This document shows, piece after piece, positions 1 to 64,000 of a DNA stretch of 64,000 nt. Position 1 is the stretch's first letter; every line of letters starts with the position of its first letter. Below the pieces are notes generated by a model. The model ran no database searches. It was not told where the DNA came from and saw only the letters and a program-made list of their open reading frames with translations. The DNA comes from Candidatus Arcticimaribacter forsetii (GTDB taxonomy: Bacteria; Bacteroidota; Bacteroidia; Flavobacteriales; Flavobacteriaceae), in the NCBI RefSeq assembly GCF_910589745.1, contig NZ_OU342399.1, positions 1,633,501 through 1,697,500 on the forward strand, given 5' to 3'. Position numbers and translations under genes: made by a program.

Positions 1-159
1 AAGAATCATGAGTTTGTTGACTTCAAAAGAGTAAAACAAAAATTCTTAGCTACAGATAAACAAGGACAATTAGTCTTTTTAGCAGATTCTAGCTTTTCAT
101 TACAAATGACACAACAAAAATATCCATCTGTTAAGTTTCATCTTACCTCAGAATTTTAA
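1..159 (+). CDS. C-terminal end of an unidentified protein (partial)
   Basis: An open frame runs in from the left edge and ends at the TAA at 157-159, giving 52 residues that finish with ...HLTSEF. The 5' part lies outside the window. The visible part is soluble-looking, with no membrane segment or motif that I recognise. Its stop is one base from the stop of the minus-strand DUF962 gene, so the two genes converge tail to tail without a spacer. Codon use resembles the neighbours, so it is probably a real gene, but no function can be given. Confidence 0.6.
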   Translation, partial: KNHEFVDFKRVKQKFLATDKQGQLVFLADSSFSLQMTQQKYPSVKFHLTSEF

Positions 160-160
160 T

Positions 161-487
161 CTAATCCTTAGAGGCATCGAAACCACGTTTACCGAGCAAG
201 ATGTCAAAAAAAAGTGTAAAATCGCCTCTTAAACTCCATAAAGGATGCTTAAAAGTGGCTGGTTTGTTTTTTTCAAAAAAGGCATGACCAATCCAAGCAA
301 AACCATATCCTGTTAATGGAAGTGCGATCCAATAACGAGCTTCTTTTTGAGCGAATATTAAAAAAACTAACAATCCTAGAACTAAGAATGTACCTATAAA
401 GTGAAGAATGCGACTGGTTTTATTTTTGTGTTCTGATAAGTAGAATGGATAAAATTCTTTAAAGTTTTTAAAAGATGAGTTTCCCAT
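161..487 (-). CDS. DUF962 / Mpo1-like membrane protein
   Basis: This 108-residue protein matches the DUF962 (Mpo1-like) family. The yeast member Mpo1 is an Fe(II)-dependent dioxygenase acting on 2-hydroxy fatty acids. The family signature is visible: His20 and His29 in the segment SEHKNKTSRILHFIG, then His68, Glu72 and Pro76 in GHAFFEKNKPA and His81 just after. These histidines are the presumed metal ligands. Two hydrophobic stretches (about residues 31-46 and 52-68) suggest an integral membrane protein. It is full length for bacterial members. The substrate in bacteria is not known to me, so only the family is asserted. It converges on the partial gene at 1-159. Confidence 0.8.
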   Translation of the reverse strand: MGNSSFKNFKEFYPFYLSEHKNKTSRILHFIGTFLVLGLLVFLIFAQKEARYWIALPLTGYGFAWIGHAFFEKNKPATFKHPLWSLRGDFTLFFDILLGKRGFDASKD

Positions 488-557
488 GGTCTTTGTTTTT
501 TACTAAAGTAACCTTTTTATAATTCAAAAGAAAACAAGATAATCATTTGAACATGAT

Positions 558-590
558 TAAAAAAAATCCCCAACATTGCTGTTGAGGATT
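558..590 (-). terminator. Rho-independent terminator of the tuf-rpoBC operon
   Basis: Read on the minus strand, the arms at 590-580 and 575-565 pair over 11 positions with one mismatch around a 4-base loop (576-579). A run of T residues follows (positions 566-559). It lies directly downstream of the DUF3467 gene, the last gene of the long minus-strand operon, and is the natural 3' end of that transcript. Confidence 0.85.
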
Positions 591-596
591 ATTTTA

Positions 597-908
597 TTAG
601 GCTTCACCGGTAGGGCCAAAATTTAATGGAATTGGAGGTTGTTCGTTAAATTGAATTTCTCCATTTGCATTTTCAAACCGTTGAATGTTTTCACTCAACG
701 CTTTTTGTAATCTCTTGGCATGTTGCGGAGTTAAAATAATTCTAGACTTAACCTTAGCTTTTGGAGCCCCAGGCATCATTGATATAAAATCAACAATAAA
801 CTCAGATACTGAATGGTTGATTATGGCTAGGTTCGAGTAAGTACCCTCAGCCGTAGCTTCATCTAATTCAATATTTATTTTTTGTTCTTCTGTCTTTGAA
901 TCACTCAT
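597..908 (-). CDS. DUF3467 domain protein
   Basis: This 103-residue acidic protein belongs to DUF3467, a small family of unknown function often found directly downstream of rpoC in Bacteroidota. Recognisable parts are YSNLAIINHSVSEFIVDF (about residues 24-41) and the LTPQHAKRLQKAL segment (about 59-71). It starts three bases after the rpoC stop on the same strand and is followed by the operon terminator, so it is co-transcribed with RNA polymerase genes. No membrane segment or catalytic motif is visible. A link to transcription is suggested only by position. Confidence 0.8.
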   Translation of the reverse strand: MSDSKTEEQKINIELDEATAEGTYSNLAIINHSVSEFIVDFISMMPGAPKAKVKSRIILTPQHAKRLQKALSENIQRFENANGEIQFNEQPPIPLNFGPTGEA

Positions 909-911
909 AAC

Positions 912-3900
912 TTATGCTTCTACTTCAGCTTCTGTTTCTTCTTTGTTAATCAACAAACTTGTGTATTCTTCTTTAGAACCTACAATAACGTCATTGTACT
1001 CTCTAAGACCAGTTCCTGCAGGTATTTTGTGACCTACAATTACATTTTCTTTTAAGCCTTCTAGTGTATCAACTTTTCCGTTTACAGCGGCTTCGTTTAA
1101 TACTTTAGTTGTTTCTTGGAAAGAAGCTGCAGAGATAAATGACTTCGTTTGTAGCGATGCTCTAGTAATTCCTTGAAGCTCCGTAGTAGCTGTTGCAGAA
1201 CGTGCATCACGTGCAACAACTAATGCTTTTCCTTCACGTTTAAGGATTGAATTTTCATCTCTAAGTTCTCTAGAAGTAATTAATTGTCCTTCTTTTAAAT
1301 TCTCAGAATCTCCTGCTTCTTCAACAACTTTCTTACCGAATAACTCATCGTTTTCAGTAATGAAATCATATTTATGAATCAATTGATTTTCTAAGAAAAT
1401 AGTATCTCCTGGATCGTTAATTTTAACCTTACGCATCATTTGACGTACTACTACTTCAAAATGCTTATCGTTAATTTTCACTCCTTGTAATCGGTATACT
1501 TCTTGTACTTCGTTTACTAAGTATTGTTGTACTGCCGATGGACCTTTAATTTTTAAGATATCAATCGGTGTAATAGAACCGTCTGATAAAGGCATACCTG
1601 CTTTAACAAAATCATTTTCTTGAACAAGAATTTGACTTGATAATTTAACTAGATATTTTCTAACATCACCAAATTTAGATTCTACTATGATCTCACGGTT
1701 ACCTCTTTTAATTTTTCCAAAAGAAACAACTCCGTCAATTTCAGATACAACAGCAGGATTAGAAGGATTACGTGCTTCGAAAAGTTCAGTTACACGAGGA
1801 AGACCTCCTGTAATATCCCCAGAACGAGCAGATTTTCTTGGTATCTTAACTAAGATTTTACCTTCTTGAATCTCTTCGTTATCGTCAACCATGATGTGAG
1901 CTCCAACTGGAAGGTTGTACGAACGTAATACAGTTCCTTTTTTATCTTGAATCAATAAAGTAGGTATTACTTTCTTGTTTCTAGATTCTGAAATAACTTT
2001 CTCTTGGAATCCTGTTTGTTCATCAATCTCAACTTGATAAGTGACACCTTGTTCTACATTTTCGTAAACAATTTTACCTGTAAATTCAGAAACAATAACT
2101 CCGTTAAATGGATCCCACTGACAAATTAGATCGTTTTTCTTAACAGTACTTCCGTTCTTGATCATTAATGTTGATCCGTAAGGAATATTATTGGTACTCA
2201 ATACAACTTTGGTGTTCTTATCAGACAATTTAATTTCAGAAGTTCTAGAAATTACGATATCGATATCATTTCCTTCAGCATCTTTACCTTTTACAGTCTT
2301 AAGATCTTCGATTTCAGCAACTCCATCGAATTTAACACGTAGTTCGTTCTCTTGAGAACTACCACCTGCTACCCCACCTACGTGGAATGTTCTTAAGGTT
2401 AACTGAGTTCCTGGCTCTCCAATAGACTGAGCTGCAACTACACCTACAGCTTCCCCTTTTTGAACCATTTTACCCGTTGCAAGGTTACGACCATAACATG
2501 ATGTACAAATTCCTTTCTTAGCTTCACAAGTAAGTGGAGAACGAACTTCTATAGATTCGATTGGAAGTTGATCTACACTGTCAGCTACTAAATCAGAAAT
2601 TTCTGTATTTGCTTCAATAATTACCTCTCCATCTAATGGATTGATTACATCAAACAAAGCAACTCTTCCTCGGATTCGATCCGATAAAGGCTCTACAATT
2701 TCTTCATTCTTTCTTAGCGGCTTAACTTCAATTCCTCTTAACGTACCACAATCAACTTCGTTGACAATAACGTCTTGAGAAACATCAACTAAACGACGAG
2801 TAAGGTATCCTGCATCGGCAGTTTTAAGTGCTGTATCCGCTAATCCTTTACGTGCACCGTGAGTAGAAATAAAGTATTCAAGAATCGAAAGACCTTCTTT
2901 AAAGTTAGAAAGAATCGGATTTTCAATAATTTCTCCCCCTCCTGAGGTAGACTTTTTAGGCTTTGCCATTAATCCACGCATCCCTGTTAACTGTCGAATC
3001 TGTTCCTTAGATCCACGAGCTCCAGAATCTAACATCATATATACAGAGTTAAACCCTTGCTGATCTTCACTAATTCTCTTCATCGCTAAGTTTGTTAAGC
3101 GTGAATTTGTATTAGTCCAAATATCGATAATCTGATTGTAACGTTCGTTATTAGTAATCAGACCCATATTGTAGTTACCTTTAATACTATCCACTAAACT
3201 ATTAGCTTCATCAATTAAAGGTTGCTTTTCTGGTGGAATAATAATATCTCCTAAACTAAAAGATAATCCTCCTTTAAATGCAAACCCGTATCCCATACTT
3301 TTAATCTTATCTAAGAATTCAGCAGTTTCAGGAACACTAGTTACTTTAAGGATTTGCCCAATAATTTCACGTAGATTTTTCTTTGTAAGTACTTCGTTGA
3401 AGTATCCCGCGTTTTCTGGAACAACCTCGTTAAATAAAACTCTACCTACTGTAGTATCTATGATTTTATATTCTAGAACACCTTCTTCATTTAGGTCTTT
3501 TGCTCTAATCTTTATAGTAGCATTAAGATCAACGCGTTTTTCGTTGTATGCAATATGAACCTCTTCTACAGAATAGAAAGTAAGTCCCTCTCCAACCACT
3601 TTGTGATCTTTAGTAGACTTTCTTGCTTTTGTCATGTAGTAAAGTCCCAATACCATATCCTGAGAAGGAACCGTTACCGGTGATCCGTTTGCAGGGTTCA
3701 AGATATTATGAGAAGCCAACATTAAAATTTGTGCTTCAAGAATCGCTTCCGGTCCTAGTGGTAAATGAACTGCCATTTGATCACCATCAAAATCGGCGTT
3801 AAATGCAGTACAAACCAATGGATGTAATTGAATTGCTTTTCCTTCAATAAGTTTTGGCTGGAATGCTTGAATACCAAGTCTGTGTAATGTAGGGGCACGG

Positions 3901-5222
3901 TTTAATAATACTGGGTGACCTTTTAATACACTTTCTAAAATATCCCAAACTACAGGCTCTTTACGATCTATAATTTTCTTAGCAGATTTTACCGTTTTAA
4001 CAATTCCACGCTCAATTAATTTACGTGTAATAAACGGCTTGTATAATTCAGCAGCCATATCCTTTGGAAGACCACATTCAAATAATTTTAATTCAGGTCC
4101 TACAACAATTACAGAACGTGCTGAATAATCAACTCGTTTTCCAAGTAAGTTTTGTCTGAAACGACCTTGTTTTCCTTTTAAGGAATCAGATAATGATTTT
4201 AACGGACGGTTAGAGTCTGTTTTTACAGCAGAAGACTTTCTTGTATTATCGAATAAAGAATCTACAGATTCTTGAAGCATTCGCTTCTCGTTTCTTAAGA
4301 TAACCTCTGGTGCTTTAATTTCAACTAAACGCTTTAATCGGTTGTTACGGATAATAACACGACGATAAAGATCATTTAAATCTGAGGTAGCAAAACGACC
4401 TCCATCTAAAGGAACTAATGGACGTAATTCTGGTGGAATTACTGGTACAGCTTTGATAATCATCCACTCTGGAAGATTTTCGCTGCGTAAGTTAGCATCT
4501 TTAAAAGCTTCAACAACTTGAAGTCTTTTTAGAGCTTCCGTTTTACGTTGTTTAGAAGTTTCATTGTTTGCTTTGTGGCGTAATTCGTATGAAAGTTCTT
4601 CTAAATTAATTCTTGAAAGTAAATCAATTAAACACTCAGCTCCCATTTTCGCGATGAATTTGGTAGGGTCAGTATCGTCTAAATATTGATTTTCAATTGG
4701 TAATTTCTCAAGAGCATTTAAGTACTCTTCTTCAGAAAGGAAGTCCATCTTTTGAAGCGGTTCTCCTTCTTCATTCTTAGCATCACCAGGTTGAATTACG
4801 ACATAACGCTCATAATAGATAATCATGTCTAACTTCTTAGATGGTAATCCAAGTAAGTATCCAATTTTATTTGGTAAAGAACGGAAGTACCAGATATGAG
4901 CAACAGGAACAACCAAGTTGATATGTCCTACACGATCTCTACGTACTTTCTTTTCAGTAACTTCTACACCACATCGATCACAAACGATTCCTTTGTATCG
5001 GATTCTTTTGTATTTACCACATGCACATTCAAAATCTTTAACTGGGCCAAAAATTCGCTCGCAGAAAAGACCATCACGTTCCGGCTTATGGGTACGATAA
5101 TTGATGGTTTCAGGTTTTAAAACTTCCCCACGTGAGTTTCCTAAAATTACTTCAGGAGAAGATAATCCAATAGAAATTTTATTGAATTTTTTTTGAGTAA
5201 CAATTTCGTTATTTCTTGCCAT
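912..5222 (-). CDS. rpoC: RNA polymerase subunit beta'
   Basis: The 1436-residue catalytic subunit beta' of RNA polymerase. The N-terminal zinc site is visible as C66, C68, C81 and C84. The universal active-site motif NADFDGDQM lies near residue 475 and supplies the three aspartates that bind catalytic magnesium. A second zinc site is made by the Cys of DCGTLRG (near 825) and the cysteines of [11 protein letters not shown] (near 898-908). Length agrees with flavobacterial RpoC. It follows rpoB after 52 bases. A small hairpin (5256-5273) sits in that gap without a T run and probably marks processing rather than termination. Confidence 0.98.
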
Positions 5223-5274
5223 AACTACCTGCTGTTTTTTTTTATAATATTTATAAAAGAAGTGAACTTCTTTA

Positions 5275-8200
5275 TTATTCTTCTAAACGAATGTCAAGAC
5301 CTAGACCTTTCAATTCATGCATCAATACATTAAACGACTCAGGTAAACCTGGTTCAGGAAGTGTGTCTCCTTTTACAATCGCTTCATATGTTTTAGCTCT
5401 ACCTACAACATCATCGGATTTAACTGTTAAGATTTCCTGTAGTGTACTAGAAGCTCCATATGCTTCAAGTGCCCAAACTTCCATCTCTCCGAAACGTTGA
5501 CCTCCAAATTGTGCTTTACCACCCAGTGGTTGTTGCGTGATAAGAGAGTAAGGTCCGATAGATCTTGAGTGCATTTTGTCATCTACCATATGCCCTAATT
5601 TAAGCATGTAGATTACACCTACTGTTGCTGGTTGATCAAAACGCTCTCCTGTTCCTCCGTCATAAAGATAAGTATGTCCGTATCTTGGAATTCCTGCTTC
5701 GTCTGTAAGTGAGTCAATTTGACTTGCACTTGCTCCATCAAAAATTGGTGTAGCATATTTCTGATCTAATTTTTGACCAGCCCATCCAAGAACTGTTTCA
5801 TAAATCTGACCAATATTCATTCGAGAAGGTACTCCTAATGGGTTTAGAACGATATCTACTGGTGTTCCGTCTTCTAAGAAAGGCATTTCTTCGTGACGTA
5901 CAATACGTGCAACAATACCTTTATTTCCGTGACGTCCTGCCATTTTATCACCTACTTTAAGTTTACGTTTCTTAGCAATATATACTTTTGCTAAACGTTT
6001 AATTCCAGCTGGTAATTCATCTCCAACACTAATTGTAAATTTCTCACGACGTAATGCTCCCTGAAGATCATTTTCTTTGATCTTGTAGTTATGGATTAAG
6101 TCTGCAATTAATTCATTAGTAGAATCTGTAGTAGTCCACACTCCTTTAGTAAGGTGCGTATAATCTTCTACTGCAGTTAGCATCTTAAGGGTATATTTTT
6201 TCCCTTTTGGTAAAATTTCTTCCCCTAGGTCATTCTGTACCCCTTGACAAGTTTTTCCGTTCACGATGGTGAATAATTTTTCAACCATAATAGAACGAAG
6301 ATTATCAAACTTAGCAATGAATTGGTTTTCTAATTCTTCCAACTCTTGTTTATCTTGATTTCTTTTACGCTTATCTTTTACAGATCGAGTAAATAATTTT
6401 TTATCAATTACAACCCCATGAAGAGATGGTGGTGCTTTTAATGAAGCATCTTTTACATCTCCAGCTTTATCACCGAATATAGCGCGTAAAAGTTTTTCTT
6501 CTGGCGTTGGATCTGATTCTCCTTTAGGAGTAATTTTTCCAATTAATATATCTCCTGGATGAACTTCAGCTCCAATACGAATCATTCCAAATTCATCAAG
6601 ATCTTTGGTAGCTTCTTCACTAACGTTAGGGATATCATTTGTAAGTTCTTCTGAACCTAATTTAGTATCTCGAACATCTAGAGAATATTCATCAATATGA
6701 ATAGAAGTAAATACGTCCTCACGAACAACACGCTCAGAAATTACAATTGCATCCTCAAAGTTATACCCTTTCCAAGGCATGAAGGCTACTTTCATGTTTC
6801 TTCCTAAAGCAAGCTCTCCATCTTGAGTTGCATATCCTTGAGAAAGTACTTGACCTTTTTCAACACGATCGCCTTTTTTAACTATTGGTTTTAAGTTAAT
6901 ACAAGTCCCTTGGTTAGTTTTTCTAAATTTAATTAAGTTGTATGATTTAGTATCGCTTTCAAATCGAACCAAATGCTCGTTCTCAGTAAGATCGTATTTG
7001 ATTGTAATTTTATTAGCATCTACATATTCTACAACACCGTTACCTTCAGCATTTATAAGTACTCTAGAATCTGAAGCAACTTGACGCTCAAGACCAGTAC
7101 CTACAATTGGCGATTCAGGACGTAATAAAGGAACTGCCTGACGCATCATGTTAGATCCCATCAATGCACGGTTTGCATCATCATGTTCGAGGAAAGGAAT
7201 TAAAGATGCAGAAATAGATGCAATTTGATTCGGTGCTACATCTGTGTAGTCAACTAAATTAGGGTCAATTACAGGATAATCTGCTTCTTGGCGTGCAATA
7301 ATTTTATCTGCAGTAATGGTTCCATTCTCATCAAAAGGAATGTTCGCTTGAGCAATTAATTTACTCTCTTCCTCTTCTGCACTTAAGTAAATAGTTTCGT
7401 CAAGGTTAATTTTCCCTTCTGTAACTTTACGGTAAGGAGTCTCAATAAATCCTAAGTTATTTACTTTTGCGAAAACACCTAGCGAAGAAATCAAACCAAT
7501 GTTTGGTCCCTCTGGAGTTTCAATAGGACATAAACGTCCGTAGTGAGTGTAATGTACATCTCGCACCTCAAAACCAGCTCGTTCTCTTGAAAGTCCACCA
7601 GGTCCAAGAGCTGATAAACGTCTCTTGTGAGTAATCTCTGCTAATGGATTCGTTTGATCCATGAACTGAGATAATTGGTTTGTTCCAAAGAATGTGTTAA
7701 TTACTGAGGATAATGTTTTAGCATTGATTAGGTCAATCGGAGTAAATACTTCGTTATCACGAACATTCATTCGTTCACGAATTGTTCTAGCCATACGAGC
7801 TAAACCTACTCCAAACTGAGAAGATAATTGCTCTCCTACAGTACGAACACGACGGTTAGATAAGTGATCAATATCATCGATTTCTGCTTTCGAGTTAATC
7901 AATTCAATTAAATATTTAACTATGGTAATGATGTCTTGTTTCGTTAAAACAAGTTTATCCATTCCTTCGTCGTTCCCTAACTTTTTATTCATACGGTAAC
8001 GACCAACCTCACCTAGGTTATATCGTTGATCCGAGAAGAATAATTTGTCAATAATACCACGCGCAGTTTCTTCATCTGGCGGCTCAGCATTTCTTAATTG
8101 ACGATATATGTGTTCAACAGCCTCTTTTTCTGAGTTTGTTGGATCTTTTTGAAGTGTATTGTGAATGATTGCATAATCAGACATATGAGCGTCTTCTTTG

Positions 8201-9084
8201 TGCAATAAAATAGTTTTTACGTTAGCCTCAAGAATTTCATCGATGTGGTCTTTTTCAACTACTGTATCACGATCAATGATGATCTCGTTACGTTCAATTG
8301 AAATTACTTCACCTGTGTCTTCATCAACGAAATCTTCATGCCATGAATTTAATACACGTGCAGCAAGCTTACGTCCAAGAATTTTCTTGAGTGCGGTTTT
8401 TGAAACTTTAACCTCTTCTGCAAGATCAAAGATTTCAAGAATATCTTTATCACTTTCAAATCCGATTGCACGGAAAAGTGTAGTTACGGGTAATTTTTTC
8501 TTACGATCGATGTATGCATACATTACATTGTTAATGTCTGTAGCAAACTCAATCCAAGATCCTTTAAAAGGAATTACTCTAGCAGAGTACAATTTAGTAC
8601 CATTTGCATGGAATGACTGTCCAAAGAACACACCAGGTGAACGGTGTAACTGAGATACAACGATACGTTCAGCACCATTGATCACAAAAGTTCCACTTGG
8701 AGTCATGTAAGGAATTGTTCCAAGGAATACGTCTTGTACGATTGTTTCGAAATCCTCGTGTTCCGGATCGGTGCAATACAATTTTAGACGTGCCTTTAAA
8801 GGAACTGAATATGTTAATCCACGCTCAATACATTCCTGAATGGAATATCTAGGTGGATCAACGAAATAATCAATAAATTCTAAAACAAACTGATTACGAG
8901 TATCCGTAATTGGGAAGTTTTCTTTGAAAGTATTGAAAAGACCTTCTTCTGCACGTTCGGCAGATTTGGTCTCGAGTTGAAAGAAATCTTGAAAAGATTT
9001 AATTTGAATATCAAGAAAATCAGGATAATCGGGTGTCTTCTTAGCAGAAGCAAAATTTACTCTATTCTTTAATATACTCGGCAT
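5275..9084 (-). CDS. rpoB: RNA polymerase subunit beta
   Basis: The beta subunit of RNA polymerase, 1269 residues from the ATG at 9084-9082 ([11 protein letters not shown]...). The open frame continues to 9168, but the extra 28 residues do not resemble flavobacterial RpoB N-termini, and they would run through a strong hairpin at 9157-9179, so the internal ATG is chosen. The rifampicin region near residue 470 reads [16 protein letters not shown] and keeps the residues typical of sensitive enzymes (the Asp, the His and the following Ser). Subunit beta forms, with rpoC, the catalytic cleft. The gene lies between rplL and rpoC as in most bacteria. Confidence 0.97.
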
Positions 9085-9148
9085 CAGGAGTGGTTTTATA
9101 TTAATTTCAACAACGATACAAGACTTGGGATGTCTATAAACTATAAAA

Positions 9149-9179
9149 GGGTTAAAGCCTCTGGACAAATTCCAGAGGC
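9149..9179 (-). terminator. Hairpin between rplL and rpoB (attenuator-like)
   Basis: A perfect 9-bp stem, GCCTCTGGA (9157-9165) with TCCAGAGGC (9171-9179), closes a 5-base loop. On the minus strand it is followed by an interrupted T-rich tract (TTTAACCCTTTTA), weaker than a full terminator. In E. coli a partial terminator at the same place lowers rpoBC transcription relative to rplJL. A similar role is inferred from position and shape. Confidence 0.6.
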
Positions 9180-9208
9180 AATAACCTTATTTATTGGGGT
9201 GGGGAGAA

Positions 9209-9583
9209 CTATTTAAGCTCAACCTCAGCTCCAGCTTCTTCTAAAGAAGTTTTTAATCCTTCAGCTTCGTCTTTAGAAACACCTTCTTTTACATTAGCTG
9301 GTGCCTCGTCAACTAAACCTTTAGCTTCTTTAAGACCAAGACCTGTAAGTTCTTTTACAAGTTTAACAACTGCTAATTTAGAAGCACCTGCTGACTTAAG
9401 AACAACAGTAAATTCTGTTTGCTCTTCTGCCGCATCTGCACCACCTGCAGCTGGACCTGCCACTGCAACTGCTGCTGCTGCTGGCTCGATACCATACTCA
9501 TCTTTTAAAATAGTAGCTAATTCATTAACTTCTTTTACTGTTAAATTAACTAGTTGTTCTGCGAATTCTTTTAAATCTGCCAT
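9209..9583 (-). CDS. rplL: 50S ribosomal protein bL12 (L7/L12)
   Basis: The 124-residue stalk protein L7/L12, which recruits translation factors to the ribosome. The N-terminal dimerisation helix ([20 protein letters not shown]) is followed by an Ala-rich hinge (about residues 35-55) and the conserved C-terminal domain with [20 protein letters not shown] (about 69-88). It follows rplJ after 64 bases, and that spacer holds two short inverted repeats. The gene is in the standard rplJ-rplL-rpoB order. Confidence 0.97.
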
Positions 9584-9647
9584 TTTCTATAGTTTTGAAA
9601 TTTATTTAAATAATATTTAGTTTGGTGCAAGCACCGGGTTTATCAGT

Positions 9648-10163
9648 CTATTTTTCTGATAAAGTTTTAATAATACCTGCAAGTGTTCCTCCACCAGACT
9701 TAAGTCCAGAGATAACGTTCTTAGCAGGAGATTGTAATAAGGTAATAATATCACCAATTAATTCTTCTTTCGATTTGATTGCAACTAAAAGATCAATTTG
9801 ATCATCACCTACATAAACAGCCTCTTCAATATAAGCGCCCTTTAAAACAGGTTTGTCAGATTTCTTACGGAAATCTTTGATTACTTTTGCTGGTGCATTA
9901 CCAACCTCAGAAAACATCAATGATGTATTTCCTTTCAATACTTCTTTTAAGTCACCGAATTCTTTATCTGAAGCATCCATTGCTTTTGATAAAAGTGTAT
10001 TCTTAACTACGGATAGTCTAATACCAGCCTTAAAACAAGCACGTCTAAGCGCGGTAGTATCTTTAGCATTTAAACCTGCTGTATCTGTTAGATACAAAGT
10101 TTTAGCGTCAGATAGTTCTGCGGTTAGCGTTTCAATTACTTGCGATTTTTCTTCTCTTGTCAT
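9648..10163 (-). CDS. rplJ: 50S ribosomal protein uL10
   Basis: The 171-residue L10 protein that anchors L7/L12 dimers at the base of the ribosomal stalk. Family features are the N-terminal MTREEKSQVIETLTAEL helix, the RRACFKAGIRLSVVKNTL segment near residues 41-58 and the C-terminal helix that binds L12 dimers (ending ...GIIKTLSEK). It starts only 21 bases after rplA, too short for a long L10-binding leader of the E. coli type directly upstream. Its last codons and stop lie within an 8-bp inverted repeat (TTTATCAG/CTGATAAA). Confidence 0.96.
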   Translation of the reverse strand: MTREEKSQVIETLTAELSDAKTLYLTDTAGLNAKDTTALRRACFKAGIRLSVVKNTLLSKAMDASDKEFGDLKEVLKGNTSLMFSEVGNAPAKVIKDFRKKSDKPVLKGAYIEEAVYVGDDQIDLLVAIKSKEELIGDIITLLQSPAKNVISGLKSGGGTLAGIIKTLSEK

Positions 10164-10184
10164 TCGAATTAGTTTTAAAAAATC

Positions 10185-10874
10185 TTAAGCGATTTTAGTG
10201 TCAATTGAAATACTAGGACTCATTGTGCTGGACATAAAAATGCTCTTCACATAAACTCCTTTGGTCGTAGAAGGTTTAAGCTTCAAAATTGTATTTAATA
10301 ATTCTGCTGCATTCTCCTTGATTTTGTCAGCGGTGAATGATGATTTACCTACAGATGCATGAACGATTCCAGTTTTATCAACTTTGAAATCAATCTTACC
10401 TCCTTTTACATCACTAACAGCTTTCTTAACGTCCATAGTTACTGTACCTGTCTTTGGGTTTGGCATCAAACCACGTGGGCCTAATACGCGTCCTAAAGGA
10501 CCTAATTTACCCATAACACTAGGCATTGTAACAATTACATCAACATCGGTCCAACCGTCTTTGATTTTTTGTAAATACTCATCTAGTCCAACGTAGTCAG
10601 CTCCACCTTCTAATGCTTCAGCTTCCTTGTCAGGAGTTACTAAAGCGAGTACTCGAACATTTTTTCCAGTACCATGAGGAAGGGTTACTACTCCACGAAC
10701 CATTTGATTAGCTTTCTTAGGATCAACTCCTAAACGAACTGCTAAGTCCACAGAAGCGTCGAATTTTACATTAGTAATTTCTTTAACTAATGAGGAAGCT
10801 TCTTCAAGAGAGTAGACTTTATTTGCTTCTACTTTAGCTCTTGATTCTTTCTGATTTTTTGTAAGTCTTGCCAT
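10185..10874 (-). CDS. rplA: 50S ribosomal protein uL1
   Basis: The 229-residue L1 protein of the ribosomal L1 stalk, which helps release deacylated tRNA from the E site and in many bacteria represses its own operon by binding mRNA. Family marks are the [23 protein letters not shown] segment near residues 48-70 and [14 protein letters not shown] near 132-145, which is part of the RNA-binding face. It follows rplK by 17 bases and is followed by rplJ. Confidence 0.96.
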
Positions 10875-10891
10875 TTTCTTTCTTTATAAAA

Positions 10892-11332
10892 TTAAAAAGG
10901 GGACTCTCCTCCTGATACAGTGAAGCCCATAGATCGTGCGGTACCCGCAACCATTTTCATTGCTGATTCAATTGTAAATGCATTTAAATCTTGCATTTTA
11001 TCCTCTGCAATTACTCGTACTTGGTCCCAAGATACTTTTGCAACTTTAACTCTATTTGGCTCACCTGAACCTTTCTTGGCTTTTGCTGCTTCCATCAATT
11101 GAATGGCCGCCGGAGGTGTTTTGATGATGAAGTCAAATGACTTATCTTTATATACAGAGATTACAACTGGTAAAACTTTACCAGGCTTATCCTGAGTTCT
11201 AGCATTAAACTGCTTACAAAACTCCATGATATTGACCCCTGCAGCACCTAGCGCGGGTCCAACCGGTGGCGACGGATTCGCTGCACCTCCCCTTACTTGT
11301 AATTTGACTAGCTTGTCTATTTCTTTTGCCAT
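10892..11332 (-). CDS. rplK: 50S ribosomal protein uL11
   Basis: The 146-residue L11 protein, which with its rRNA site forms the GTPase-associated centre. The Pro-rich N-terminal linker [21 protein letters not shown] (about residues 19-39) that thiostrepton contacts is intact. The C-terminal rRNA-binding domain contains the [13 protein letters not shown] segment near residues 126-138. It is the first gene of the rplKA pair and follows nusG after 67 bases. That gap holds an inverted repeat that could be a regulatory site. Confidence 0.97.
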
Positions 11333-11353
11333 TGTTTCAATTTACGATTAAGA

Positions 11354-11381
11354 ATGATTTAGAGTGGAAGCTCTATTTCAT
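11354..11381 (-). promoter_or_regulatory. Hairpin in the rplK leader, candidate L1 control site
   Basis: The arms ATGATTTAGAG (11354-11364) and CTCTATTTCAT (11371-11381) pair as 5 bp, a symmetric A-A internal loop and 4 more bp around a 6-base loop. It lies between nusG and rplK. In many bacteria L1 binds a hairpin in this leader to repress rplK and rplA. The position fits, but I could not confirm the detailed L1-site consensus. Confidence 0.3.
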
Positions 11382-11399
11382 TCGATATTTGTGTAACAT

Positions 11400-11951
11400 T
11401 TATATTTTCTCTACTTGCATGTAACTCAATTCTAATGGTGTTTTTCTTCCGAAAATCTTAACCATTACTTGAAGTTTACGTTTCTCCTCGTTAACGTTTT
11501 CAATAGATCCTGTAAATCCATTGAATGGGCCATCGATTACTTTAATTGTCTCTCCGGATGAATATGGAATAGCTGCGTGCTCCTCTGTAAGAGCGAGTTC
11601 ATCAACTTTACCTAACATACGGCTAACTTCTGAGGATCTTAAAGGAATTGGTTCTCCTCCTTTTGTTTCTCCTAAGAAACCTATTACATTAGTTACAGAT
11701 TTAATAATGTGAGGAATCTCACCTACTAAATCAGCTTTTATCATAATGTAACCCGGGAAATATACTTTTTCTTTATTTATTTTTTTTCCATTACGGATTT
11801 GCACAACTTTTTCAGTTGGAACAAGAATATCTTCGAGATGGTGATCATACCCAAGACGGGTAATCTCTGAAGCTATATAATCTTTAATTTTAGCTTCTTG
11901 CCCGCTTACAGCGCGAACAACATACCATTTTTTTTCGCTTACTTCAGACAT
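11400..11951 (-). CDS. nusG: Transcription antitermination/elongation factor NusG
   Basis: The 183-residue NusG, which binds the RNA polymerase clamp, affects pausing and couples transcription with translation. The N-terminal NGN domain starts with KKWYVVRAVSGQEAKIKDY, and the C-terminal KOW motif is visible as GETIKVIDGPFNGFTGSI (about residues 128-145). Its ATG directly abuts the secE stop, so translation is probably coupled. Confidence 0.97.
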   Translation of the reverse strand: MSEVSEKKWYVVRAVSGQEAKIKDYIASEITRLGYDHHLEDILVPTEKVVQIRNGKKINKEKVYFPGYIMIKADLVGEIPHIIKSVTNVIGFLGETKGGEPIPLRSSEVSRMLGKVDELALTEEHAAIPYSSGETIKVIDGPFNGFTGSIENVNEEKRKLQVMVKIFGRKTPLELSYMQVEKI

Positions 11952-12149
11952 TTATCCGTTGATTAAGTTAAAGTAAACACCTATAACTCTAGATAGAACT
12001 GTGTCGGCACCCCATATAGCTAATGAAAAAAGGAGTGAAAAAACAAGTACTACAACTGTTAATCGTTGTAATTCTGCTCGTGGAGTCCACGAAACATTGT
12101 TACTTAACTCTTCGAAAGAATCTTTTATATAGGATATAATTGCTGACAT
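11952..12149 (-). CDS. secE: Preprotein translocase subunit SecE
   Basis: The 65-residue SecE, a single-span subunit of the SecYEG protein-conducting channel. The amphipathic helix with SFEELSNNVSWTPRAELQR (about residues 11-29) precedes one transmembrane helix (about 30-52), the short SecE form of most bacteria. The gene lies between tRNA-Trp and nusG, the standard arrangement. Confidence 0.95.
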   Translation of the reverse strand: MSAIISYIKDSFEELSNNVSWTPRAELQRLTVVVLVFSLLFSLAIWGADTVLSRVIGVYFNLING

Positions 12150-12170
12150 TTGTTGCTATTATTAATTATG

Positions 12171-12243
12171 CACGGGTTGAGAGGCTCGAACTCCCGACAC
12201 CTGGTTTTGGAGACCAGTGCTCTACCAACTGAGCTAAACCCGT
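12171..12243 (-). tRNA. tRNA-Trp (anticodon CCA)
   Basis: A complete 73-base cloverleaf on the minus strand. The 7-bp acceptor stem is ACGGGTT with AACCCGT, the D arm contains AGCTCAGTTGGTAGAGC, and the anticodon stem CTGGT/ACCAG closes the loop CTCCAAA with anticodon CCA. The T arm carries GTTCGAG. The discriminator base is G, and the 3' CCA is not encoded. It lies between tuf and secE as in E. coli-type operons. Confidence 0.97.
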
Positions 12244-12255
12244 TTTTATTTGACA

Positions 12256-12288
12256 CAAAAGGCATCCGTCGAAGACGGACACCTTGAT
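12256..12288 (-). terminator. Hairpin between tuf and tRNA-Trp
   Basis: On the minus strand AAGG, a TG mismatch pair, then TCCGTC, pairs with GACGGA, TG and CCTT around a 3-base loop, followed by TTTT (12260-12257). It may be a partial terminator that lets some transcription run on into tRNA-Trp and secE, or a processing site that releases the tuf mRNA from the tRNA precursor. Confidence 0.5.
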
Positions 12289-12312
12289 GCATCATATTAA
12301 AAACTTTTTTGC

Positions 12313-13500
12313 TTAATCTAGGATCTCTGTAACCTGACCAGCACCTACAGTTCTACCACCTTCACGGATTGCAAAACGTAATCCAAGGCTTAGTGCGATT
12401 GGGTTGATTAGATCTACATGGATCGTTAAGTTATCTCCAGGCATAACCATCTCTACGCCATCAGGAAGTGTAATGTTTCCTGTTACGTCAGTTGTACGAA
12501 CGTAGAACTGTGGACGATAGTTATTATGGAATGGAGTGTGACGTCCACCTTCTTCTTTTTTAAGAACGTAAACCTCAGCTTTAAACTTAGCATGTGGAGT
12601 TACAGAACCTGGCTTACAGATTACCATACCTCTTTTGATATCTGTTTTTTCAATACCTCTTAATAAGATACCAACGTTATCTCCAGCTTCACCTCGGTCT
12701 AATATTTTTCTAAACATTTCAACTCCAGTTACAGTAGACTTTAACTTTTCAGCTCCCATACCGATAATATCAACTTCGTCTCCAGTGTTAAATACCCCAG
12801 TTTCGATTCGTCCCGTAGCAACAGTACCACGACCAGTAATTGAGAATACGTCTTCTACAGGCATCAATGCGTCTTTGTCAACGTCACGCTTTGGAAGTTC
12901 AATCCAAGCATCAACTTCAGACATAAGCTTCATTACGCTGTCTACCCATTTAGCATCTCCGTTAAGAGCACCTAGTGCAGATCCTAATACTACAGGAGTG
13001 TTATCTCCATCGTAATCATAGAAAGAAAGTAAATCTCTTACTTCCATATCAACTAATTCTAAAAGCTCTTCATCGTCAACCATGTCAACTTTGTTAAGAA
13101 ACACAACAATACGAGGTACACCAACCTGACGTCCTAAAAGGATGTGCTCTCTGGTTTGTGGCATTGGTCCGTCTGTTGCAGCAACTACAAGAATTGCTCC
13201 ATCCATTTGTGCAGCACCAGTAACCATGTTCTTTACGTAATCGGCGTGACCTGGACAGTCAACGTGAGCGTAATGACGATTTTCTGTTTGATACTCAACG
13301 TGTGATGTGTTGATAGTAATACCACGCTCTTTTTCTTCAGGAGCGTTGTCGATTTGGTCAAAACTTCTCGCTTCAGAGTAACCAGCGTCTGACATTACTT
13401 TAGTAATTGCAGCAGTTAGTGTAGTTTTACCGTGATCTACGTGACCGATAGTTCCAATATTTAAGTGTGGTTTCGACCGATCAAATGTTTCTTTAGCCAT
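12313..13500 (-). CDS. tuf: Elongation factor Tu
   Basis: The 395-residue EF-Tu, the GTPase that brings aminoacyl-tRNA to the ribosome. G motifs are visible: GHVDHGKT at residues 19-26, [10 protein letters not shown] near 80-90 and NKVDM near 136. The C-terminal domains include [21 protein letters not shown]. It begins the long minus-strand operon. In many bacteria a tRNA Thr-Tyr-Gly-Thr quartet lies directly upstream. Here the quartet is 5.8 kb away at 19285-19691, and a TAAATTTG promoter-like element lies close upstream of the gene. Confidence 0.98.
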
Positions 13501-13533
13501 AATACAGGTTTTTCTTTAATGTTTTAAGAGGTG

Positions 13534-13541
13534 CAAATTTA
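13534..13541 (-). promoter_or_regulatory. Candidate -7 promoter element of tuf
   Basis: Minus-strand TAAATTTG matches the Bacteroidota -7 consensus TAnnTTTG, 34-41 bases upstream of the tuf ATG. No clear -33 TTTG is seen at the usual distance, so the call rests on position and the -7 octamer only. Confidence 0.4.
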
Positions 13542-13682
13542 TAAATTTTTTTATTTAAAAATTACTTTTCTAGAATTTTTTAAATATTTTTTTTAAGGTA
13601 GGTTATTTTGAGTCTATTTTTTAGGTTAAATATTGACTATTAAGCAGATGAAAATCACTTTGAGTTCAGCAATATTTCTTTT

Positions 13683-13713
13683 GTAAAATTCAAACTAATC
13701 TTCTGAATTTTAC
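13683..13713. repeat. Inverted repeat at the end of the VWA gene
   Basis: GTAAAATTCA (13683-13692) and TGAATTTTAC (13704-13713) form a perfect 10-bp inverted repeat that includes the stop codon of the VWA gene. On the plus strand it is followed by TTTTT, on the minus strand by an A-rich stretch. It may end minus-strand transcripts or block transcription towards tuf. Strength as a terminator is uncertain. Confidence 0.45.
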
Positions 13714-15023
13714 TTTTTCTTATTCATTTCGAGTACTGCTTTTTCAATCCCCTTTGGGGTGAGTGGATACATCGGAAGAAGTTCTTTTATAATTTGAGTT
13801 GATAATGTTCCGTTCCAATACTTAATAGGTTCTGGGTTTAACCAAGCAACTTTTTTAAAATGTTCTTTTATTTCGGAATATGTATTTAAACTATTTCGGT
13901 CTAATTCATAGGGTGCCATCGCAGCATCTCCAATAAAAAAAACATGATAATTTGGATCTTTAGATAAAAAACGTTCTATAGTCATTGGTTTTCTTCGTTG
14001 GGAATCTATAAAGACTTGCCTATAAACTGTATTATGAAAATAGTAGGTTTCCATATCGTGAGCAAATCTTGTTTTCATCTTCCTAAACAGGGTTTGGACT
14101 GCGTTAATATAAGGATGCATGGAATAACCTCCATTATCAATAACTAAAAGAACCTGGAGTTTGTCGGAGGTTTCGTTTTTAATTTCTGGAATAAAAAGTC
14201 CTCCGCGCTCTAATCCTTTATCGATTGTTTCTTTTACATCTAAAGTTTCTTGTGCTGTTTCTTCAATAATTCCTTTTAAAGAAGCTAAAGCTGCGTCAAT
14301 GTTGTCGTCGTTTAGAACTGCGTCTAGGTCTACAGGAAAATAATTTGAATCTCCCAATACTTTACGTGCCATTTTACCTCCTCCTGAACCTCCTACTCGA
14401 ATCCCATCTTTTGCTGCTCCTCCATGACCATAAGGCGAAATTCCTCCTGTTCCTACCCAATGGCTTCCGCCACTGTGCTTTGACTTCTGTTGTTTCATTA
14501 CTTCCTCCATCCGCTTCATTAATTCTTCTAAACTTAAATCAGAATAATCTGCCATTCGATCTAAAGGTCGGTTTGGAGCCTCTTCATCGTTTTGGTCTTG
14601 GTTGTCTTCTAAGTCACTTTTGTCTTTATCCCAAAGTTCTCTTCCATCTAAAACTTCTTTAATATCATAATGCGTTAAATGAACTTGATCTAGAAAATCA
14701 TTAACCAACTCATCTGGAGATAAATCCTCTTCTAGTCGACCAAAATTGACTTCTTTCCACTGCTCAAATGTCTGAGAACGCAAAATTGCATCATTCAATC
14801 TATCGTTTGGTCTAATTTTAATGTCTAAAAAATAAGCGTAGAAAGCTTTAGTGTATGGACCTATGTATTCTGGATCTTTAACTATAAAAGTTCGGAGAAC
14901 ATTATACAAATCTCCTATAGTTTTAACTAAACCCCGATCCATAGCTTTCTGAAGCAATAACAGAGAACGAACATCTACTGCAAGATTAAATTTTCTAAAA
15001 GCTTCAGGAAGTTTTGTAAACAT
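13710..15023 (-). CDS. VWA-domain CoxE-like protein
   Basis: A 437-residue protein with a C-terminal von Willebrand A-like domain of the CoxE-like type. The metal-site motif near residue 295 reads IDNGGYSMHP rather than the usual DxSxS, and a second acidic loop IGDAAMAPYEL follows near residue 370. The middle is acidic and then Gly/Ser-rich (about 140-215). CoxE-like proteins usually act with a MoxR-type AAA+ ATPase to remodel or insert metal into target enzymes. That partner is encoded immediately upstream, three bases away (15027-15935). No obvious client enzyme is adjacent, so the target is unknown. Confidence 0.75.
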   Translation of the reverse strand: MFTKLPEAFRKFNLAVDVRSLLLLQKAMDRGLVKTIGDLYNVLRTFIVKDPEYIGPYTKAFYAYFLDIKIRPNDRLNDAILRSQTFEQWKEVNFGRLEEDLSPDELVNDFLDQVHLTHYDIKEVLDGRELWDKDKSDLEDNQDQNDEEAPNRPLDRMADYSDLSLEELMKRMEEVMKQQKSKHSGGSHWVGTGGISPYGHGGAAKDGIRVGGSGGGKMARKVLGDSNYFPVDLDAVLNDDNIDAALASLKGIIEETAQETLDVKETIDKGLERGGLFIPEIKNETSDKLQVLLVIDNGGYSMHPYINAVQTLFRKMKTRFAHDMETYYFHNTVYRQVFIDSQRRKPMTIERFLSKDPNYHVFFIGDAAMAPYELDRNSLNTYSEIKEHFKKVAWLNPEPIKYWNGTLSTQIIKELLPMYPLTPKGIEKAVLEMNKKK

Positions 15024-15026
15024 ATA

Positions 15027-15935
15027 TTAATTTAAAGTTCCAAAACTTGATTCGGATGGATTTCCAAATTGACGTTTTACCTTTTCAAGATCAGCTTGAG
15101 TTTTAATCAATGTTCCGAGTCCATCTAAAGCATTAATTTTTGACAATGCCTCTTGTGTGGTAAATGTTTTAATATAACGTAACCAATTCAAAAGCTCTCT
15201 TGTCGTTGGAGAACGTTCTAAACCAATTCTTCTTAACTGATAAAATATATCTAAAGAAGCATCTACTATTTCATTAGAGACTTCAGCGTGATGTTTGCTT
15301 ACAATCAGCCGCATTTTTTCGGAATCAGGAAATTGAATGTAATGATAAATACACCGTCCCTTAAAAGCTGTTGGTAGCTCCTGCTCTCTGTTGGATGTAA
15401 TTATAATAGCAGGCATGTCTTTTTCAGTAGTTTCGATTACCTCTCCTGATTCTGGTAAAATGAATTTTCTATGACTTAAAGCATAAAGTAAATCGTTTGG
15501 AAACTCTCTTGGAGCCTTATCTATTTCATCAATTAACAAAACTGAATTGGGTTGGCTAAATGCTTTTGCGGCAGGTCCCAAAACTACATAGTCCGATAAA
15601 CTCTCTGTATCTCTTCCACCAGTGGATAGTTTGGTTTCCAAACCTTTTTCATTACGTTGTGCATTTAAGATTTCAATTTGAGAGTCCCTTAAATACTTAA
15701 CATGGTCAAATTTGGCAACAAACTGTTCTACGTTACTTTTCGAACCCGCAGGATAAACAAACATTTCTGTTTTTTGACTTGCTGCATACTGCAATGGTAA
15801 TTCCGTTTTTCCTGTACCTGGTTCGCCTTCTATAAGTAAAGGCATTCCTAGTGTACGTGCAATATGAAATGCCTGCGCTAATTCTATGTCACATAGGTAG
15901 TGATCTGATCCCTCCCAAAAAGTTGTATTGGCCAT
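15027..15935 (-). CDS. MoxR-type AAA+ ATPase
   Basis: A 302-residue AAA+ ATPase of the MoxR group. Walker A is GEPGTGKT at residues 37-44, and Walker B is VLLIDEIDKAPREF near residues 130-145. An arginine-rich sensor region containing GLERSPTTRELLNWLRY lies near residues 237-255. MoxR ATPases work with VWA proteins as chaperones for cofactor insertion or complex assembly. The three-base gap to the VWA gene supports one functional pair. Cytoplasmic, with no membrane segment. Confidence 0.85.
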   Translation of the reverse strand: MANTTFWEGSDHYLCDIELAQAFHIARTLGMPLLIEGEPGTGKTELPLQYAASQKTEMFVYPAGSKSNVEQFVAKFDHVKYLRDSQIEILNAQRNEKGLETKLSTGGRDTESLSDYVVLGPAAKAFSQPNSVLLIDEIDKAPREFPNDLLYALSHRKFILPESGEVIETTEKDMPAIIITSNREQELPTAFKGRCIYHYIQFPDSEKMRLIVSKHHAEVSNEIVDASLDIFYQLRRIGLERSPTTRELLNWLRYIKTFTTQEALSKINALDGLGTLIKTQADLEKVKRQFGNPSESSFGTLN

Positions 15936-15950
15936 ATGTTTTTATTCTAT

Positions 15951-16613
15951 TTAATGTTCAATATACTGCTTAAAAATCTTTTTAAGCTGCTTTTTATCTA
16001 CCCGATGATCTCCAGAATAAACTTCTGTATAAAAATCTAAATCGCCTGCTTTACAAATCGACTCTATTTCTTTTATCTTTTTTTCATTTAGAAACTGGTC
16101 TTTCGAACCATAGGTGTAAATTTTACACATCTCGTTCCATTGGGACTTTCCCTCTTGATAGTTTATATCCTCTGGAATCCAACAGGCATATGGAATTAAA
16201 AAATCGACAGAGACTTTAATGTGATGCAGCCAACGCAGAGCTGTTATTCCACCTTGCGAAAATCCCATAATGATTGTTCTAGAAGACCGAGGTAATTGTG
16301 TTTTGTAAGTGTTAAATAATTTGGAGCAATAGACTGAGAAATCATGTATTTCCTCTAATCGATCACGTTTAGTCATCCATGAAGCAACCACTTCTCCTCC
16401 GAATCCGTTTACATAAAATCGAGACAACCCTTCTGGAGAAACAACAAAATGAGTCTCTGGATCAAATTCTTTAAACTTATAAATCATCTGTTCCGCAAGC
16501 ATATTTGAACCATGAAGAACAAACCAAAAGTATTTTGTTTTTGAACTCAAAATACCATAAGTGCTATATCGGGCAGTTTTGGTTGTTTGTATGTGGTGGG
16601 TGTTTATTTCCAT
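15951..16613 (-). CDS. Alpha/beta hydrolase (phospholipase/carboxylesterase type)
   Basis: A 220-residue alpha/beta-fold hydrolase. The nucleophile elbow GFSQGG places the catalytic Ser at 119, with Asp172 (in YGSKDQF) and His203 (in SGDHRVD) completing a likely triad. Family members are esterases or lysophospholipases with broad substrates. No signal peptide is visible, so it is probably cytoplasmic. It lies between the MoxR ATPase and the LTA-synthase-like gene with short gaps (15 and 7 bases), so the four genes probably form one operon. Confidence 0.75.
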   Translation of the reverse strand: MEINTHHIQTTKTARYSTYGILSSKTKYFWFVLHGSNMLAEQMIYKFKEFDPETHFVVSPEGLSRFYVNGFGGEVVASWMTKRDRLEEIHDFSVYCSKLFNTYKTQLPRSSRTIIMGFSQGGITALRWLHHIKVSVDFLIPYACWIPEDINYQEGKSQWNEMCKIYTYGSKDQFLNEKKIKEIESICKAGDLDFYTEVYSGDHRVDKKQLKKIFKQYIEH

Positions 16614-16620
16614 AGTGGAA

Positions 16621-18483
16621 TTACTTTTCTAAAAAGTCTTGATAGGTGGTTTGCAAAATTGCTTTTCCCGTGTTTTTTAATTGTTCTTTTGACTCCACAT
16701 TAGATTCTACTACAGCATCACTTATAAAATCATACACTATATAACCAGAATTATTAATTGTTCCGAATCCTTGATTAAATACATAATGAGCAAATCTATT
16801 TTCTTTTGAATTAAACAAATGGGTACTGTACTTAAAATTACTATTGTCCCCATTTAATAAATCTAAAAGTGTAAAAGCAAGATCTACTTGTGAGCCAATA
16901 TTGTCATTATAAATTCCTTTTGAAGCTAATGCTCCTCCGATCCATAACATAGGAATTTGAAATCTTCTTGGATTATTAAAAATCTTCTCAGGAGTTTTGG
17001 GCAGATGGTGTCCGTGGTCACCCGTTATTACAATCAATGTATTATCCCACCAAGATTGTTTTTTTGCAAACTCAACAAAATCATAAACCGATTTATCGGT
17101 ATACGACATTGAACTCTTGAATTTATTCAACTCCGAGTCATTTCCAAATTTATACACACCCGGAAACTCATAAGGCTCATGACTTGTTAAAGTTAGAATT
17201 GTTTTAAAGAAAGGAAATTGACTTTCGTCTTTTAAATCTGAAACTACTCGATTAAAAAGGACATGATCATGAACACCCCATTTAGAATTCCAATCTTTAC
17301 TTTCAAATATCTCAGACCCATAAATTTGATCAATCCCTTTTCCAGTCAGATAAGTTTTCATATTACCGAAATTTAAATCACCTCCATGATAAAAAGAATT
17401 GGTGTACCCTAAAGATTTCATTTCCTGAGATAAAAGTGGGAGCTTTTTAGATTTACTAGGCATTTTAATGATACTCTTTTTGGGTTGTGGATAATAACCG
17501 CTTAGTAATGCAACTAGGCCTTTATCGGTTCGATCACCATTGGCATAAAAATTCCTGAATAGAATACCTTCCTTTGTTAACTGATTAAAATATGGGGTAA
17601 TGTTATGATCTCCTCCAAGGGGTTCAACAATCTTAGCAGTAAACCCTTCCCAAATTATCAAAATAATATTTGGTTTTTCTGACTTTAATAATGGATTTTT
17701 AAAAGAGTCTTTTGTTTTTAAATCATGTATTAAAGAGCTATAAATAGCACTACCAACTTCAGGGGTAAAACTCATAAAGGGATTATCTTTAGAATCTACC
17801 CTTTTCGAAAGTGCATGTATGAAATTCCAACCGTAATTTACAGCAGCATGATTAGCGAACATTTTTTTTGAAAAATAAACATTACTCTGGTTAATAGGAA
17901 TTGTTTGAAGACCACCTCGAATAGGAAGTATCAATAATCCCAAACAGAACAAAAGAACAATTGATCCCAAAAGAGAGACTTTAATTTCTTTTTTCTTGGA
18001 ATAGATGAAAAAGTTGATGAGTCGAAAACTAATCAGAGATGTAGCAAGAATAAGAAATATAAATAAAATAATTTCAAAAGTGGAAACCGAAGCAAACATT
18101 AGTTCTGGAGTGTTTAAATATCTTGAAAAACTGGTATCTAAACGGATATTCCAATAGGTATAAAGAAAAAGGTCTACAATGAGAAGAATATTTAATAAGG
18201 GTATGACTCCGTAACTGTATGCTTTATGAATTATTCTAATAAATTTGTTTGTGATAAATGCGCCCAGAAAAATTAATAAAAAAGGAATTACAGATAAGTA
18301 GCCCGCTATTGACAAATCTAAACGAAACCCATAAACTATTACGTTCAATATCTCATTAATTTCGAGAGTGGCTGTTGATTCAAAATGATATAACAAAAAA
18401 CATAAACGAGCAATAACGAAATATAAAACCCAAAAGCTAAAATATTTTAGATTAAAAATAACTGAATGTAAAATTGATTGCAT
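16621..18483 (-). CDS. LTA-synthase family membrane phosphotransferase/sulfatase
   Basis: A 620-residue protein with about five hydrophobic helices in residues 1-195 and an extracytoplasmic alkaline-phosphatase/sulfatase fold after about residue 270. Features of the LTA synthase family are PNIILIIWEGF (metal-binding Glu), NGDRTDKGLVALLSGYYP with the nucleophile Thr near residue 320, and the late ITGDHGHHLP metal-site segment near 485. In Gram-positives such enzymes polymerise glycerol phosphate. In Gram-negatives relatives transfer phosphoglycerol or phosphoethanolamine to glycans or lipid A. The substrate here is unknown. It starts the minus-strand four-gene operon. Confidence 0.85.
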   Translation of the reverse strand: MQSILHSVIFNLKYFSFWVLYFVIARLCFLLYHFESTATLEINEILNVIVYGFRLDLSIAGYLSVIPFLLIFLGAFITNKFIRIIHKAYSYGVIPLLNILLIVDLFLYTYWNIRLDTSFSRYLNTPELMFASVSTFEIILFIFLILATSLISFRLINFFIYSKKKEIKVSLLGSIVLLFCLGLLILPIRGGLQTIPINQSNVYFSKKMFANHAAVNYGWNFIHALSKRVDSKDNPFMSFTPEVGSAIYSSLIHDLKTKDSFKNPLLKSEKPNIILIIWEGFTAKIVEPLGGDHNITPYFNQLTKEGILFRNFYANGDRTDKGLVALLSGYYPQPKKSIIKMPSKSKKLPLLSQEMKSLGYTNSFYHGGDLNFGNMKTYLTGKGIDQIYGSEIFESKDWNSKWGVHDHVLFNRVVSDLKDESQFPFFKTILTLTSHEPYEFPGVYKFGNDSELNKFKSSMSYTDKSVYDFVEFAKKQSWWDNTLIVITGDHGHHLPKTPEKIFNNPRRFQIPMLWIGGALASKGIYNDNIGSQVDLAFTLLDLLNGDNSNFKYSTHLFNSKENRFAHYVFNQGFGTINNSGYIVYDFISDAVVESNVESKEQLKNTGKAILQTTYQDFLEK

Positions 18484-18574
18484 TCAGTAAAAATAATAAT
18501 TTATATACTCTTAATTTACGTATCGGATATTATTATAAACCGTTAATGAAATATTAATTTTAAAAGCACTTTAA

Positions 18575-18601
18575 TTTGGCTAGTTGATTTTATGTATCTT
18601 G
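18575..18601 (+). promoter_or_regulatory. Candidate promoter of the small-membrane-protein operon
   Basis: TTTG (18575-18578), a 16-base spacer and TATCTTG (18595-18601) resemble the -33/-7 Bacteroidota promoter, although the -7 element is one T shorter than TAnnTTTG. It lies 30 bases upstream of the first small ORF (GTG at 18631). Confidence 0.35.
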
Positions 18602-18630
18602 TATTTGTCTTTACTTAAAAAATAATTCTT

Positions 18631-18759
18631 GTGAGAAAACTATTTAACTGGCAAATCAATTTTATCAGAAAAAACCCGATTACATCTGCATATTTGAGTT
18701 TTTTTAAAGGAGTACTTGTTACTTTAATTGTGCTGTATTTTTTTTTGAATAAAAAATAA
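18631..18759 (+). CDS. Small membrane protein (42 aa), first of four
   Basis: A GTG-initiated 42-residue frame (M/V-RKLFNWQINFIRKNP...). A basic N-terminal third is followed by one hydrophobic helix (about residues 20-40) ending in KK. It is not similar to any family I know. Reasons to believe it is coded: it is the first of four consecutive, non-overlapping short frames on one strand that all encode hydrophobic helices, with a candidate promoter before and a clear terminator after. The GTG start is uncertain, since no in-frame ATG exists. Confidence 0.45.
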   Translation: MRKLFNWQINFIRKNPITSAYLSFFKGVLVTLIVLYFFLNKK

Positions 18760-18786
18760 ACTCAACCGTAAAAATAACTTGTGCCA

Positions 18787-18888
18787 ATGAAAAAAAACAC
18801 CTTAATTTTGATCATACTTATAGTATTCTATCTTTGGTTAGAATTAGCTGTGGGTGTATTCTTCCAGGAAAGCTGGGGAGGAAGCTAA
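18787..18888 (+). CDS. Small membrane protein (33 aa), second of four
   Basis: ATG-initiated 33-residue peptide MKKNTLILIILIVFYLWLEL followed by AVGVFFQESWGGS. One transmembrane helix spans about residues 5-25, with a short polar, Trp-containing tail. Two lysines at the N-terminus predict an N-in orientation. It lies 27 bases after the first small ORF and 35 before the third. No family assignment is possible. Confidence 0.5.
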   Translation: MKKNTLILIILIVFYLWLELAVGVFFQESWGGS

Positions 18889-18923
18889 TATAAACTACAA
18901 ATAAGAAAAATAATACCCTCAAT

Positions 18924-19028
18924 ATGGCGCTCAAATTTTTCAAATTTTTCTTAATTGCAATAACTGTGGTGGGTGTATTTTATAGATTAATTAAAGACCT
19001 CAGCGCTTGGACCAATTTCTTTAAATAA
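18924..19028 (+). CDS. Small membrane protein (34 aa), third of four
   Basis: ATG-initiated 34-residue peptide starting MALKFFKFFLIAITVVGVFY, with a hydrophobic helix at about residues 5-20 and an amphipathic, charged C-terminal part (RLIKDLSAWTNFFK). It is placed 10 bases before the fourth small ORF. It could be a structural subunit of a small membrane complex or an independent small protein. No homologue is recognised. Confidence 0.5.
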   Translation: MALKFFKFFLIAITVVGVFYRLIKDLSAWTNFFK

Positions 19029-19038
19029 ATCAACAACT

Positions 19039-19203
19039 ATGAATAAAGTAAAATACTTAGGGTTATCCATTGGAATTTTTGGATGTCTTTTTAAACTAAT
19101 GTCCTGGGCAGGTGCAAGTCTTCTATTAATTATAGGACTGTCCTTATTAGGAATTTACTACCTCATAAAAGTATTCGAAAACAATTCCTCAGAGAACAAG
19201 TAG
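19039..19203 (+). CDS. Small membrane protein (54 aa) with a GldL-like N-terminal pattern
   Basis: ATG-initiated 54-residue protein with two closely spaced hydrophobic segments (about residues 6-20 and 24-44) and a polar tail (ENNSSENK). The order IGIFGCLFKLMSWAGASLLLIIGL resembles the membrane hairpin at the N-terminus of the gliding/type IX secretion motor protein GldL (G-x-LFK-x3-x-GA-x4-x2-GL). This is a similarity seen by eye. The cytoplasmic part of GldL is missing, so it is at most a stand-alone GldL-like membrane hairpin. Confidence 0.6.
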   Translation: MNKVKYLGLSIGIFGCLFKLMSWAGASLLLIIGLSLLGIYYLIKVFENNSSENK

Positions 19204-19220
19204 CTTTTAATTTCGAGCAA

Positions 19221-19253
19221 AAAAAAACACCTAAATACTTTTAGGTGTTTTTT
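19221..19253. terminator. Bidirectional terminator between the small ORFs and the tRNA cluster
   Basis: ACACCTAAA (19227-19235) pairs perfectly with TTTAGGTGT (19240-19248) around TACT. A-run before and T-run after make it competent in both directions. It ends the plus-strand small-ORF operon and the minus-strand tRNA transcript, so the tRNA quartet does not run on toward tuf. Confidence 0.85.
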
Positions 19254-19284
19254 GTTTTGTAATTGCCTTTACTATGTTAAGTTG

Positions 19285-19356
19285 AGCCAGCGAGCAGATT
19301 TGAACTGCCGACCTCTTCCTTACCAAGGAAACGCTCTACCCCTGAGCTACACCGGC
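19285..19356 (-). tRNA. tRNA-Thr (anticodon GGT)
   Basis: A 72-base cloverleaf. Acceptor GCCGGTG pairs with CGCTGGC, allowing two G-T pairs. The anticodon stem TTTCC/GGAAG closes the loop TTGGTAA with anticodon GGT. The T loop contains TTCAAAT. The 3' CCA is not encoded. It is the last gene of the minus-strand quartet. Confidence 0.95.
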
Positions 19357-19366
19357 AATTAAAGAG

Positions 19367-19439
19367 AGCGAGAGACCGGGTTCGAACCGGCGACATTCAG
19401 CTTGGAAGGCTGACGCTCTACCAACTGAGCTACTCTCGC
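19367..19439 (-). tRNA. tRNA-Gly (anticodon TCC)
   Basis: A 73-base cloverleaf with acceptor GCGAGAG/CTCTCGC, D arm AGCTCAGTTGGTAGAGC, anticodon stem TCAGC/GCTGA and loop CTTCCAA giving anticodon TCC. The T arm is CCGGTTCGAACCCGG. The discriminator is T and no CCA is encoded. It lies 10 bases from tRNA-Thr(GGT). Confidence 0.96.
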
Positions 19440-19470
19440 ATTTTAAAATCTTACATAAGATCTAAGGTTG

Positions 19471-19552
<82 letters not shown>

Positions 19553-19617
19553 AATAATATTTCAAATAACGAGAATTAATCTCGATTGAATCGTACCGTT
19601 TCGATTCGTTTTTTAAG

Positions 19618-19691
19618 AGCCGATGGAGGGACTCGAACCCACGACCTGCTGATTACAAATCAGCTGCTCTAGCCAGCTGAGCTACATCGGC
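19618..19691 (-). tRNA. tRNA-Thr (anticodon TGT)
   Basis: A 74-base cloverleaf with acceptor GCCGATG/CATCGGC, anticodon stem GCTGA/TCAGC and loop TTTGTAA giving TGT. The T arm is GTGGGTTCGAGTCCCTC. It is the first gene of the minus-strand Thr-Tyr-Gly-Thr quartet and follows the hpf terminator and a well-formed promoter. Confidence 0.96.
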
Positions 19692-19700
19692 TTTTGTTGT

Positions 19701-19727
19701 AAAAAAACCCCGCTCTTTCGAACGAGG
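19701..19727 (-). terminator. Terminator of the hpf transcript
   Basis: On the minus strand CCTCGTTC (19727-19720) pairs with GAGCGGGG (19715-19708) over 8 positions including G-T pairs. A GAAA tetraloop and a run of seven T follow. It lies between hpf and tRNA-Thr(TGT) and overlaps the expected start point of the tRNA promoter. Confidence 0.8.
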
Positions 19728-19729
19728 TG

Positions 19730-19761
19730 CAAATGTAGATATTTATTTTTTTTGATTCAAA
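19730..19761 (-). promoter_or_regulatory. Promoter of the tRNA Thr-Tyr-Gly-Thr cluster
   Basis: On the minus strand, TTTG (19761-19758), a 20-base spacer and TACATTTG (19737-19730) match the Bacteroidota -33 TTTG / -7 TAnnTTTG consensus. The predicted start (about 19723-19726) falls in the first arm of the hpf terminator, so a tRNA transcript would lack most of that arm while hpf read-through would fold it. Confidence 0.7.
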
Positions 19762-19784
19762 TGATTTGATGAAAAAAAATCAAT

Positions 19785-20078
19785 TTATTTAATATTTTCT
19801 TTGTGCTTTTTTAAAATTCGTTCTGCAGCCCTGACATTCAAATCAATAGCTTCTTCGAAGGTCTTACATGTTTTTTTAACAACAACATCATCTCCTACAA
19901 TTCTTAGTATAATCTCCGCAAATTTGTTAACTCGATCCGACGCATTCTCAACTTTAAATACTACTTCAGCATTGAGTATATTGTCGTAAAACTGCTCCAG
20001 TTTTTCTATTTTCTTTTTTGCAAATTCGATTAATTTTCCGTCAGCTGTGAAATTGATAGATTGAACGTTGATTGTCAT
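19785..20078 (-). CDS. hpf: Ribosome hibernation/stability factor, short HPF type
   Basis: A 97-residue protein of the HPF/RaiA family, which binds the 30S decoding region in stationary phase and promotes inactive ribosomes. The N-terminal MTINVQSINFTADGKLIEFA strand-helix, the FADEAVFKVE-like central strands (AEVVFKVEN) and the FEEAIDLNVRAAERILKKHK helix are visible. Length is that of the short form, without the extra C-terminal dimerisation domain of long HPF. It lies just downstream of xerC (22-base gap), probably in the same transcript. Confidence 0.92.
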   Translation of the reverse strand: MTINVQSINFTADGKLIEFAKKKIEKLEQFYDNILNAEVVFKVENASDRVNKFAEIILRIVGDDVVVKKTCKTFEEAIDLNVRAAERILKKHKENIK

Positions 20079-20100
20079 AATTGTAAGGTTTTAATTAAAA

Positions 20101-20994
20101 CTATTTTTCTGTTCCCCGCGGGTGAGCTTTAGCGTATACTTGCTTCATTTTATCTATACTGGTATGAGTATAAACCTGAGTTGCTGCTAAAGAGGCATGT
20201 CCTAAAAGATCTTTTACGGCGTTTAAATTTGCGCCTTTGTTAAGCAAGTGGGTTGCAAAACTATGTCGCAGCATATGTGGGCTTCTTTTTACTTTTGTGG
20301 ACACTAAACTAATATAACCATTTACAGTTTTGTAAACAAAGTTCTCAGGAAGAATTTTACCTTTTTCTGTTTGTAATAAGAAAGATTTAGGTTCATACAT
20401 TATGTTGAGCTTTGTAGCTTCAATATAGTTTTTTAATGATAATTCTAATGAATTCATCATCGGGATAATACGTTCTTTATTTCTTTTCCCAACAACTCGT
20501 ATTGTTTTTGAATCAAATGATAAATCATTCATTTTTAAAGATATCAATTCTGCTCTGCGAATCCCGGTACTGTATAAAATCTCAATAATTGTTTTTTGCA
20601 AAATACCCTTGTAGGAGTCTTCAAAATGATTCTCTTCGAACAATTGTTCCATTTCTTTTTCAGAAAAAGGGATGTGAACTTTTTTAGATTGCTTTAGAGG
20701 AACATGTTTTCTTAATGGAGAAACTTTAATTGTTTCTAGACGCAACAAGAAATTATAATAGGATCGCAAAACAGATATCTTGCGATTAACAGTTCTATTC
20801 GTTTTGCCAGATTCTATCAAAGAAACTACCCAGGATCTAATTATTGAATATGGAATTTGTTCTATATCAGATACTTCAAACTGTTCTTCACAAAACTGCT
20901 GAAAAGTCAACAGATCTTTTTCATATGCAGTTTGCGTATGAATCGAATATTTTCGTTCACACTTGATGTACTCAATATAGTGAGATATAGACAT
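20101..20994 (-). CDS. xerC: Tyrosine recombinase XerC/XerD
   Basis: A 297-residue tyrosine site-specific recombinase of the Xer type, which resolves chromosome dimers at dif. The catalytic set is complete: Arg in STGIRRAEL (near 147), Lys in VVGKRNKER (near 170), His and Arg in SPHMLRHSFATHLL (near 241-244), His in LLGHASLAATQVYTH (near 267) and the Tyr nucleophile in that same segment. The N-terminal SAM-like core-binding domain covers about residues 1-95. The neighbourhood rpsU-xerC-hpf-tRNAs speaks for a housekeeping gene and not a mobile integrase. Its ATG sits directly after the T run of the rpsU terminator. Confidence 0.92.
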   Translation of the reverse strand: MSISHYIEYIKCERKYSIHTQTAYEKDLLTFQQFCEEQFEVSDIEQIPYSIIRSWVVSLIESGKTNRTVNRKISVLRSYYNFLLRLETIKVSPLRKHVPLKQSKKVHIPFSEKEMEQLFEENHFEDSYKGILQKTIIEILYSTGIRRAELISLKMNDLSFDSKTIRVVGKRNKERIIPMMNSLELSLKNYIEATKLNIMYEPKSFLLQTEKGKILPENFVYKTVNGYISLVSTKVKRSPHMLRHSFATHLLNKGANLNAVKDLLGHASLAATQVYTHTSIDKMKQVYAKAHPRGTEK

Positions 20995-21042
20995 AAAAAA
21001 ACGTTGTTACTCAAAGTTATAAAACTTTAAACAACAACGTTT
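20995..21042 (-). terminator. Terminator between rpsU and xerC
   Basis: On the minus strand AAACGTTGTT (21042-21033) pairs perfectly with AACAACGTTT (21008-20999), with a smaller inner stem AAAGTT/AACTTT. The T run (21001-20995) ends one base before the xerC start codon. Termination here would silence xerC unless transcripts read through. Confidence 0.8.
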
Positions 21043-21065
21043 ATAATTTAAGCTACAATTAAAAA

Positions 21066-21260
21066 TTAAAGACTTTCTGCGTCTCTCAATTTTTGGATGT
21101 ATTGTGCTTTTTGAATTTTTACTCTGTTTTTTACAGAAGGTTTAGAAAACTGCTTACGAGAACGTAGCTGACGCATGCCTCCAGTTTTATCAAATTTACG
21201 TTTGTAGCGCTTTAAAGCTCTATCGATATTCTCACCTTCTTTAATTGGTATAATTAACAT
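21066..21260 (-). CDS. rpsU: 30S ribosomal protein bS21
   Basis: The 64-residue bS21. The ATG at 21260-21258 (MLIIPIKEGENIDRAL) is chosen over an upstream in-frame ATG at 21305, because the extra residues are unlike bS21 and would be encoded by the ribosome-binding region. The Arg/Lys-rich centre KRYKRKFDKTGGMRQLRSRK contacts rRNA, and Tyr54 is present near the C-terminus. In Bacteroidia bS21 helps to hide the 16S anti-Shine-Dalgarno, with this Tyr among the contacts, as I recall from published Flavobacterium ribosome structures. The gene has an unusually strong Shine-Dalgarno sequence. Confidence 0.95.
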   Translation of the reverse strand: MLIIPIKEGENIDRALKRYKRKFDKTGGMRQLRSRKQFSKPSVKNRVKIQKAQYIQKLRDAESL

Positions 21261-21267
21261 AATAATG

Positions 21268-21277
21268 CACCTCCTTT
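21268..21277 (-). promoter_or_regulatory. Strong Shine-Dalgarno of rpsU
   Basis: Minus-strand AAAGGAGGTG precedes the rpsU ATG by 7 bases from its end (9 from GGAGG). It is complementary to the 16S 3' tail over essentially its full length. Bacteroidia genes normally lack such a signal because bS21 hides the anti-Shine-Dalgarno. Its presence on rpsU fits feedback control in which ribosomes lacking bS21 preferentially translate rpsU. Confidence 0.85.
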
Positions 21278-21292
21278 CGTTAAAATAGGCTG

Positions 21293-21300
21293 CAAATATA
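21293..21300 (-). promoter_or_regulatory. Candidate -7 promoter element of rpsU
   Basis: Minus-strand TATATTTG matches TAnnTTTG and lies 33-40 bases upstream of the rpsU ATG. The predicted start near 21288 would include the Shine-Dalgarno in a short leader. No clear -33 element is seen. Confidence 0.5.
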
Positions 21301-21334
21301 AACAACCTTTTATATATATCTAGGATTTATTCAT

Positions 21335-22492
21335 TTAATCTTTCAAGAGCTCTCTTGAGATGACTAATTTCTGAATTTCAGTGGTTCCTTCTCCAATGGT
21401 ACAAAGCTTAGAATCACGGAAAAACTTCTCTACTGGAAAATCTTTTGTAAATCCATATCCACCGTGGATTTGAACTGCTTCATTGGCAACTTTAACGCAA
21501 ACTTCGGAAGCATACATCTTGGCCATTGCACCGATTTTGGTAATATTTTTTCCCGAAATTTTATCTGCCGCTGCTTTGTGCAATAACAATTCAGAGGCTT
21601 CAATTTCGGTAGCCATGTCTGCTAATTTAAAAGAAATTCCTTGGAATGAACTAATTGGCTTTCCAAATTGTTTTCGTTCTTTAGAATATTGAAGTGAGGC
21701 TTGATAAGCACCTTTAGCTAAACCTAGTGAAAGGGCTCCAATAGAAATCCTACCACCATCTAATATTTTCATAGATTGAATGAATCCCTGGCCTACTTCC
21801 CCTAATCTATTTTCATCAGGGATGATACAATTATCAAAAACAATTTCTGCAGTTTCTGAAGCACGCATTCCTAATTTATTTTCTTTTTTCCCAAATCCAA
21901 AACCTGGTGTTCCCCGTTCAACAACAAAAGCCGTCATTCCTCGACTATCACCTTTTTCTCCATTGCGTGCAATTACAACTGCAATATGTCCGCTCTTACC
22001 GTGTGTGATAAAATTCTTGGTTCCATTCAAGACCCAATTATCTCCGACTTTCTTTGCAGTAGTATTCATTCCTTTAGCATCAGAACCTGTATTGTGTTCT
22101 GTTAATCCCCAAGCTCCAATATGTTCTCCAGTCACTAATTTAGGAAGCCATTTAGCACGTTGAGTTTCATTTCCGAAAAGATAAATATGATTGGTGCAAA
22201 GTGAGTTGTGGGCAGCAACAGAAAGACCAATAGAGGGGTCGACGATAGATATCTGCTCAATTACAGATATATATTCATGATATCCTAAGCCAGAACCTCC
22301 ATACTCCTCAGGAATTAAAATTCCTAAGAAACCTAACGCTCCTGCTTTACGCATAACATCGATAGGAAAATGCTGAGATTCGTCCCACTCCATAACATGT
22401 GGCTTAATAAACTTTAGAGCGAAATCTTTTGCTGATTGAGCAATTAGGTCTGTAGACTCAGACGTTTCAAATATGAGAGAGTTTTCAATCAT
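21335..22492 (-). CDS. Acyl-CoA dehydrogenase
   Basis: A 385-residue FAD-dependent acyl-CoA dehydrogenase that introduces the alpha-beta double bond in fatty acyl-CoA, passing electrons to electron-transfer flavoprotein. Domain order is N-terminal helical, middle beta (GAWGLTEHNTGSDAKGM near 127-143, the FAD/substrate region) and C-terminal helical (VQIHGGYGFTKDFPVEKFFRD near 338-358). The catalytic Glu is in IGEGTTEIQ near residue 370. Length fits the short/medium-chain type. The exact chain length or branched substrate cannot be told. No beta-oxidation partners are adjacent. Confidence 0.92.
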   Translation of the reverse strand: MIENSLIFETSESTDLIAQSAKDFALKFIKPHVMEWDESQHFPIDVMRKAGALGFLGILIPEEYGGSGLGYHEYISVIEQISIVDPSIGLSVAAHNSLCTNHIYLFGNETQRAKWLPKLVTGEHIGAWGLTEHNTGSDAKGMNTTAKKVGDNWVLNGTKNFITHGKSGHIAVVIARNGEKGDSRGMTAFVVERGTPGFGFGKKENKLGMRASETAEIVFDNCIIPDENRLGEVGQGFIQSMKILDGGRISIGALSLGLAKGAYQASLQYSKERKQFGKPISSFQGISFKLADMATEIEASELLLHKAAADKISGKNITKIGAMAKMYASEVCVKVANEAVQIHGGYGFTKDFPVEKFFRDSKLCTIGEGTTEIQKLVISRELLKD

Positions 22493-22503
22493 GGAGTATT
22501 TAT

Positions 22504-23291
22504 TTAATACAAATATAGTGCTAATCTTTTTATTTTCAAGGAATCTAAAACAGCTTGATCTTGGAGACTTTTCAACGAGATATTCTTGTTTTTTGTTCTC
22601 AAAGCAATGATTTTTTTTGCTTCATTTTTTGTTAAAAAAGGTATTTCAAAAAGGTATTCTAAAGTAACCTCTGCAAGAGCAATCTTATCTCTTTTGGGCT
22701 GTATTAAAACTTGATATTTTTCTTCTATCTTACTAACGACCAAACTATCTAAGCCATAAACTTGATTAAGTTGATTGATTAAATCGAAACCTCCAACACG
22801 TTCTCTATACTTAACAATTCGATTAGAGAACACAGTGCCTATACCACGAATAAGCATGAGTTCTTTCGCAGTTGCTTTGTTAATATCTTTTATCTTTCTA
22901 ACGGTAGTTTTTTTATTTTCTAGCTCTTTATCAAGTACCCATTTCGGAAATTTAAAAAAAGGACTATATTTTAAAATCCAGGAAGATGAAACTTGAGTAA
23001 CCACCTTAAATTCTTCAATAGAATTTGCAAATTTACCTAGTTCTCTAAACTTATGTAACCGTTTAATTTCATCTAACGAAAGTCCTAATGCATACCCTTT
23101 TGACAAAGAAATATAGTTCGGGTTAAATGGGAAAATTTGTTCTTTATTTTCTAGAAGCTTTAAAGAATCTATATGGTTTTGTAACTCAGTATCTAAAGAA
23201 ACTAGATCTATAGGCGCTTTTTTTAAAGTAAAGTATTGCGTTCTAAGTAAATAAGTAACCCTAGGAGCAATGCTAATAAAAAAAAGGTCAC
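22504..23291 (-). pseudogene. Helix-hairpin-helix protein, probably frameshifted
   Basis: A flavobacterial helix-hairpin-helix (ComEA-like) membrane protein. The intact part (22504 to about 23216) encodes FPFNPNYIS, KGYALGLSLDEIKRLHKFRE, a first HhH (KATAKELMLIRGIGTVFSNRIVKYRE) and a second HhH-like repeat near the C-terminus. The expected N-terminal membrane helix lies in another frame (VTFFLLALLLGLLIYLERN, from a GTG at 23291) and ends at a TAA beside TTTAAAAAAA at 23227-23218. One added base there would join both frames. Without it, only a TTG at 23106 could start a soluble 200-residue product. The N-terminal coding segment also overlaps the symporter terminator. Error, decay and rearrangement are all possible. 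Confidence 0.65.
22510..22539 (-). promoter_or_regulatory. Promoter of the acyl-CoA dehydrogenase gene
   Basis: Minus-strand TTG (22539-22537), a 19-base spacer and TATATTTG (22517-22510) match the Bacteroidota promoter pattern. It lies inside the last codons of the helix-hairpin-helix gene, about 18 bases from the dehydrogenase ATG, so that gene probably has its own short-leader transcript. Confidence 0.55.
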
Positions 23292-23330
23292 TCGTTGTGT
23301 TCTGAACGAACTAAAAGCGAATGACCTTTT
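23278..23330 (-). terminator. Terminator of the symporter gene
   Basis: Minus-strand AAAAGGTCATTCG (23330-23318) pairs with CGAGTGACCTTTT (23294-23282) as 13 bp with one G-T pair. A large loop holding a minor GTTC/GAAC stem separates the arms, and eight T follow. It lies 19 bases after the symporter stop and also overlaps the probable N-terminal codons of the helix-hairpin-helix gene. Confidence 0.75.
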
Positions 23331-23348
23331 ATCTTGTATTAAGTAATT

Positions 23349-24899
23349 TTAACTCTTAACTGTTTTAATAGCTTCTAAGTATTTATTTAACTCTTCTTTT
23401 ACTGTTGGGAAAAGTATTAGTAAACCGATCATATTAGGAAATACCAATGCTAGTATCATTGCATCAGAAAAAGCCCATACAGAAGACATGTCCCCAGCTG
23501 CACCGATAACTATGAAAATTAGGAATAAAGATTTATAAGTCAAATCAGAAATCTTACTTTTTCCAAACACAAACATCCATGACTGTAAACCGTAATAAGA
23601 CCAAGAAATCATGGTAGAAACTGCAAATAAAACTACTGCAATTGTAAGGAAAGGACCTGAAAAGGAAATATATTTAGCAAAAGCTGCGGCAGTAATTCCA
23701 GCACCTTCAACTGGCAATCCATCGATTAAAACTTTTCCTCCTTCTCCTCCATATGAAAAGACAGTACTGTCTCCATTAAAAATTATAATAACCAAAGCAG
23801 TCATTGTGCAAATCACAACGGTATCAATAAAAGGTTCTAGTAATGCAACTAAACCTTCCGAAGCTGCATATTTGGTTTTAACAGCAGAATGAGCAATCGA
23901 TGCAGAACCCGCACCTGCTTCATTTGAAAAAGCTGCTCGCCTAAACCCTGTTATCAAAACACCTAAAAAACCTCCAAGACCAGCTTGAGGACTAAATGCT
24001 TGAGAAAAAATCATCCCAAATGCGTCATCAATGAACCAAAAATTACTCAAAATAATATAAAGACAAGCTAGGATATACATAAGAGCCATAAAAGGGACTA
24101 CCTTCTCTGTTACTGATGCAATTCTCTTGATTCCTCCAATGATTATAACTCCCACAACAACCATCAAAATCACCCCGATAATAGTTCTTGCGCTTCCTCC
24201 TTCCATTCCGAAAGTTTCTACTAACTGCATTGCAGCTTGATTAGATTGCGCAGCATTACCACCACCGAAGGAAGCTCCAATGCACAATAATGCAAAGATC
24301 ACACCCAAGACTTTACCAATTTTTGCAAATCCTTTTTCCTCTAAACCACGAGTCAAATAATACATGGGACCACCATATACAGTTCCATCTTCACCGACAT
24401 CTCTATATTTAACCCCCAAAGTACATTCTACAAATTTGGTTGACATTCCGATAAGACCACAAACCACCATCCAAAAAGTGGCGCCAGGACCACCAACTGC
24501 TATTGCTAAGGCTACTCCTGCAATATTTCCGTTACCAACAGTACCAGAAACAGCAGTTGCTAATGCCTGGAAATGAGAGACTTCTCCGTCATCAGAACTA
24601 TCCTCAACTGCATCATATTTCCCTCTAACAGTATTGATTGCAGTTGGAAATCTTTTGATGTTGATGAACCCAAAATAAATTGTAAAAAATAAAGCTCCAC
24701 CGACTAACAAAAATATTATCGTTGGAATTTCTGTGCCCGGAAAATTATGTAAAATTAATGATTCCCACCAATTTGCAATTGGAGTAAAAGCATCGTTGAT
24801 GCGCTCGTCTAAACCTTTCTCTTGAGCATAAGCAAAAGGAGTAGATAGAATCGATAGCACTAAAAAAAGGTGCTTCGATTTATTCGTTAAAAATTTCAT
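23349..24899 (-). CDS. Sodium:alanine (AGCS family) symporter
   Basis: A 516-residue membrane transporter of the alanine/glycine:cation symporter family. Recognisable motifs are TAVSGTVGNGNIAGVALAI (near 112-130), GPGATFWMVVCGLIGMSTKFVECTLG and the conserved GRRAAFSNEAGAGSASIAHS-type segment (FRRAAFSNEAGAGSASIAH, near 325). About ten transmembrane helices follow an N-terminal hydrophobic segment that looks like a cleavable signal (FLVLSILSTPFAYAQEKG). The family takes up small amino acids with Na+ or H+. The substrate is inferred. It stands alone, followed by a strong terminator. Confidence 0.9.
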   Translation of the reverse strand: MKFLTNKSKHLFLVLSILSTPFAYAQEKGLDERINDAFTPIANWWESLILHNFPGTEIPTIIFLLVGGALFFTIYFGFINIKRFPTAINTVRGKYDAVEDSSDDGEVSHFQALATAVSGTVGNGNIAGVALAIAVGGPGATFWMVVCGLIGMSTKFVECTLGVKYRDVGEDGTVYGGPMYYLTRGLEEKGFAKIGKVLGVIFALLCIGASFGGGNAAQSNQAAMQLVETFGMEGGSARTIIGVILMVVVGVIIIGGIKRIASVTEKVVPFMALMYILACLYIILSNFWFIDDAFGMIFSQAFSPQAGLGGFLGVLITGFRRAAFSNEAGAGSASIAHSAVKTKYAASEGLVALLEPFIDTVVICTMTALVIIIFNGDSTVFSYGGEGGKVLIDGLPVEGAGITAAAFAKYISFSGPFLTIAVVLFAVSTMISWSYYGLQSWMFVFGKSKISDLTYKSLFLIFIVIGAAGDMSSVWAFSDAMILALVFPNMIGLLILFPTVKEELNKYLEAIKTVKS

Positions 24900-24975
24900 A
24901 TGAATTTAATGTGATTAGTAAATAACGAATATGCAAAAATTAGCCTAGAAATCAAATTATAAAAGCAAGTCATTT

Positions 24976-25194
24976 TTACAAATCAAAGACAGATGTTCTT
25001 TTTGTGTAAATCATGTCTTTTAATTTAATCCAAAAAGCCAAAGTCAAATACAGTCCGAAAAAACCTCCGAATGTTGCAAATGAAGCATAAATAAAAAATA
25101 AACGTACATTTTTCACTTTCATCCCTAAGGTGTCAGCAAAGCGACTACTTACCTCAAACCCATGCCTTTCAAACCATTGTCTAATTTTGTCCAT
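24976..25194 (-). CDS. PspC-domain small membrane protein
   Basis: A 72-residue protein with an N-terminal PspC-like part (WFERHGFEVSSRFADTLGMKVKNVRLFFIYASF) and one or two hydrophobic stretches (about residues 31-57). The C-terminus is TKRTSVFDL. PspC-type proteins in E. coli take part in the phage-shock membrane-stress response. In flavobacteria the short form is found without pspA. Its start overlaps the 3' end of the DUF2851 gene by 14 bases, so it is in the same operon. Confidence 0.75.
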   Translation of the reverse strand: MDKIRQWFERHGFEVSSRFADTLGMKVKNVRLFFIYASFATFGGFFGLYLTLAFWIKLKDMIYTKRTSVFDL

Positions 25195-26472
25195 TTCTTT
25201 TTGTTGGAATTAATATGGAATATCCAACACTGCAATTTAAACATTTTTTTAGATCGCAGTAATTTGTTTTAAGTTCGATTAAACTTTGAGAATCTAATGC
25301 TGAATTTGCTATGATTTTTAATTTTTCGAAACCACTTACAATACTATTTTTCTCAGGATTTATTTTTTGTGCCCATTGAAACAACATTTCTGATGGAGCA
25401 GTACCTATGTGTTTTTCATAGGAGTATTTTAAAGGTATAATCGTATTTATTGTGAGTAATTCAAGAAAAGATTTGGATATTTTTTTATTTCTTTTCGCAG
25501 AATCTTTACCAAAAATATAATCTGATTTCCAATAATCAGAAACTCCAACATTTATAAATAAAGAGGTATTTAATTGATTACTATTTTGAATTAAGTTCGA
25601 AAACACCGCCTTGTTAACTGAATATAATTGCGCAAGTTGAGCCCATCGAATTGAGGGGAAGTTCCTAGGTCTTAATCGGTTAAATTGGATGATCGGAGGC
25701 TGAATATCACACAAACTATATTTTCTTTTTAAATAGGAATAGATCTGAGCCAATTGTTCATGATACTTATCCTTGTAAGGAGCAATAAGCATACCCGAAA
25801 GCCCCATAAAAAGTGCTTCTAGACTTTTGACTTCATTCCAGTTTTTTCGAATTACAGAAAAAGGAATCAGCTTTGCAACCTCCAAAAAAGAAGTTCCATT
25901 TATATTAAGACCAAAGTTCTTTGCAAGCAATACAAAACAAACTGCCTCCCAGTCGTTTTTAAATTCAACCAAAAGCTCTTGTATTAACAATGATTTTTTT
26001 CTATTCGTTGAATAAAAAGACGCTCCTTCCAATTAATCCAGATAGAAGAATCTACCTTGTGAATTTGTTTCTCGCAGGGAATCCAATTTTCGAATTGCAA
26101 AAACTGACTTTTGTATTTTTCTAAAAACAGCTTAGAAACTCTGGCAGAAAGCTCAAGTGTTGGAAGTTCAGTTCCTGATTCAGTTAAAACTGCAATATCG
26201 TGTTCCCAAACCACATGTAATATAACCGCATTATAATTCGGATCTTGATGGTGTCTATGAGCAAACCAATCCGAGGATTTTAAATGAATTTCAACATTAC
26301 CAACCCAGTCTAGATCATCGATTTTTAAACGTGCATCTGAAAAATCAGGACCAGCAAGCATGTTGTGAGTCCCTGTTTTAATCACCTGCAAATCATACCC
26401 TTGGGTAGTCTTCAGGTTGACTTGCAGAAACTTTTGATGCTTCCACAAAAAATGCAAAAAATCTTCTTTCAT
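25181..26472 (-). pseudogene. DUF2851 family protein, split by a one-base frameshift
   Basis: Two adjacent frames together form one DUF2851 protein. The first (ATG at 26472) encodes about 155 residues starting MKEDFLHFLWKHQKF and containing TGTHNMLAGPDFSDARL and GNVEIHLKSSDW. It ends at a stop just after an A run. The second (ending at 25181) continues with SLLIQELLVEFKNDWEAVC and includes the C-terminal CLNCSVG Cys pair. The frames meet at GAAAAAAATC (A7 at 26000-25994). Eight A residues would give a continuous protein of about 430 residues, the usual family length. DUF2851 has no established function. The break may be an assembly or sequencing error. Confidence 0.8.
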
Positions 26473-26502
26473 AAGCTTGGGGCAATGAAAATATTTTAAA
26501 TA

Positions 26503-26814
26503 TTACTCTACTAAGTCACCAGTCCAGGCTAATATTCCTCCTTCTAAGTTATAAGCTGACTCAATTCCTAATTGACCTAAAAGTTGGCATGCTTGTCCAC
26601 TTCTAGCTCCTGATCTGCAATAAACAAAATAAGACTTAGTCTTATCTAAAGCTTGAATTGAATCCATAAATTCTTGTGGCTGACGAATATCAATTAACTG
26701 AGCACCTTCTATATAACCTGACTCAAATTCTCCCTCAGTCCTTACATCTAGGATTACTGCATCGGGAGTTTCTTCTTTTAATGAGACCCATTCATTCTGA
26801 TCTAAATCATTCAT
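26503..26814 (-). CDS. Rhodanese-like domain protein
   Basis: A 103-residue single rhodanese domain. The active-site loop VYCRSGARSGQAC supplies the catalytic Cys (near residue 71) that would carry a persulfide. The N-terminal VILDVRTEGEFESGYIEGAQLIDI and C-terminal NLEGGILAWTG segments are typical. Such proteins transfer sulfane sulfur. The acceptor is unknown. It begins a minus-strand operon with the DUF2851 and PspC genes and has its own well-formed promoter. Confidence 0.88.
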   Translation of the reverse strand: MNDLDQNEWVSLKEETPDAVILDVRTEGEFESGYIEGAQLIDIRQPQEFMDSIQALDKTKSYFVYCRSGARSGQACQLLGQLGIESAYNLEGGILAWTGDLVE

Positions 26815-26830
26815 AGTATAATATTTTAAT

Positions 26831-26862
26831 CAAATGTATATCGATTTAATCTAGCTACAAAA
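26831..26862 (-). promoter_or_regulatory. Promoter of the rhodanese gene
   Basis: Minus-strand TTTTG (26862-26858), a 19-base spacer and TACATTTG (26838-26831) match the Bacteroidota consensus. The start would lie near 26826, about 12 bases before the ATG. It diverges from the MarR promoter. Confidence 0.7.
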
Positions 26863-26904
26863 TATTATTATAAATTGATGATTTAGATATATGAATTAAA
26901 TTAT

Positions 26905-26936
26905 TATATTTGTACATACAAATGTTGTAAGTACAA
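26905..26936 (+). promoter_or_regulatory. marR-type gene promoter with overlapping operator
   Basis: TATATTTG (26905-26912) is a -7 element. Directly overlapping it is an inverted repeat, TTGTACATACAA (26910-26921), spacer ATG, TTGTAAGTACAA (26925-26936), with one mismatch pair. Its size and position over the start point suit binding of the MarR dimer encoded immediately downstream, that is, autorepression. The -33 element is weak. Confidence 0.7.
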
Positions 26937-26939
26937 TTT

Positions 26940-27374
26940 ATGAGTAAGAATATAACAAAGCATACAGTTATCAGTATTTTAACCAGTGGGTATAAAATAA
27001 ATGATGAATTATCCGCTTTGTTTAAAATTTATGAAATTTCATTACCTCAGTTTAACGTTCTTAGAATTTTGAGAGGTCAAAAAGGTACTGCTGCAAACTT
27101 GTCTACCATACAAGAGCGTATGATTCATAAAATGAGTAACACGACTCGATTAATTGATAAACTCATAAGTAAAGGATATGTCAATCGTTTTATTTGCGAG
27201 AAAAATAGAAGAAAAATTGAAATCTTCATTACAGAAAAAGGTCTTTCATTATTGAAGTCTTTAGATCATGTTGTTGATGAAAAGGAAAAAGATTTATTGA
27301 GTAATATTACTTTAAAAGAAAAAGAAGAATTAACCCGTATTTTATTAAAAATTAAAACTGAAACTAACCAATAA
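26940..27374 (+). CDS. MarR-family transcriptional regulator
   Basis: A 144-residue winged-helix regulator of the MarR family. The DNA-binding part covers about residues 45-95 (TAANLSTIQERMIHKMSNTTRLIDKLISKGYVNRF), followed by the wing (EKNRRKIEIFITEKGLSLL). N- and C-terminal helices make the dimer. The start codon is four bases after a 27-bp inverted repeat that is probably its operator. Downstream, 9 bases away, are yceI and a tiny CDGSH gene, which it may control. The ligand is unknown. Confidence 0.9.
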   Translation: MSKNITKHTVISILTSGYKINDELSALFKIYEISLPQFNVLRILRGQKGTAANLSTIQERMIHKMSNTTRLIDKLISKGYVNRFICEKNRRKIEIFITEKGLSLLKSLDHVVDEKEKDLLSNITLKEKEELTRILLKIKTETNQ

Positions 27375-27383
27375 ATAAATCAA

Positions 27384-27953
27384 ATGAAAAAAACAATCAC
27401 TACCCTATTCTTATCAGCTGTAGCTTTTTTAAACTCAGCCAATCTTACCGCACAAGAAGTTGCAATTAATGCGTCTGAAAGTTCAATTCATTGGACTGGA
27501 AAAAAAGTAACTGGACAACATGAAGGAAACATCAATCTAATTTCAGGAAGTCTCAATATGACTGACGGAGTATTGACCGGAGGTTCTTTTGTTGTTAACA
27601 TGAATTCAATTATAACAACGGATCTTGAAGGTGGTTCTGCAGACAAATTGGAGGGTCACTTAAAATCAGATGATTTTTTCGGAGTTCAAGCTCATCCAGA
27701 AGCTACTCTTGTATTTACTGCTATTGAGAGCAAAGGTGCTGGACTATATTCAGTAACTGGAGATTTTACTATCAAGGGAAAAACAAACCCTGAAACTTTT
27801 GACTTACAGTTATCGGAAGGTTCTGCAACAGCTAAAGTTGTAATTGACCGTTCTGAATACGACATCAAGTACGGATCAAAATCATTTTTTGAAAATATCG
27901 GTGACAAATTCATCTACGATGAATTTGACTTAGACGTAACTTTAAAACTATAA
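27384..27953 (+). CDS. YceI-family periplasmic lipid-binding-like protein
   Basis: A 189-residue YceI-family protein with a signal peptide (MKKTITTLFLSAVAFLNSAN..LTAQ, cleavage near residue 24). The lipocalin-like fold is indicated by SSIHWTGKKVTGQHEGNINL, the KSDDFFGVQAHPEATL segment near 90-105 and GDFTIKGKTNPETFDL. YceI proteins bind isoprenoid-like lipids in crystal structures and respond to stress or acid in some bacteria. It lies in a MarR-YceI-CDGSH operon. Its role here is not known. Confidence 0.9.
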   Translation: MKKTITTLFLSAVAFLNSANLTAQEVAINASESSIHWTGKKVTGQHEGNINLISGSLNMTDGVLTGGSFVVNMNSIITTDLEGGSADKLEGHLKSDDFFGVQAHPEATLVFTAIESKGAGLYSVTGDFTIKGKTNPETFDLQLSEGSATAKVVIDRSEYDIKYGSKSFFENIGDKFIYDEFDLDVTLKL

Positions 27954-27958
27954 TTATT

Positions 27959-28042
27959 ATGAAAGCAAATAGACCAAAATGCGGATGTGGAAACACTCAA
28001 AATCCAGAAGGATTTTGTGACGGTTCTCACGCAAATAAATAA
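27959..28042 (+). CDS. Minimal CDGSH iron-sulfur protein (27 aa)
   Basis: A 27-residue frame from the ATG at 27959, five bases after yceI. It contains CGCGNTQNPEGFCDGSH, which carries the three cysteines (C8, C10, C20) and histidine (H24) that bind the [2Fe-2S] cluster in CDGSH (mitoNEET-like) domains. The C10-C20 gap is nine residues, one longer than the common spacing. Nothing more than the cluster-binding loop is present, far shorter than usual proteins with this motif. The exact ligand pattern makes chance unlikely. A role in redox or iron sensing together with YceI and MarR is inference. Confidence 0.7.
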   Translation: MKANRPKCGCGNTQNPEGFCDGSHANK

Positions 28043-28053
28043 TTTGTGATTTA

Positions 28054-28085
28054 TTGGATTAAAAATATTATTTCTACTATATTTG
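28054..28085 (+). promoter_or_regulatory. Promoter of the trp operon
   Basis: TTG (28054-28056), a 21-base spacer and TATATTTG (28078-28085) match the Bacteroidota promoter. Starts normally lie about 4-7 bases after this element, here about 28089-28092, at the ATG of the leader peptide. Confidence 0.65.
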
Positions 28086-28090
28086 ATCTA

Positions 28091-28132
28091 ATGAAACGAA
28101 TTACAAATTTTACAGCTTGGTGGAACGAATAA
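28091..28132 (+). CDS. trpL: trp operon leader peptide
   Basis: A 13-codon frame encoding MKRITNFTAWWNE with two adjacent Trp codons (28118-28123) and a TAA at 28130-28132. It lies between the trp promoter and an intrinsic terminator in front of trpE. It is the classical sensor of charged tRNA-Trp: a ribosome stalled at the Trp codons would cover RNA segment 1 and favour the antiterminator. The ATG is at or next to the predicted transcription start, so translation may be leaderless. No Shine-Dalgarno is present. The assignment rests on Trp codon pairing, position and matching RNA structures. Confidence 0.85.
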   Translation: MKRITNFTAWWNE

Positions 28133-28198
28133 CAAATCTATTCGTGATCAACGCTATTTATATATATCAAAGGCTTGTCATCACGACAAGCCTTTTTT
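28125..28198 (+). promoter_or_regulatory. trp transcription attenuator
   Basis: Three alternative pairings are visible. Pausing hairpin 1:2 is ACGAATA (28125-28131) with TATTCGT (28139-28145). Antiterminator 2:3 is TCGTGAT (28142-28148) with ATCACGA (28180-28186), extended by CAA with TTG (28175-28177) across a 2-base bulge. Terminator 3:4 is 28169-28179 with 28185-28195 (11 bp, loop ATCAC) followed by T residues to 28198. Segments 1 and 2 share bases with the leader stop region and with each other, and 2:3 is incompatible with 3:4. Confidence 0.85.
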
Positions 28199-28210
28199 AA
28201 TTTACGACCT

Positions 28211-29611
28211 ATGGAAACATTTAAACTACATTCTCAGCACAAAAAAATTCTGGCAGATACCCTGACTCCAGTTAGTGCATACCTTAAAGTAAGAGATGTT
28301 TTCCCTCATAGCTTACTTCTAGAGAGTAGTGATTACCATGCAAATAATAAGAACTTTTCTTATATCTGCTGTAATCCTATTGCTTCTATAGCGCTTAAAA
28401 ACAAAAAACTTACTATTAAATATCCCGATGGAACCTCTTCTTCGGAAATGCTTACAAGTAACTCTAACATACCCGAACGCATCCATACTTTTTCTCAACA
28501 GTTTAAAAGTGAAGACTATCCATTTAAATTTATTAGTAATGGTATTTTTGGTTACATTGCTCATGATGCGGTTGAGCATTTCGAAAATCTTGAATTAAAT
28601 ACTGAGAAGGAAGGTCTAGATATTCCTGAAATTTACTACGCGGTTTATCAAAACATAATCGCAATTAGTTTATTTAATCACGAAGCACATTTGTTTTCTC
28701 ATACCTATAATGGTGAACACAACATTGATCAAATAGAACAACTGCTTTATGCAAAAAACAGCACCTCCTTTTCATTTGAAAAAGTTGGAAAAAAAACATC
28801 CAATCTAACGGATGCTGATTTTATTGATTTTGTAAAAAAAGGAAAACAACATTGTTTTCGAGGTGATGTTTTTCAATTGGTTCTTTCTCGTCGTTTTTCG
28901 CAAAAATTCAAGGGAGATGAATTTAATGTTTACCGAACTTTACGCTCAATTAACCCATCACCTTATCTATTCTTTTTTGACTACGGAGACTTCAAAATTT
29001 TCGGAAGTTCTCCTGAAGCTCAAATAATAGTAGAAGAAGGAAAAGCAGAAATACATCCAATTGCAGGTACTTTTAAAAGAACAGGCAATGATGAACAAGA
29101 CAAGCAATCTGCTTTAGAACTAGCGAAGGACCCAAAAGAAAATAGCGAACATGTAATGTTGGTTGACTTAGCTAGAAATGATTTAAGCAGAAATGGCTCT
29201 GAGGTAGTAGTCGAAAAAAATAGAGAAATTCAGTTTTTTTCGCATGTAATCCATTTGGTCTCCAAAGTAACCTGTACCATGAAAAAAGCGGCTAAAACAT
29301 TTCAAGTGGTTGCAGACACCTTCCCTGCAGGTACTTTAAGTGGTGCTCCTAAACACAATGCGCTTAAATTAATCGATCGTTATGAAAAATCAAAACGTAA
29401 CTTCTATGGAGGCGCTATTGGATATATGGATTTTAAAGGGAATTTTAATCATGCGATTATTATTAGATCATTTCTATCAAAAAATCAAGAATTACATTAC
29501 CAAGCTGGAGCCGGAATAGTTGCAGATTCAGTTCCAGAAAATGAACTACAAGAAGTATATAATAAATTAGGGGCTTTAGACAAAGCCTTAACACTAGCCG
29601 AAGATATATAA
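28211..29611 (+). CDS. trpE: Anthranilate synthase component I
   Basis: Component I (466 residues) converts chorismate to anthranilate using ammonia from TrpG. The ATG at 28211 (METFKLHSQHKKIL) is used, since an in-frame upstream TTG at 28175 lies within the attenuator stem. The Trp feedback motif LLESS is near residue 35. The chorismate-binding domain has GDVFQLVLSRRF, IHPIAGTFKRTGND and the AGTLSGAPKHNALKLID segment near 375-395, with GGAIGYMDFKGNF following. It is the first structural gene of trpEGDCFBA and ends two bases before trpG. Confidence 0.96.
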   Translation: METFKLHSQHKKILADTLTPVSAYLKVRDVFPHSLLLESSDYHANNKNFSYICCNPIASIALKNKKLTIKYPDGTSSSEMLTSNSNIPERIHTFSQQFKSEDYPFKFISNGIFGYIAHDAVEHFENLELNTEKEGLDIPEIYYAVYQNIIAISLFNHEAHLFSHTYNGEHNIDQIEQLLYAKNSTSFSFEKVGKKTSNLTDADFIDFVKKGKQHCFRGDVFQLVLSRRFSQKFKGDEFNVYRTLRSINPSPYLFFFDYGDFKIFGSSPEAQIIVEEGKAEIHPIAGTFKRTGNDEQDKQSALELAKDPKENSEHVMLVDLARNDLSRNGSEVVVEKNREIQFFSHVIHLVSKVTCTMKKAAKTFQVVADTFPAGTLSGAPKHNALKLIDRYEKSKRNFYGGAIGYMDFKGNFNHAIIIRSFLSKNQELHYQAGAGIVADSVPENELQEVYNKLGALDKALTLAEDI

Positions 29612-29613
29612 AT

Positions 29614-30177
29614 ATGAAAAGGATTTTTCTCATTGATAATTATGATTCTTTCACCTATAATTTGGTGCACTATTTAGAAGAATTAGACTGTGAAGTAACG
29701 GTTAAAAGAAACGACCAGTTTAACCTAGACGAACTAGAAGGTTTCGAACATATTGTCCTTTCCCCTGGCCCTGGAATTCCAGAAGAGTCCGGGTTATTAA
29801 AAGCTGCAATTGAGCGGTATGCTCCAACCAAAAAAATCTTAGGGGTTTGCCTAGGGCAACAAGCAATTGCGGAGGTATTTGGAGCAGAACTAATTAATCT
29901 TGACAAAGTATATCACGGTGTTGCAACTCCAATAAATATTGTAAAAGAAGATGTTATTTTTGAGGGACTTCCTAAGACCTTTGAAGTAGGACGATACCAC
30001 TCTTGGGTAGTTAAAACTCCACTCCCAGACCAACTTATAGCTACTTCTTTCGATGATGAAGGTCAATTAATGTCTTTACGTCACAAAGAATATAATGTAT
30101 GTGCAGTTCAATACCACCCAGAATCTGTGCTAACACCTCAAGGAAAAAAAATTATTGAAAACTGGATTAATTCATAA
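29614..30177 (+). CDS. trpG: Anthranilate synthase glutamine amidotransferase component
   Basis: A 187-residue class I glutamine amidotransferase supplying ammonia to TrpE. The catalytic Cys79 is in GVCLGQQAIAE, and His168 and Glu170 are in VQYHPESV. The N-terminal IDNYDSFTYNLVHYL is characteristic of TrpG/PabA. In some bacteria the same protein also serves folate synthesis. The trp operon location favours anthranilate synthase. Confidence 0.96.
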   Translation: MKRIFLIDNYDSFTYNLVHYLEELDCEVTVKRNDQFNLDELEGFEHIVLSPGPGIPEESGLLKAAIERYAPTKKILGVCLGQQAIAEVFGAELINLDKVYHGVATPINIVKEDVIFEGLPKTFEVGRYHSWVVKTPLPDQLIATSFDDEGQLMSLRHKEYNVCAVQYHPESVLTPQGKKIIENWINS

Positions 30178-30179
30178 CT

Positions 30180-31172
30180 ATGAAAACCATACTCAACCGT
30201 TTAATTCGTCACGAGCAACTATCCAAGGATGAAGCTCGTCAAATGATCATAAACATTGCAGACGGGAAATATAATAGTAGTCAGATTGCTTCTTTCCTAA
30301 CGGTGTACATGATGCGAAGCATTAGTCTAGAGGAACTTGAAGGCTTCAGAACGGCTCTTCTAGAACTCTGTATTGCTATTGATTTAAACGAATTCGAAAC
30401 CATTGACTTATGTGGTACTGGAGGAGATGAAAAAGATACCTTTAACATTTCCACACTTTCTTCTTTTGTTACTGCTGGAGCAGGTATAAAAGTTGCCAAA
30501 CACGGAAACTATGGCGTTTCTTCGGGCTGTGGATCTAGTAATGTATTAGAACATTTGGGCATCCGTTTTTCAAACGAAGAAGACTTTTTGAAACGTTGCA
30601 TCGATCAAGCAGGAATCTGTATTTTACACGCTCCTCTTTTTCATCCAGCCATGAAAAATGTTGCTCCTGTACGAAGAGATTTAGGAGTTAAAACATTCTT
30701 CAATATGCTCGGCCCGTTGGTAAATCCATCGTTTCCTAAAAACCAATTGACCGGGGTTTTCAATTTAGAACTTGCCCGTTTATATCACTATTTATTCCAA
30801 AAAACAGATCAAAACACAACCGTTCTTTATGACTTAAAAGGCTACGATGAAATTTCGCTAACTGGGACTACAAAAGCACTAAGCAGAAACAGTGAACGTA
30901 TTCTTACACCAGCAGATTTTGGAGTACAACCACTAGACGCTTCAGAAATCTCAGGGGGATCAAACGTAAATTCATCCGCAGAAATTTTTATGAATGTTAT
31001 TCAAAACAAAGGAACCCAAGCGCAACAAAATGTTGTTTGTGCAAACGCTGGAATGGCCATTGCAACTGCCTTGGATTTGTCTCCAATTGAAGGCTTCGAA
31101 AAAGCAAAAGAATCCCTTTCAAACGGAAATGCCCACAAAGCCCTTACAACACTTCAAAACCTAAGCAAGTAA
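30180..31172 (+). CDS. trpD: Anthranilate phosphoribosyltransferase
   Basis: A 330-residue enzyme joining anthranilate to PRPP. The PRPP-binding motif CGTGGDEKDTFNIST is near residues 79-93, and the anthranilate region includes KHGNYGVSSGCGSSNVLEHLG and HPAMKNVAPVRRDLGVKTFFNMLGPL. It is a separate gene rather than a TrpG fusion. Its TAA overlaps the trpC ATG by one base (TAATG), which favours coupled translation. Confidence 0.96.
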   Translation: MKTILNRLIRHEQLSKDEARQMIINIADGKYNSSQIASFLTVYMMRSISLEELEGFRTALLELCIAIDLNEFETIDLCGTGGDEKDTFNISTLSSFVTAGAGIKVAKHGNYGVSSGCGSSNVLEHLGIRFSNEEDFLKRCIDQAGICILHAPLFHPAMKNVAPVRRDLGVKTFFNMLGPLVNPSFPKNQLTGVFNLELARLYHYLFQKTDQNTTVLYDLKGYDEISLTGTTKALSRNSERILTPADFGVQPLDASEISGGSNVNSSAEIFMNVIQNKGTQAQQNVVCANAGMAIATALDLSPIEGFEKAKESLSNGNAHKALTTLQNLSK

Positions 31173-31963
31173 TGACCATTTTAGATAAAATAATTGCAGA
31201 TAAAAAAGTTGAAGTTGCACTTCGTAAGCAACTATTCCCGTTTGCTTATTGGGAAGCTTCTCCTATTTTTGAAAGAGAAACTATTTCCTTGACTCAAAAT
31301 CTACGCAACAGTTCTTCAGGAATTATTGCGGAACACAAAAGACGTTCTCCTTCTAAACAAAACATAAACAGTTCCCTTTCGGTTCTTGATGTAGCCAAAG
31401 GATATGAAGATGCAGGCGTGTGTGGAATGTCAGTTTTAACTGATGGTAAATATTTTGGAGGAGCACTAGAAGATTTAAACATAGCCCGAGCAGTTACCGA
31501 TTTCCCTTTACTTAGAAAAGAATTTATAATCGATGAATATCAACTTATTGAAGCAAAAGCCCATGGAGCTGATGTAATCTTACTTATTGCTTCGGTATTG
31601 ACAAGGGAAGAGATTAAACAGCTGTCTACTGCTGCTAAAAGCTTAGGACTCGAAGTACTACTTGAAGTTCACAATCTCGCAGAACTAGAAAAGTCGATCA
31701 TGCCATCATTGGATCTTTTGGGGGTTAACAACCGAAACCTTAAAACCTTTGAAGTTGATCTACATACCAGTAAAACTCTTGCTGAAAAAATACCTGATGA
31801 TTTTGTAAAAATATCAGAAAGTGGAATAAGCAATTCAGCTGCTATTATAGATCTAAAAAAATATGGTTTTGAAGGATTCTTAGTTGGTGAAAATTTCATG
31901 AAAACTCAAAATCCGGGTGCGAGTGCAGCGGCATTCATTAAAGAAATCGAAGATGAAGCTTAA
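31172..31963 (+). CDS. trpC: Indole-3-glycerol phosphate synthase
   Basis: A 263-residue TIM-barrel enzyme that closes the indole ring. IIAEHKRRSPSKQNIN near 48-63 contains the catalytic Glu and Lys. VLTDGKYFGGALEDL, LRKEFIIDEYQLIEAKAHGADVILLI and LGVNNRNLKTFEVDL are further family marks. It is monofunctional, as trpF is a separate gene that starts inside its last 11 bases. Confidence 0.96.
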   Translation: MTILDKIIADKKVEVALRKQLFPFAYWEASPIFERETISLTQNLRNSSSGIIAEHKRRSPSKQNINSSLSVLDVAKGYEDAGVCGMSVLTDGKYFGGALEDLNIARAVTDFPLLRKEFIIDEYQLIEAKAHGADVILLIASVLTREEIKQLSTAAKSLGLEVLLEVHNLAELEKSIMPSLDLLGVNNRNLKTFEVDLHTSKTLAEKIPDDFVKISESGISNSAAIIDLKKYGFEGFLVGENFMKTQNPGASAAAFIKEIEDEA

Positions 31964-32570
31964 AGTTTGTGGTATGCGACTCCCCGAAAACATCAAAGCA
32001 CTTACTGCTTTGAACCCAGATTACATGGGATTTATTTTTTGGGCTCCTTCTTCTAGATTTGTCGATAGCTCGACTCCACCGCTATCAAAAGAAATTAAGA
32101 AAACAGGTGTTTTTGTTGATGCTTCTCTCGATTATATAGAAACCATAATTAAGGATCATAACCTACAAGCTGTTCAACTTCATGGAAAAGAAAATCCAGA
32201 ATATTGTAGTTATATAAAAAACTTAGATGTAGAAGTAATCAAAGCATTTAGTGTAAAAGATCATTTTGATTTCTCGAGTTTAGATCCGTATGAATCTGCC
32301 TGTGATTTTTACTTATTTGATACGAAAGGAGAACTCCCTGGAGGAAATGGTTATGGTTTTGACTGGAGTATTTTAAAACATTATCCATCGAAAAAACCAT
32401 TCTTTCTGAGCGGCGGAATTGGTCTGGAAGAAGTAAAACAAATATTAGAATTAAAAAAAATAGATTTACCACTTTATGCAATCGATGTAAATAGTAAATT
32501 TGAAATCGCTCCCGGAGTAAAGAAAATAGATGAATTAGAACAATTTAAAAACGAATTGTATGAACTATAA
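31953..32570 (+). CDS. trpF: Phosphoribosylanthranilate isomerase
   Basis: A 205-residue TIM-barrel isomerase. The start at 31953 ([14 protein letters not shown]) is chosen because the catalytic Cys is at position 6 as usual. A longer frame from 31917 would only add trpC-overlapping residues. The catalytic Asp is in [19 protein letters not shown] near 125. The 3' phosphate-binding loop is [13 protein letters not shown]. It overlaps trpC by 11 bases and trpB by 11 bases. Confidence 0.95.
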
Positions 32571-33741
32571 TGTAGATGAAAGAGGATATTACGGAGATTT
32601 TGGAGGTGCATTCATCCCCGAAATGTTATATCCAAATGTAGCTGAACTAAAAGAGAATTATCTCAAAATTACAGCAGAGCCAGAATTCAAAAAAGAATTC
32701 GACGCACTTTTAAAAAGTTACGTAGGGAGACCAACCCCACTCTACTTTGCTAAGCGTTTATCTGAAAAATACAACACAAAAATTTACCTGAAAAGAGAAG
32801 ATTTGTGTCATACGGGAGCGCACAAAGTAAATAACACCATCGGCCAGATATTACTAGCAAAACGCTTAGGAAAGAATCGAATCATTGCCGAAACAGGAGC
32901 TGGACAACACGGAGTAGCAACTGCAACAGTATGCGCTTTAATGGGAATTGAATGTATTGTATATATGGGAGCGCTAGACATTAAACGTCAAGCTCCAAAC
33001 GTTGCCCGTATGAAAATGTTAGGTGCTGAAGTGCGACCAGCAATGTCAGGGAGTAGAACCCTAAAAGACGCAACCAACGAAGCCATTCGTGATTGGATCA
33101 ACAACCCTGTTGACACACACTATATCATTGGATCGGTTGTAGGTCCTCATCCCTACCCAGATATGGTAGCGCGATTCCAATCGGTTATTAGCGAAGAAAT
33201 AAAAACACAACTTCTAGAATTAGAAGGTCGCGACTATCCAGATCATGTAATTGCTTGTGTAGGAGGGGGAAGTAACGCTGCTGGATTATACTACCATTAC
33301 CTCAACGACGAACGTGTAAATATCATAGCAGTAGAAGCAGCTGGAAAAGGTATTGATACTGGCGAAAGCGCAGCTACCTCTGTTCTTGGGAAAGAAGGAA
33401 TCATCCATGGTAGTAAAACACTGTTGATGCAAACACCAGACGGACAAATCACAGAACCCTACTCCATTTCTGCTGGGCTAGATTACCCAGGAGTTGGACC
33501 TATGCATGCCCACCTTTTCAGAACTAAACGTGCTGAATTTGTTTCCGTGCCTGATCAAGAAGCAATGGACTGGGGGCTTACACTTTCTCAAATGGAAGGG
33601 ATTATTCCAGCCATAGAAACAGCTCACGCCTTTGCAGCTCTTGATGTTCGTAAATTTAAACCCAATGAAGTTGTTGTGTTTAACTGTTCGGGACGTGGCG
33701 ACAAAGATTTAGAAACCTACATCGATTATTTTAAGTTGTAA
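32560..33741 (+). CDS. trpB: Tryptophan synthase beta chain
   Basis: A 393-residue PLP enzyme condensing indole with serine. Lys89 in [10 protein letters not shown] forms the PLP Schiff base. [33 protein letters not shown] (near 112-130) and the phosphate loop VGGGSNAAG (near 230) are typical. Length fits TrpB1. The start overlaps the trpF stop. It forms a tunnelled complex with TrpA. Confidence 0.97.
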
Positions 33742-33765
33742 AAACAACAACCAAGATTTTAGAAC

Positions 33766-34533
33766 ATGAAACAAAATAGAATTGACCTCAAATTTCAAGA
33801 AGACAAAAAACTATTGTCCATCTATTTTTCTGCTGGTTTTCCCAACCTAGAAGATACTGTACCTATTTTAAAAAACCTACAAGCTGCTGGTGTAGATATG
33901 GTCGAAATTGGACTTCCTTTTTCTGATCCCCTTGCCGATGGTCCTACTATTCAAGAAAGCTCTACCCGCGCGCTTGAAAACGGTATGAGCACCCATAAGC
34001 TATTCGAACAACTTCAAGGAATTCGTGATCATATTGACATTCCATTGGTTCTTATGGGATACTTCAATCCGATGATGCAATTTGGTATTGAAAAATTCTG
34101 CCAACAATGTGAAGCCATTGGAATTGATGGCCTTATCATTCCAGATCTTCCAGTTGACGTATACAACGAACAGTACAAAAGTCTGTTTGATAAACATGGA
34201 TTGTATAATATGTTTTTGATTACACCGCAAACTCCTGAAGAACGTATCCGATATATCGACGAGGTCTCAAACGGATTCATTTACATGGTTTCAAGTGCTG
34301 CGGTCACCGGTGCGCAAAGTTCTTTTGGAGCTACACAAGCAGACTACTTCAAGCGTATTGCAAACATGAACCTTAAAACGGAAACCGTAGTTGGTTTTGG
34401 AATAAGTAATGCTGACACCTACCAAGCGGCAATTACCCATTCTCGTGGTGCAATTATTGGTTCTGCCTTTATTAAATTCCTAGAAAAAGAAGGGGTTGAA
34501 AGTATCAAAGATTTTATAGCTGCCATCAGATAA
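33766..34533 (+). CDS. trpA: Tryptophan synthase alpha chain
   Basis: A 255-residue TIM-barrel lyase that releases indole for TrpB. Catalytic Glu47 and Asp58 lie in MVEIGLPFSDPLADGPTIQ. The flexible loop and phosphate-binding parts are SSAAVTGAQSSF near 180 and VVGFGISNADT near 208. It is the last gene of the operon. After it comes an AT-rich 129-base gap with only a weak stem (34554-34574) as possible terminator. Confidence 0.96.
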   Translation: MKQNRIDLKFQEDKKLLSIYFSAGFPNLEDTVPILKNLQAAGVDMVEIGLPFSDPLADGPTIQESSTRALENGMSTHKLFEQLQGIRDHIDIPLVLMGYFNPMMQFGIEKFCQQCEAIGIDGLIIPDLPVDVYNEQYKSLFDKHGLYNMFLITPQTPEERIRYIDEVSNGFIYMVSSAAVTGAQSSFGATQADYFKRIANMNLKTETVVGFGISNADTYQAAITHSRGAIIGSAFIKFLEKEGVESIKDFIAAIR

Positions 34534-34623
34534 GCATACAATGATATATTGATTATTGTTGTTTTTAAACAATACCAATAACCAAAAAGCCGAGCAATCC
34601 TTCTTTATTTTTAATAAAAAAGA

Positions 34624-34639
34624 TATATTGAACAATATA
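34624..34639. repeat. Palindrome upstream of the Nramp-like gene
   Basis: TATATTG, AA, CAATATA form a perfect 16-base palindrome 23 bases before the start codon at 34663. Its 5' part, GATATATTGA (34622-34631), also occurs at 34543-34552 just after trpA. The pair may be operator half-sites, but the sequence is AT-rich and chance is possible. Confidence 0.3.
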
Positions 34640-34662
34640 AAAACAGTTCAAAAAAGTAAAGC

Positions 34663-35916
34663 ATGGATGCTACCAATCTTTCTCGCTCTGATCGATTAAA
34701 ATCTAAACTTAAGGACTTTGGTCCTGCATTTTTTATTATTGGATATGTAGTTGGTACTGGCAGTGTTACCTCTATGGTAGTTTCCGGAGCAAACTATGGG
34801 CTTAGCCTATCTTGGGCGTTGCTTCTTTCTTGTTTTTTTACCTATTTTTTACTGATCTCAATTAGCAAACTCACCATTATATCTGGAGAAACTTTAATGT
34901 TTAACTTCAAAAAAACATTTGGTAAACCCATTACCATTTTCATCATAACAGCATTAGCGGTCTCAATCGTTTCCTCGGTAATTGGTGTTATGGGTGTAGT
35001 TGCGGAAGTAACCATGGAATGGGTTTCTGTAAAAACCTCCATTTCTTTTCTAAACGGACCTCTTATTTCAACTCTTTTCATAGCTTTATTAATCGGTCTT
35101 TTTTGGACTGGGAAACATGAAAACTTTATTAAAGCCATGAGTATTATGGTCGGCTTTATGGCAGTTGCTTTTTTGGTTACTAGTTTTATGGTGGTTAAAG
35201 AATCTACAAATTCAATCCTTGAATTTTTTCCAAAATTACCCCTTGGAGATAATACAGGACTTATTGTTGCCGGAATGGTTGGTACCACTATGGCGGGTGT
35301 GTGTTTGGTTTCTAGAAGTATTTTAGTACAAGAACAAGGATGGAACCTGAATGATCTAAAAAAAGAAAATAAAGACGCAATGTCTTCTATGGCACTAACG
35401 TTTTTTATCAGTCTTGCGATTATGGTGAGTGCTACTGGAACGCTTTATTTTAAAAATATACCTGTAGACGGAGCTACTGATTTAATGAATGCTCTTGGTC
35501 CTTGGGCTGGAGAATTTGCACTTACTTTATTTACTTTGGGAATTATTGGAGCTGGTTTATCTTCTATTTTCCCAAACCTACTTCTTCTTCCGTGGCTTCT
35601 TGCAGATTATTCAGGAACGCCAAGAAACATGAAACGTCCCTTGTTTAAAGTACTTGTGGTAGGAATTGCTCTGACTGGATTAATTGTTCCAATTGTCGGC
35701 GGGAAACCAGTTTGGATCTTAATCGCATCACAGGCATTGAGCCCATTTATTATGCCACTAATTACATTATTTTTAATCATTTTATTAAATAAAACGGAGG
35801 TAATCAAAACACATAAAGCCTCCCTGGGGATGAATGTTGCTTTGGCTGCAACCTTCCTTTTTAATTGCTACATGCTTTATGTTGCACTGACAGGATTTAT
35901 TAACTTAATGAAGTAA
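34663..35916 (+). CDS. Nramp-related transporter lacking canonical metal motifs
   Basis: A 417-residue membrane protein with about eleven hydrophobic helices in the Nramp superfamily. In canonical Nramp transporters helix 1 has DPGN and helix 6 has MPH, which coordinate Mn or Fe. At the matching places this protein reads VGTGSVTS (near residue 30) and MAGVCLVSRS (near 210), so most metal ligands are absent. It may be a divergent branch with a different substrate. It is followed after 21 bases by manA and the uronate genes, so it may take part in the same pathway. Calling it a metal transporter would be unsafe. Confidence 0.7.
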   Translation: MDATNLSRSDRLKSKLKDFGPAFFIIGYVVGTGSVTSMVVSGANYGLSLSWALLLSCFFTYFLLISISKLTIISGETLMFNFKKTFGKPITIFIITALAVSIVSSVIGVMGVVAEVTMEWVSVKTSISFLNGPLISTLFIALLIGLFWTGKHENFIKAMSIMVGFMAVAFLVTSFMVVKESTNSILEFFPKLPLGDNTGLIVAGMVGTTMAGVCLVSRSILVQEQGWNLNDLKKENKDAMSSMALTFFISLAIMVSATGTLYFKNIPVDGATDLMNALGPWAGEFALTLFTLGIIGAGLSSIFPNLLLLPWLLADYSGTPRNMKRPLFKVLVVGIALTGLIVPIVGGKPVWILIASQALSPFIMPLITLFLIILLNKTEVIKTHKASLGMNVALAATFLFNCYMLYVALTGFINLMK

Positions 35917-35937
35917 ACTACTTCTTAAAAACAAAAA

Positions 35938-37032
35938 ATGAGTGCACACTTAAAGAAATATGCTCAAGTCCCTTTAAAGCAAAAATCTAACCGCGTTTGG
36001 CGAACCTACGAGGGTGGAGCATTAATTGACCGATGGAAAAAAGATTCCTCAGAAGTTGACGGCAGTTTTCCTGAAGAATGGATCATGTCGACCATTACTG
36101 CACGAGGAAATAACAGACCAGAAAATGAGGGGTTATCCCTCATTGAAACCGAAGATGGAATAGTTCCATTGAGAGAACTTATTGATTCTGATAAAGAATT
36201 ATATTTAGGAGCTTCCCTTGCTAAAAAATATGGAACGACTGGGGTTTTAATTAAAATGCTGGACTCTTTAGAGCGACTTACAGTTCAGGTGCATCCAGAT
36301 AAAAATTATGCCAAAACAGTTTTTAATTCTGAATTCGGAAAAACAGAATCTTGGTATATTTTAAACACCCGACAAATCGAAGGTGAAAAAAGTTTTGTTT
36401 ATATGGGGTTCAAAAAAGGAGTCACCAAGGAACTTTGGAAATCCCATTTCGAGAACCAAAACATCCAAGGTATGCTTGATTGTTTACACAAAATAGAAGT
36501 AAAACCCGGGGATGCATTCATGATATACGGTGGCGTACCGCATGCCATAGGTTCAGGCTGTTTTTTAATGGAAGTTCAAGAACCCACAGACTATACAATG
36601 CGGGTTGAAAAAACTACTCCAAATGGACTGAAAATAGGACCCGAATTAATACACCAAGGGGTTGGAGAAGATAAAATGTTATCGTGTTTTCATTACAACA
36701 CCTTTTCTTTAGATGAAGCCTTGAACAACTGGAAAATTAAACCAAAAATTGTAGAACAATCGGATGGATTTACTTTAAAAACATTATTCAACGAAACTCA
36801 TACTAGTTGTTTTGGGTTAAATGAATTACTTTTAAATGGCAGTTATACAATAAAAGGAAATTCAAGTTTCTATGTTATTGTAATTTATTATGGAGATGGT
36901 AGTATTAATTGTAACGGAAAAGAGTACGAATATTCCCAAGGAGATGAATTGTTCATATCAGCAGCAATTTCTGAGATCGAAATCTGTTCAAAAACAGATT
37001 CTAAAATTTTACTCTGCTATCCTCCGTGTTAA
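35938..37032 (+). CDS. manA: Class I mannose-6-phosphate isomerase-like protein
   Basis: A 364-residue cupin-type protein of the class I phosphomannose isomerase family (mannose-6-phosphate to fructose-6-phosphate). Zinc-site elements are LTVQVHPDKNYAKT (near 119-132), GKTESWYIL (near 143) and GGVPHAIGSGCFLMEVQEPTDYT (near 200-222). The C-terminal cupin is complete. Its partner genes concern uronates or polyols. Here it may act on a sugar phosphate derived from mannose or on an unphosphorylated ketose/aldose. Confidence 0.85.
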   Translation: MSAHLKKYAQVPLKQKSNRVWRTYEGGALIDRWKKDSSEVDGSFPEEWIMSTITARGNNRPENEGLSLIETEDGIVPLRELIDSDKELYLGASLAKKYGTTGVLIKMLDSLERLTVQVHPDKNYAKTVFNSEFGKTESWYILNTRQIEGEKSFVYMGFKKGVTKELWKSHFENQNIQGMLDCLHKIEVKPGDAFMIYGGVPHAIGSGCFLMEVQEPTDYTMRVEKTTPNGLKIGPELIHQGVGEDKMLSCFHYNTFSLDEALNNWKIKPKIVEQSDGFTLKTLFNETHTSCFGLNELLLNGSYTIKGNSSFYVIVIYYGDGSINCNGKEYEYSQGDELFISAAISEIEICSKTDSKILLCYPPC

Positions 37033-37046
37033 CAAATTAAGACAAA

Positions 37047-37859
37047 ATGAATTTATTCGAATTAAAAGATAAAGTTATATTGATTACCGGAGGCTGTGGC
37101 GTTTTGGGTGGCGGTATTGCTACCTACTTATTAGAACAACAAGCCACAGTAATTCTATTACATTACAAGAAGGGTCCCTTAATTGAAAAAGTAAATGAAT
37201 TAAAAACAATAAGCGCTAAAGTTTTCGGTTATGTATGCGATGTAGTTGAGGAACAAAGTCTTCAAAAAATAGCAGCTGAAATAATAAAAAACCAAGGGAA
37301 AATTGATGTTTTAATAAATGCCGCAGGAGGAAATAAGCCAGGTGCAACAGTGGGTATAGATCAGTCTGTATTTGAGGTTGATATAGAACAATTTAAAGAA
37401 GTAATTGATCTGAATTTATTTGGAAGTATTATTCCATCTTTAGTGTTTGGTAAAGAAATGGCTGAACAGAAGCAGGGAACAATCATCAACCTATCTTCTA
37501 TGGCTGCAGATAGAGCAATCACAAGAATTATGGGATACTCTGCTTCTAAAGCTGCTGTAGATAATTTTACGAAATGGATGGCGGTTGAATTGGCACAAAA
37601 ATACGGTGATGGGATGCGTGTTAATGCCATTGCTCCTGGTTTTTTTATTGGGAATCAAAATAGAGCTTTATTAACGAATGAAGATGGAAGTTTAACTGAT
37701 CGTGGAAATACAATTATTTCAAATACCCCTATGAATCGTTTTGGAGATGCAGATGAGTTGAATGGTGCAATTCACTATTTATGTACGGAGGCTTCTAAAT
37801 TTGTAACTGGTGTTGTAATCCCTATAGACGGCGGATTTAGCGCGTTTAGCGGAGTTTAA
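37047..37859 (+). CDS. SDR oxidoreductase, probable D-mannonate/fructuronate reductase
   Basis: A 270-residue short-chain dehydrogenase. TGGCGVLGGGIATYL at about residues 14-28 is the nucleotide-binding Gly motif, NAAGG is near 91, and the catalytic YSASK (near 169-173) with upstream Ser (LSSMAADRA) is intact. In Bacteroidota SDRs of this kind next to uxuA are annotated as D-mannonate oxidoreductase, interconverting fructuronate and mannonate with NAD(P)H. The assignment to that substrate rests on the adjacent uxuA (9 bases apart). Confidence 0.8.
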   Translation: MNLFELKDKVILITGGCGVLGGGIATYLLEQQATVILLHYKKGPLIEKVNELKTISAKVFGYVCDVVEEQSLQKIAAEIIKNQGKIDVLINAAGGNKPGATVGIDQSVFEVDIEQFKEVIDLNLFGSIIPSLVFGKEMAEQKQGTIINLSSMAADRAITRIMGYSASKAAVDNFTKWMAVELAQKYGDGMRVNAIAPGFFIGNQNRALLTNEDGSLTDRGNTIISNTPMNRFGDADELNGAIHYLCTEASKFVTGVVIPIDGGFSAFSGV

Positions 37860-37868
37860 ATTAAAAAA

Positions 37869-39047
37869 ATGAAACAAACATGGCGTTGGTTTGGTCCTAA
37901 GGATCCGGTTTCTTTACTTGATATAAAACAAACAGGAGCGACTGGAATTGTTTCTGCCTTGCATTATATTAAAAATGGGGAGGTTTGGCCAATTGATGAT
38001 ATCCTTAAACACAAAATTACTATTGAAGATGCTGGACTTCAGTGGAGTGTAGTAGAAAGTGTTCCCATTCATGAAGATATTAAAACACGATCTGGAAATT
38101 ATAAAACGTACATAAATAACTATAGAATATCTCTTCAAAATTTAGCACAGTGTGGAATTACAACCGTTTGTTATAATTTCATGCCTGTTTTGGACTGGAC
38201 CAGAACTTCCTTAGACTATGAACTTAAAGATGGATCTAAAGCTTTACGTTTTGATGTCACTGCTTTTGCAGCGTTCGAACTTTATATCTTAAAAAGAGAT
38301 GGAGCAACTTCTTCCTACTCAAATGAAGAGCAAGAAGCTGCATTATTATATTTCAAAAAACTCTCTGAAGCTGAAATCACAAAACTATCCAACACCATAA
38401 TTGCAGGGTTGCCCGGTACGGAAGAAGGTTATTCGCTAGAACAGTTTCAAAAGGTATTGAACACCTATTCAAATATTAATGCAGAACAACTAAAAATAAA
38501 TCTGGTTGCGTTTCTCAAGGAAATTATACCAACAGCAGCTGAGAATAATATAAACATGTGCATTCATCCTGATGATCCACCAAGATCAATTCTTGGTTTG
38601 CCAAGGGTTGTTAGTACCGAAGCAGATTTTGATTATCTAGTTCAGGAGGTTCCAAATAAAGCAAACGGAATTACTTTTTGCACAGGATCTTTGGGGGTTC
38701 ATCCTGATAATGACCTGCCAAAGATTTTTAAAAAATATGCTGATCGAATTTATTTTTTACATCTAAGAAATACACTAAGAGATGCGCAAGGTAATTTTCA
38801 TGAAGCAAATCACCTAGAAGGGGACACGGATATGTTTGATATTGTTTCGGAAGTTATCAAAGAAGAAAAACGTCGAAAATCAATCGGAAGATCTGACTCA
38901 CAAATACCCATGCGACCAGACCATGGTCATCAAATGCTAGATGATTTAAACAAAAACACAAACCCAGGTTACTCAGGAATTGGAAGATTGAGAGGCTTAG
39001 CTGAATTGAGAGGCTTAGAATTGGGTATTTATAGAAACTTAATTTAA
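37869..39047 (+). CDS. uxuA: Mannonate dehydratase
   Basis: A 392-residue UxuA, which dehydrates D-mannonate to 2-keto-3-deoxygluconate in glucuronate catabolism. The N-terminal [23 protein letters not shown] is distinctive. Metal-binding regions include [21 protein letters not shown] (near 238-258), [22 protein letters not shown] and [12 protein letters not shown] (near 352-364). Length agrees with the family. The kinase and aldolase steps that follow (kdgK, kdgA) and uxaC are not in the window. Confidence 0.95.
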
Positions 39048-39052
39048 GAAAC

Positions 39053-39502
39053 ATGAAACCACTAGTATACATCGCTTTATTTTGCTCTGTCCATCTAACA
39101 GGACAAATAACTTCGGATTACTCAGGATTACCAAAAGGAACTCTTGCCAAAAACGTACATCATACCGGAAGAGTTTGGCTCAATTTTATGAGTCAATCAG
39201 ATAGTATATTCAATTACAACGTTGTGCTAGCATCTTTTGAAAAAGGAGCTAAACTAGACTGGCATATGCACCCAGAAGGCCAACAACTTATAATAACCAA
39301 AGGGAAAGGGTACTACCAAGAACGAGGTAAGCCGCTACAAATTGTAAAAAAAGGAGATGTTATTAAAAGTTTGCCCGGTGTGGAGCATTGGCACGCAGCA
39401 ACTCCCTACAGCGACTGTTCATATCTTGCACTTTACTCAGGAGAACCTACGCAATGGCTTGAACCCATTTCAGAAGAAATTTATAGATCATTAGAAGAAT
39501 AA
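39053..39502 (+). CDS. Exported cupin-domain protein
   Basis: A 149-residue cupin with a short N-terminal signal-like segment (MKPLVYIALFCSVHLTGQI). The cupin metal site appears as LDWHMHPEGQQLIITKGKGYYQERG (His-x-His and Glu/Gln) and PGVEHWHAATP. The signal predicts a periplasmic protein. It sits between uxuA and the NCS1-like transporter gene, so an extracytoplasmic role in sugar epimerisation or binding is conceivable. No reaction can be assigned. Confidence 0.75.
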   Translation: MKPLVYIALFCSVHLTGQITSDYSGLPKGTLAKNVHHTGRVWLNFMSQSDSIFNYNVVLASFEKGAKLDWHMHPEGQQLIITKGKGYYQERGKPLQIVKKGDVIKSLPGVEHWHAATPYSDCSYLALYSGEPTQWLEPISEEIYRSLEE

Positions 39503-39532
39503 AATTTTAATTTACAAAGTCATTCAACCTAA

Positions 39533-41248
39533 ATGAAAGAATTTACACACACTCAATTCGAAAAAATAAACGAAGAACAGCTACCAGTTCCAAAACATAA
39601 ATTACATAATTGGACTCATTTTGCTGGTTTATATGCTGCGGAACATGTAGCTGCAACAGAGTTTGTAATTGGAGCAACCTTTGTTGCTTTAGGAGCAAAG
39701 ACCATGGACATTATACTAGGGTTACTCATAGGGAATGTTTTAGCAGTATTGAGTTGGACTTTAATCACTTCCCCTATTGCCGTAGAAACGCGTTTGAGTC
39801 TTTATACCTACCTTAATAAAATAGCTGGAGACTCGATGTCTAAATTATACAATTGGGCTAATGTTTTAATCTTTACAGTCATCTCAGCTGCTATGGTTAC
39901 AGTTTCCTCAACTGCAGTACGTTTTGCATTTAACATTCCAGCTCAACTTGACTGGTATCCGACAAATATATGGTTCATTCTTATAGTATTACTCGTTGGG
40001 ATGTTTGTTGTTTTCGTAGCGATTTATGGATTTAAAGCAGTCTCAGATTTTTCGGGAATTTGTGCTCCTTGGCTATTTACCATGTTTATTTGTGGAGCTG
40101 TTGTTTTAATGCCAGCTCTTTCTCTTGATGTATTGGGAGTAACAATTCCGAGTGACTGGAACGATTTTGTAAGCATTGGAAATCAATCGATTTGGACTGG
40201 AATCAATAGCGACGGCGATCCAGGAATTGGTTTAGTAGAAGTAATCGGTTTTGGATGGGCAGCAAATACGATTACTCATTTTGGCTTAATTGATATGGCC
40301 TTATTGCGTTTTGCTAAGAAAAAATCCTATGGTTTAGCAACAAGTACTGGAATGCTTTTTGGTCATTACATCGCTTGGATTGCAGCCGGAATTATGGGAG
40401 CTGGAACTGCTGTTATTCTTGGAAAATCGATTATTGAACTCGATCCAGGAGATGTTGCTTTCTACGCACTTGGATGGTCTGGGTTTGTTATTGTAATTGT
40501 TGCAGGTTGGACAACTGCAATTACCAATTTATATAGAGCTGGATTAGCAGCTCAAGCAATTTACTCCAATCAATCTAGGAGAAAAACAACTGTAGTTGTT
40601 GGAATAGCGATGGTCATAGTTGCTTGTTTCCCATTTGTGTTTTCACAAATTCTACCCCTATTGACCTATGCAGGTTTAATTGTAGTTCCTGTAGGAGCAA
40701 TAGTTTTTGCTGAACATCAACTATTCCCTAAAATTGGATATACACGATATTGGTCAAAATATCAAAATTATAAAAATAGCTCTCCTGCAGTTCTATCATG
40801 GGCTTTAGGTTTAATTTTTGGCTTTGGACTAAATGCACTCGACGTAATGTCTTTCTACTATCTTTTTATACCTACATGGTTTTTCACTATCCTTGCTTAC
40901 ACTCTATTAGCAGGTAAATTCGGAGCTAAGGAACAATATCCTGAAGAAGTAAAAAAAGAAGAAGAATATAATTTGGCGGTTGATGAATATCATGAAAAAT
41001 TAGAAAAAGAGCAGCCTGAAGTAATTAGAGATCATAGTTTAATGACTAAACTTTTAAGAATTAGTGCATACCTAGCACTTGGCATTACCCTGTTCTTAGC
41101 TTTTAAAACATTATTTAATAGCCCAGATGAAAATACTTACCTAATAAACAGAGATGCTTTTTATCAGATCGGATTTGTATGTACACTGGTATATTTTGTT
41201 ACTGCTTATTGGGCAATGCACCGAGGAAAGGCTTTAAATATTAAATAA
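39533..41248 (+). CDS. NCS1-like (cytosine/purine permease-type) transporter
   Basis: A 571-residue membrane protein with about twelve helices, similar to the purine-cytosine permease (NCS1) superfamily. HNWTHFAGLYAAEHVAATEFVIG near residues 25-47 forms the start of the core, and GFGWAANTITHFGLIDMALLRFAKK lies near 240-264. A hydrophilic loop near 467-500 separates the last helices. NCS1 members normally carry nucleobases, vitamins or hydantoins. In a uronate/polyol cluster this relative may import a sugar acid or polyol, which is inference from context. Confidence 0.75.
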   Translation: MKEFTHTQFEKINEEQLPVPKHKLHNWTHFAGLYAAEHVAATEFVIGATFVALGAKTMDIILGLLIGNVLAVLSWTLITSPIAVETRLSLYTYLNKIAGDSMSKLYNWANVLIFTVISAAMVTVSSTAVRFAFNIPAQLDWYPTNIWFILIVLLVGMFVVFVAIYGFKAVSDFSGICAPWLFTMFICGAVVLMPALSLDVLGVTIPSDWNDFVSIGNQSIWTGINSDGDPGIGLVEVIGFGWAANTITHFGLIDMALLRFAKKKSYGLATSTGMLFGHYIAWIAAGIMGAGTAVILGKSIIELDPGDVAFYALGWSGFVIVIVAGWTTAITNLYRAGLAAQAIYSNQSRRKTTVVVGIAMVIVACFPFVFSQILPLLTYAGLIVVPVGAIVFAEHQLFPKIGYTRYWSKYQNYKNSSPAVLSWALGLIFGFGLNALDVMSFYYLFIPTWFFTILAYTLLAGKFGAKEQYPEEVKKEEEYNLAVDEYHEKLEKEQPEVIRDHSLMTKLLRISAYLALGITLFLAFKTLFNSPDENTYLINRDAFYQIGFVCTLVYFVTAYWAMHRGKALNIK

Positions 41249-41254
41249 AAATCG

Positions 41255-42763
41255 ATGGATTTAATTCAACTCAATCAGCAAAGCATTCATTCTCTAGAAC
41301 CTCAACTTGGGATTCCAAAATACGATAGGAAATCAATTAAAACAGGAATTATTCATGTCGGCGTAGGTGGTTTTCATCGTTCGCATCAGGCATATTATAT
41401 GCATCAATTACTTTGCGATTCTGATAATTCAGACTGGGGAATTTGTGGTATTGGTTTAAGAGCCGGAGACCAAAAAATTGCTCAGGTCTTAAAAGAACAA
41501 GATGGACTATATACACTTATAACTCAACACCCTAATGGAAAGGAAGGCTATGAAGTAATTGGATCTATAGTAGACTTTATTTTTGCTTTTGAAACACCTC
41601 AAATCGCTATTGACAAAATGGCACATCCAGACACTAAAATTGTTTCGTTAACGATTACAGAAGGAGGATACAATTTTAATCCCAATACCGGTGACTTTGA
41701 CTTTGAAAACCCTGAAATTCAACAAGAACTTAAAAATCATAATCAACCTAAAACAGTATTTGGATATTTAACAGCGGCTCTCAGAAAAAGAAAAGCTAAA
41801 GGCACTCCTGCTTTTACAATTTTATCCTGTGACAACATCCAACACAATGGAGATGTAGCACGTAAAATGCTTTTATCTTTTGCTCAAAAACAAGATCCGA
41901 CACTTGCGGATTGGATCGCTAATGAGGTTTGTTTTCCAAATTCAATGGTAGATAGAATAACACCTGTTACACCTAAATCAGCAATTGAATTTTTACAAAA
42001 CAAATACAGTATAAAAGACGCATGGCCGATTGTCTGTGAACCTTATATACAATGGGTAATTGAAGATCGTTTTTCTAATGGAAGACCTCCCTTAGAAAAA
42101 CTTGGTGTCCAATTTGTCCCGGATGTTACACCCTATGAGAAAATGAAAATCCGTTTGCTTAATGCTGGTCACTCAACTCTAGGAATCCCAGGAGCCGTTC
42201 ATGGTCACGCCACCATTAATGCCTGTATGGAGGATAAAATCATTGCTCGATTTATGCGTGAATTTATGGACCAAGAAGTAACTCCTATTCTTGACGAGGT
42301 TCAGGGCATCAATTTAACCGAATACAAAAACAATTTAGAAGATCGTTTCTCAAACCCAAACATAAAAGATGGTGTTAGCAGAATTTGTTCAGAAAGTTCG
42401 GCTAAACTTCCTAAGTTTTTGATTCCTACACTTCTTGAAAATTTAGAAACAGGAGGAAGTATTAAATATGCAACTTTCATTCTATCCGTTTGGGGATATT
42501 ACAGTGCTAAAGAGGTTGATAATAAAGCAAATGAAATTGAAATACTTGACGCTCGTAAAGAGGAGTTACATCATGCGGCAAGTGGTTTTGAAAAAGACTC
42601 TATTAGTTTCCTTAGGATTTCTGATATTTTTGGGGATCTACTAGAAAAGGAAAGATTTGTGAAACTTTATTTAAAAATGTCTGAAGCTTTATTTAATGAT
42701 TCAGATATTCATAAACAAATCAAATTAATCTTTGAGGATAATTACACTTTAGATTTAAATTAA
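41255..42763 (+). CDS. Mannitol dehydrogenase family (polyol/fructuronate) oxidoreductase
   Basis: A 502-residue long-chain polyol dehydrogenase. The N-terminal NAD-binding segment is IIHVGVGGFHRSHQAYYMHQLL (near 33-54). The catalytic motif with Lys, Asn and His is KMKIRLLNAGHSTLG near 300. The family includes mannitol 2-dehydrogenase, arabinitol dehydrogenase and fructuronate reductase (UxuB). As the SDR upstream could already do the mannonate step, this enzyme may act on mannitol (to fructose), which would fit a brown-algal diet. Sequence alone does not decide. It is the last gene of the plus-strand cluster. Confidence 0.85.
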   Translation: MDLIQLNQQSIHSLEPQLGIPKYDRKSIKTGIIHVGVGGFHRSHQAYYMHQLLCDSDNSDWGICGIGLRAGDQKIAQVLKEQDGLYTLITQHPNGKEGYEVIGSIVDFIFAFETPQIAIDKMAHPDTKIVSLTITEGGYNFNPNTGDFDFENPEIQQELKNHNQPKTVFGYLTAALRKRKAKGTPAFTILSCDNIQHNGDVARKMLLSFAQKQDPTLADWIANEVCFPNSMVDRITPVTPKSAIEFLQNKYSIKDAWPIVCEPYIQWVIEDRFSNGRPPLEKLGVQFVPDVTPYEKMKIRLLNAGHSTLGIPGAVHGHATINACMEDKIIARFMREFMDQEVTPILDEVQGINLTEYKNNLEDRFSNPNIKDGVSRICSESSAKLPKFLIPTLLENLETGGSIKYATFILSVWGYYSAKEVDNKANEIEILDARKEELHHAASGFEKDSISFLRISDIFGDLLEKERFVKLYLKMSEALFNDSDIHKQIKLIFEDNYTLDLN

Positions 42764-42858
42764 AATCTAACTTTCCCATGCGTATTGATAGCTGAATTGA
42801 ATCGAAGTTAAAACATAAAGCAGGAAAAATCCGAATTACAAAACAAAATTTAATTGAG

Positions 42859-44004
42859 TTATTCAAGTAAATTATGAGGGTATTCTTTACTCCGGTTTTG
42901 AAAACTTAAAATACTATTTTTTAAAACAATCCCTTGGTCTACATTGATAGCATTAGATATTGTTTTATTTTTTTTCCAAGACTCTCTTCCTTCCACAACT
43001 GAAGGCAAATGTGGAATTAACGCAGCAGATAAAGATCTTGAAGAACTTTCCCAATAATAGCTCGGAGTATGGTCTACCGCATAATAATCAATGTCATCTA
43101 TAGAAATCATTGGATTTTTAAATGAAGTAGGCTTCGCAAAATAAAATCCCATTCCTTCATCACAGCTAACGTCAATAATAAGTGTTCTTGACTTTAACAT
43201 TCCCTTTTCTTCTTCTTTAACGTAATCAATAGGGTCATCGGTATTCTGATACGTCCCATTAATAATAATTTCGGACTCATTGATCAGTTCCAATAAAGGT
43301 CGCTCTGAGCCATCATGCTCTACCACAATCATTCGGGCCTCATTTTCCTTTCCTTTTCTAATTCTATTATAATGCACATCTAAGACCTCTTCCCTAACCT
43401 CTTCATCTGTGCGTTGAACACATATAGTGATATCCCGATAACCATGGGCTTTTAAAGCATAAATAGCCCCTCTACTCACAGCGCCAAAGCTAAAAATCAA
43501 CACTTTACGTTGATTTCCATAATGTCCATCAATACCTTTTAACTGGAGCGCATGAATTACTGCGCTATACCCCGCTATTTCATTATTTTTATAAAACGTA
43601 TGTCTTCTTTTTTGACCATTAGAGCTCCACATATACATATCTTCAAATGCAATCAAAGTCAATTTTTTGTCTATTGCAATTTGAGTAATTTCTTTTTGTT
43701 GAGCACAATGAGGGTACCCCCAAATAATACCTCCCGTTTTAAGCTCCTCCAAATCCGCTAAAACTGGCTTAGCGATAATAACATCTCCAATATCTCTTAA
43801 AATTTCACTTCGAGTGGCTATTCCTCCTGTTAATTCAGAAATTTCTTGATCTGAAATATGAAAAGAGTTTCCATAACCTTTTTCAAAAATTAACTGTTTT
43901 CGTATGTTTTCAGGAAGTCTAGAGAGATGTTCTGGATGAATTGGAAATCGTCTTTCGTCTTCTTTTTTTGAAGTTCCAATAACACCCATTTTTAAAAAAG
44001 TCAT
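42859..44004 (-). CDS. N5-(carboxyethyl)ornithine synthase-like / alanine dehydrogenase family protein
   Basis: A 381-residue protein of the alanine dehydrogenase / transhydrogenase N-terminal superfamily. The start MGVIGTSKKEDERRFPIHPEHL resembles alanine dehydrogenases and lactococcal CeoS, which reductively condenses ornithine with pyruvate. A Rossmann region lies at KVLIFSFGAVSRGAIYALKAHGY (near 165-187), with LIIDVSCDEGMGFYFAKPTS near 275. It could be CeoS, a saccharopine-dehydrogenase relative or another opine-type enzyme. It is a single gene facing the uronate cluster. Confidence 0.75.
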   Translation of the reverse strand: MTFLKMGVIGTSKKEDERRFPIHPEHLSRLPENIRKQLIFEKGYGNSFHISDQEISELTGGIATRSEILRDIGDVIIAKPVLADLEELKTGGIIWGYPHCAQQKEITQIAIDKKLTLIAFEDMYMWSSNGQKRRHTFYKNNEIAGYSAVIHALQLKGIDGHYGNQRKVLIFSFGAVSRGAIYALKAHGYRDITICVQRTDEEVREEVLDVHYNRIRKGKENEARMIVVEHDGSERPLLELINESEIIINGTYQNTDDPIDYVKEEEKGMLKSRTLIIDVSCDEGMGFYFAKPTSFKNPMISIDDIDYYAVDHTPSYYWESSSRSLSAALIPHLPSVVEGRESWKKNKTISNAINVDQGIVLKNSILSFQNRSKEYPHNLLE

Positions 44005-44135
44005 AATTTATAAATTGAAACATATTACAAACTAATGAGATTTGTAAAACGTAAGATTAAAATTATTATGATTGATTTTTTTGCTAGCAACCAGGCATTA
44101 AGTTGGTCATTAGAATTTCATAAATCAAAATAAGA

Positions 44136-44160
44136 TTAAGACTTATTCAATAAGTCTTAA
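44136..44160. repeat. Inverted repeat in the 44005-44298 gap
   Basis: TTAAGACTTAT (44136-44146) and ATAAGTCTTAA (44150-44160) are a perfect 11-bp inverted repeat with a 3-base loop. It lies between the UDG-like gene and the CeoS-like gene on the minus strand. There is no T run, so it is either an operator or an mRNA stem. Nothing else in this 294-base, very AT-rich gap looks functional to me. Confidence 0.45.
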
Positions 44161-44298
44161 CAATTAAATGAAGTCAACGAAAGGAAGTAATATTTGATAA
44201 ATAATATTTCAAGTAAGGTAAACTTAAAATTATGTTTTACAGAATATTAAAGGATTAATATTAAAAAATATTTTCTTAAAAAATAAAGAACTTGAGCT

Positions 44299-44967
44299 TT
44301 AATGCTTACTTTTCATAAAAACAGATCTGTACTGCTCTACTCGAAAATCAAGGGTATTATATAAAGGATCTAGCTTCTTAGCTTCTTTGTATACTTGCAT
44401 ACTGCCGATAGCTCTATTTGCAGTACCAGAAGGTGCAGTTAATGAATAGGTAGTAATGGTTCTTCCTTCACAAACGAATCTATGTTTTCTTGGAATTTCA
44501 TCATCTAAACAATCCAATTGAATTTTAGCTTTTTTGAGCACTTTACGCATAAAATATTCAGGTCCATTCTTACTATTACCTCCTGTAAAAATCAGAGTGT
44601 CAACTTTAGGGTGATTTTTTAAAACCGAAAGTATATCGCGTAATTTTGGATCTTTAATTCCAAGATCACTGGCGTCAATTTTATCTCGATAAGCTCCATC
44701 TACAATATCGCAAATCCCAAATTTTTCCTGTATTAAAAAGGCTTTACGTTGCTCTATTGCGTATGTTGTATTTTCAAAAACAAGATTTAAGTCATAAATA
44801 ATATCCCATATTTTCCAAAGCATACCCTGACTACTGCCATAACAGAAATCAACATCTTGATCATTTAAATTTCCCTTTGAAAACCTCGGAGGAGGTAACG
44901 TGCCAACAATCAATCGAGTTGTTTTTTCTGGAATAAAAGGTGCATAAGGGTGTTGGTGAAACCACAT
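44299..44967 (-). CDS. Uracil-DNA glycosylase-superfamily protein
   Basis: A 222-residue protein that resembles the uracil-DNA glycosylase superfamily fold. The first strand and loop, TTRLIVGTLPPPRFS near residues 15-29, corresponds to the GxxPG-type motif 1, here altered to GTLPPPR, and the SLTAPSGTANRAIG segment near 182-195 corresponds to the last motif. The altered first motif means glycosylase activity is not certain. An unknown nucleotide-related role is also possible. It stands alone on the minus strand. Confidence 0.6.
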   Translation of the reverse strand: MWFHQHPYAPFIPEKTTRLIVGTLPPPRFSKGNLNDQDVDFCYGSSQGMLWKIWDIIYDLNLVFENTTYAIEQRKAFLIQEKFGICDIVDGAYRDKIDASDLGIKDPKLRDILSVLKNHPKVDTLIFTGGNSKNGPEYFMRKVLKKAKIQLDCLDDEIPRKHRFVCEGRTITTYSLTAPSGTANRAIGSMQVYKEAKKLDPLYNTLDFRVEQYRSVFMKSKH

Positions 44968-45037
44968 GGCTATACTTTTACGTTAAAGTAAGCTTATAAT
45001 TCGAAACAGATCGTTTTTTTAATTTATCCTAGACAAA

Positions 45038-45799
45038 CTATCGGATAAAAACAGGCTGCAATTCGTTTTGAGTATGCTCCTTACTAAACTGATATCCGTC
45101 TAAATTAAATCCTTCTATATCGGATAATGTTTCGCAGTTGTTATCTAAGATATAACGAACCATCATTCCTCTTGCCTTTTTTGCAAAGAAGGAAATAATT
45201 TTAAGTTTTCCGTTTTTAAAATCTTTAAAGTGAGGAGTAACCACTTCTGCTTCTAATGATTTAGTATCTATAGCAGCAAAATATTCATTACTTGCTAGAT
45301 TGACAAAGAGTTCCCCTTTCTTAAGCTCCTCGTTTAAGCTTTGTGTTACTTTTGATTTCCAAAAATCAGGTAAATTTTTCTTTGTACCAATAGGAAATTT
45401 AGTGCCCATCTCTAAACGATAGGCTTGAATTAAATCCAGTGGTTTTAAAATTCCATATAAGCCTGATAAAATTCGTAATTGGTCCTGTAACGCTTCAATT
45501 TTATTGGGATCTAGTGTAAACACATCTAAACCGGTATACACATCGCCATCAAATGTGTAGACTGCAGGGCGTGCATTTATAGCTGTGAATGGAAGTTCAA
45601 AAGCTTGATTACGTTCCCAGTTTAGCTGGGATAATTTTTCTGAAATGCCCATTAAACTTCCTAAACTAGAAACTGATTTTTTCTTTAATAATTTATTAAT
45701 TCGCTCTGAATCTGATATAAAAGCAGGTTGAGTAGCAATTGAGGTAGGAAGTTCCTTTTCAAAATTAAGAGATTTCGCAGGTGAAATTATCATTTTCAT
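45038..45799 (-). CDS. yaaA: Peroxide stress protein YaaA
   Basis: A 253-residue YaaA (DUF328) protein. MKMIISPAKSLNFEKELPT at the N-terminus is the family signature. Others are FNGDVYTGLD-like (FDGDVYTGLDVFTL near 79), LRILSGLYGILKPLDLIQAYRLEMGTK near 107-133, and ARGMMVRYILDN near 209. YaaA limits intracellular iron and damage during peroxide stress in E. coli and binds DNA. Full length. It stands alone between divergent or collinear minus-strand genes. Confidence 0.93.
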   Translation of the reverse strand: MKMIISPAKSLNFEKELPTSIATQPAFISDSERINKLLKKKSVSSLGSLMGISEKLSQLNWERNQAFELPFTAINARPAVYTFDGDVYTGLDVFTLDPNKIEALQDQLRILSGLYGILKPLDLIQAYRLEMGTKFPIGTKKNLPDFWKSKVTQSLNEELKKGELFVNLASNEYFAAIDTKSLEAEVVTPHFKDFKNGKLKIISFFAKKARGMMVRYILDNNCETLSDIEGFNLDGYQFSKEHTQNELQPVFIR

Positions 45800-45878
45800 A
45801 GTCCAACAATTTTAATCTAAATTAAGAAGTATAATTTAAAATTGAAACCTTATTCAATTTCTCCTTCCTATAGCTTCA

Positions 45879-46913
45879 TTATAAATTTTTATGCACAGCA
45901 TATTGACGCCACTTTTCTAAAGCTAACTGCATGTCCTGTGGGATCTCTGAATCGAACTGCATCCATTCTCCGGTAACAGGATGTTCAAAACCTAAAGTTT
46001 TTGCATGTAAAGCTTGGCGTGGTATTAGTTTAAAACAATTATCTACAAACTGTTTGTATTTTGTAAAACTTGTTCCTTTTAGAATTGAATCTCCTCCATA
46101 ACGTTCATCATTAAAAAGAGTATGACCAATATGTTTCATGTGGGCGCGGATTTGATGTGTTCTACCGGTTTCGAGTTGACACTCTAAAAAAGTAACATAT
46201 CCTAAACGTTCCAGGACTTTGTAATGAGTAACCGCATGCTTTCCAGCATCACCCTCTTCAAAAACAGTCATTTGAAGTCTATTTCTAGGGTGGCGTCCAA
46301 TGTGACCTTCAATTGTTCCCGTATCCTCTTTTACATCCCCCCAAACCAAAGCAAAGTATTTACGCTCTGAAGTTTTATCAAAAAACTGTTTAGATAAATG
46401 AGTCAAAGCAGTTTCTGTTTTTGCAACAACCAAAAGACCAGAAGTATCTTTGTCTATTCGATGAACTAAACCAGGTCTTTGTTGATCATTTTGAGGTAAA
46501 TTATCAAAATGAAACATTAAAGCATTTATTAAAGTACCTGAATAGTTTCCATGACCAGGATGAACTACCATTCCGGCTGCTTTATTTACAATAATCAAAC
46601 TGTCGTCTTCGTAAACTACATCCAGAGGTAAATCTTCTGCTACTAATAAATTTTCGTAAGGTGGATGTCCAAATAAAACTCGAACTGTATCTCCCCCTTT
46701 TACTTTATAACTCGAACGAACAACCACGTCATTTACAAAAATACTTCCTTCTTTAGCTGCATTTTGAATTTTATTACGTGTTGCATTTTCTACTCGATTC
46801 ATTAAGTATTTATCCACCCTTAGTGGTTCTTGTCCCGGGTCTGCAGTAAAAGAAAAGTGTTCATGCAACACCTGTTCTTCTTGAAATTCAGGCTCTAAAT
46901 TATCGTTTTCCAT
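45879..46913 (-). CDS. RluA-family 23S rRNA pseudouridine synthase (RluD-like)
   Basis: A 344-residue pseudouridine synthase. The N-terminal S4 RNA-binding domain (RVDKYLMNRVENATRNKIQNAAKEG, about residues 33-57) precedes the catalytic domain. The catalytic Asp is in GLVHRIDKDTSGLLVVAKT near 148-166. The segment LETGRTHQIRAHMKHIGH near 238-255 is also typical. The S4 domain and length suggest RluD, which modifies helix 69 of 23S rRNA. It overlaps the PASTA-protein gene by 14 bases, so the two are coupled. Confidence 0.9.
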   Translation of the reverse strand: MENDNLEPEFQEEQVLHEHFSFTADPGQEPLRVDKYLMNRVENATRNKIQNAAKEGSIFVNDVVVRSSYKVKGGDTVRVLFGHPPYENLLVAEDLPLDVVYEDDSLIIVNKAAGMVVHPGHGNYSGTLINALMFHFDNLPQNDQQRPGLVHRIDKDTSGLLVVAKTETALTHLSKQFFDKTSERKYFALVWGDVKEDTGTIEGHIGRHPRNRLQMTVFEEGDAGKHAVTHYKVLERLGYVTFLECQLETGRTHQIRAHMKHIGHTLFNDERYGGDSILKGTSFTKYKQFVDNCFKLIPRQALHAKTLGFEHPVTGEWMQFDSEIPQDMQLALEKWRQYAVHKNL

Positions 46914-47451
46914 TTCCTAAGACTAAGTCTATTTTTGATGTTTTGGGTAGTATTACTCCGGGCTCAATTTTATTTCCTTTATGACGAATTTCGAGCACCA
47001 TATCCTTTCCTATGTTATTTCGATAGGTAACTTCTCCTAATTGAAAGCCAACGGAGGTAAGTCGTGTTTCGGCATTTCTTTTTGTTATTTGAATTACATT
47101 GGGGACACTCAATTTTCTGTATCCTGAAGGGTTTACAGTTAAATATATTGTTCTCCCTTTTTTTACATCAGAACCGGCGAATGGATACTGTTCTATTACT
47201 GAAAAAGGAGGATATGATGGGTTAAATTTAGCAGAATCCAAAACTTGGTATCGGAGTTCGTTTTGTTCTAAATATGTAGCAACAGACTCCAAAGTAAGGG
47301 TCTCTACGTCTGGAACCTGAATTCGATCTCCGTGTTTCGTATAAATATTTAAACCCCAAAAGCTTATACCTACAAAAACAACAGCAATTATAGCTGCAAT
47401 AAACAATTGTTTGAAGAAGATTTTGCTGAAAAGGAAACGTAAAAAATTCAT
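46900..47451 (-). CDS. PASTA-domain membrane protein
   Basis: A 183-residue protein from the ATG at 47451 (MNFLRFLFSKIFFKQLFIAA). A frame further upstream exists, but its extra residues are outside the membrane anchor and overlap the upstream promoter region. One transmembrane helix (about 14-34) is followed by two extracytoplasmic PASTA domains (VPDVETLTLESVATYLEQN and VPNVIQITKRNAETRLTSVGF). PASTA domains bind peptidoglycan fragments in Gram-positives. The nearby divergent ddl gene fits a cell-wall link. Its partner is unknown. Confidence 0.85.
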   Translation of the reverse strand: MNFLRFLFSKIFFKQLFIAAIIAVVFVGISFWGLNIYTKHGDRIQVPDVETLTLESVATYLEQNELRYQVLDSAKFNPSYPPFSVIEQYPFAGSDVKKGRTIYLTVNPSGYRKLSVPNVIQITKRNAETRLTSVGFQLGEVTYRNNIGKDMVLEIRHKGNKIEPGVILPKTSKIDLVLGNGKR

Positions 47452-47491
47452 TTTGATTTTTATATGTGGTAAAGATAATAAATCCCTCTTG

Positions 47492-47520
47492 TTTTGAACG
47501 ATTGAAAACAATTACCTTTG
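47492..47520 (+). promoter_or_regulatory. Candidate promoter of ddl
   Basis: TTTTG (47492-47496), a 16-base spacer and TACCTTTG (47513-47520) resemble the Bacteroidota promoter, though the spacer is at the short end. The leader to the ddl ATG would be about 47 bases. Confidence 0.45.
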
Positions 47521-47571
47521 TTCTAGTAACATATTAAATTCTTATTTTAGAATTTCAATAAAGCTAAACAA

Positions 47572-48561
47572 ATGAATACAGTAGTTGGGATTGCTTGGGG
47601 AGGGTTCACTTCTGAACACGACATTTCTAAAAAAAGTGGTAATACAGTTTTTAATACCCTTGTAAACAGCTCTTACGAAGTATATAAAATTCATATTTCG
47701 AAAACGGACTGGTCTGTTTCAGACGCTTCCAATAATACATTCGAAATCAATAAGGCTAATTTTTCTTTCACTAAAGAAGGGAGGCTCATCACTTTTGATG
47801 TTATCATAAACATGATTCATGGTGCACCAGGAGAAAATGGACAACTTGCTGGGATGCTTGAGTTACTTAAAATCCCCCAAACCAGTTGTTCTAGTTACAC
47901 CTCTGCTTTAACATATAACAAAAGAGACTGCCTTGCAGTTGCTCGCGCTTTAAATATTCCAACAGCACGTTTTTATACCCTTGACAAAGGAGATCGTTAC
48001 GAGACCAAAACAATTGAAAAAGCAGTTGGACTTCCTTGTTTTGTTAAAGCAAACAGAGCGGGAAGTAGTTTTGGAGTGTATAAAGTGTATAAAATTGAAG
48101 ACCTTGAGCCTGCAATTAATAAAGCGTTTGAAGAAGACAATCAAGTTTTAATTGAAGCAGCATTAAACGGAAGAGAAGTTAGTGTTGGTGTTTTAAAATG
48201 GAAAGAAGAAATTAAAGTTTTACCAATTACAGAAATAATAAGTGAAAATGATTTCTTTGATTATGATGCCAAATACAATGGAAAATCCAAGGAAATTACT
48301 CCTGCTAAAATTCCAGATTCTTGGACAAAAGCTATTGTTGAGTTATCAAAAAAAATATACCTCAAAATGGATCTTGAAGGGGTTACTAGAAGTGAATTTA
48401 TTTTCGAAGATGGGATTCCTCATCTCTTAGAAGTTAATACAATTCCAGGCATGACACTTCAAAGTTTAATTCCACAACAACTTGAAGCAGATGGTATTTC
48501 TTTAATTGATTTCTTAGAGGAATTAATTAAACAGGCACTGAAAAAAAATGAATATCTTTAA
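47572..48561 (+). CDS. ddl: D-alanine--D-alanine ligase
   Basis: A 329-residue ATP-grasp enzyme making the D-Ala-D-Ala dipeptide of peptidoglycan. Visible parts are GGFTSEHDISKKSG near residues 11-24, the MIHGAPGENGQLAGMLELLKIP segment near 82-103, VKANRAGSSFGVYKV near 158 and the metal/ATP site EFIFEDGIPHLLEVNTIPGMT near 275-295. Length is normal. It is divergent from the PASTA-protein gene and followed by coaD after 20 bases. Confidence 0.96.
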   Translation: MNTVVGIAWGGFTSEHDISKKSGNTVFNTLVNSSYEVYKIHISKTDWSVSDASNNTFEINKANFSFTKEGRLITFDVIINMIHGAPGENGQLAGMLELLKIPQTSCSSYTSALTYNKRDCLAVARALNIPTARFYTLDKGDRYETKTIEKAVGLPCFVKANRAGSSFGVYKVYKIEDLEPAINKAFEEDNQVLIEAALNGREVSVGVLKWKEEIKVLPITEIISENDFFDYDAKYNGKSKEITPAKIPDSWTKAIVELSKKIYLKMDLEGVTRSEFIFEDGIPHLLEVNTIPGMTLQSLIPQQLEADGISLIDFLEELIKQALKKNEYL

Positions 48562-48581
48562 CTAACAAAAGTAGTTGAGCA

Positions 48582-49037
48582 ATGAGAAGAGCAATTTTCC
48601 CTGGATCATTTGATCCCATAACAAACGGACATGTAGATATTATTCAACGTGCACTTCCTTTATTTGATGAAATTGTAATTTCCATAGGAATTAATTCGAA
48701 TAAGAATTATATGTTTTCTTTAGAAAAACGAAAAAGTTTTATTGAAAAAACATTTGAAAATGAACCAAAAATTACTGTTAAAACATACGAAGGATTAACC
48801 GTTAATTTTTGTGAGCGAATTAAAGCCTCTTTTATTTTACGTGGACTGAGAAATCCAGCAGATTTTGAATTCGAAAAAGCAATAGCACATACCAATAGAA
48901 GCCTCTCAAATATAGAAACAATATTTTTGTTAACCTCTACGGGAACCTCTTTTATAAGCAGTAGTATTGTAAGAGAAGTTATTCAAAACCATGGCGACTA
49001 TTCCCATTTAGTGCCCGAATTTGTTTCTAATTCTTAA
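48582..49037 (+). CDS. coaD: Phosphopantetheine adenylyltransferase
   Basis: A 151-residue CoaD, which adenylylates 4'-phosphopantetheine in coenzyme A synthesis. FPGSFDPITNGHVDIIQRAL (near 7-26) contains the nucleotidyltransferase TxGH motif. LRGLRNPADFEFE near 87-99 and SSSIVREVIQNHG near 126 complete the signature. It follows ddl, and its last 11 bases overlap the 3' end of the opposing NUDIX gene. Confidence 0.97.
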   Translation: MRRAIFPGSFDPITNGHVDIIQRALPLFDEIVISIGINSNKNYMFSLEKRKSFIEKTFENEPKITVKTYEGLTVNFCERIKASFILRGLRNPADFEFEKAIAHTNRSLSNIETIFLLTSTGTSFISSSIVREVIQNHGDYSHLVPEFVSNS

Positions 49038-49626
49038 ATTCAGCGTACACCTGTTTTATGTTTTCGTAGGCGTTTTTGAATTTAGAAGGCACTTCACTTT
49101 CTGAAACCCAAACTGCTTCTTCTATTCCCTCGTTTGCTTGTGGAGTAAGCTTTTTGGTTGATGCTGTTTTCATCTCAAACCAATAGGTCTTTTTTAATTT
49201 ATACTTTCCATGTCTTGTGAAAATATGAAAGGTTTGAATTAAAGGTTTAATAATTTCTAAATCCTCTGCTCCGGTTTCTTCTTCCACCTCTCTTATTGCG
49301 GCTGTTTTTATTGCCTCATTTTTTTCTATCCTGCCTTTTGGTAAATCCCATTTTTTATTTCTAAAAATAAAAAGTATGCGTTCGTCCTCATGCCGAACTA
49401 AACCTCCAGCGGCTTCTACCACTGGAAAACATCGGAGAAAATGCATCCAAAGCTTATCCTCATCTTGGTGGTATAAGTACAAAGATTCTATTTTCTTTGA
49501 CTTAATTGCTTTAAGAATATTTTCTGCAGAAGAAAATTTCACAAAAAGAACGGGTGAACTTTCTGTTTGATTAACAAACTCAGTTGTTAAAAAAATTGGT
49601 TTCTGATTGAAAAATACTTTATACAT
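49027..49626 (-). CDS. NUDIX hydrolase
   Basis: A 199-residue protein starting MYKVFFNQKPIFLTTEF. The internal ATG at 49626 is chosen over a longer frame that would run into the opposing pyrE gene. The Nudix box GRIEKNEAIKTAAIREVEEETGA near residues 103-125 has the complete GxxxxxE...REVxEE pattern. The N-terminal hundred residues are a separate small domain. Substrate is a nucleoside diphosphate linked to another group, not determinable here. The start codons of this gene and pyrE are six bases apart on opposite strands. Confidence 0.85.
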   Translation of the reverse strand: MYKVFFNQKPIFLTTEFVNQTESSPVLFVKFSSAENILKAIKSKKIESLYLYHQDEDKLWMHFLRCFPVVEAAGGLVRHEDERILFIFRNKKWDLPKGRIEKNEAIKTAAIREVEEETGAEDLEIIKPLIQTFHIFTRHGKYKLKKTYWFEMKTASTKKLTPQANEGIEEAVWVSESEVPSKFKNAYENIKQVYAEFKN

Positions 49627-49629
49627 TTG
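49622..49629 (+). promoter_or_regulatory. Candidate -7 element of pyrE
   Basis: TACATTTG matches TAnnTTTG and ends four bases before the pyrE ATG at 49633. A TTGG at 49596-49599 could serve as -33 with a 22-base spacer. The start point would be at or close to the ATG, implying a leaderless or nearly leaderless pyrE mRNA. Confidence 0.45.
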
Positions 49630-49632
49630 CGT

Positions 49633-50274
49633 ATGATTTACAACGAAAAAATTGCCTTTGAAACGGCTGCTCATTTACTACAAATTAATGCAATAAAATT
49701 GAAACCAAAAAATCCATTTACGTGGGCAAGCGGATGGAAGTCTCCAATTTATTGCGACAATCGATTGGCGTTATCCTACCCTACCGTTCGTGATTATTTA
49801 ACAAATGCTATTGCTCAGCAGGTTACAGAATTATATGGGGATAATGTTACAATTGCAGGTGTTGCTACGGGAGCCATTGGAATTGGTGCACTAGTAGCAC
49901 AAAAATTAAATCTTCCCTTTGTTTATGTTCGTCCAGAACCAAAAAAACACGGACGTCAAAATCAAATTGAAGGTGTAGTTCAAGAAGGTCAATCTGTTGT
50001 TGTAATCGAGGATTTAATAAGTACTGGTATGAGCAGCTTAAACGCTGTTAAAGCTATAAAAGCAGACGGCATAAAAGTCCTCGGAATGATTGCTTTGTTC
50101 TCCTATGGATTTGAAGTTGCTGAGCAAAATTTCAAAGAAGCAGAAGTTGAACTTTACACTTTAAGTGATTACAACCACTTAATAGAACATGCAACCGCAA
50201 CAGAAACTATTAAAAAGGAACAACAAGAAACTTTAGTGAATTGGAGAAAAAGTCCTTCTACTTGGAATGCTTAG
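49633..50274 (+). CDS. pyrE: Orotate phosphoribosyltransferase
   Basis: A 213-residue PyrE, joining orotate to PRPP in pyrimidine synthesis. ATG 49633 (MIYNEKIAFETAAHLLQ) is preferred to an in-frame TTG at 49627 within the promoter. The N-terminal WASGWKSPIYCDNRL near 29-43, VRPEPKKHGRQNQIEG near 98 and the PRPP loop VVVIEDLISTGMSSL near 120-134 are all present. It converges on birA (stops overlap by four bases). No other pyr genes are near. Confidence 0.96.
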   Translation: MIYNEKIAFETAAHLLQINAIKLKPKNPFTWASGWKSPIYCDNRLALSYPTVRDYLTNAIAQQVTELYGDNVTIAGVATGAIGIGALVAQKLNLPFVYVRPEPKKHGRQNQIEGVVQEGQSVVVIEDLISTGMSSLNAVKAIKADGIKVLGMIALFSYGFEVAEQNFKEAEVELYTLSDYNHLIEHATATETIKKEQQETLVNWRKSPSTWNA

Positions 50275-51005
50275 TTCAATAGTTTAATGGACTTTAAGTT
50301 GTAAAGAACTATTTTTTCATCTTCGACTTGAACTTTAAGAAGTCCTTCTCTATTAACTCCTTTGATTACCCCGGTAAAAAGAATTCCATTAGCTTTAAAA
50401 GTGCTGGGTTTATTCATCCTGTAGAGTGATTTCTCGTACAACTTAATAATTTCTTTATCTGATTTTTCAAGGAGTTGTAATGTAGAATTCAAAGTAACTA
50501 AACAGGAATTTAGAACCTCATCTAAATCAAAACTTTGACCAGAAATCCCATACATTGAGGAAGCATTAGGTAAATCTTTAAAAACTTTCTGATTTACATT
50601 CAGTCCTATGCCAATAATACTTGAACTTAAGTGGGACCCTTTAAAAATATTCTCGATGAGCAACCCGCACAACTTCTTGTCATGTGACATTATGTCGTTT
50701 GGCCATTTTACTTTAATTTTTTTTAAAGAGAACGATTCTAAAGCGGTCTTAACAGACAAGGAAACAAGGCAGCTAATTAGAAATGGATTTTTTATGGAAA
50801 AGTTCTTGAAATCTCTATAAACACTGAAAGTCAGGTTTTTTCCAGTCTCTGATTTCCAGACAGAATTATGCTGTCCACGTCCCTTAATTTGAGAGGTAGC
50901 TGAAAGCACCTCTCCATCTTCACATAAGTTTGACAAATATCTTTGCCTCATTAGCACGTTTGTAGAGTCGGTGGCATCAATTTTGATTATTTTAAAATAT
51001 GGCAT
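50271..51005 (-). CDS. birA: Biotin--[acetyl-CoA-carboxylase] ligase
   Basis: A 244-residue BirA of the single-function type, without the N-terminal DNA-binding repressor domain. DATDSTNVLMRQRY near residues 10-23, SATSQIKGRGQHNSVWKSETGKNL near 35-58 (the GRGQ biotinyl-adenylate loop) and KVKWPNDIMSHDKKLCGLLIE near 98-118 are typical. The C-terminal SH3-like part is present. It diverges from rsfS. Confidence 0.94.
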   Translation of the reverse strand: MPYFKIIKIDATDSTNVLMRQRYLSNLCEDGEVLSATSQIKGRGQHNSVWKSETGKNLTFSVYRDFKNFSIKNPFLISCLVSLSVKTALESFSLKKIKVKWPNDIMSHDKKLCGLLIENIFKGSHLSSSIIGIGLNVNQKVFKDLPNASSMYGISGQSFDLDEVLNSCLVTLNSTLQLLEKSDKEIIKLYEKSLYRMNKPSTFKANGILFTGVIKGVNREGLLKVQVEDEKIVLYNLKSIKLLN

Positions 51006-51036
51006 GGTAATTCGCTAGTGTCTCCCAAGAATATAA

Positions 51037-51044
51037 TAAATTTG
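51037..51044 (+). promoter_or_regulatory. Candidate -7 element of rsfS
   Basis: TAAATTTG matches TAnnTTTG, 20 bases before the rsfS ATG. The -33 element is not clear. It would drive the rsfS-ftsH-LUD-cdsA-psd operon. Confidence 0.4.
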
Positions 51045-51063
51045 TACAAAAGAAAACAATTTG

Positions 51064-51435
51064 ATGACAAAAGCTTACAATAGTGCTGACAATTTGATAG
51101 CACAGATTATCTTAGGCATAGATGAAGTAAAAGGCCAAGAAGTCCAACTCCTCGATTTAAGAAATATAGAAAACACGGTTTGTGACTATTTTATAGTTTG
51201 CACAGGAACTTCTAATACGCATGTTTCCGCACTTGTAGGATCGATTCAAAAAGTTGTAAGTAAAGCAATACATGAAAAACCTTTCCATACAGAAGGTTTA
51301 GATAACTCAGAATGGGTTTTAATGGATTATATTGATGTTGTGGTTCATGTGTTTCAAAGAGAAGTTAGAGAGCATTATAACATTGAAGAACTATGGGGAG
51401 ATGCAGAAATTACAGTAATAGGCTCAAACGAATAA
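51064..51435 (+). CDS. rsfS: Ribosome silencing factor RsfS
   Basis: A 123-residue RsfS (DUF143) that binds ribosomal protein uL14 and blocks subunit joining during starvation. ATG 51064 is chosen over the TTG at 51061. DLRNIENTVCDYFIVCTGTSNTHVSAL near 34-60 and EGLDNSEWVLMDYIDVVVHVFQREVREHYNIEELWGD are family marks. It begins a five-gene operon and has 7 bases to ftsH. Confidence 0.95.
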   Translation: MTKAYNSADNLIAQIILGIDEVKGQEVQLLDLRNIENTVCDYFIVCTGTSNTHVSALVGSIQKVVSKAIHEKPFHTEGLDNSEWVLMDYIDVVVHVFQREVREHYNIEELWGDAEITVIGSNE

Positions 51436-51442
51436 ATAAATT

Positions 51443-53404
51443 ATGGCAAAAGAAAACCCAATAAAAAAACCAAAATTTAATACCTACTGGGTATACGGAA
51501 TAGTAATTGTTGGATTATTAGCAGTTAGTATGATTGGCGACGGAAGTTCACAATCGCTCAGAAAAACAAATATTTCTGAATTTGAAAGTTACTTAAACGC
51601 TGGAGATGTAGCAGAGGTTGTTGTGTACAATAAAAATTTAGCTAAAGTTTCGTTAACCGAAACTGCACTTGACAAACAAGTACATGCAATCGCGAAATCT
51701 AAAAATTTATTTGGTCAAGAAAATATTAAAGGACCTCATTATCAATTCGAAGTTGGAAATCTAGAGCTTTTTCAAAGAAAATTAGAAAAAGCTGAAAGCA
51801 ATGGTATTGTTTTTAGATATGATTTCACAACCATAGAGAATAAGTGGATGGATGTATTCTTGAGCTTTCTTCCAATATTATTAATAGTAGGAGTTTGGAT
51901 TTTCTTAATGCGCCGTATGTCTGGTGGCGGAGGAGCCGGTGGCGGAAGTCAGATTTTTAATATCGGAAAATCAAAAGCGAAACTATTTGACGAAAAAACA
52001 GACATCAAAACAACATTTAAAGATGTTGCTGGACTGGAAGGTGCAAAAGAAGAGATTCAAGAAATTGTTGACTTTTTAAAAAACCCACAAAAATATACGG
52101 TACTTGGGGGTAAAATTCCAAAAGGCGCTTTATTGGTAGGACAGCCAGGAACTGGAAAAACTTTATTAGCAAAAGCAGTTGCAGGAGAAGCAAAAGTTCC
52201 TTTCTTCTCTTTATCAGGTTCTGACTTTGTTGAAATGTTTGTTGGTGTAGGAGCTTCTCGTGTTCGAGATCTATTTAAACAAGCTAAGGAAAAATCACCA
52301 GCGATTATTTTTATTGATGAAATTGATGCGATTGGTAGAGCCCGTGGAAAAAGTAATATGACCGGGTCGAACGATGAAAGAGAAAACACCCTAAACCAGT
52401 TATTAACTGAAATGGATGGTTTTGGAACCAACACTAATGTTATAGTATTAGCCGCTACAAACAGAGCAGATGTTTTAGACAAAGCACTTATGAGAGCTGG
52501 ACGTTTTGACAGACAAATTTATGTTGATCTTCCGGATGTTCGAGAACGTAAAGAAATATTTGCTGTTCATATCGCACCTTTAAAAACAACAAAAACACTT
52601 GACATAGATTTTCTTTCAAAACAAACACCAGGTTTTTCTGGAGCTGACATCGCAAATGTTTGTAATGAAGCTGCACTTATAGCAGCACGTAAAAACAAAA
52701 AATCTGTAGGTAAACAAGACTTTTTAGATGCAGTAGATCGAATCGTTGGAGGTCTTGAAAAGAAAAATAAAATTATCACTCCAGGTGAAAAAAGAACCAT
52801 TGCATTCCATGAAGCTGGTCATGCGATGACAAGTTGGTTTTTAGAACATGCTGCGCCTTTAGTAAAAGTTACTATTGTTCCAAGAGGACAATCTTTAGGA
52901 GCTGCTTGGTATCTTCCAGAAGAACGTATGATTGTTCGTACGGAGCAAATGCTTGATGAAATGTGTGCAACCCTAGGAGGTAGAGCAGCTGAGAAAGTAG
53001 TCTTCAATAAGATATCAACAGGTGCTTTAAGTGATTTAGAAAAAGTAACAAGACAAGCTAAAGCAATGGTAACTGTATATGGACTCAACGAAGAGTTGGG
53101 AAATATAACATACTACGATTCAACCGGACAGTCTGATTACAACTTTTCGAAGCCTTACTCTGAAGATACCGCTCAAAAAATTGATAAAGAAATATCTAAA
53201 TTAATCGAAGGGCAATACGAAAGAGCTATCAAACTAGTAAAAGACAATGAAGACAAACTTACTACCCTAGCAGAACGTTTACTCGAAAAAGAAGTTCTTT
53301 TTAAAGATGATCTTTTAAATATTCTAGGTGAACGCCCTTTCGATAAAAAGGATACTGAAGTTGAAATTGAAAAGGAAAAAAAAGACGAATCAGCAACTGA
53401 ATAA
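51443..53404 (+). CDS. ftsH: ATP-dependent membrane zinc protease FtsH
   Basis: A 653-residue membrane AAA+ metalloprotease that degrades misfolded and regulatory proteins. Two membrane helices (about residues 14-31 and 138-157) enclose the periplasmic part. A Gly-rich loop follows, then Walker A GQPGTGKT near 233, Walker B IIFIDEIDAIG near 290, the SRH region with NRADVLDKALMRAGRFDRQ, and the zinc site HEAGH near 456. The acidic/Lys-rich C-terminus is typical. It is the second gene of the operon. Confidence 0.97.
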   Translation: MAKENPIKKPKFNTYWVYGIVIVGLLAVSMIGDGSSQSLRKTNISEFESYLNAGDVAEVVVYNKNLAKVSLTETALDKQVHAIAKSKNLFGQENIKGPHYQFEVGNLELFQRKLEKAESNGIVFRYDFTTIENKWMDVFLSFLPILLIVGVWIFLMRRMSGGGGAGGGSQIFNIGKSKAKLFDEKTDIKTTFKDVAGLEGAKEEIQEIVDFLKNPQKYTVLGGKIPKGALLVGQPGTGKTLLAKAVAGEAKVPFFSLSGSDFVEMFVGVGASRVRDLFKQAKEKSPAIIFIDEIDAIGRARGKSNMTGSNDERENTLNQLLTEMDGFGTNTNVIVLAATNRADVLDKALMRAGRFDRQIYVDLPDVRERKEIFAVHIAPLKTTKTLDIDFLSKQTPGFSGADIANVCNEAALIAARKNKKSVGKQDFLDAVDRIVGGLEKKNKIITPGEKRTIAFHEAGHAMTSWFLEHAAPLVKVTIVPRGQSLGAAWYLPEERMIVRTEQMLDEMCATLGGRAAEKVVFNKISTGALSDLEKVTRQAKAMVTVYGLNEELGNITYYDSTGQSDYNFSKPYSEDTAQKIDKEISKLIEGQYERAIKLVKDNEDKLTTLAERLLEKEVLFKDDLLNILGERPFDKKDTEVEIEKEKKDESATE

Positions 53405-53415
53405 TTTAAATCCCT

Positions 53416-54000
53416 GTGGGTATATTTAGCAAATTTTTTGGATCTAAAAAGGAAGAGCTCAAAAGCGAGAAAAGTCCTTACTTAAAAAAGAAAAAAGATC
53501 CAAAGGAGATTGAGTTTGCAAGAAACTTCACTGACAAAGGTGGGAAATTCATTTTTAGTGAAAATACAAAACAGACCCTAAGTTATTTTAATCAAATACT
53601 AGCAGAAAATGGTTGGAGTTTAAATGATCTAAATTGCGAATCAACCAGTCTGAACAGTTTTTTTAAAATATCGAAAAACAATAAAAGTAACTCCACTAAA
53701 ACTCAAATCTTAGGATGTGAATACTTGATTGCAAACAAAGGCTCTATACTCATCTGTAGTCATCAGATTGCGCATCATAAATTAGATGAACTACCTGAAA
53801 ACTTAATAATACTAGCAAGTGCTGCTCAATTTGTTACAGATGTAAGTGAAGCAATGAGTATGATTAACACTCGTTATAAAGAAGATTTACCATCAAACAT
53901 AACAACGTTGAATGCTTTTGACCCAAACAAGGAAGAAGATTTTCTATCTTACGGGAGTAGTACTAAAAACTTATATTTAATAGTTCAAGAAGATTCTTAA
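53416..54000 (+). CDS. LUD-domain (LutC/YkgG-like) protein
   Basis: A 194-residue LUD-domain protein starting at GTG 53416 (MGIFSKFFGSKKEEL). The N-terminal linker is Lys-rich, and the domain covers about residues 70-190, with LGCEYLIANKGSILICS near 102-118. LUD proteins include LutC of lactate oxidation, but here it lies between ftsH and cdsA, a conserved flavobacterial context without lactate genes. A link to membrane or protease function can only be guessed. It abuts the cdsA ATG directly. Confidence 0.75.
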   Translation: MGIFSKFFGSKKEELKSEKSPYLKKKKDPKEIEFARNFTDKGGKFIFSENTKQTLSYFNQILAENGWSLNDLNCESTSLNSFFKISKNNKSNSTKTQILGCEYLIANKGSILICSHQIAHHKLDELPENLIILASAAQFVTDVSEAMSMINTRYKEDLPSNITTLNAFDPNKEEDFLSYGSSTKNLYLIVQEDS

Positions 54001-54795
54001 ATGAAAGAAATTCAAATTCGTGCGATTTCAGGAATATTATACGCAGGTATTATTGTTGGCGCAATATTTTTATCCCCGCTTGCAATCACAATAGTAATCG
54101 GGTTATTTTCCTGTCTAGCGCTTTGGGAATTTCAAAGATTGATTCGATTTACGAGTATTCTTCCAATTTTAAGCTTTTTAACGCTTAGCACATACAGTTA
54201 TCTAGGTTATACTTCTTTATATACCAATGGAATACTGGATCATGTTGCTATGGCTATTAACCTATTATTGATTATACTTTTATTTTCCTCAAAAAAACTA
54301 AGTTATAGCTATCCGCTAAAATTAATTTTAAGTGTAGGATACCTTTCGCTATCCTCTTACTTCATTAGCAGATCTGGTTTTTCAGGAGTCGAATATAATC
54401 CATGGGCACTAGCACTGCTCTACTTTTCTATTTGGACAAACAATTCATTTGCGTATTTATTTGGAACTAATTTTGGAAAACATAAATTATTACCTTCAAT
54501 TTCTCCAAAAAAATCATGGGAAGGATTCTTTGGTGGAATGCTTGTAACAATTATACTAAACTATTTCACATCTGATTACATTATTGTGTTTAGAGCAAAT
54601 TGGCATTGGATTCTTTTTGCTTTTTCAATACCTATTTTAGCAACTCTTGGAGATTTTATTCAATCCTATTTCAAAAGAATTGCAAAGGTTAAAGACAGCG
54701 GAAGTTTAATCCCAGGCCATGGAGGTTTTTATGACCGAATGGATAGTGTTATATTTGTAGCACCATTTTATTATTTACTTTTAAAATTCATATAA
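54001..54795 (+). CDS. cdsA: Phosphatidate cytidylyltransferase
   Basis: A 264-residue membrane enzyme making CDP-diacylglycerol from phosphatidic acid and CTP. About seven hydrophobic helices. The family signature is GDFIQSYFKRIAKVKDSG followed by SLIPGHGGFYDRMDS near residues 218-250. The ATG follows the LUD stop with no gap. The last base overlaps the psd ATG (TAATG). CdsA and Psd act in the same phosphatidylethanolamine pathway. Confidence 0.94.
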   Translation: MKEIQIRAISGILYAGIIVGAIFLSPLAITIVIGLFSCLALWEFQRLIRFTSILPILSFLTLSTYSYLGYTSLYTNGILDHVAMAINLLLIILLFSSKKLSYSYPLKLILSVGYLSLSSYFISRSGFSGVEYNPWALALLYFSIWTNNSFAYLFGTNFGKHKLLPSISPKKSWEGFFGGMLVTIILNYFTSDYIIVFRANWHWILFAFSIPILATLGDFIQSYFKRIAKVKDSGSLIPGHGGFYDRMDSVIFVAPFYYLLLKFI

Positions 54796-55445
54796 TGTTT
54801 CACAAAGAAGGTTTCTTTATAATAGTCTTTACTTTTTTATTCACTGCGGGTATTGCTATCGGTTCAGATTATTTTATTTCAATTGAATGGTTAAAGCTTG
54901 CAATCCAAATAATTGCTTTAGGTTTTTTAATTATTGTTCTACAATTCTTTAGAAACCCTAAAAGAAATACAACCATAAATCCAGATCATATAATTGCTCC
55001 TGTAGATGGTAAAGTTGTTGTCATTGAAGAAGTATTCGAAAAAGAATATTTTAAAGATCAGCGGTTAATGGTCTCTATTTTTATGTCACCAATAAATGTT
55101 CATGTTACTCGATATGCAATGAGTGGAAAGGTTCTTTTTAGCAAATATCATCCTGGAAAATACCTAGTTGCTTGGCATCCTAAAGCTTCTGAAGAAAATG
55201 AACGAACCTCGATTGTACTTGAAAACAAAACTTTTGGTGCAATATTATATCGACAAATAGCTGGTGCACTCGCACGAAGAATTGTTAACTATGCACAAGA
55301 AGGACAAGAAGTAGTTCAAGGTACAGACGCAGGGTTTATAAAATTCGGATCTCGTGTAGATTTATACCTTCCAATTGGAACTAAAATCAATGTAGAATTA
55401 AACCAAGTTGTTAAAGGAGGTATCGATATTGTTGCAAGTAAATAG
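54795..55445 (+). CDS. psd: Phosphatidylserine decarboxylase
   Basis: A 216-residue short-type Psd, which makes phosphatidylethanolamine. An N-terminal membrane segment (about 8-28) is followed by the catalytic domain with IIAPVDGKVVVIEEV near 63-77 and VSIFMSPINVHVTRY near 92-106. The self-cleavage site FGSRVDLYLP near 190 contains the Gly-Ser pair that yields the pyruvoyl group. It ends the operon and converges on valS with a 9-base gap. Confidence 0.94.
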   Translation: MFHKEGFFIIVFTFLFTAGIAIGSDYFISIEWLKLAIQIIALGFLIIVLQFFRNPKRNTTINPDHIIAPVDGKVVVIEEVFEKEYFKDQRLMVSIFMSPINVHVTRYAMSGKVLFSKYHPGKYLVAWHPKASEENERTSIVLENKTFGAILYRQIAGALARRIVNYAQEGQEVVQGTDAGFIKFGSRVDLYLPIGTKINVELNQVVKGGIDIVASK

Positions 55446-55454
55446 ACAATTAAA

Positions 55455-58085
55455 TTAAAGTGATGATAAACTTTTCTTAATCACTTCAATTTTCTCCAAA
55501 GCATCAGCTTCCTTTTTTCTCTCATTTGCTAAAACTTGTTCCGGAGCATTTGAAACAAATCGCTCATTAGATAGTTTTTTCTGAACGGACATCAAGAATC
55601 CGTTAGCATACTTAAGCTCTTCTTCTAACTTTAAACGTTCTTTTTCAAGGTCTATTTTACCTTCTAATGGAATAAAAAACTCTAAGTTATTAGCTCTAAA
55701 AGAACCCCCCGTTTGATCTGGAGCAACCTCAACATAACTTATTTCTGTTAATTGTCCCATTTTCTGAACTAAGCTTTCAAAAGGTATTCGATCAGAGGAA
55801 CCAATTACTTGAAGTGATAATGTTTCTTTAAACCCGAGCTCTTTTTCTTTTCTGAAATTTCTTATACCGCCAATTATAGCTTTTGTTTCATCAAAATGTC
55901 TGATTTGGTCTACTTCAAACTCTTGGACCTCTGGCCATTTACTTACAATGAGAGCCTCCTCTTTAGAACGAATTTCCATATCCTGCCATAGTTCTTCCGT
56001 TAAGAAGGGCATAAAAGGATGTAATAATTTTAAATTTTCTTCAAATAGAGCTCGAACTTCACGATAAGTCTGTCCGTCAATTGGATCACCATAAGCTGGT
56101 TTAATTGCTTCTAATAACCAAGAACAGAAATCATCCCAGATTAACTTGTAAGAAGTCATAAGAGCGTCAGAAATTCTATACTTTTCAAAATGATCATTAA
56201 TCAATTCTAGCGACTGTTGGAATTTTTGACTGTACCAATGAAGAGCCTCTTTGTTTACAACTGAAAAAGCTCTAGACTCATCTACCTCCCAACCTTCAAT
56301 TAGGCGATAGGCATTCCATATTTTATTAGAAAAATTTTTCCCTTGTTGGCATAAACTTTCGTCAAAAAGCAAATCGTTCCCAGCTGCAGAACTTAACATA
56401 AGTCCAACTCGAACTGCATCTGCTCCAAAATCCTCAATTAACTTCAAAGCATCAGGAGAATTACCTAACTGCTTAGACATTTTCCTACCCTGTTTATCTC
56501 GTACAAGACCAGTAAGGTATACTTTAGAAAAAGGTCTCTCTTTTCTATATTCATAACCTGAAATAATCATACGTGCAACCCAGAAAAATAAAATATCTGG
56601 ACCGGTAACAAGATCCTTGGTTGGGTAATAATAATTTACTTCTTCATTTTCAGGATTTCTAATACCATCGAAAACAGATATAGGCCATAACCAAGAGGAA
56701 AACCATGTATCCAATACATCGTTATCTTGTTTTAAATCTGATAATTTTAAATCTGGATTTCCAGATTTGGTTTTAGCCAGCTCTAGAGCCTTTTCTGGAG
56801 AAGTTTCAACAACAAAATCATCGGATTGATTTCCATAATAATAAGCTGGAATCTGTTGTCCCCACCATAGCTGGCGAGATATATTCCAATCTCTTATGTT
56901 TTCCATCCAGTGACGGTAAGTATTTTTGAATTTTGCAGGCACCAATGCTACTTCTTCAGATTCAAGAACTGCCTTAATAGCTGGCTCTGCAAGTTGTTCC
57001 ATTTTTAGAAACCATTGGTCAGATAATCTTGGTTCAATGACTGCTTTAGTCCGTTCGGAAGTTCCAACATTGTGCGCATGTTCCTCTTTTTTTAAGAGTA
57101 CCCCTAAATCATCTAGCTCTTTAGATATTGCTTTTCGAACAATAAAACGGTCTTGTGATTCATAATGCAAACCATGTGCATTTAATGTAGCATCAGCATT
57201 GAAGATATCTATTACCTCAAGATTATGTTTATCTCCAAGGTTTTTATCGTTCATATCATGTGCCGGAGTAACCTTTAAACAACCAGTCCCAAATTCTGTA
57301 TCTACATAGTCATCCTCGATAATAGGAATCCAACGGTTTGCAATGGGTACTTTGGCTTTTTTCCCTTTTAAATGTGAATAACGTTCATCTTCTGGGTGAA
57401 TACAAATTGCAGTATCTCCAAAAATAGTTTCCGGCCGAGTTGTTGCTATAATGATTGGCTCATCAACACCCTCTACTTCATAGGCAATATGGTACAAAAA
57501 CCCTGGTTTTTCTTCGAATATAACCTCTTCATCAGATAACGTTGTTTGGGCTTCTGGGTCCCAATTAACCATTCGATAACCTCTGTAAATAAGACCTTTA
57601 TTGAATAAATCAACAAAAACCTGAATTACAGATTCTGACATGTCATCATCAAGAGTAAACTTGGTTCTATCCCAGTCACAAGAAGCACCTAGCTTTTGAA
57701 GTTGATTTAAAATATGTCCTCCATACTCATCGGTCCATTCCCATGCATGCTTTAGGAACTCTTCTCTTGACAAATCATTTTTATCAATCCCTTGTTCTTT
57801 TAATCGTGCAACTACTTTAGCTTCAGTTGCAATAGAGGCATGATCGGTTCCAGGAACCCAACATGCATTGAAACCTTGCATTCTTGCTCTTCGGATTAAA
57901 ATATCCTGTAAAGACACATTAAGCATATGACCCATATGTAAAATACCCGTAACATTAGGAGGAGGTATTACTATAGAATATGCTGGTCGATCATCTGGAG
58001 TAGAGGCAAAATATTTATTTTCAAGCCAGTAGTCGTACCATTTTTGTTCAACAGTTGAAGCTTCAAATTTTGAGGAAATTGACAT
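55455..58085 (-). CDS. valS: Valyl-tRNA synthetase
   Basis: An 876-residue class I aminoacyl-tRNA synthetase. IPPPNVTGILHMGHML near residues 40-55 contains the HIGH-type motif, and KMSKQLGNSPDA near 533 is the KMSKS-type loop. The editing domain (TTRPETIFGDTAICIHPED near 215) lies between. The C-terminal coiled-coil arm (LEKERLKLEEELKYANGFL...) is complete. It has a good promoter and a short leader, with no T-box or leader peptide seen. Confidence 0.97.
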   Translation of the reverse strand: MSISSKFEASTVEQKWYDYWLENKYFASTPDDRPAYSIVIPPPNVTGILHMGHMLNVSLQDILIRRARMQGFNACWVPGTDHASIATEAKVVARLKEQGIDKNDLSREEFLKHAWEWTDEYGGHILNQLQKLGASCDWDRTKFTLDDDMSESVIQVFVDLFNKGLIYRGYRMVNWDPEAQTTLSDEEVIFEEKPGFLYHIAYEVEGVDEPIIIATTRPETIFGDTAICIHPEDERYSHLKGKKAKVPIANRWIPIIEDDYVDTEFGTGCLKVTPAHDMNDKNLGDKHNLEVIDIFNADATLNAHGLHYESQDRFIVRKAISKELDDLGVLLKKEEHAHNVGTSERTKAVIEPRLSDQWFLKMEQLAEPAIKAVLESEEVALVPAKFKNTYRHWMENIRDWNISRQLWWGQQIPAYYYGNQSDDFVVETSPEKALELAKTKSGNPDLKLSDLKQDNDVLDTWFSSWLWPISVFDGIRNPENEEVNYYYPTKDLVTGPDILFFWVARMIISGYEYRKERPFSKVYLTGLVRDKQGRKMSKQLGNSPDALKLIEDFGADAVRVGLMLSSAAGNDLLFDESLCQQGKNFSNKIWNAYRLIEGWEVDESRAFSVVNKEALHWYSQKFQQSLELINDHFEKYRISDALMTSYKLIWDDFCSWLLEAIKPAYGDPIDGQTYREVRALFEENLKLLHPFMPFLTEELWQDMEIRSKEEALIVSKWPEVQEFEVDQIRHFDETKAIIGGIRNFRKEKELGFKETLSLQVIGSSDRIPFESLVQKMGQLTEISYVEVAPDQTGGSFRANNLEFFIPLEGKIDLEKERLKLEEELKYANGFLMSVQKKLSNERFVSNAPEQVLANERKKEADALEKIEVIKKSLSSL

Positions 58086-58111
58086 AAATGGTCTGATTTT
58101 TGTTAACTATA

Positions 58112-58141
58112 CAAAAGTAATTTTCTTCAAGGGATTTCAAA
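58112..58141 (-). promoter_or_regulatory. Promoter of valS
   Basis: Minus-strand TTTG (58141-58138), an 18-base spacer and TACTTTTG (58119-58112) match the Bacteroidota consensus well. The start would be near 58107, giving a leader of about 22 bases to the valS ATG. Confidence 0.7.
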
Positions 58142-58220
58142 AGGAAACAGTACACTTTTGTCATCTTTTATTATATGAAGATAAATTATGTATATTAGTG
58201 ATAACCTATAACATGAAAAA

Positions 58221-58610
58221 ATGAAAAAAATCTTAGTTCTATTAAGTTTATTCTTGGTTTCTAGCTTTAATGGATTTTCCCAATCTGAAGGCCCAAACAT
58301 CGAATTCGAATCTACAGTAGTCGATTATGGTGAAATATTAAAAGGAAGTAATGGAATTCGTGTATTTACATTTACAAATACGGGAGATTCCCCTCTTGAA
58401 ATATCTAAAGTTTATTCTTCTTGTGGGTGTACAATTCCAAAAAAACCTGAAGCACCAATTGCACCAGGTGAAAAAGGAGAAATTCAAGTAAAATATGATA
58501 CGAATCGTCTCGGTCCTATAAGAAAAACGATTACGGTTAATTCTAACGCTACAGCTACTCCTATAGTTTCCTTAAAGATAAAAGGTAAAGTAGCCGATTC
58601 GACAGAATAA
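58221..58610 (+). CDS. DUF1573 exported protein
   Basis: A 129-residue protein with a signal peptide (MKKILVLLSLFLVSSFNGFS, cleavage near 21) and one DUF1573 domain, an Ig-like ASH/MSP-type beta domain. VFTFTNTGDSPLEISKVYSSCGCTIP near residues 50-75 with the CGC pair is characteristic. Such small exported proteins are common in Bacteroidota with no known role. It is a single gene between valS and an aminotransferase. Confidence 0.9.
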   Translation: MKKILVLLSLFLVSSFNGFSQSEGPNIEFESTVVDYGEILKGSNGIRVFTFTNTGDSPLEISKVYSSCGCTIPKKPEAPIAPGEKGEIQVKYDTNRLGPIRKTITVNSNATATPIVSLKIKGKVADSTE

Positions 58611-58729
58611 AGGAATAATTCGAAAAAATAGTTTTATATAAAACAGAATTCATATTTTAATTTAAAAAAACATTCTTATCAACTAGAAACGTGTTTTTTT
58701 TTAGATATTAGCACTTATTAAATTAAGTC

Positions 58730-59923
58730 ATGCCTGTTTTATCAGATAAAGTAATAAACCTCCCGGAATCACCTATTAGAAAGTTAGTACATTTTGCTGA
58801 TCAAGCAAAAGCTAAAGGTGTGCATATTTACCATCTAAACATTGGGCAACCTGACATTGCAGCACCAGAAGAATGTTCTGATATAATTCAAAAAAGTGAC
58901 TTAAAACTTCTTCCTTATGGATCTTCAGAAGGTTCGTTAAAATTTAGAAAATCTCTCTGTTCTTATTATTCTAAGAATGATATAGATGTTAATCCGGAAT
59001 CGATAATTGCAACTACAGGAGCAAGTGAAGCGGTTGCTTTTACTTTAAATAGTATATGTGACGCTGGAGATGAAATTATTATCCCAGAACCGTTTTATGC
59101 AAACTACAGTGGTTTTGCAGCAGCTTCCAGTATTAATGTAATACCGGTTGTTTCTTTGTTTGAAGATCAATTTTGTTTACCCGCAATTGAAGAGATTGAA
59201 TCAAAAGTAACCAATAAAACAAAGGGGATTTTAATTTGTAATCCGAGCAATCCTACTGGATATCTTTACTCTAAGAAAGAAATAGAAGCACTAGGTGACT
59301 TAGCTCTTAAATATGACATCTTCTTGATTGTTGATGAAGTTTATCGAGAATTTATTCATGACGATCATACGAAACACTATTCCGTTTTACAATCTGAAAA
59401 GCTTAATGATCATGCAGTAATGATTGATTCTGTATCAAAAAGATATAGTCTTTGTGGTGCACGCGTTGGATGTATGGTAACTAGAAATAAAGCATTAATT
59501 AAAAATGCACTTAAATTTGCTCATCTACGATTATCGCCTGCAACATATGCTTTAATGGCTAGTGAAGCAGCAATAAACTCTGATGTTTCTTATTTAAATG
59601 AAGTAAAAAAAGAATACACAGCTCGTAAAAACACTTTAATTGATGCTCTTAAAAAAATCCCTGGAGTACGTGTTTCAGATCCCAAAGGAGCTTTTTACTG
59701 TATTGCAGAACTTCCTGTTGATGATGCTGAAGTATTTGCTAAATGGCTTCTTACAGACTTTAGATATGAAAATGAAACCGTAATGTTTGCCCCAGCAGCT
59801 GGATTTTATTCAACACCCGGTTTTGGAAAAAAACAAATAAGAATAGGTTTTGTTCTCAACGAAAGAGACTTACTACGTTCAGCAGAAATATTAGAAAAAG
59901 CTTTAATAGCATATTCCAATTAA
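58730..59923 (+). CDS. Class I/II PLP-dependent aminotransferase
   Basis: A 397-residue fold type I aminotransferase. TTGASEAVAFTLNSICDAGDEI near 87-108, the CNPSNPTGYLYSKKEIEAL segment near 165-183 and the PLP Lys in SVSKRYSLCGARVG near 236 are visible, with the substrate Arg in QIRIGFVL near 370. It is related to aspartate/aromatic aminotransferases. The exact amino acid cannot be told. A 119-base AT-rich gap precedes it, holding a 14-base palindrome (58631-58644). Confidence 0.88.
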   Translation: MPVLSDKVINLPESPIRKLVHFADQAKAKGVHIYHLNIGQPDIAAPEECSDIIQKSDLKLLPYGSSEGSLKFRKSLCSYYSKNDIDVNPESIIATTGASEAVAFTLNSICDAGDEIIIPEPFYANYSGFAAASSINVIPVVSLFEDQFCLPAIEEIESKVTNKTKGILICNPSNPTGYLYSKKEIEALGDLALKYDIFLIVDEVYREFIHDDHTKHYSVLQSEKLNDHAVMIDSVSKRYSLCGARVGCMVTRNKALIKNALKFAHLRLSPATYALMASEAAINSDVSYLNEVKKEYTARKNTLIDALKKIPGVRVSDPKGAFYCIAELPVDDAEVFAKWLLTDFRYENETVMFAPAAGFYSTPGFGKKQIRIGFVLNERDLLRSAEILEKALIAYSN

Positions 59924-59960
59924 TTTGAGTTTTCTATCTTGCACCTATCTAAAATAGGAG

Positions 59961-60962
59961 TTGAAAAACATAGAAAAAAATAAATCATTGAAGGCGTACA
60001 ACACTTTTGGCGTGGAGTGTTTATGCGAAAATTTCATCCGTACATCTGATGAAGGAGAACTTCGTGACGCATTATTGAATTCCAACTTTAATCAAAAATT
60101 TATTTTAGGAGGGGGAAGTAATCTACTTCTTACCCAAAACATAAAAGGACTTTGTATTCAGGTTGATCTAAAAGGAATTTCTATAATTTCGGAAGACGAA
60201 AATCATGTAATTGTCGAAGCTATGGCTGGAGAAAATTGGCATGAATTTGTTTTATGGACCTTAGACCAAGGATATGGTGGGTTAGAGAACCTTTCATTAA
60301 TTCCGGGGAATGTTGGAACCGCACCCATACAAAATATTGGAGCTTATGGTGTTGAGCTAAAAGATACTTTTGTCAGTTGTAACACTATAAATCAACAAAC
60401 AGGAGTTGGTAAAACATTTAATTTAAAAGAAGCTGAATTTGGTTATCGCACCTCTGTTTTTAAAACATCTCTTAAAGGAGCATTTGTAATTACTTCTGTA
60501 CAATTTCGCTTAACCAAGAAAAACCATCAGCTAATTATTGATTACGGAACTTTAAAAGAAGAAGTAAAAAAGTTAGACCCAAAAGGGATTTCAGAAGCCG
60601 TAATTAAAATTAGACAGCGTAAATTACCCGACCCTGCAGTTATTGGAAATAGTGGGAGTTTCTTTAAAAATCCTGTAATCCAGGAATTAGAGTTTCAAAA
60701 GTTATTAAAACACAACCCGAAAACACCTCACTACAAAGTTAGCGATACAGAAGTTAAAATTCCTGCGGGATGGCTCATCGACCAACTTGGGTATAAAGGT
60801 TTAAAAAAAGGAGCTGCTGGAGTCCATAAAAATCAAGCTTTGGTTCTGGTTAATCACGGAAATGCATCTGGAAAAGAAATCTTGTCACTCGCTCAAGAGA
60901 TCCAATTAAAAGTGTTGGCAACCTATGAAATAAAACTAGAAATAGAAGTGAATGTATATTAG
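59961..60962 (+). CDS. murB: UDP-N-acetylenolpyruvoylglucosamine reductase
   Basis: A 333-residue MurB of the E. coli (type I) form, reducing UDP-GlcNAc-enolpyruvate for peptidoglycan. The TTG at 59961 is the start, as no ATG lies near the family's N-terminus (SLKAYNTFGV). AGGAG stands directly before it. FAD-binding ILGGGSNLLLT near 47-57, SLIPGNVGTAPIQNIGAYGVEL near 112-133 and the catalytic Ser in GNSGSFFKNP near 230 are present. Glu in the C-terminal LEIEVNV completes the active site. Its stop TAG abuts the dtd stop (TAGCTA). Confidence 0.94.
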   Translation: MKNIEKNKSLKAYNTFGVECLCENFIRTSDEGELRDALLNSNFNQKFILGGGSNLLLTQNIKGLCIQVDLKGISIISEDENHVIVEAMAGENWHEFVLWTLDQGYGGLENLSLIPGNVGTAPIQNIGAYGVELKDTFVSCNTINQQTGVGKTFNLKEAEFGYRTSVFKTSLKGAFVITSVQFRLTKKNHQLIIDYGTLKEEVKKLDPKGISEAVIKIRQRKLPDPAVIGNSGSFFKNPVIQELEFQKLLKHNPKTPHYKVSDTEVKIPAGWLIDQLGYKGLKKGAAGVHKNQALVLVNHGNASGKEILSLAQEIQLKVLATYEIKLEIEVNVY

Positions 60963-61415
60963 CTACTCTTTATTCTTCGTATCCAAATGAAGTGTAACGG
61001 GACCATCATTACATAAGGTAACTTGCATATCTGCTCCAAAAACCCCAGTTGATACTTTTTTTCCAAGTATTTTTTCAGCTTCAGCAATGAAAGATTCATA
61101 AAGTGGAATTGCATGATCATGTTTTGCTGCTCTTATATAAGAAGGTCTGTTCCCTTTTTTTGTAGCGGCCATTAACGTGAACTGACTAATAACAAGTAAT
61201 TCTCCTTTAACATCTAATAACGAGTTATTCATTACATGATCAGCATCAGAAAAAATTCTCAGTTGTGTTATTTTTTTTAACAACCAAGTCATATCATCGT
61301 GTGTGTCTGCCAGTTCTATGCCTAGCAGAACTACCAGACCGTGATCAATAGCTCCCACCACTTGATCATCTACTTCGACTTTTGCATGTTTAACTCGTTG
61401 AATAACAGCTCTCAT
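60963..61415 (-). CDS. dtd: D-aminoacyl-tRNA deacylase
   Basis: A 150-residue DTD, which hydrolyses D-amino acids wrongly attached to tRNA. MRAVIQRVKHAKVEVDDQVVG, LVISQFTLMAATKKGNRPSY (near 73-92) and the C-terminal DGPVTLHLDT with the Gly-cisPro motif are diagnostic. It is 9 bases downstream of rsgA on the same strand and converges with murB at back-to-back stop codons. Confidence 0.96.
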   Translation of the reverse strand: MRAVIQRVKHAKVEVDDQVVGAIDHGLVVLLGIELADTHDDMTWLLKKITQLRIFSDADHVMNNSLLDVKGELLVISQFTLMAATKKGNRPSYIRAAKHDHAIPLYESFIAEAEKILGKKVSTGVFGADMQVTLCNDGPVTLHLDTKNKE

Positions 61416-61424
61416 AATAAAAAA

Positions 61425-62357
61425 TCAACTTCTATATGCGTTATCATCTTCTAATAATTGAATATAACTCTTATAACGAGATGCAGGAATGGATTCATCT
61501 TCGACACCATCTTTAACTGCACATTTTGGCTCGTCTGTATGGAGACAATTGTTAAACTTACAGTTATTTTTAATCTTTAAAAATTCAGGAAAGTAATTAC
61601 CAAGTTCTTCTGGTTCCATATCCACTACCCCAAATCCTTTAATCCCTGGAGTATCTACAATTCTTGCATTCCCCTCCAAGTCAAACATTTCTGCATAGGT
61701 TGTTGTATGTTGACCTTGTTGGTGTTGCTCCGAAATAACTTTTGTTTTTAAATTTAAATCCGGTGAAATTGAATTTAGAAGTGTTGATTTACCAACCCCA
61801 CTATGTCCAGTAAACATAGAGGACTTATCTTCCATTAATCCTGCGATTAATTTTACATCCAGTTCATTAAAACTAGAAATTTTATAGCAAGTATATCCAA
61901 TAGATTCATAGACACTCTGCATCCAACCAATTTCTGCCTTTTCTTCTTCAGAATAAGTATCCATTTTGTTGAACAATAAAACTGCTGGAATATGATAGGC
62001 CTCTGCTGTTATTAAGAATCGATCTATAAAAGGAAAAGATGTAGGAGGGTTATTAAGGGTAATTAATAAAAAAGCTTGATCAATATTAGATGCAATAATG
62101 TGAGTCTGTTTTGATAAATTAACCGACTTCCTAACGATATAATTATCTCTTGGCTCAATTGCGGTTATAATTCCTAGTAGTTCGGAACCTTCTTCAACAA
62201 CATCAAATTCAACCCGATCTCCTACTGCTATTGGGTTTGTACTTTTAATTCCTTGAATCCTGAACTTACCTTTTATACGGCAAGAATAAAAAACTCCTGA
62301 TGCATCTTTAACAAGATACCAACTTCCAGTCGAACGATAAACAATTCCTTTATTCAA
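61425..62357 (-). CDS. rsgA: Ribosome small subunit-dependent GTPase RsgA
   Basis: A 310-residue circularly permuted GTPase that checks 30S maturation. The OB-fold N-terminus (YSCRIKGKFRIQG) is followed by G4 NKMD near 121, G1 GHSGVGKST near 185 and G3 DTPGIKGFG near 235. A zinc site follows with NNCKFNNCLHTDEPKC near 263-278. The start is a TTG at 62357, as no ATG is available. It diverges from gpmI. Confidence 0.94.
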   Translation of the reverse strand: MNKGIVYRSTGSWYLVKDASGVFYSCRIKGKFRIQGIKSTNPIAVGDRVEFDVVEEGSELLGIITAIEPRDNYIVRKSVNLSKQTHIIASNIDQAFLLITLNNPPTSFPFIDRFLITAEAYHIPAVLLFNKMDTYSEEEKAEIGWMQSVYESIGYTCYKISSFNELDVKLIAGLMEDKSSMFTGHSGVGKSTLLNSISPDLNLKTKVISEQHQQGQHTTTYAEMFDLEGNARIVDTPGIKGFGVVDMEPEELGNYFPEFLKIKNNCKFNNCLHTDEPKCAVKDGVEDESIPASRYKSYIQLLEDDNAYRS

Positions 62358-62426
62358 ATAAATTATTTTAGAAAGTTTAAAGATAGGTTAGAATTCTTTA
62401 AGGGGCAATTTCATTGACATATTTGC

Positions 62427-62434
62427 TATATTTG
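62427..62434 (+). promoter_or_regulatory. Candidate -7 element of gpmI
   Basis: TATATTTG ends 14 bases before the gpmI ATG at 62449. An in-frame GTG at 62434 lies at its end, so the downstream ATG is the likely start. The leader would be about 8-10 bases. The -33 element is weak. Confidence 0.5.
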
Positions 62435-62448
62435 TGAAAAAATATTTT

Positions 62449-63969
62449 ATGTCTCAAAAAACAATTTTGATGATTCTTGATGGATGGGGAAAATCTCCAG
62501 ATCCATCTGTATCTGCAGTTGATCAAGCAAAAACTCCATTTATTGATAGTTTATATGAAAATTATTCTCATAACAGCCTAAGAACCGACGGTTTACACGT
62601 TGGACTTCCAGAAGGTCAAATGGGAAATAGTGAAGTTGGACACGTGAATTTAGGAGCAGGAAGAATTGTTTATCAAGATTTAGCTAAAATAAATTTAGCG
62701 ATTGAGCAAAATACACTTAAAGATGAAGCTGTATTGAAAAATGCAATTGCATATGCTAAAAGTAAGGGTAAAAAAATTCACCTTATGGGTCTGGTCTCTG
62801 ACGGCGGAGTTCATTCTCATATAAATCATATAAAAGCGTTATTGGAAGTTCTTGCTTCTGAGGAAATGAAAGATGTATATCTTCATGCATTTACTGACGG
62901 TAGAGATGTTGATCCACAATCTGGAAGAAAATTCATCGAAGATATTGAATCTGCAATGGCAAAAACTACGGGTAAAATAGCTTCTGTGGTAGGTCGTTAT
63001 TTTGCAATGGATCGCGATCAACGTTGGGATCGAGTTCAAAAAGCTTATTACACTATAGTTAAAGGAAAAGGAACTTTAGTAGATGACTTCGCTTCTGCTC
63101 TACAAAGTTCTTATGATCAAGGGATTACAGATGAATTTATTGAGCCTTTAATTGCTAAAAAAGCTGATGGCACTCCCCTAGCGCCTTTAGAAAATGAAGA
63201 TGTGGTACTCTTTTTTAACTTTAGAACGGATAGAGGAAGAGAATTAACTCAGGCATTATCTCAAAAACCATTTGAGGAGCAAGGGATGACTCCACTTAAT
63301 TTACATTATGTTACATTAACAAATTATGATAGCTCATACAATAATGTTCAGGTTATTTTTGATAAAGAAAATCTAACGGATACGCTAGGTGAAACTATTT
63401 CTAAAGCAGGAAAAATTCAAATTCGTATCGCCGAAACTGAAAAGTATCCACATGTTACATTCTTTTTTAATGGAGGGAGAGAAGAACCTTTTAAGGGAGA
63501 GGAACGAATTTTATGTCCTTCACCAAAGGTAGCTACTTATGATTTACAGCCAGAAATGAGTGCTTATGAAATTAAAGACGCAATTATTCCTGAAATTCAA
63601 AAAGAAACGGCCGATTTTATTTGTTTAAACTTTGCAAATCCGGACATGGTGGGTCATACGGGTGACATTGAGGCAGCCATTAAAGCTTGTGAAACTGTTG
63701 ATACTTGTGCTCAAGACGTAATTGAAGCAGCTCTAACTCAAGACTATGCAATACTAGTAATTGCTGATCATGGTAACTGTGAAACGATGATAAACCCTGA
63801 TGGGAGTCCAAACACAGCTCATACAACTAATCCGGTTCCAATTATATTAGTAGACAATCATAAAAAAAATATCGCTTCAGGAGTTCTTGGAGATTTAGCT
63901 CCTACTATTCTTGATCTAATGGGAATAGAAAAACCAGGAGCAATGACCCAAAACTCTTTAATTCAATGA
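62449..63969 (+). CDS. gpmI: 2,3-bisphosphoglycerate-independent phosphoglycerate mutase
   Basis: A 506-residue Mn-dependent phosphoglycerate mutase of glycolysis. The ATG at 62449 (MSQKTILMILDGWG) is used rather than the GTG at 62434. Asp11 binds metal, Ser61 in GNSEVGHVNLGAGR is the phospho-acceptor, and the C-terminal metal ligands are in NPDMVGHTGD and VIADHGNCETM. Length is typical. Its stop overlaps the next ATG (ATGA). Confidence 0.97.
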   Translation: MSQKTILMILDGWGKSPDPSVSAVDQAKTPFIDSLYENYSHNSLRTDGLHVGLPEGQMGNSEVGHVNLGAGRIVYQDLAKINLAIEQNTLKDEAVLKNAIAYAKSKGKKIHLMGLVSDGGVHSHINHIKALLEVLASEEMKDVYLHAFTDGRDVDPQSGRKFIEDIESAMAKTTGKIASVVGRYFAMDRDQRWDRVQKAYYTIVKGKGTLVDDFASALQSSYDQGITDEFIEPLIAKKADGTPLAPLENEDVVLFFNFRTDRGRELTQALSQKPFEEQGMTPLNLHYVTLTNYDSSYNNVQVIFDKENLTDTLGETISKAGKIQIRIAETEKYPHVTFFFNGGREEPFKGEERILCPSPKVATYDLQPEMSAYEIKDAIIPEIQKETADFICLNFANPDMVGHTGDIEAAIKACETVDTCAQDVIEAALTQDYAILVIADHGNCETMINPDGSPNTAHTTNPVPIILVDNHKKNIASGVLGDLAPTILDLMGIEKPGAMTQNSLIQ

Positions 63970-64000
63970 AAAACGTACTCATACTGCTAATATGCTCCTT
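63966..64000 (+). CDS. Start of a further gene (partial), signal-like N-terminus
   Basis: An ATG overlapping the gpmI stop (ATGA) opens MKNVLILLICS, after which the window ends. The hydrophobic run with a Cys at residue 10 looks like a signal or lipoprotein peptide. Nothing more can be said. Confidence 0.5.
   Translation, partial: MKNVLILLICS

Follow-up and report, generated by a model that had tools for sequence, protein, structure and literature searches.

Transcription attenuation is the textbook example of coupled transcription and translation, and was worked out in enteric bacteria, whose mRNAs carry Shine-Dalgarno sites. The Bacteroidota are a host group largely without such sites, with a promoter consensus of TTTG/TANNTTTG at -33/-7 (PMC6847099). 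A leader family of these bacteria, Bacteroid-trp (RF01692), was published in 2010 (PMC2864571, Table 1) and has been noted before the trp operon of F. psychrophilum (PMC6414381), and leader-peptide attenuation has been inferred for amino-acid operons of that species in a study that lists 64 structured leaders (PMC9723704).

The locus described here lies in a 64,000 nucleotide stretch of contig NZ_OU342399.1 of Candidatus Arcticimaribacter forsetii, referred to throughout as the window; the genome is 2.03 Mb. Of the sequences fetched, those closest in TrpE come from an uncultured Flavobacteriaceae bacterium (93%) and from Candidatus Arcticimaribacter sp. UBA7428 (91%). A complete trpEGDCFBA operon was identified by Pfam on the forward strand, which also carries every leader feature given below: trpE, encoding anthranilate synthase component I, at 28211-29611 (PF04715, PF00425), and trpG, trpD, trpC, trpF, trpB and trpA at 29614-34533 (PF00117, PF00591, PF00218, PF00697, PF00291 and PF00290, together with ORF order). 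The leader region, 28043-28210, is the interval between trpE and a 27-codon ORF (MKANRPKCGCGNTQNPEGFCDGSHANK, 27959-28042; no Pfam match at E 0.001), which looks CDGSH-like by eye. Further upstream, on the minus strand at 25181-26472, two overlapping ORFs in different frames match positions 1-156 and 156-375 of PF11013 (DUF2851), and represent a single gene divided by a frameshift or by an error in sequencing.

The leader itself begins with a weak -33-like TTG (28054-28056), 21 nt upstream of a -7 box of the Bacteroidota housekeeping promoter, TATATTTG (28078-28085), followed by a 13-codon ORF, MKRITNFTAWWNE (28091-28132; ATG at 28091, TAA at 28130-28132), with tandem Trp control codons, UGG UGG, at 28118-28123 that are conserved in relatives. 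Segment 1, the protector 5' arm (ACGAATA, 28125-28131), includes the UA of the stop codon and pairs with TATTCGT at 28139-28145, the first part of segment 2 (28139-28155). The antiterminator pairs TCGTGAT (28142-28148) with ATCACGA (28180-28186), the terminator loop plus the first two 3'-arm bases, and CAA (28149-28151) with TTG (28175-28177); in the stalled-transcript fold GCT (28153-28155) also pairs with GGC (28172-28174). Folding and terminator finding place the terminator hairpin at 28169-28195, with a 5' arm AAAGGCTTGTC (28169-28179) paired to a 3' arm GACAAGCCTTT (28185-28195), and a T-run at 28193-28198. The first-pass annotation had described the frame, the three pairings and the T-run terminator before trpE, and each of its coordinates is exact in the sequence. 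RNA folding, which it had suggested as a check, agreed: the minimum free energy (MFE) of the 110-nt leader is -27.3 kcal/mol, against -13.6 +/- 3.0 in dinucleotide shuffles (z -4.5; 0/200 as stable), and this fold contains the 1:2 pairing.

The same annotation suggested that this leader had no described family in Flavobacteriia, which was mistaken. At the Rfam gathering cut-off no leader family is found in the window, and the idea of an undescribed family was abandoned after a permissive search, in which RF01692 gave the best match, with the lowest E-value of the 12 listed (28071-28179; 46.3 bits against a cut-off of 49; E 7.4e-5; model positions 1-131 of 131 aligned). The alignment holds 14 non-standard positions and the helix of the model differs from the three-way switch. 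The cut-off was reached by 19/20 mostly WWW-type Flavobacteriaceae loci (the miss being L036), and by L007 alone among 20 loci made up of the 19 nearest TrpE relatives and L007 itself, a short contig labelled Algoriphagus that carries a Flavobacteriaceae-type trpE and leader and is possibly misbinned. Loci above the cut-off share with the window the place before trpE, the tandem-Trp leader, the core and the terminator, and are homologous to it. The window leader is a divergent, unannotated member of the family, and the termination half of its switch is absent from the RF01692 model.

Comparison of trpE upstream regions was carried out on two sets of loci. For the first, the window and 80 TrpE relatives, ORFs were sought within 600 nt upstream of trpE, and an in-frame tandem-Trp ORF was found in 80/81, the sole miss (L008) having 34 nt of contig upstream. 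A leader position 224-534 nt upstream of trpE is seen in seven loci, five of Salegentibacter and two of Muricauda. Many relatives carry three Trp codons and end in a motif like NNLRQTS, and the nearest relatives of the window mostly have two Trp codons. E. coli trpL ends in WWRTS and the majority flavobacterial leader reads WWWNNLRQTS, each before the stop codon, which is probably coincidence. As TGGTGG was the search condition for this set and for alignment A1, the invariance of the Trp codons in A1 proves nothing. The second set was obtained with a model, R2, built on the RNA behind the Trp codons and holding no Trp codons. At E<=1e-3, R2 matches 185/199 genomes of Flavobacteriaceae, close to one genome for each genus, a count to be read as a maximum given false matches with E as low as 1.6e-7 (L380, in another family); 16 of the 185 have E above 1e-5. 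A tandem-Trp leader stands before trpE in 57/60 fetched R2 loci, hand-picked from the matches listed (E 1.5e-10 to 8.4e-7) and including three shared with set 1 (L249=L001, L263=L038, L270=L016). The misses are L236 (no WW within 420 nt), L288 (no TrpE found) and L277, at a contig end with TGGTGGTGG at the very edge. The terminator was detected automatically in 73/80 leaders; in six of the other seven the hairpin is visible in the printed sequence (with one mismatch in L024), and in L037 it is masked. Four of the 80, with N or a masked terminator, were left out of the alignment, fold and family covariation counts, giving n=76. Across the family, the stem and loop of the terminator show unusually little variation.

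What is conserved at the 3' side of the Trp codons is a distance. CGTGA is recognisable in 73/80 leaders, and in these the TCGTGA core begins 17-21 nt after the last Trp codon. The stop codon can fall anywhere between -13 and +8 counted from where the core begins, and in 48/73 it is the core's own TGA. It is thus the stall-to-core spacing that is conserved, and not the end of the peptide. The core is complementary to TCACGA, which covers the terminator loop and two bases at the start of the 3' arm, and with a stalled ribosome and a transcript cut before the terminator closes, the MFE fold pairs core with loop in 74/76, most folds extending into the 5' arm. An antiterminator that binds the terminator loop alone was thus discarded, as folding of the stalled transcript shows part of the 5' arm to be taken too.

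In the majority form the protector pairs CTTACG with CGTGAG, and 99.4% of 156 cells are paired (26 sequences), with 5 cells changed on both sides (0/500 shuffles for either measure), although 4/6 pairs never vary and the two-sided changes all fall at one pair. The peptide ending LRQTS is therefore explained by the RNA. Segment 1 differs among the near relatives of the window, yet mostly folds onto the core (by eye). In the terminator, two-sided change occurs in 3/11 pairs (2/500 shuffles), and for the core, which hardly varies, no covariation beyond shuffles was found inside the family. MAFFT misplaced the core in part of alignment A2, which was excluded from the counts.

Outside the family the core changes sequence. 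A model trained on Trp leaders alone, R1, gave 20 matches that were inspected: 15 are Trp leaders (14 outside Flavobacteriaceae) before trpE, trpD or trpB, two are Lys leaders and three are false, TrpD or TrpB being assigned by Pfam for L126, L124, L125 and L135 and the other neighbouring genes by eye. A class-wide, TrpE-anchored sample, in which 29 of 39 matches were examined, has a tandem-Trp leader in 18/29 loci, 16 of them outside the family. The 11/29 loci without one are L180 and L190, near a contig end, L198, with trpE inside the operon, L174, which reads Trp-Cys-Trp by eye, and seven plain misses. Core partners found by eye outside the family are CGTGAACT with AGTTCATG (L133), GTCGTGAG with CTTACGAC (L124) and TGAACAG with CTGTTCA (L173). 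The binding of segment 2 to its own terminator apex averages -9.26 kcal/mol, against -6.55 for other apexes (0/20000 permutations), in 19 sequences that remained when a first run on 22 was repeated without three hand-picked family variants. This test omits the near-duplicates L127-L130 and L187, as well as L195, in which the terminator was miscalled, and putting omitted sequences back (24 and 25 sequences) again gave 0/20000 each; nine leaders in which automatic terminator finding failed (L024, L066, L245, L182, L186, L192, L194, L124 and L139) lie outside it. Taken singly, the own apex ranks first in 7/22 leaders and 12th, 13th and 18th in L193, L196 and L183, and segment 2 beats shuffled segment 2 at z below -1.6 in 14/22. 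Through changed sequences the match of core and apex is kept on average, and not in every leader. The apical window is bound more strongly than the 5' arm in 14/22, so some leaders use mainly the 5' arm, as does E. coli.

The outcome that the first-pass annotation had named as counter-evidence, Trp codons or stems unconserved in relatives, was looked for and did not occur. Its reading of a complete attenuator of the enterobacterial type stands as regards conservation, pairing and position, and gives way in part as regards geometry: the conserved antiterminator core takes the terminator loop and the top of the 3' arm besides part of the 5' arm, the stop codon here lies inside segment 1, and translation of the leader probably takes place on a leaderless mRNA.

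With a short tandem-Trp ORF before trpE, and competing protector, antiterminator and terminator pairings seen in both folding and comparison, the element is very probably a ribosome-mediated transcription attenuator of the trp operon and a divergent member of Bacteroid-trp. The sequences and their conservation, together with the folds and the pattern of compensatory change, suggest a response to Trp that would run as follows. Transcription would start at, or one base before, the leader AUG, and a ribosome would trail RNA polymerase through MKRITNFTAWWNE. Were charged Trp-tRNA scarce, the ribosome would wait at the UGG codons and cover segment 1, leaving segment 2 free to pair with the emerging part of the terminator 5' arm, the loop and the top of the 3' arm; this antiterminator would delay the hairpin and polymerase would continue into trpE. 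With Trp plentiful, the ribosome would reach the stop codon and leave, segment 1 would take segment 2, the hairpin would form and transcription would end within the T-run.

In stepwise folding with a stalled ribosome the antiterminator is preferred up to 28191 and the terminator from 28192; with no ribosome the terminator prevails as early as 28188, segment 2 being by then occupied by segment 1. In the full-length RNA with the ribosome stalled the terminator is still the more stable (-17.1 vs -9.8 kcal/mol), and in the E. coli trpL control the fold likewise turns to the terminator once 6 of 7 arm bases are out. As the terminator wins near completion of its arm in both, antitermination would have to be kinetic in both, and since E. 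coli trpL folds alike, kinetic control is no objection to reading the element as an attenuator. The ribosome footprint in these folds, +13, is an assumption; under it, a ribosome at the stop codon of the window leader leaves 6/7 core pairs free, so that termination at ample Trp would have to rest on release of the ribosome and re-forming of the 1:2 pairing.

The start of the leader mRNA can be predicted from the promoter. Probable promoters of F. johnsoniae have 4 or 5 nt between the -7 element and the start (PMC6847099), and for F. psychrophilum a box at -12 to -5 is described, with 5.5% of mRNAs leaderless (PMC9723704). In the window 5 nt separate the end of the box from the leader AUG, and by the F. 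johnsoniae spacing the predicted start falls at 28090-28091, giving a 5' UTR of 0-1 nt. A box stands 4-6 nt before the leader start in 55/78 leaders of set 1, in which the box-adjacent start was chosen among alternatives, favouring short gaps (L019 and L022 have GTG starts), and a gap of 4-5 nt is found in 13/57 leaders of set 2, in which the farthest in-frame ATG was mostly taken, favouring long gaps. Among the near relatives L001-L025 it is 4-6 nt in 23/23 with enough DNA (L007 and L008 lack it). Given a box at 4-6 nt, we predict a leaderless leader mRNA in the window's clade, one that would not be universal in the family. There is a precedent in S. meliloti trpL, which also has a leaderless leader (PMC7298713).

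That precedent raises the possibility that the main role of the element is in trans, the terminated RNA or the peptide acting on other transcripts as do rnTrpL and peTrpL of S. meliloti; like rnTrpL, the short RNA predicted here would be the leaderless mRNA of a leader peptide (PMC7298713), and the terminator is very conserved, but past the Trp codons the peptide is not the same from clade to clade, and RNA pairing accounts for such conservation as it shows. We consider a main role of this kind very unlikely; action in trans could nevertheless exist as an added role beside attenuation.

A version with Lys control codons matches the same RNA chassis. R1 also matches two genomes of another family of the order (E 2.3e-10 and 1.3e-9). 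The leader there is MILSNLKKAKKQNLRRTS or MILSNLKKGKKQYLRPMS, and the gene behind it encodes an aspartokinase-type protein (PF00696 with ACT domains). The last Lys codon lies 18 nt before TCGTGA, like the last Trp codon in the majority form. When 393 genomes of the order were searched, R2 at E<=1e-5 matched 10 genomes of this other family, and 7/7 inspected have a Lys leader before an aspartokinase-type gene. A Lys leader before such a gene (MYQIKTNKVKKQYLRPTS) is also present in one genome of Flavobacteriaceae, for which TrpE gave no match at E<=1e-30. The trpE loci of the other family, 7/7 examined, have a separate WWW leader with another hairpin, and R2 also matches all of these seven genomes but G012. 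No Rfam match at E 0.05 was obtained for L320-L322, which are Lys-leader loci, or for L316, a trpE locus. A pattern written for the chassis matched 33/296 genomes, once each, against one match for the backward control. From its codons and the gene behind it, the Lys version presumably senses Lys, and from sequence similarity we infer that the chassis has passed between operons. A broader proposal, to which we would give an even chance, is that Bacteroidota have a modular, often leaderless attenuator, in which the actuator (protector arm, TCGTGA core and terminator with a TCACGA apex) is reused and the control codons are swapped, the trp switch having moved to an aspartokinase-type gene and turned from Trp sensor into Lys sensor.

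Several candidate matches were rejected. Plain terminators account for L114, which R1 had matched as a second site in the genome of the window, for matches in three further families (L380-L382) and for the second matches L384 and L385; within one set of 20 loci only L291 and L292, both Lys leaders, are real, the other 18 being, by eye, plain terminators or cases with the leader on the opposite strand. Some unrelated genes (L296 in G839, and others) end in a near-identical terminator, GGCTTGTCTCACGACAAGCC, and the hairpin alone thus does not mark a leader. Such terminators, and a stem and loop as invariant as would be expected of a binding site, are what could be said for reading the hairpin as a simple terminator, or as an RNA to which a protein or Trp binds, with an incidental Trp-rich peptide. 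This reading is scarcely credible when tandem Trp codons are present in 57/60 loci that were selected by the RNA lying behind those codons, the distance from Trp codon to core is held in 73/80, the protector arm changes sequence yet mostly keeps its pairing, and codons and gene change together in the Lys version.

The genome of the window contains further leader ORFs, all on contig C1. Near 1189200, upstream of hisG, a His-rich ORF (MIKTNLHTHHHTSDSSEI) stands behind a TATATTTG box and is followed by a G+C-rich hairpin and a T-run; near 1715800, upstream of pheA (prephenate dehydratase), there is a Phe-rich ORF (MNTTTTYFNRFFFFFYPEDNRAL) and a hairpin (AAGTCCTGATTTATTCAGGACTTTTTTTTT). These are likely His and Phe attenuators, respectively, and neither gave an Rfam match at E 0.05. 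A third, MNNKINILLTENTLNTLMLSTAPNFNSTTVTTTP, lies near 1028250 upstream of an aspartokinase-homoserine dehydrogenase gene (PF00696, PF00742), 4 nt behind a TATTTTTG box; it has a Thr-rich end, no T-run was seen directly after its hairpin, and it is a possible Thr leader.

As the family is already catalogued, the value of these results rests in the anatomy and in the Lys version, not in the existence of the element. Comparison separates the parts that are held (the distance from stall to core, the core and the terminator) from those that drift (the stop codon and the peptide end), and the change from Trp to Lys control codons amounts to a natural swap experiment. It appears that bacteria with few Shine-Dalgarno sites and another promoter code use the same logic of attenuation, on RNAs that often begin at the AUG or beside it. 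A literature search over the main texts of mostly open-access papers yielded nothing on the Lys version or on a leaderless Bacteroid-trp.

Of the known systems, S. meliloti trpL/rnTrpL shares with the window a leaderless leader ORF before trpE(G) under attenuation (PMC7298713); it is alphaproteobacterial, and is likened to the window here by its description. The E. coli trpL leader (RF00513) has the same tandem Trp codons, three alternative pairings, logic and stepwise folding, whereas in the window the core includes the loop and the top of the 3' arm, the stop codon lies in segment 1 and a box stands 5 nt before the AUG. No RF00513 match to the window was listed at E up to 10; the E. coli control was found at 93.1 bits, and L133, from another family, matches weakly (31.9 bits; cut-off 41). 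RF01692 shares the place before trp genes in Bacteroidota, the Trp-codon leader and the GGCUUGUC arm, but its model ends at the terminator 5' arm, without the loop, the 3' arm or the T-run, and has another helix. The pairing of core with terminator, the spacing of box and leader, the Lys version and the His-, Phe- and Thr-rich leader ORFs in the same genome are what this study adds.
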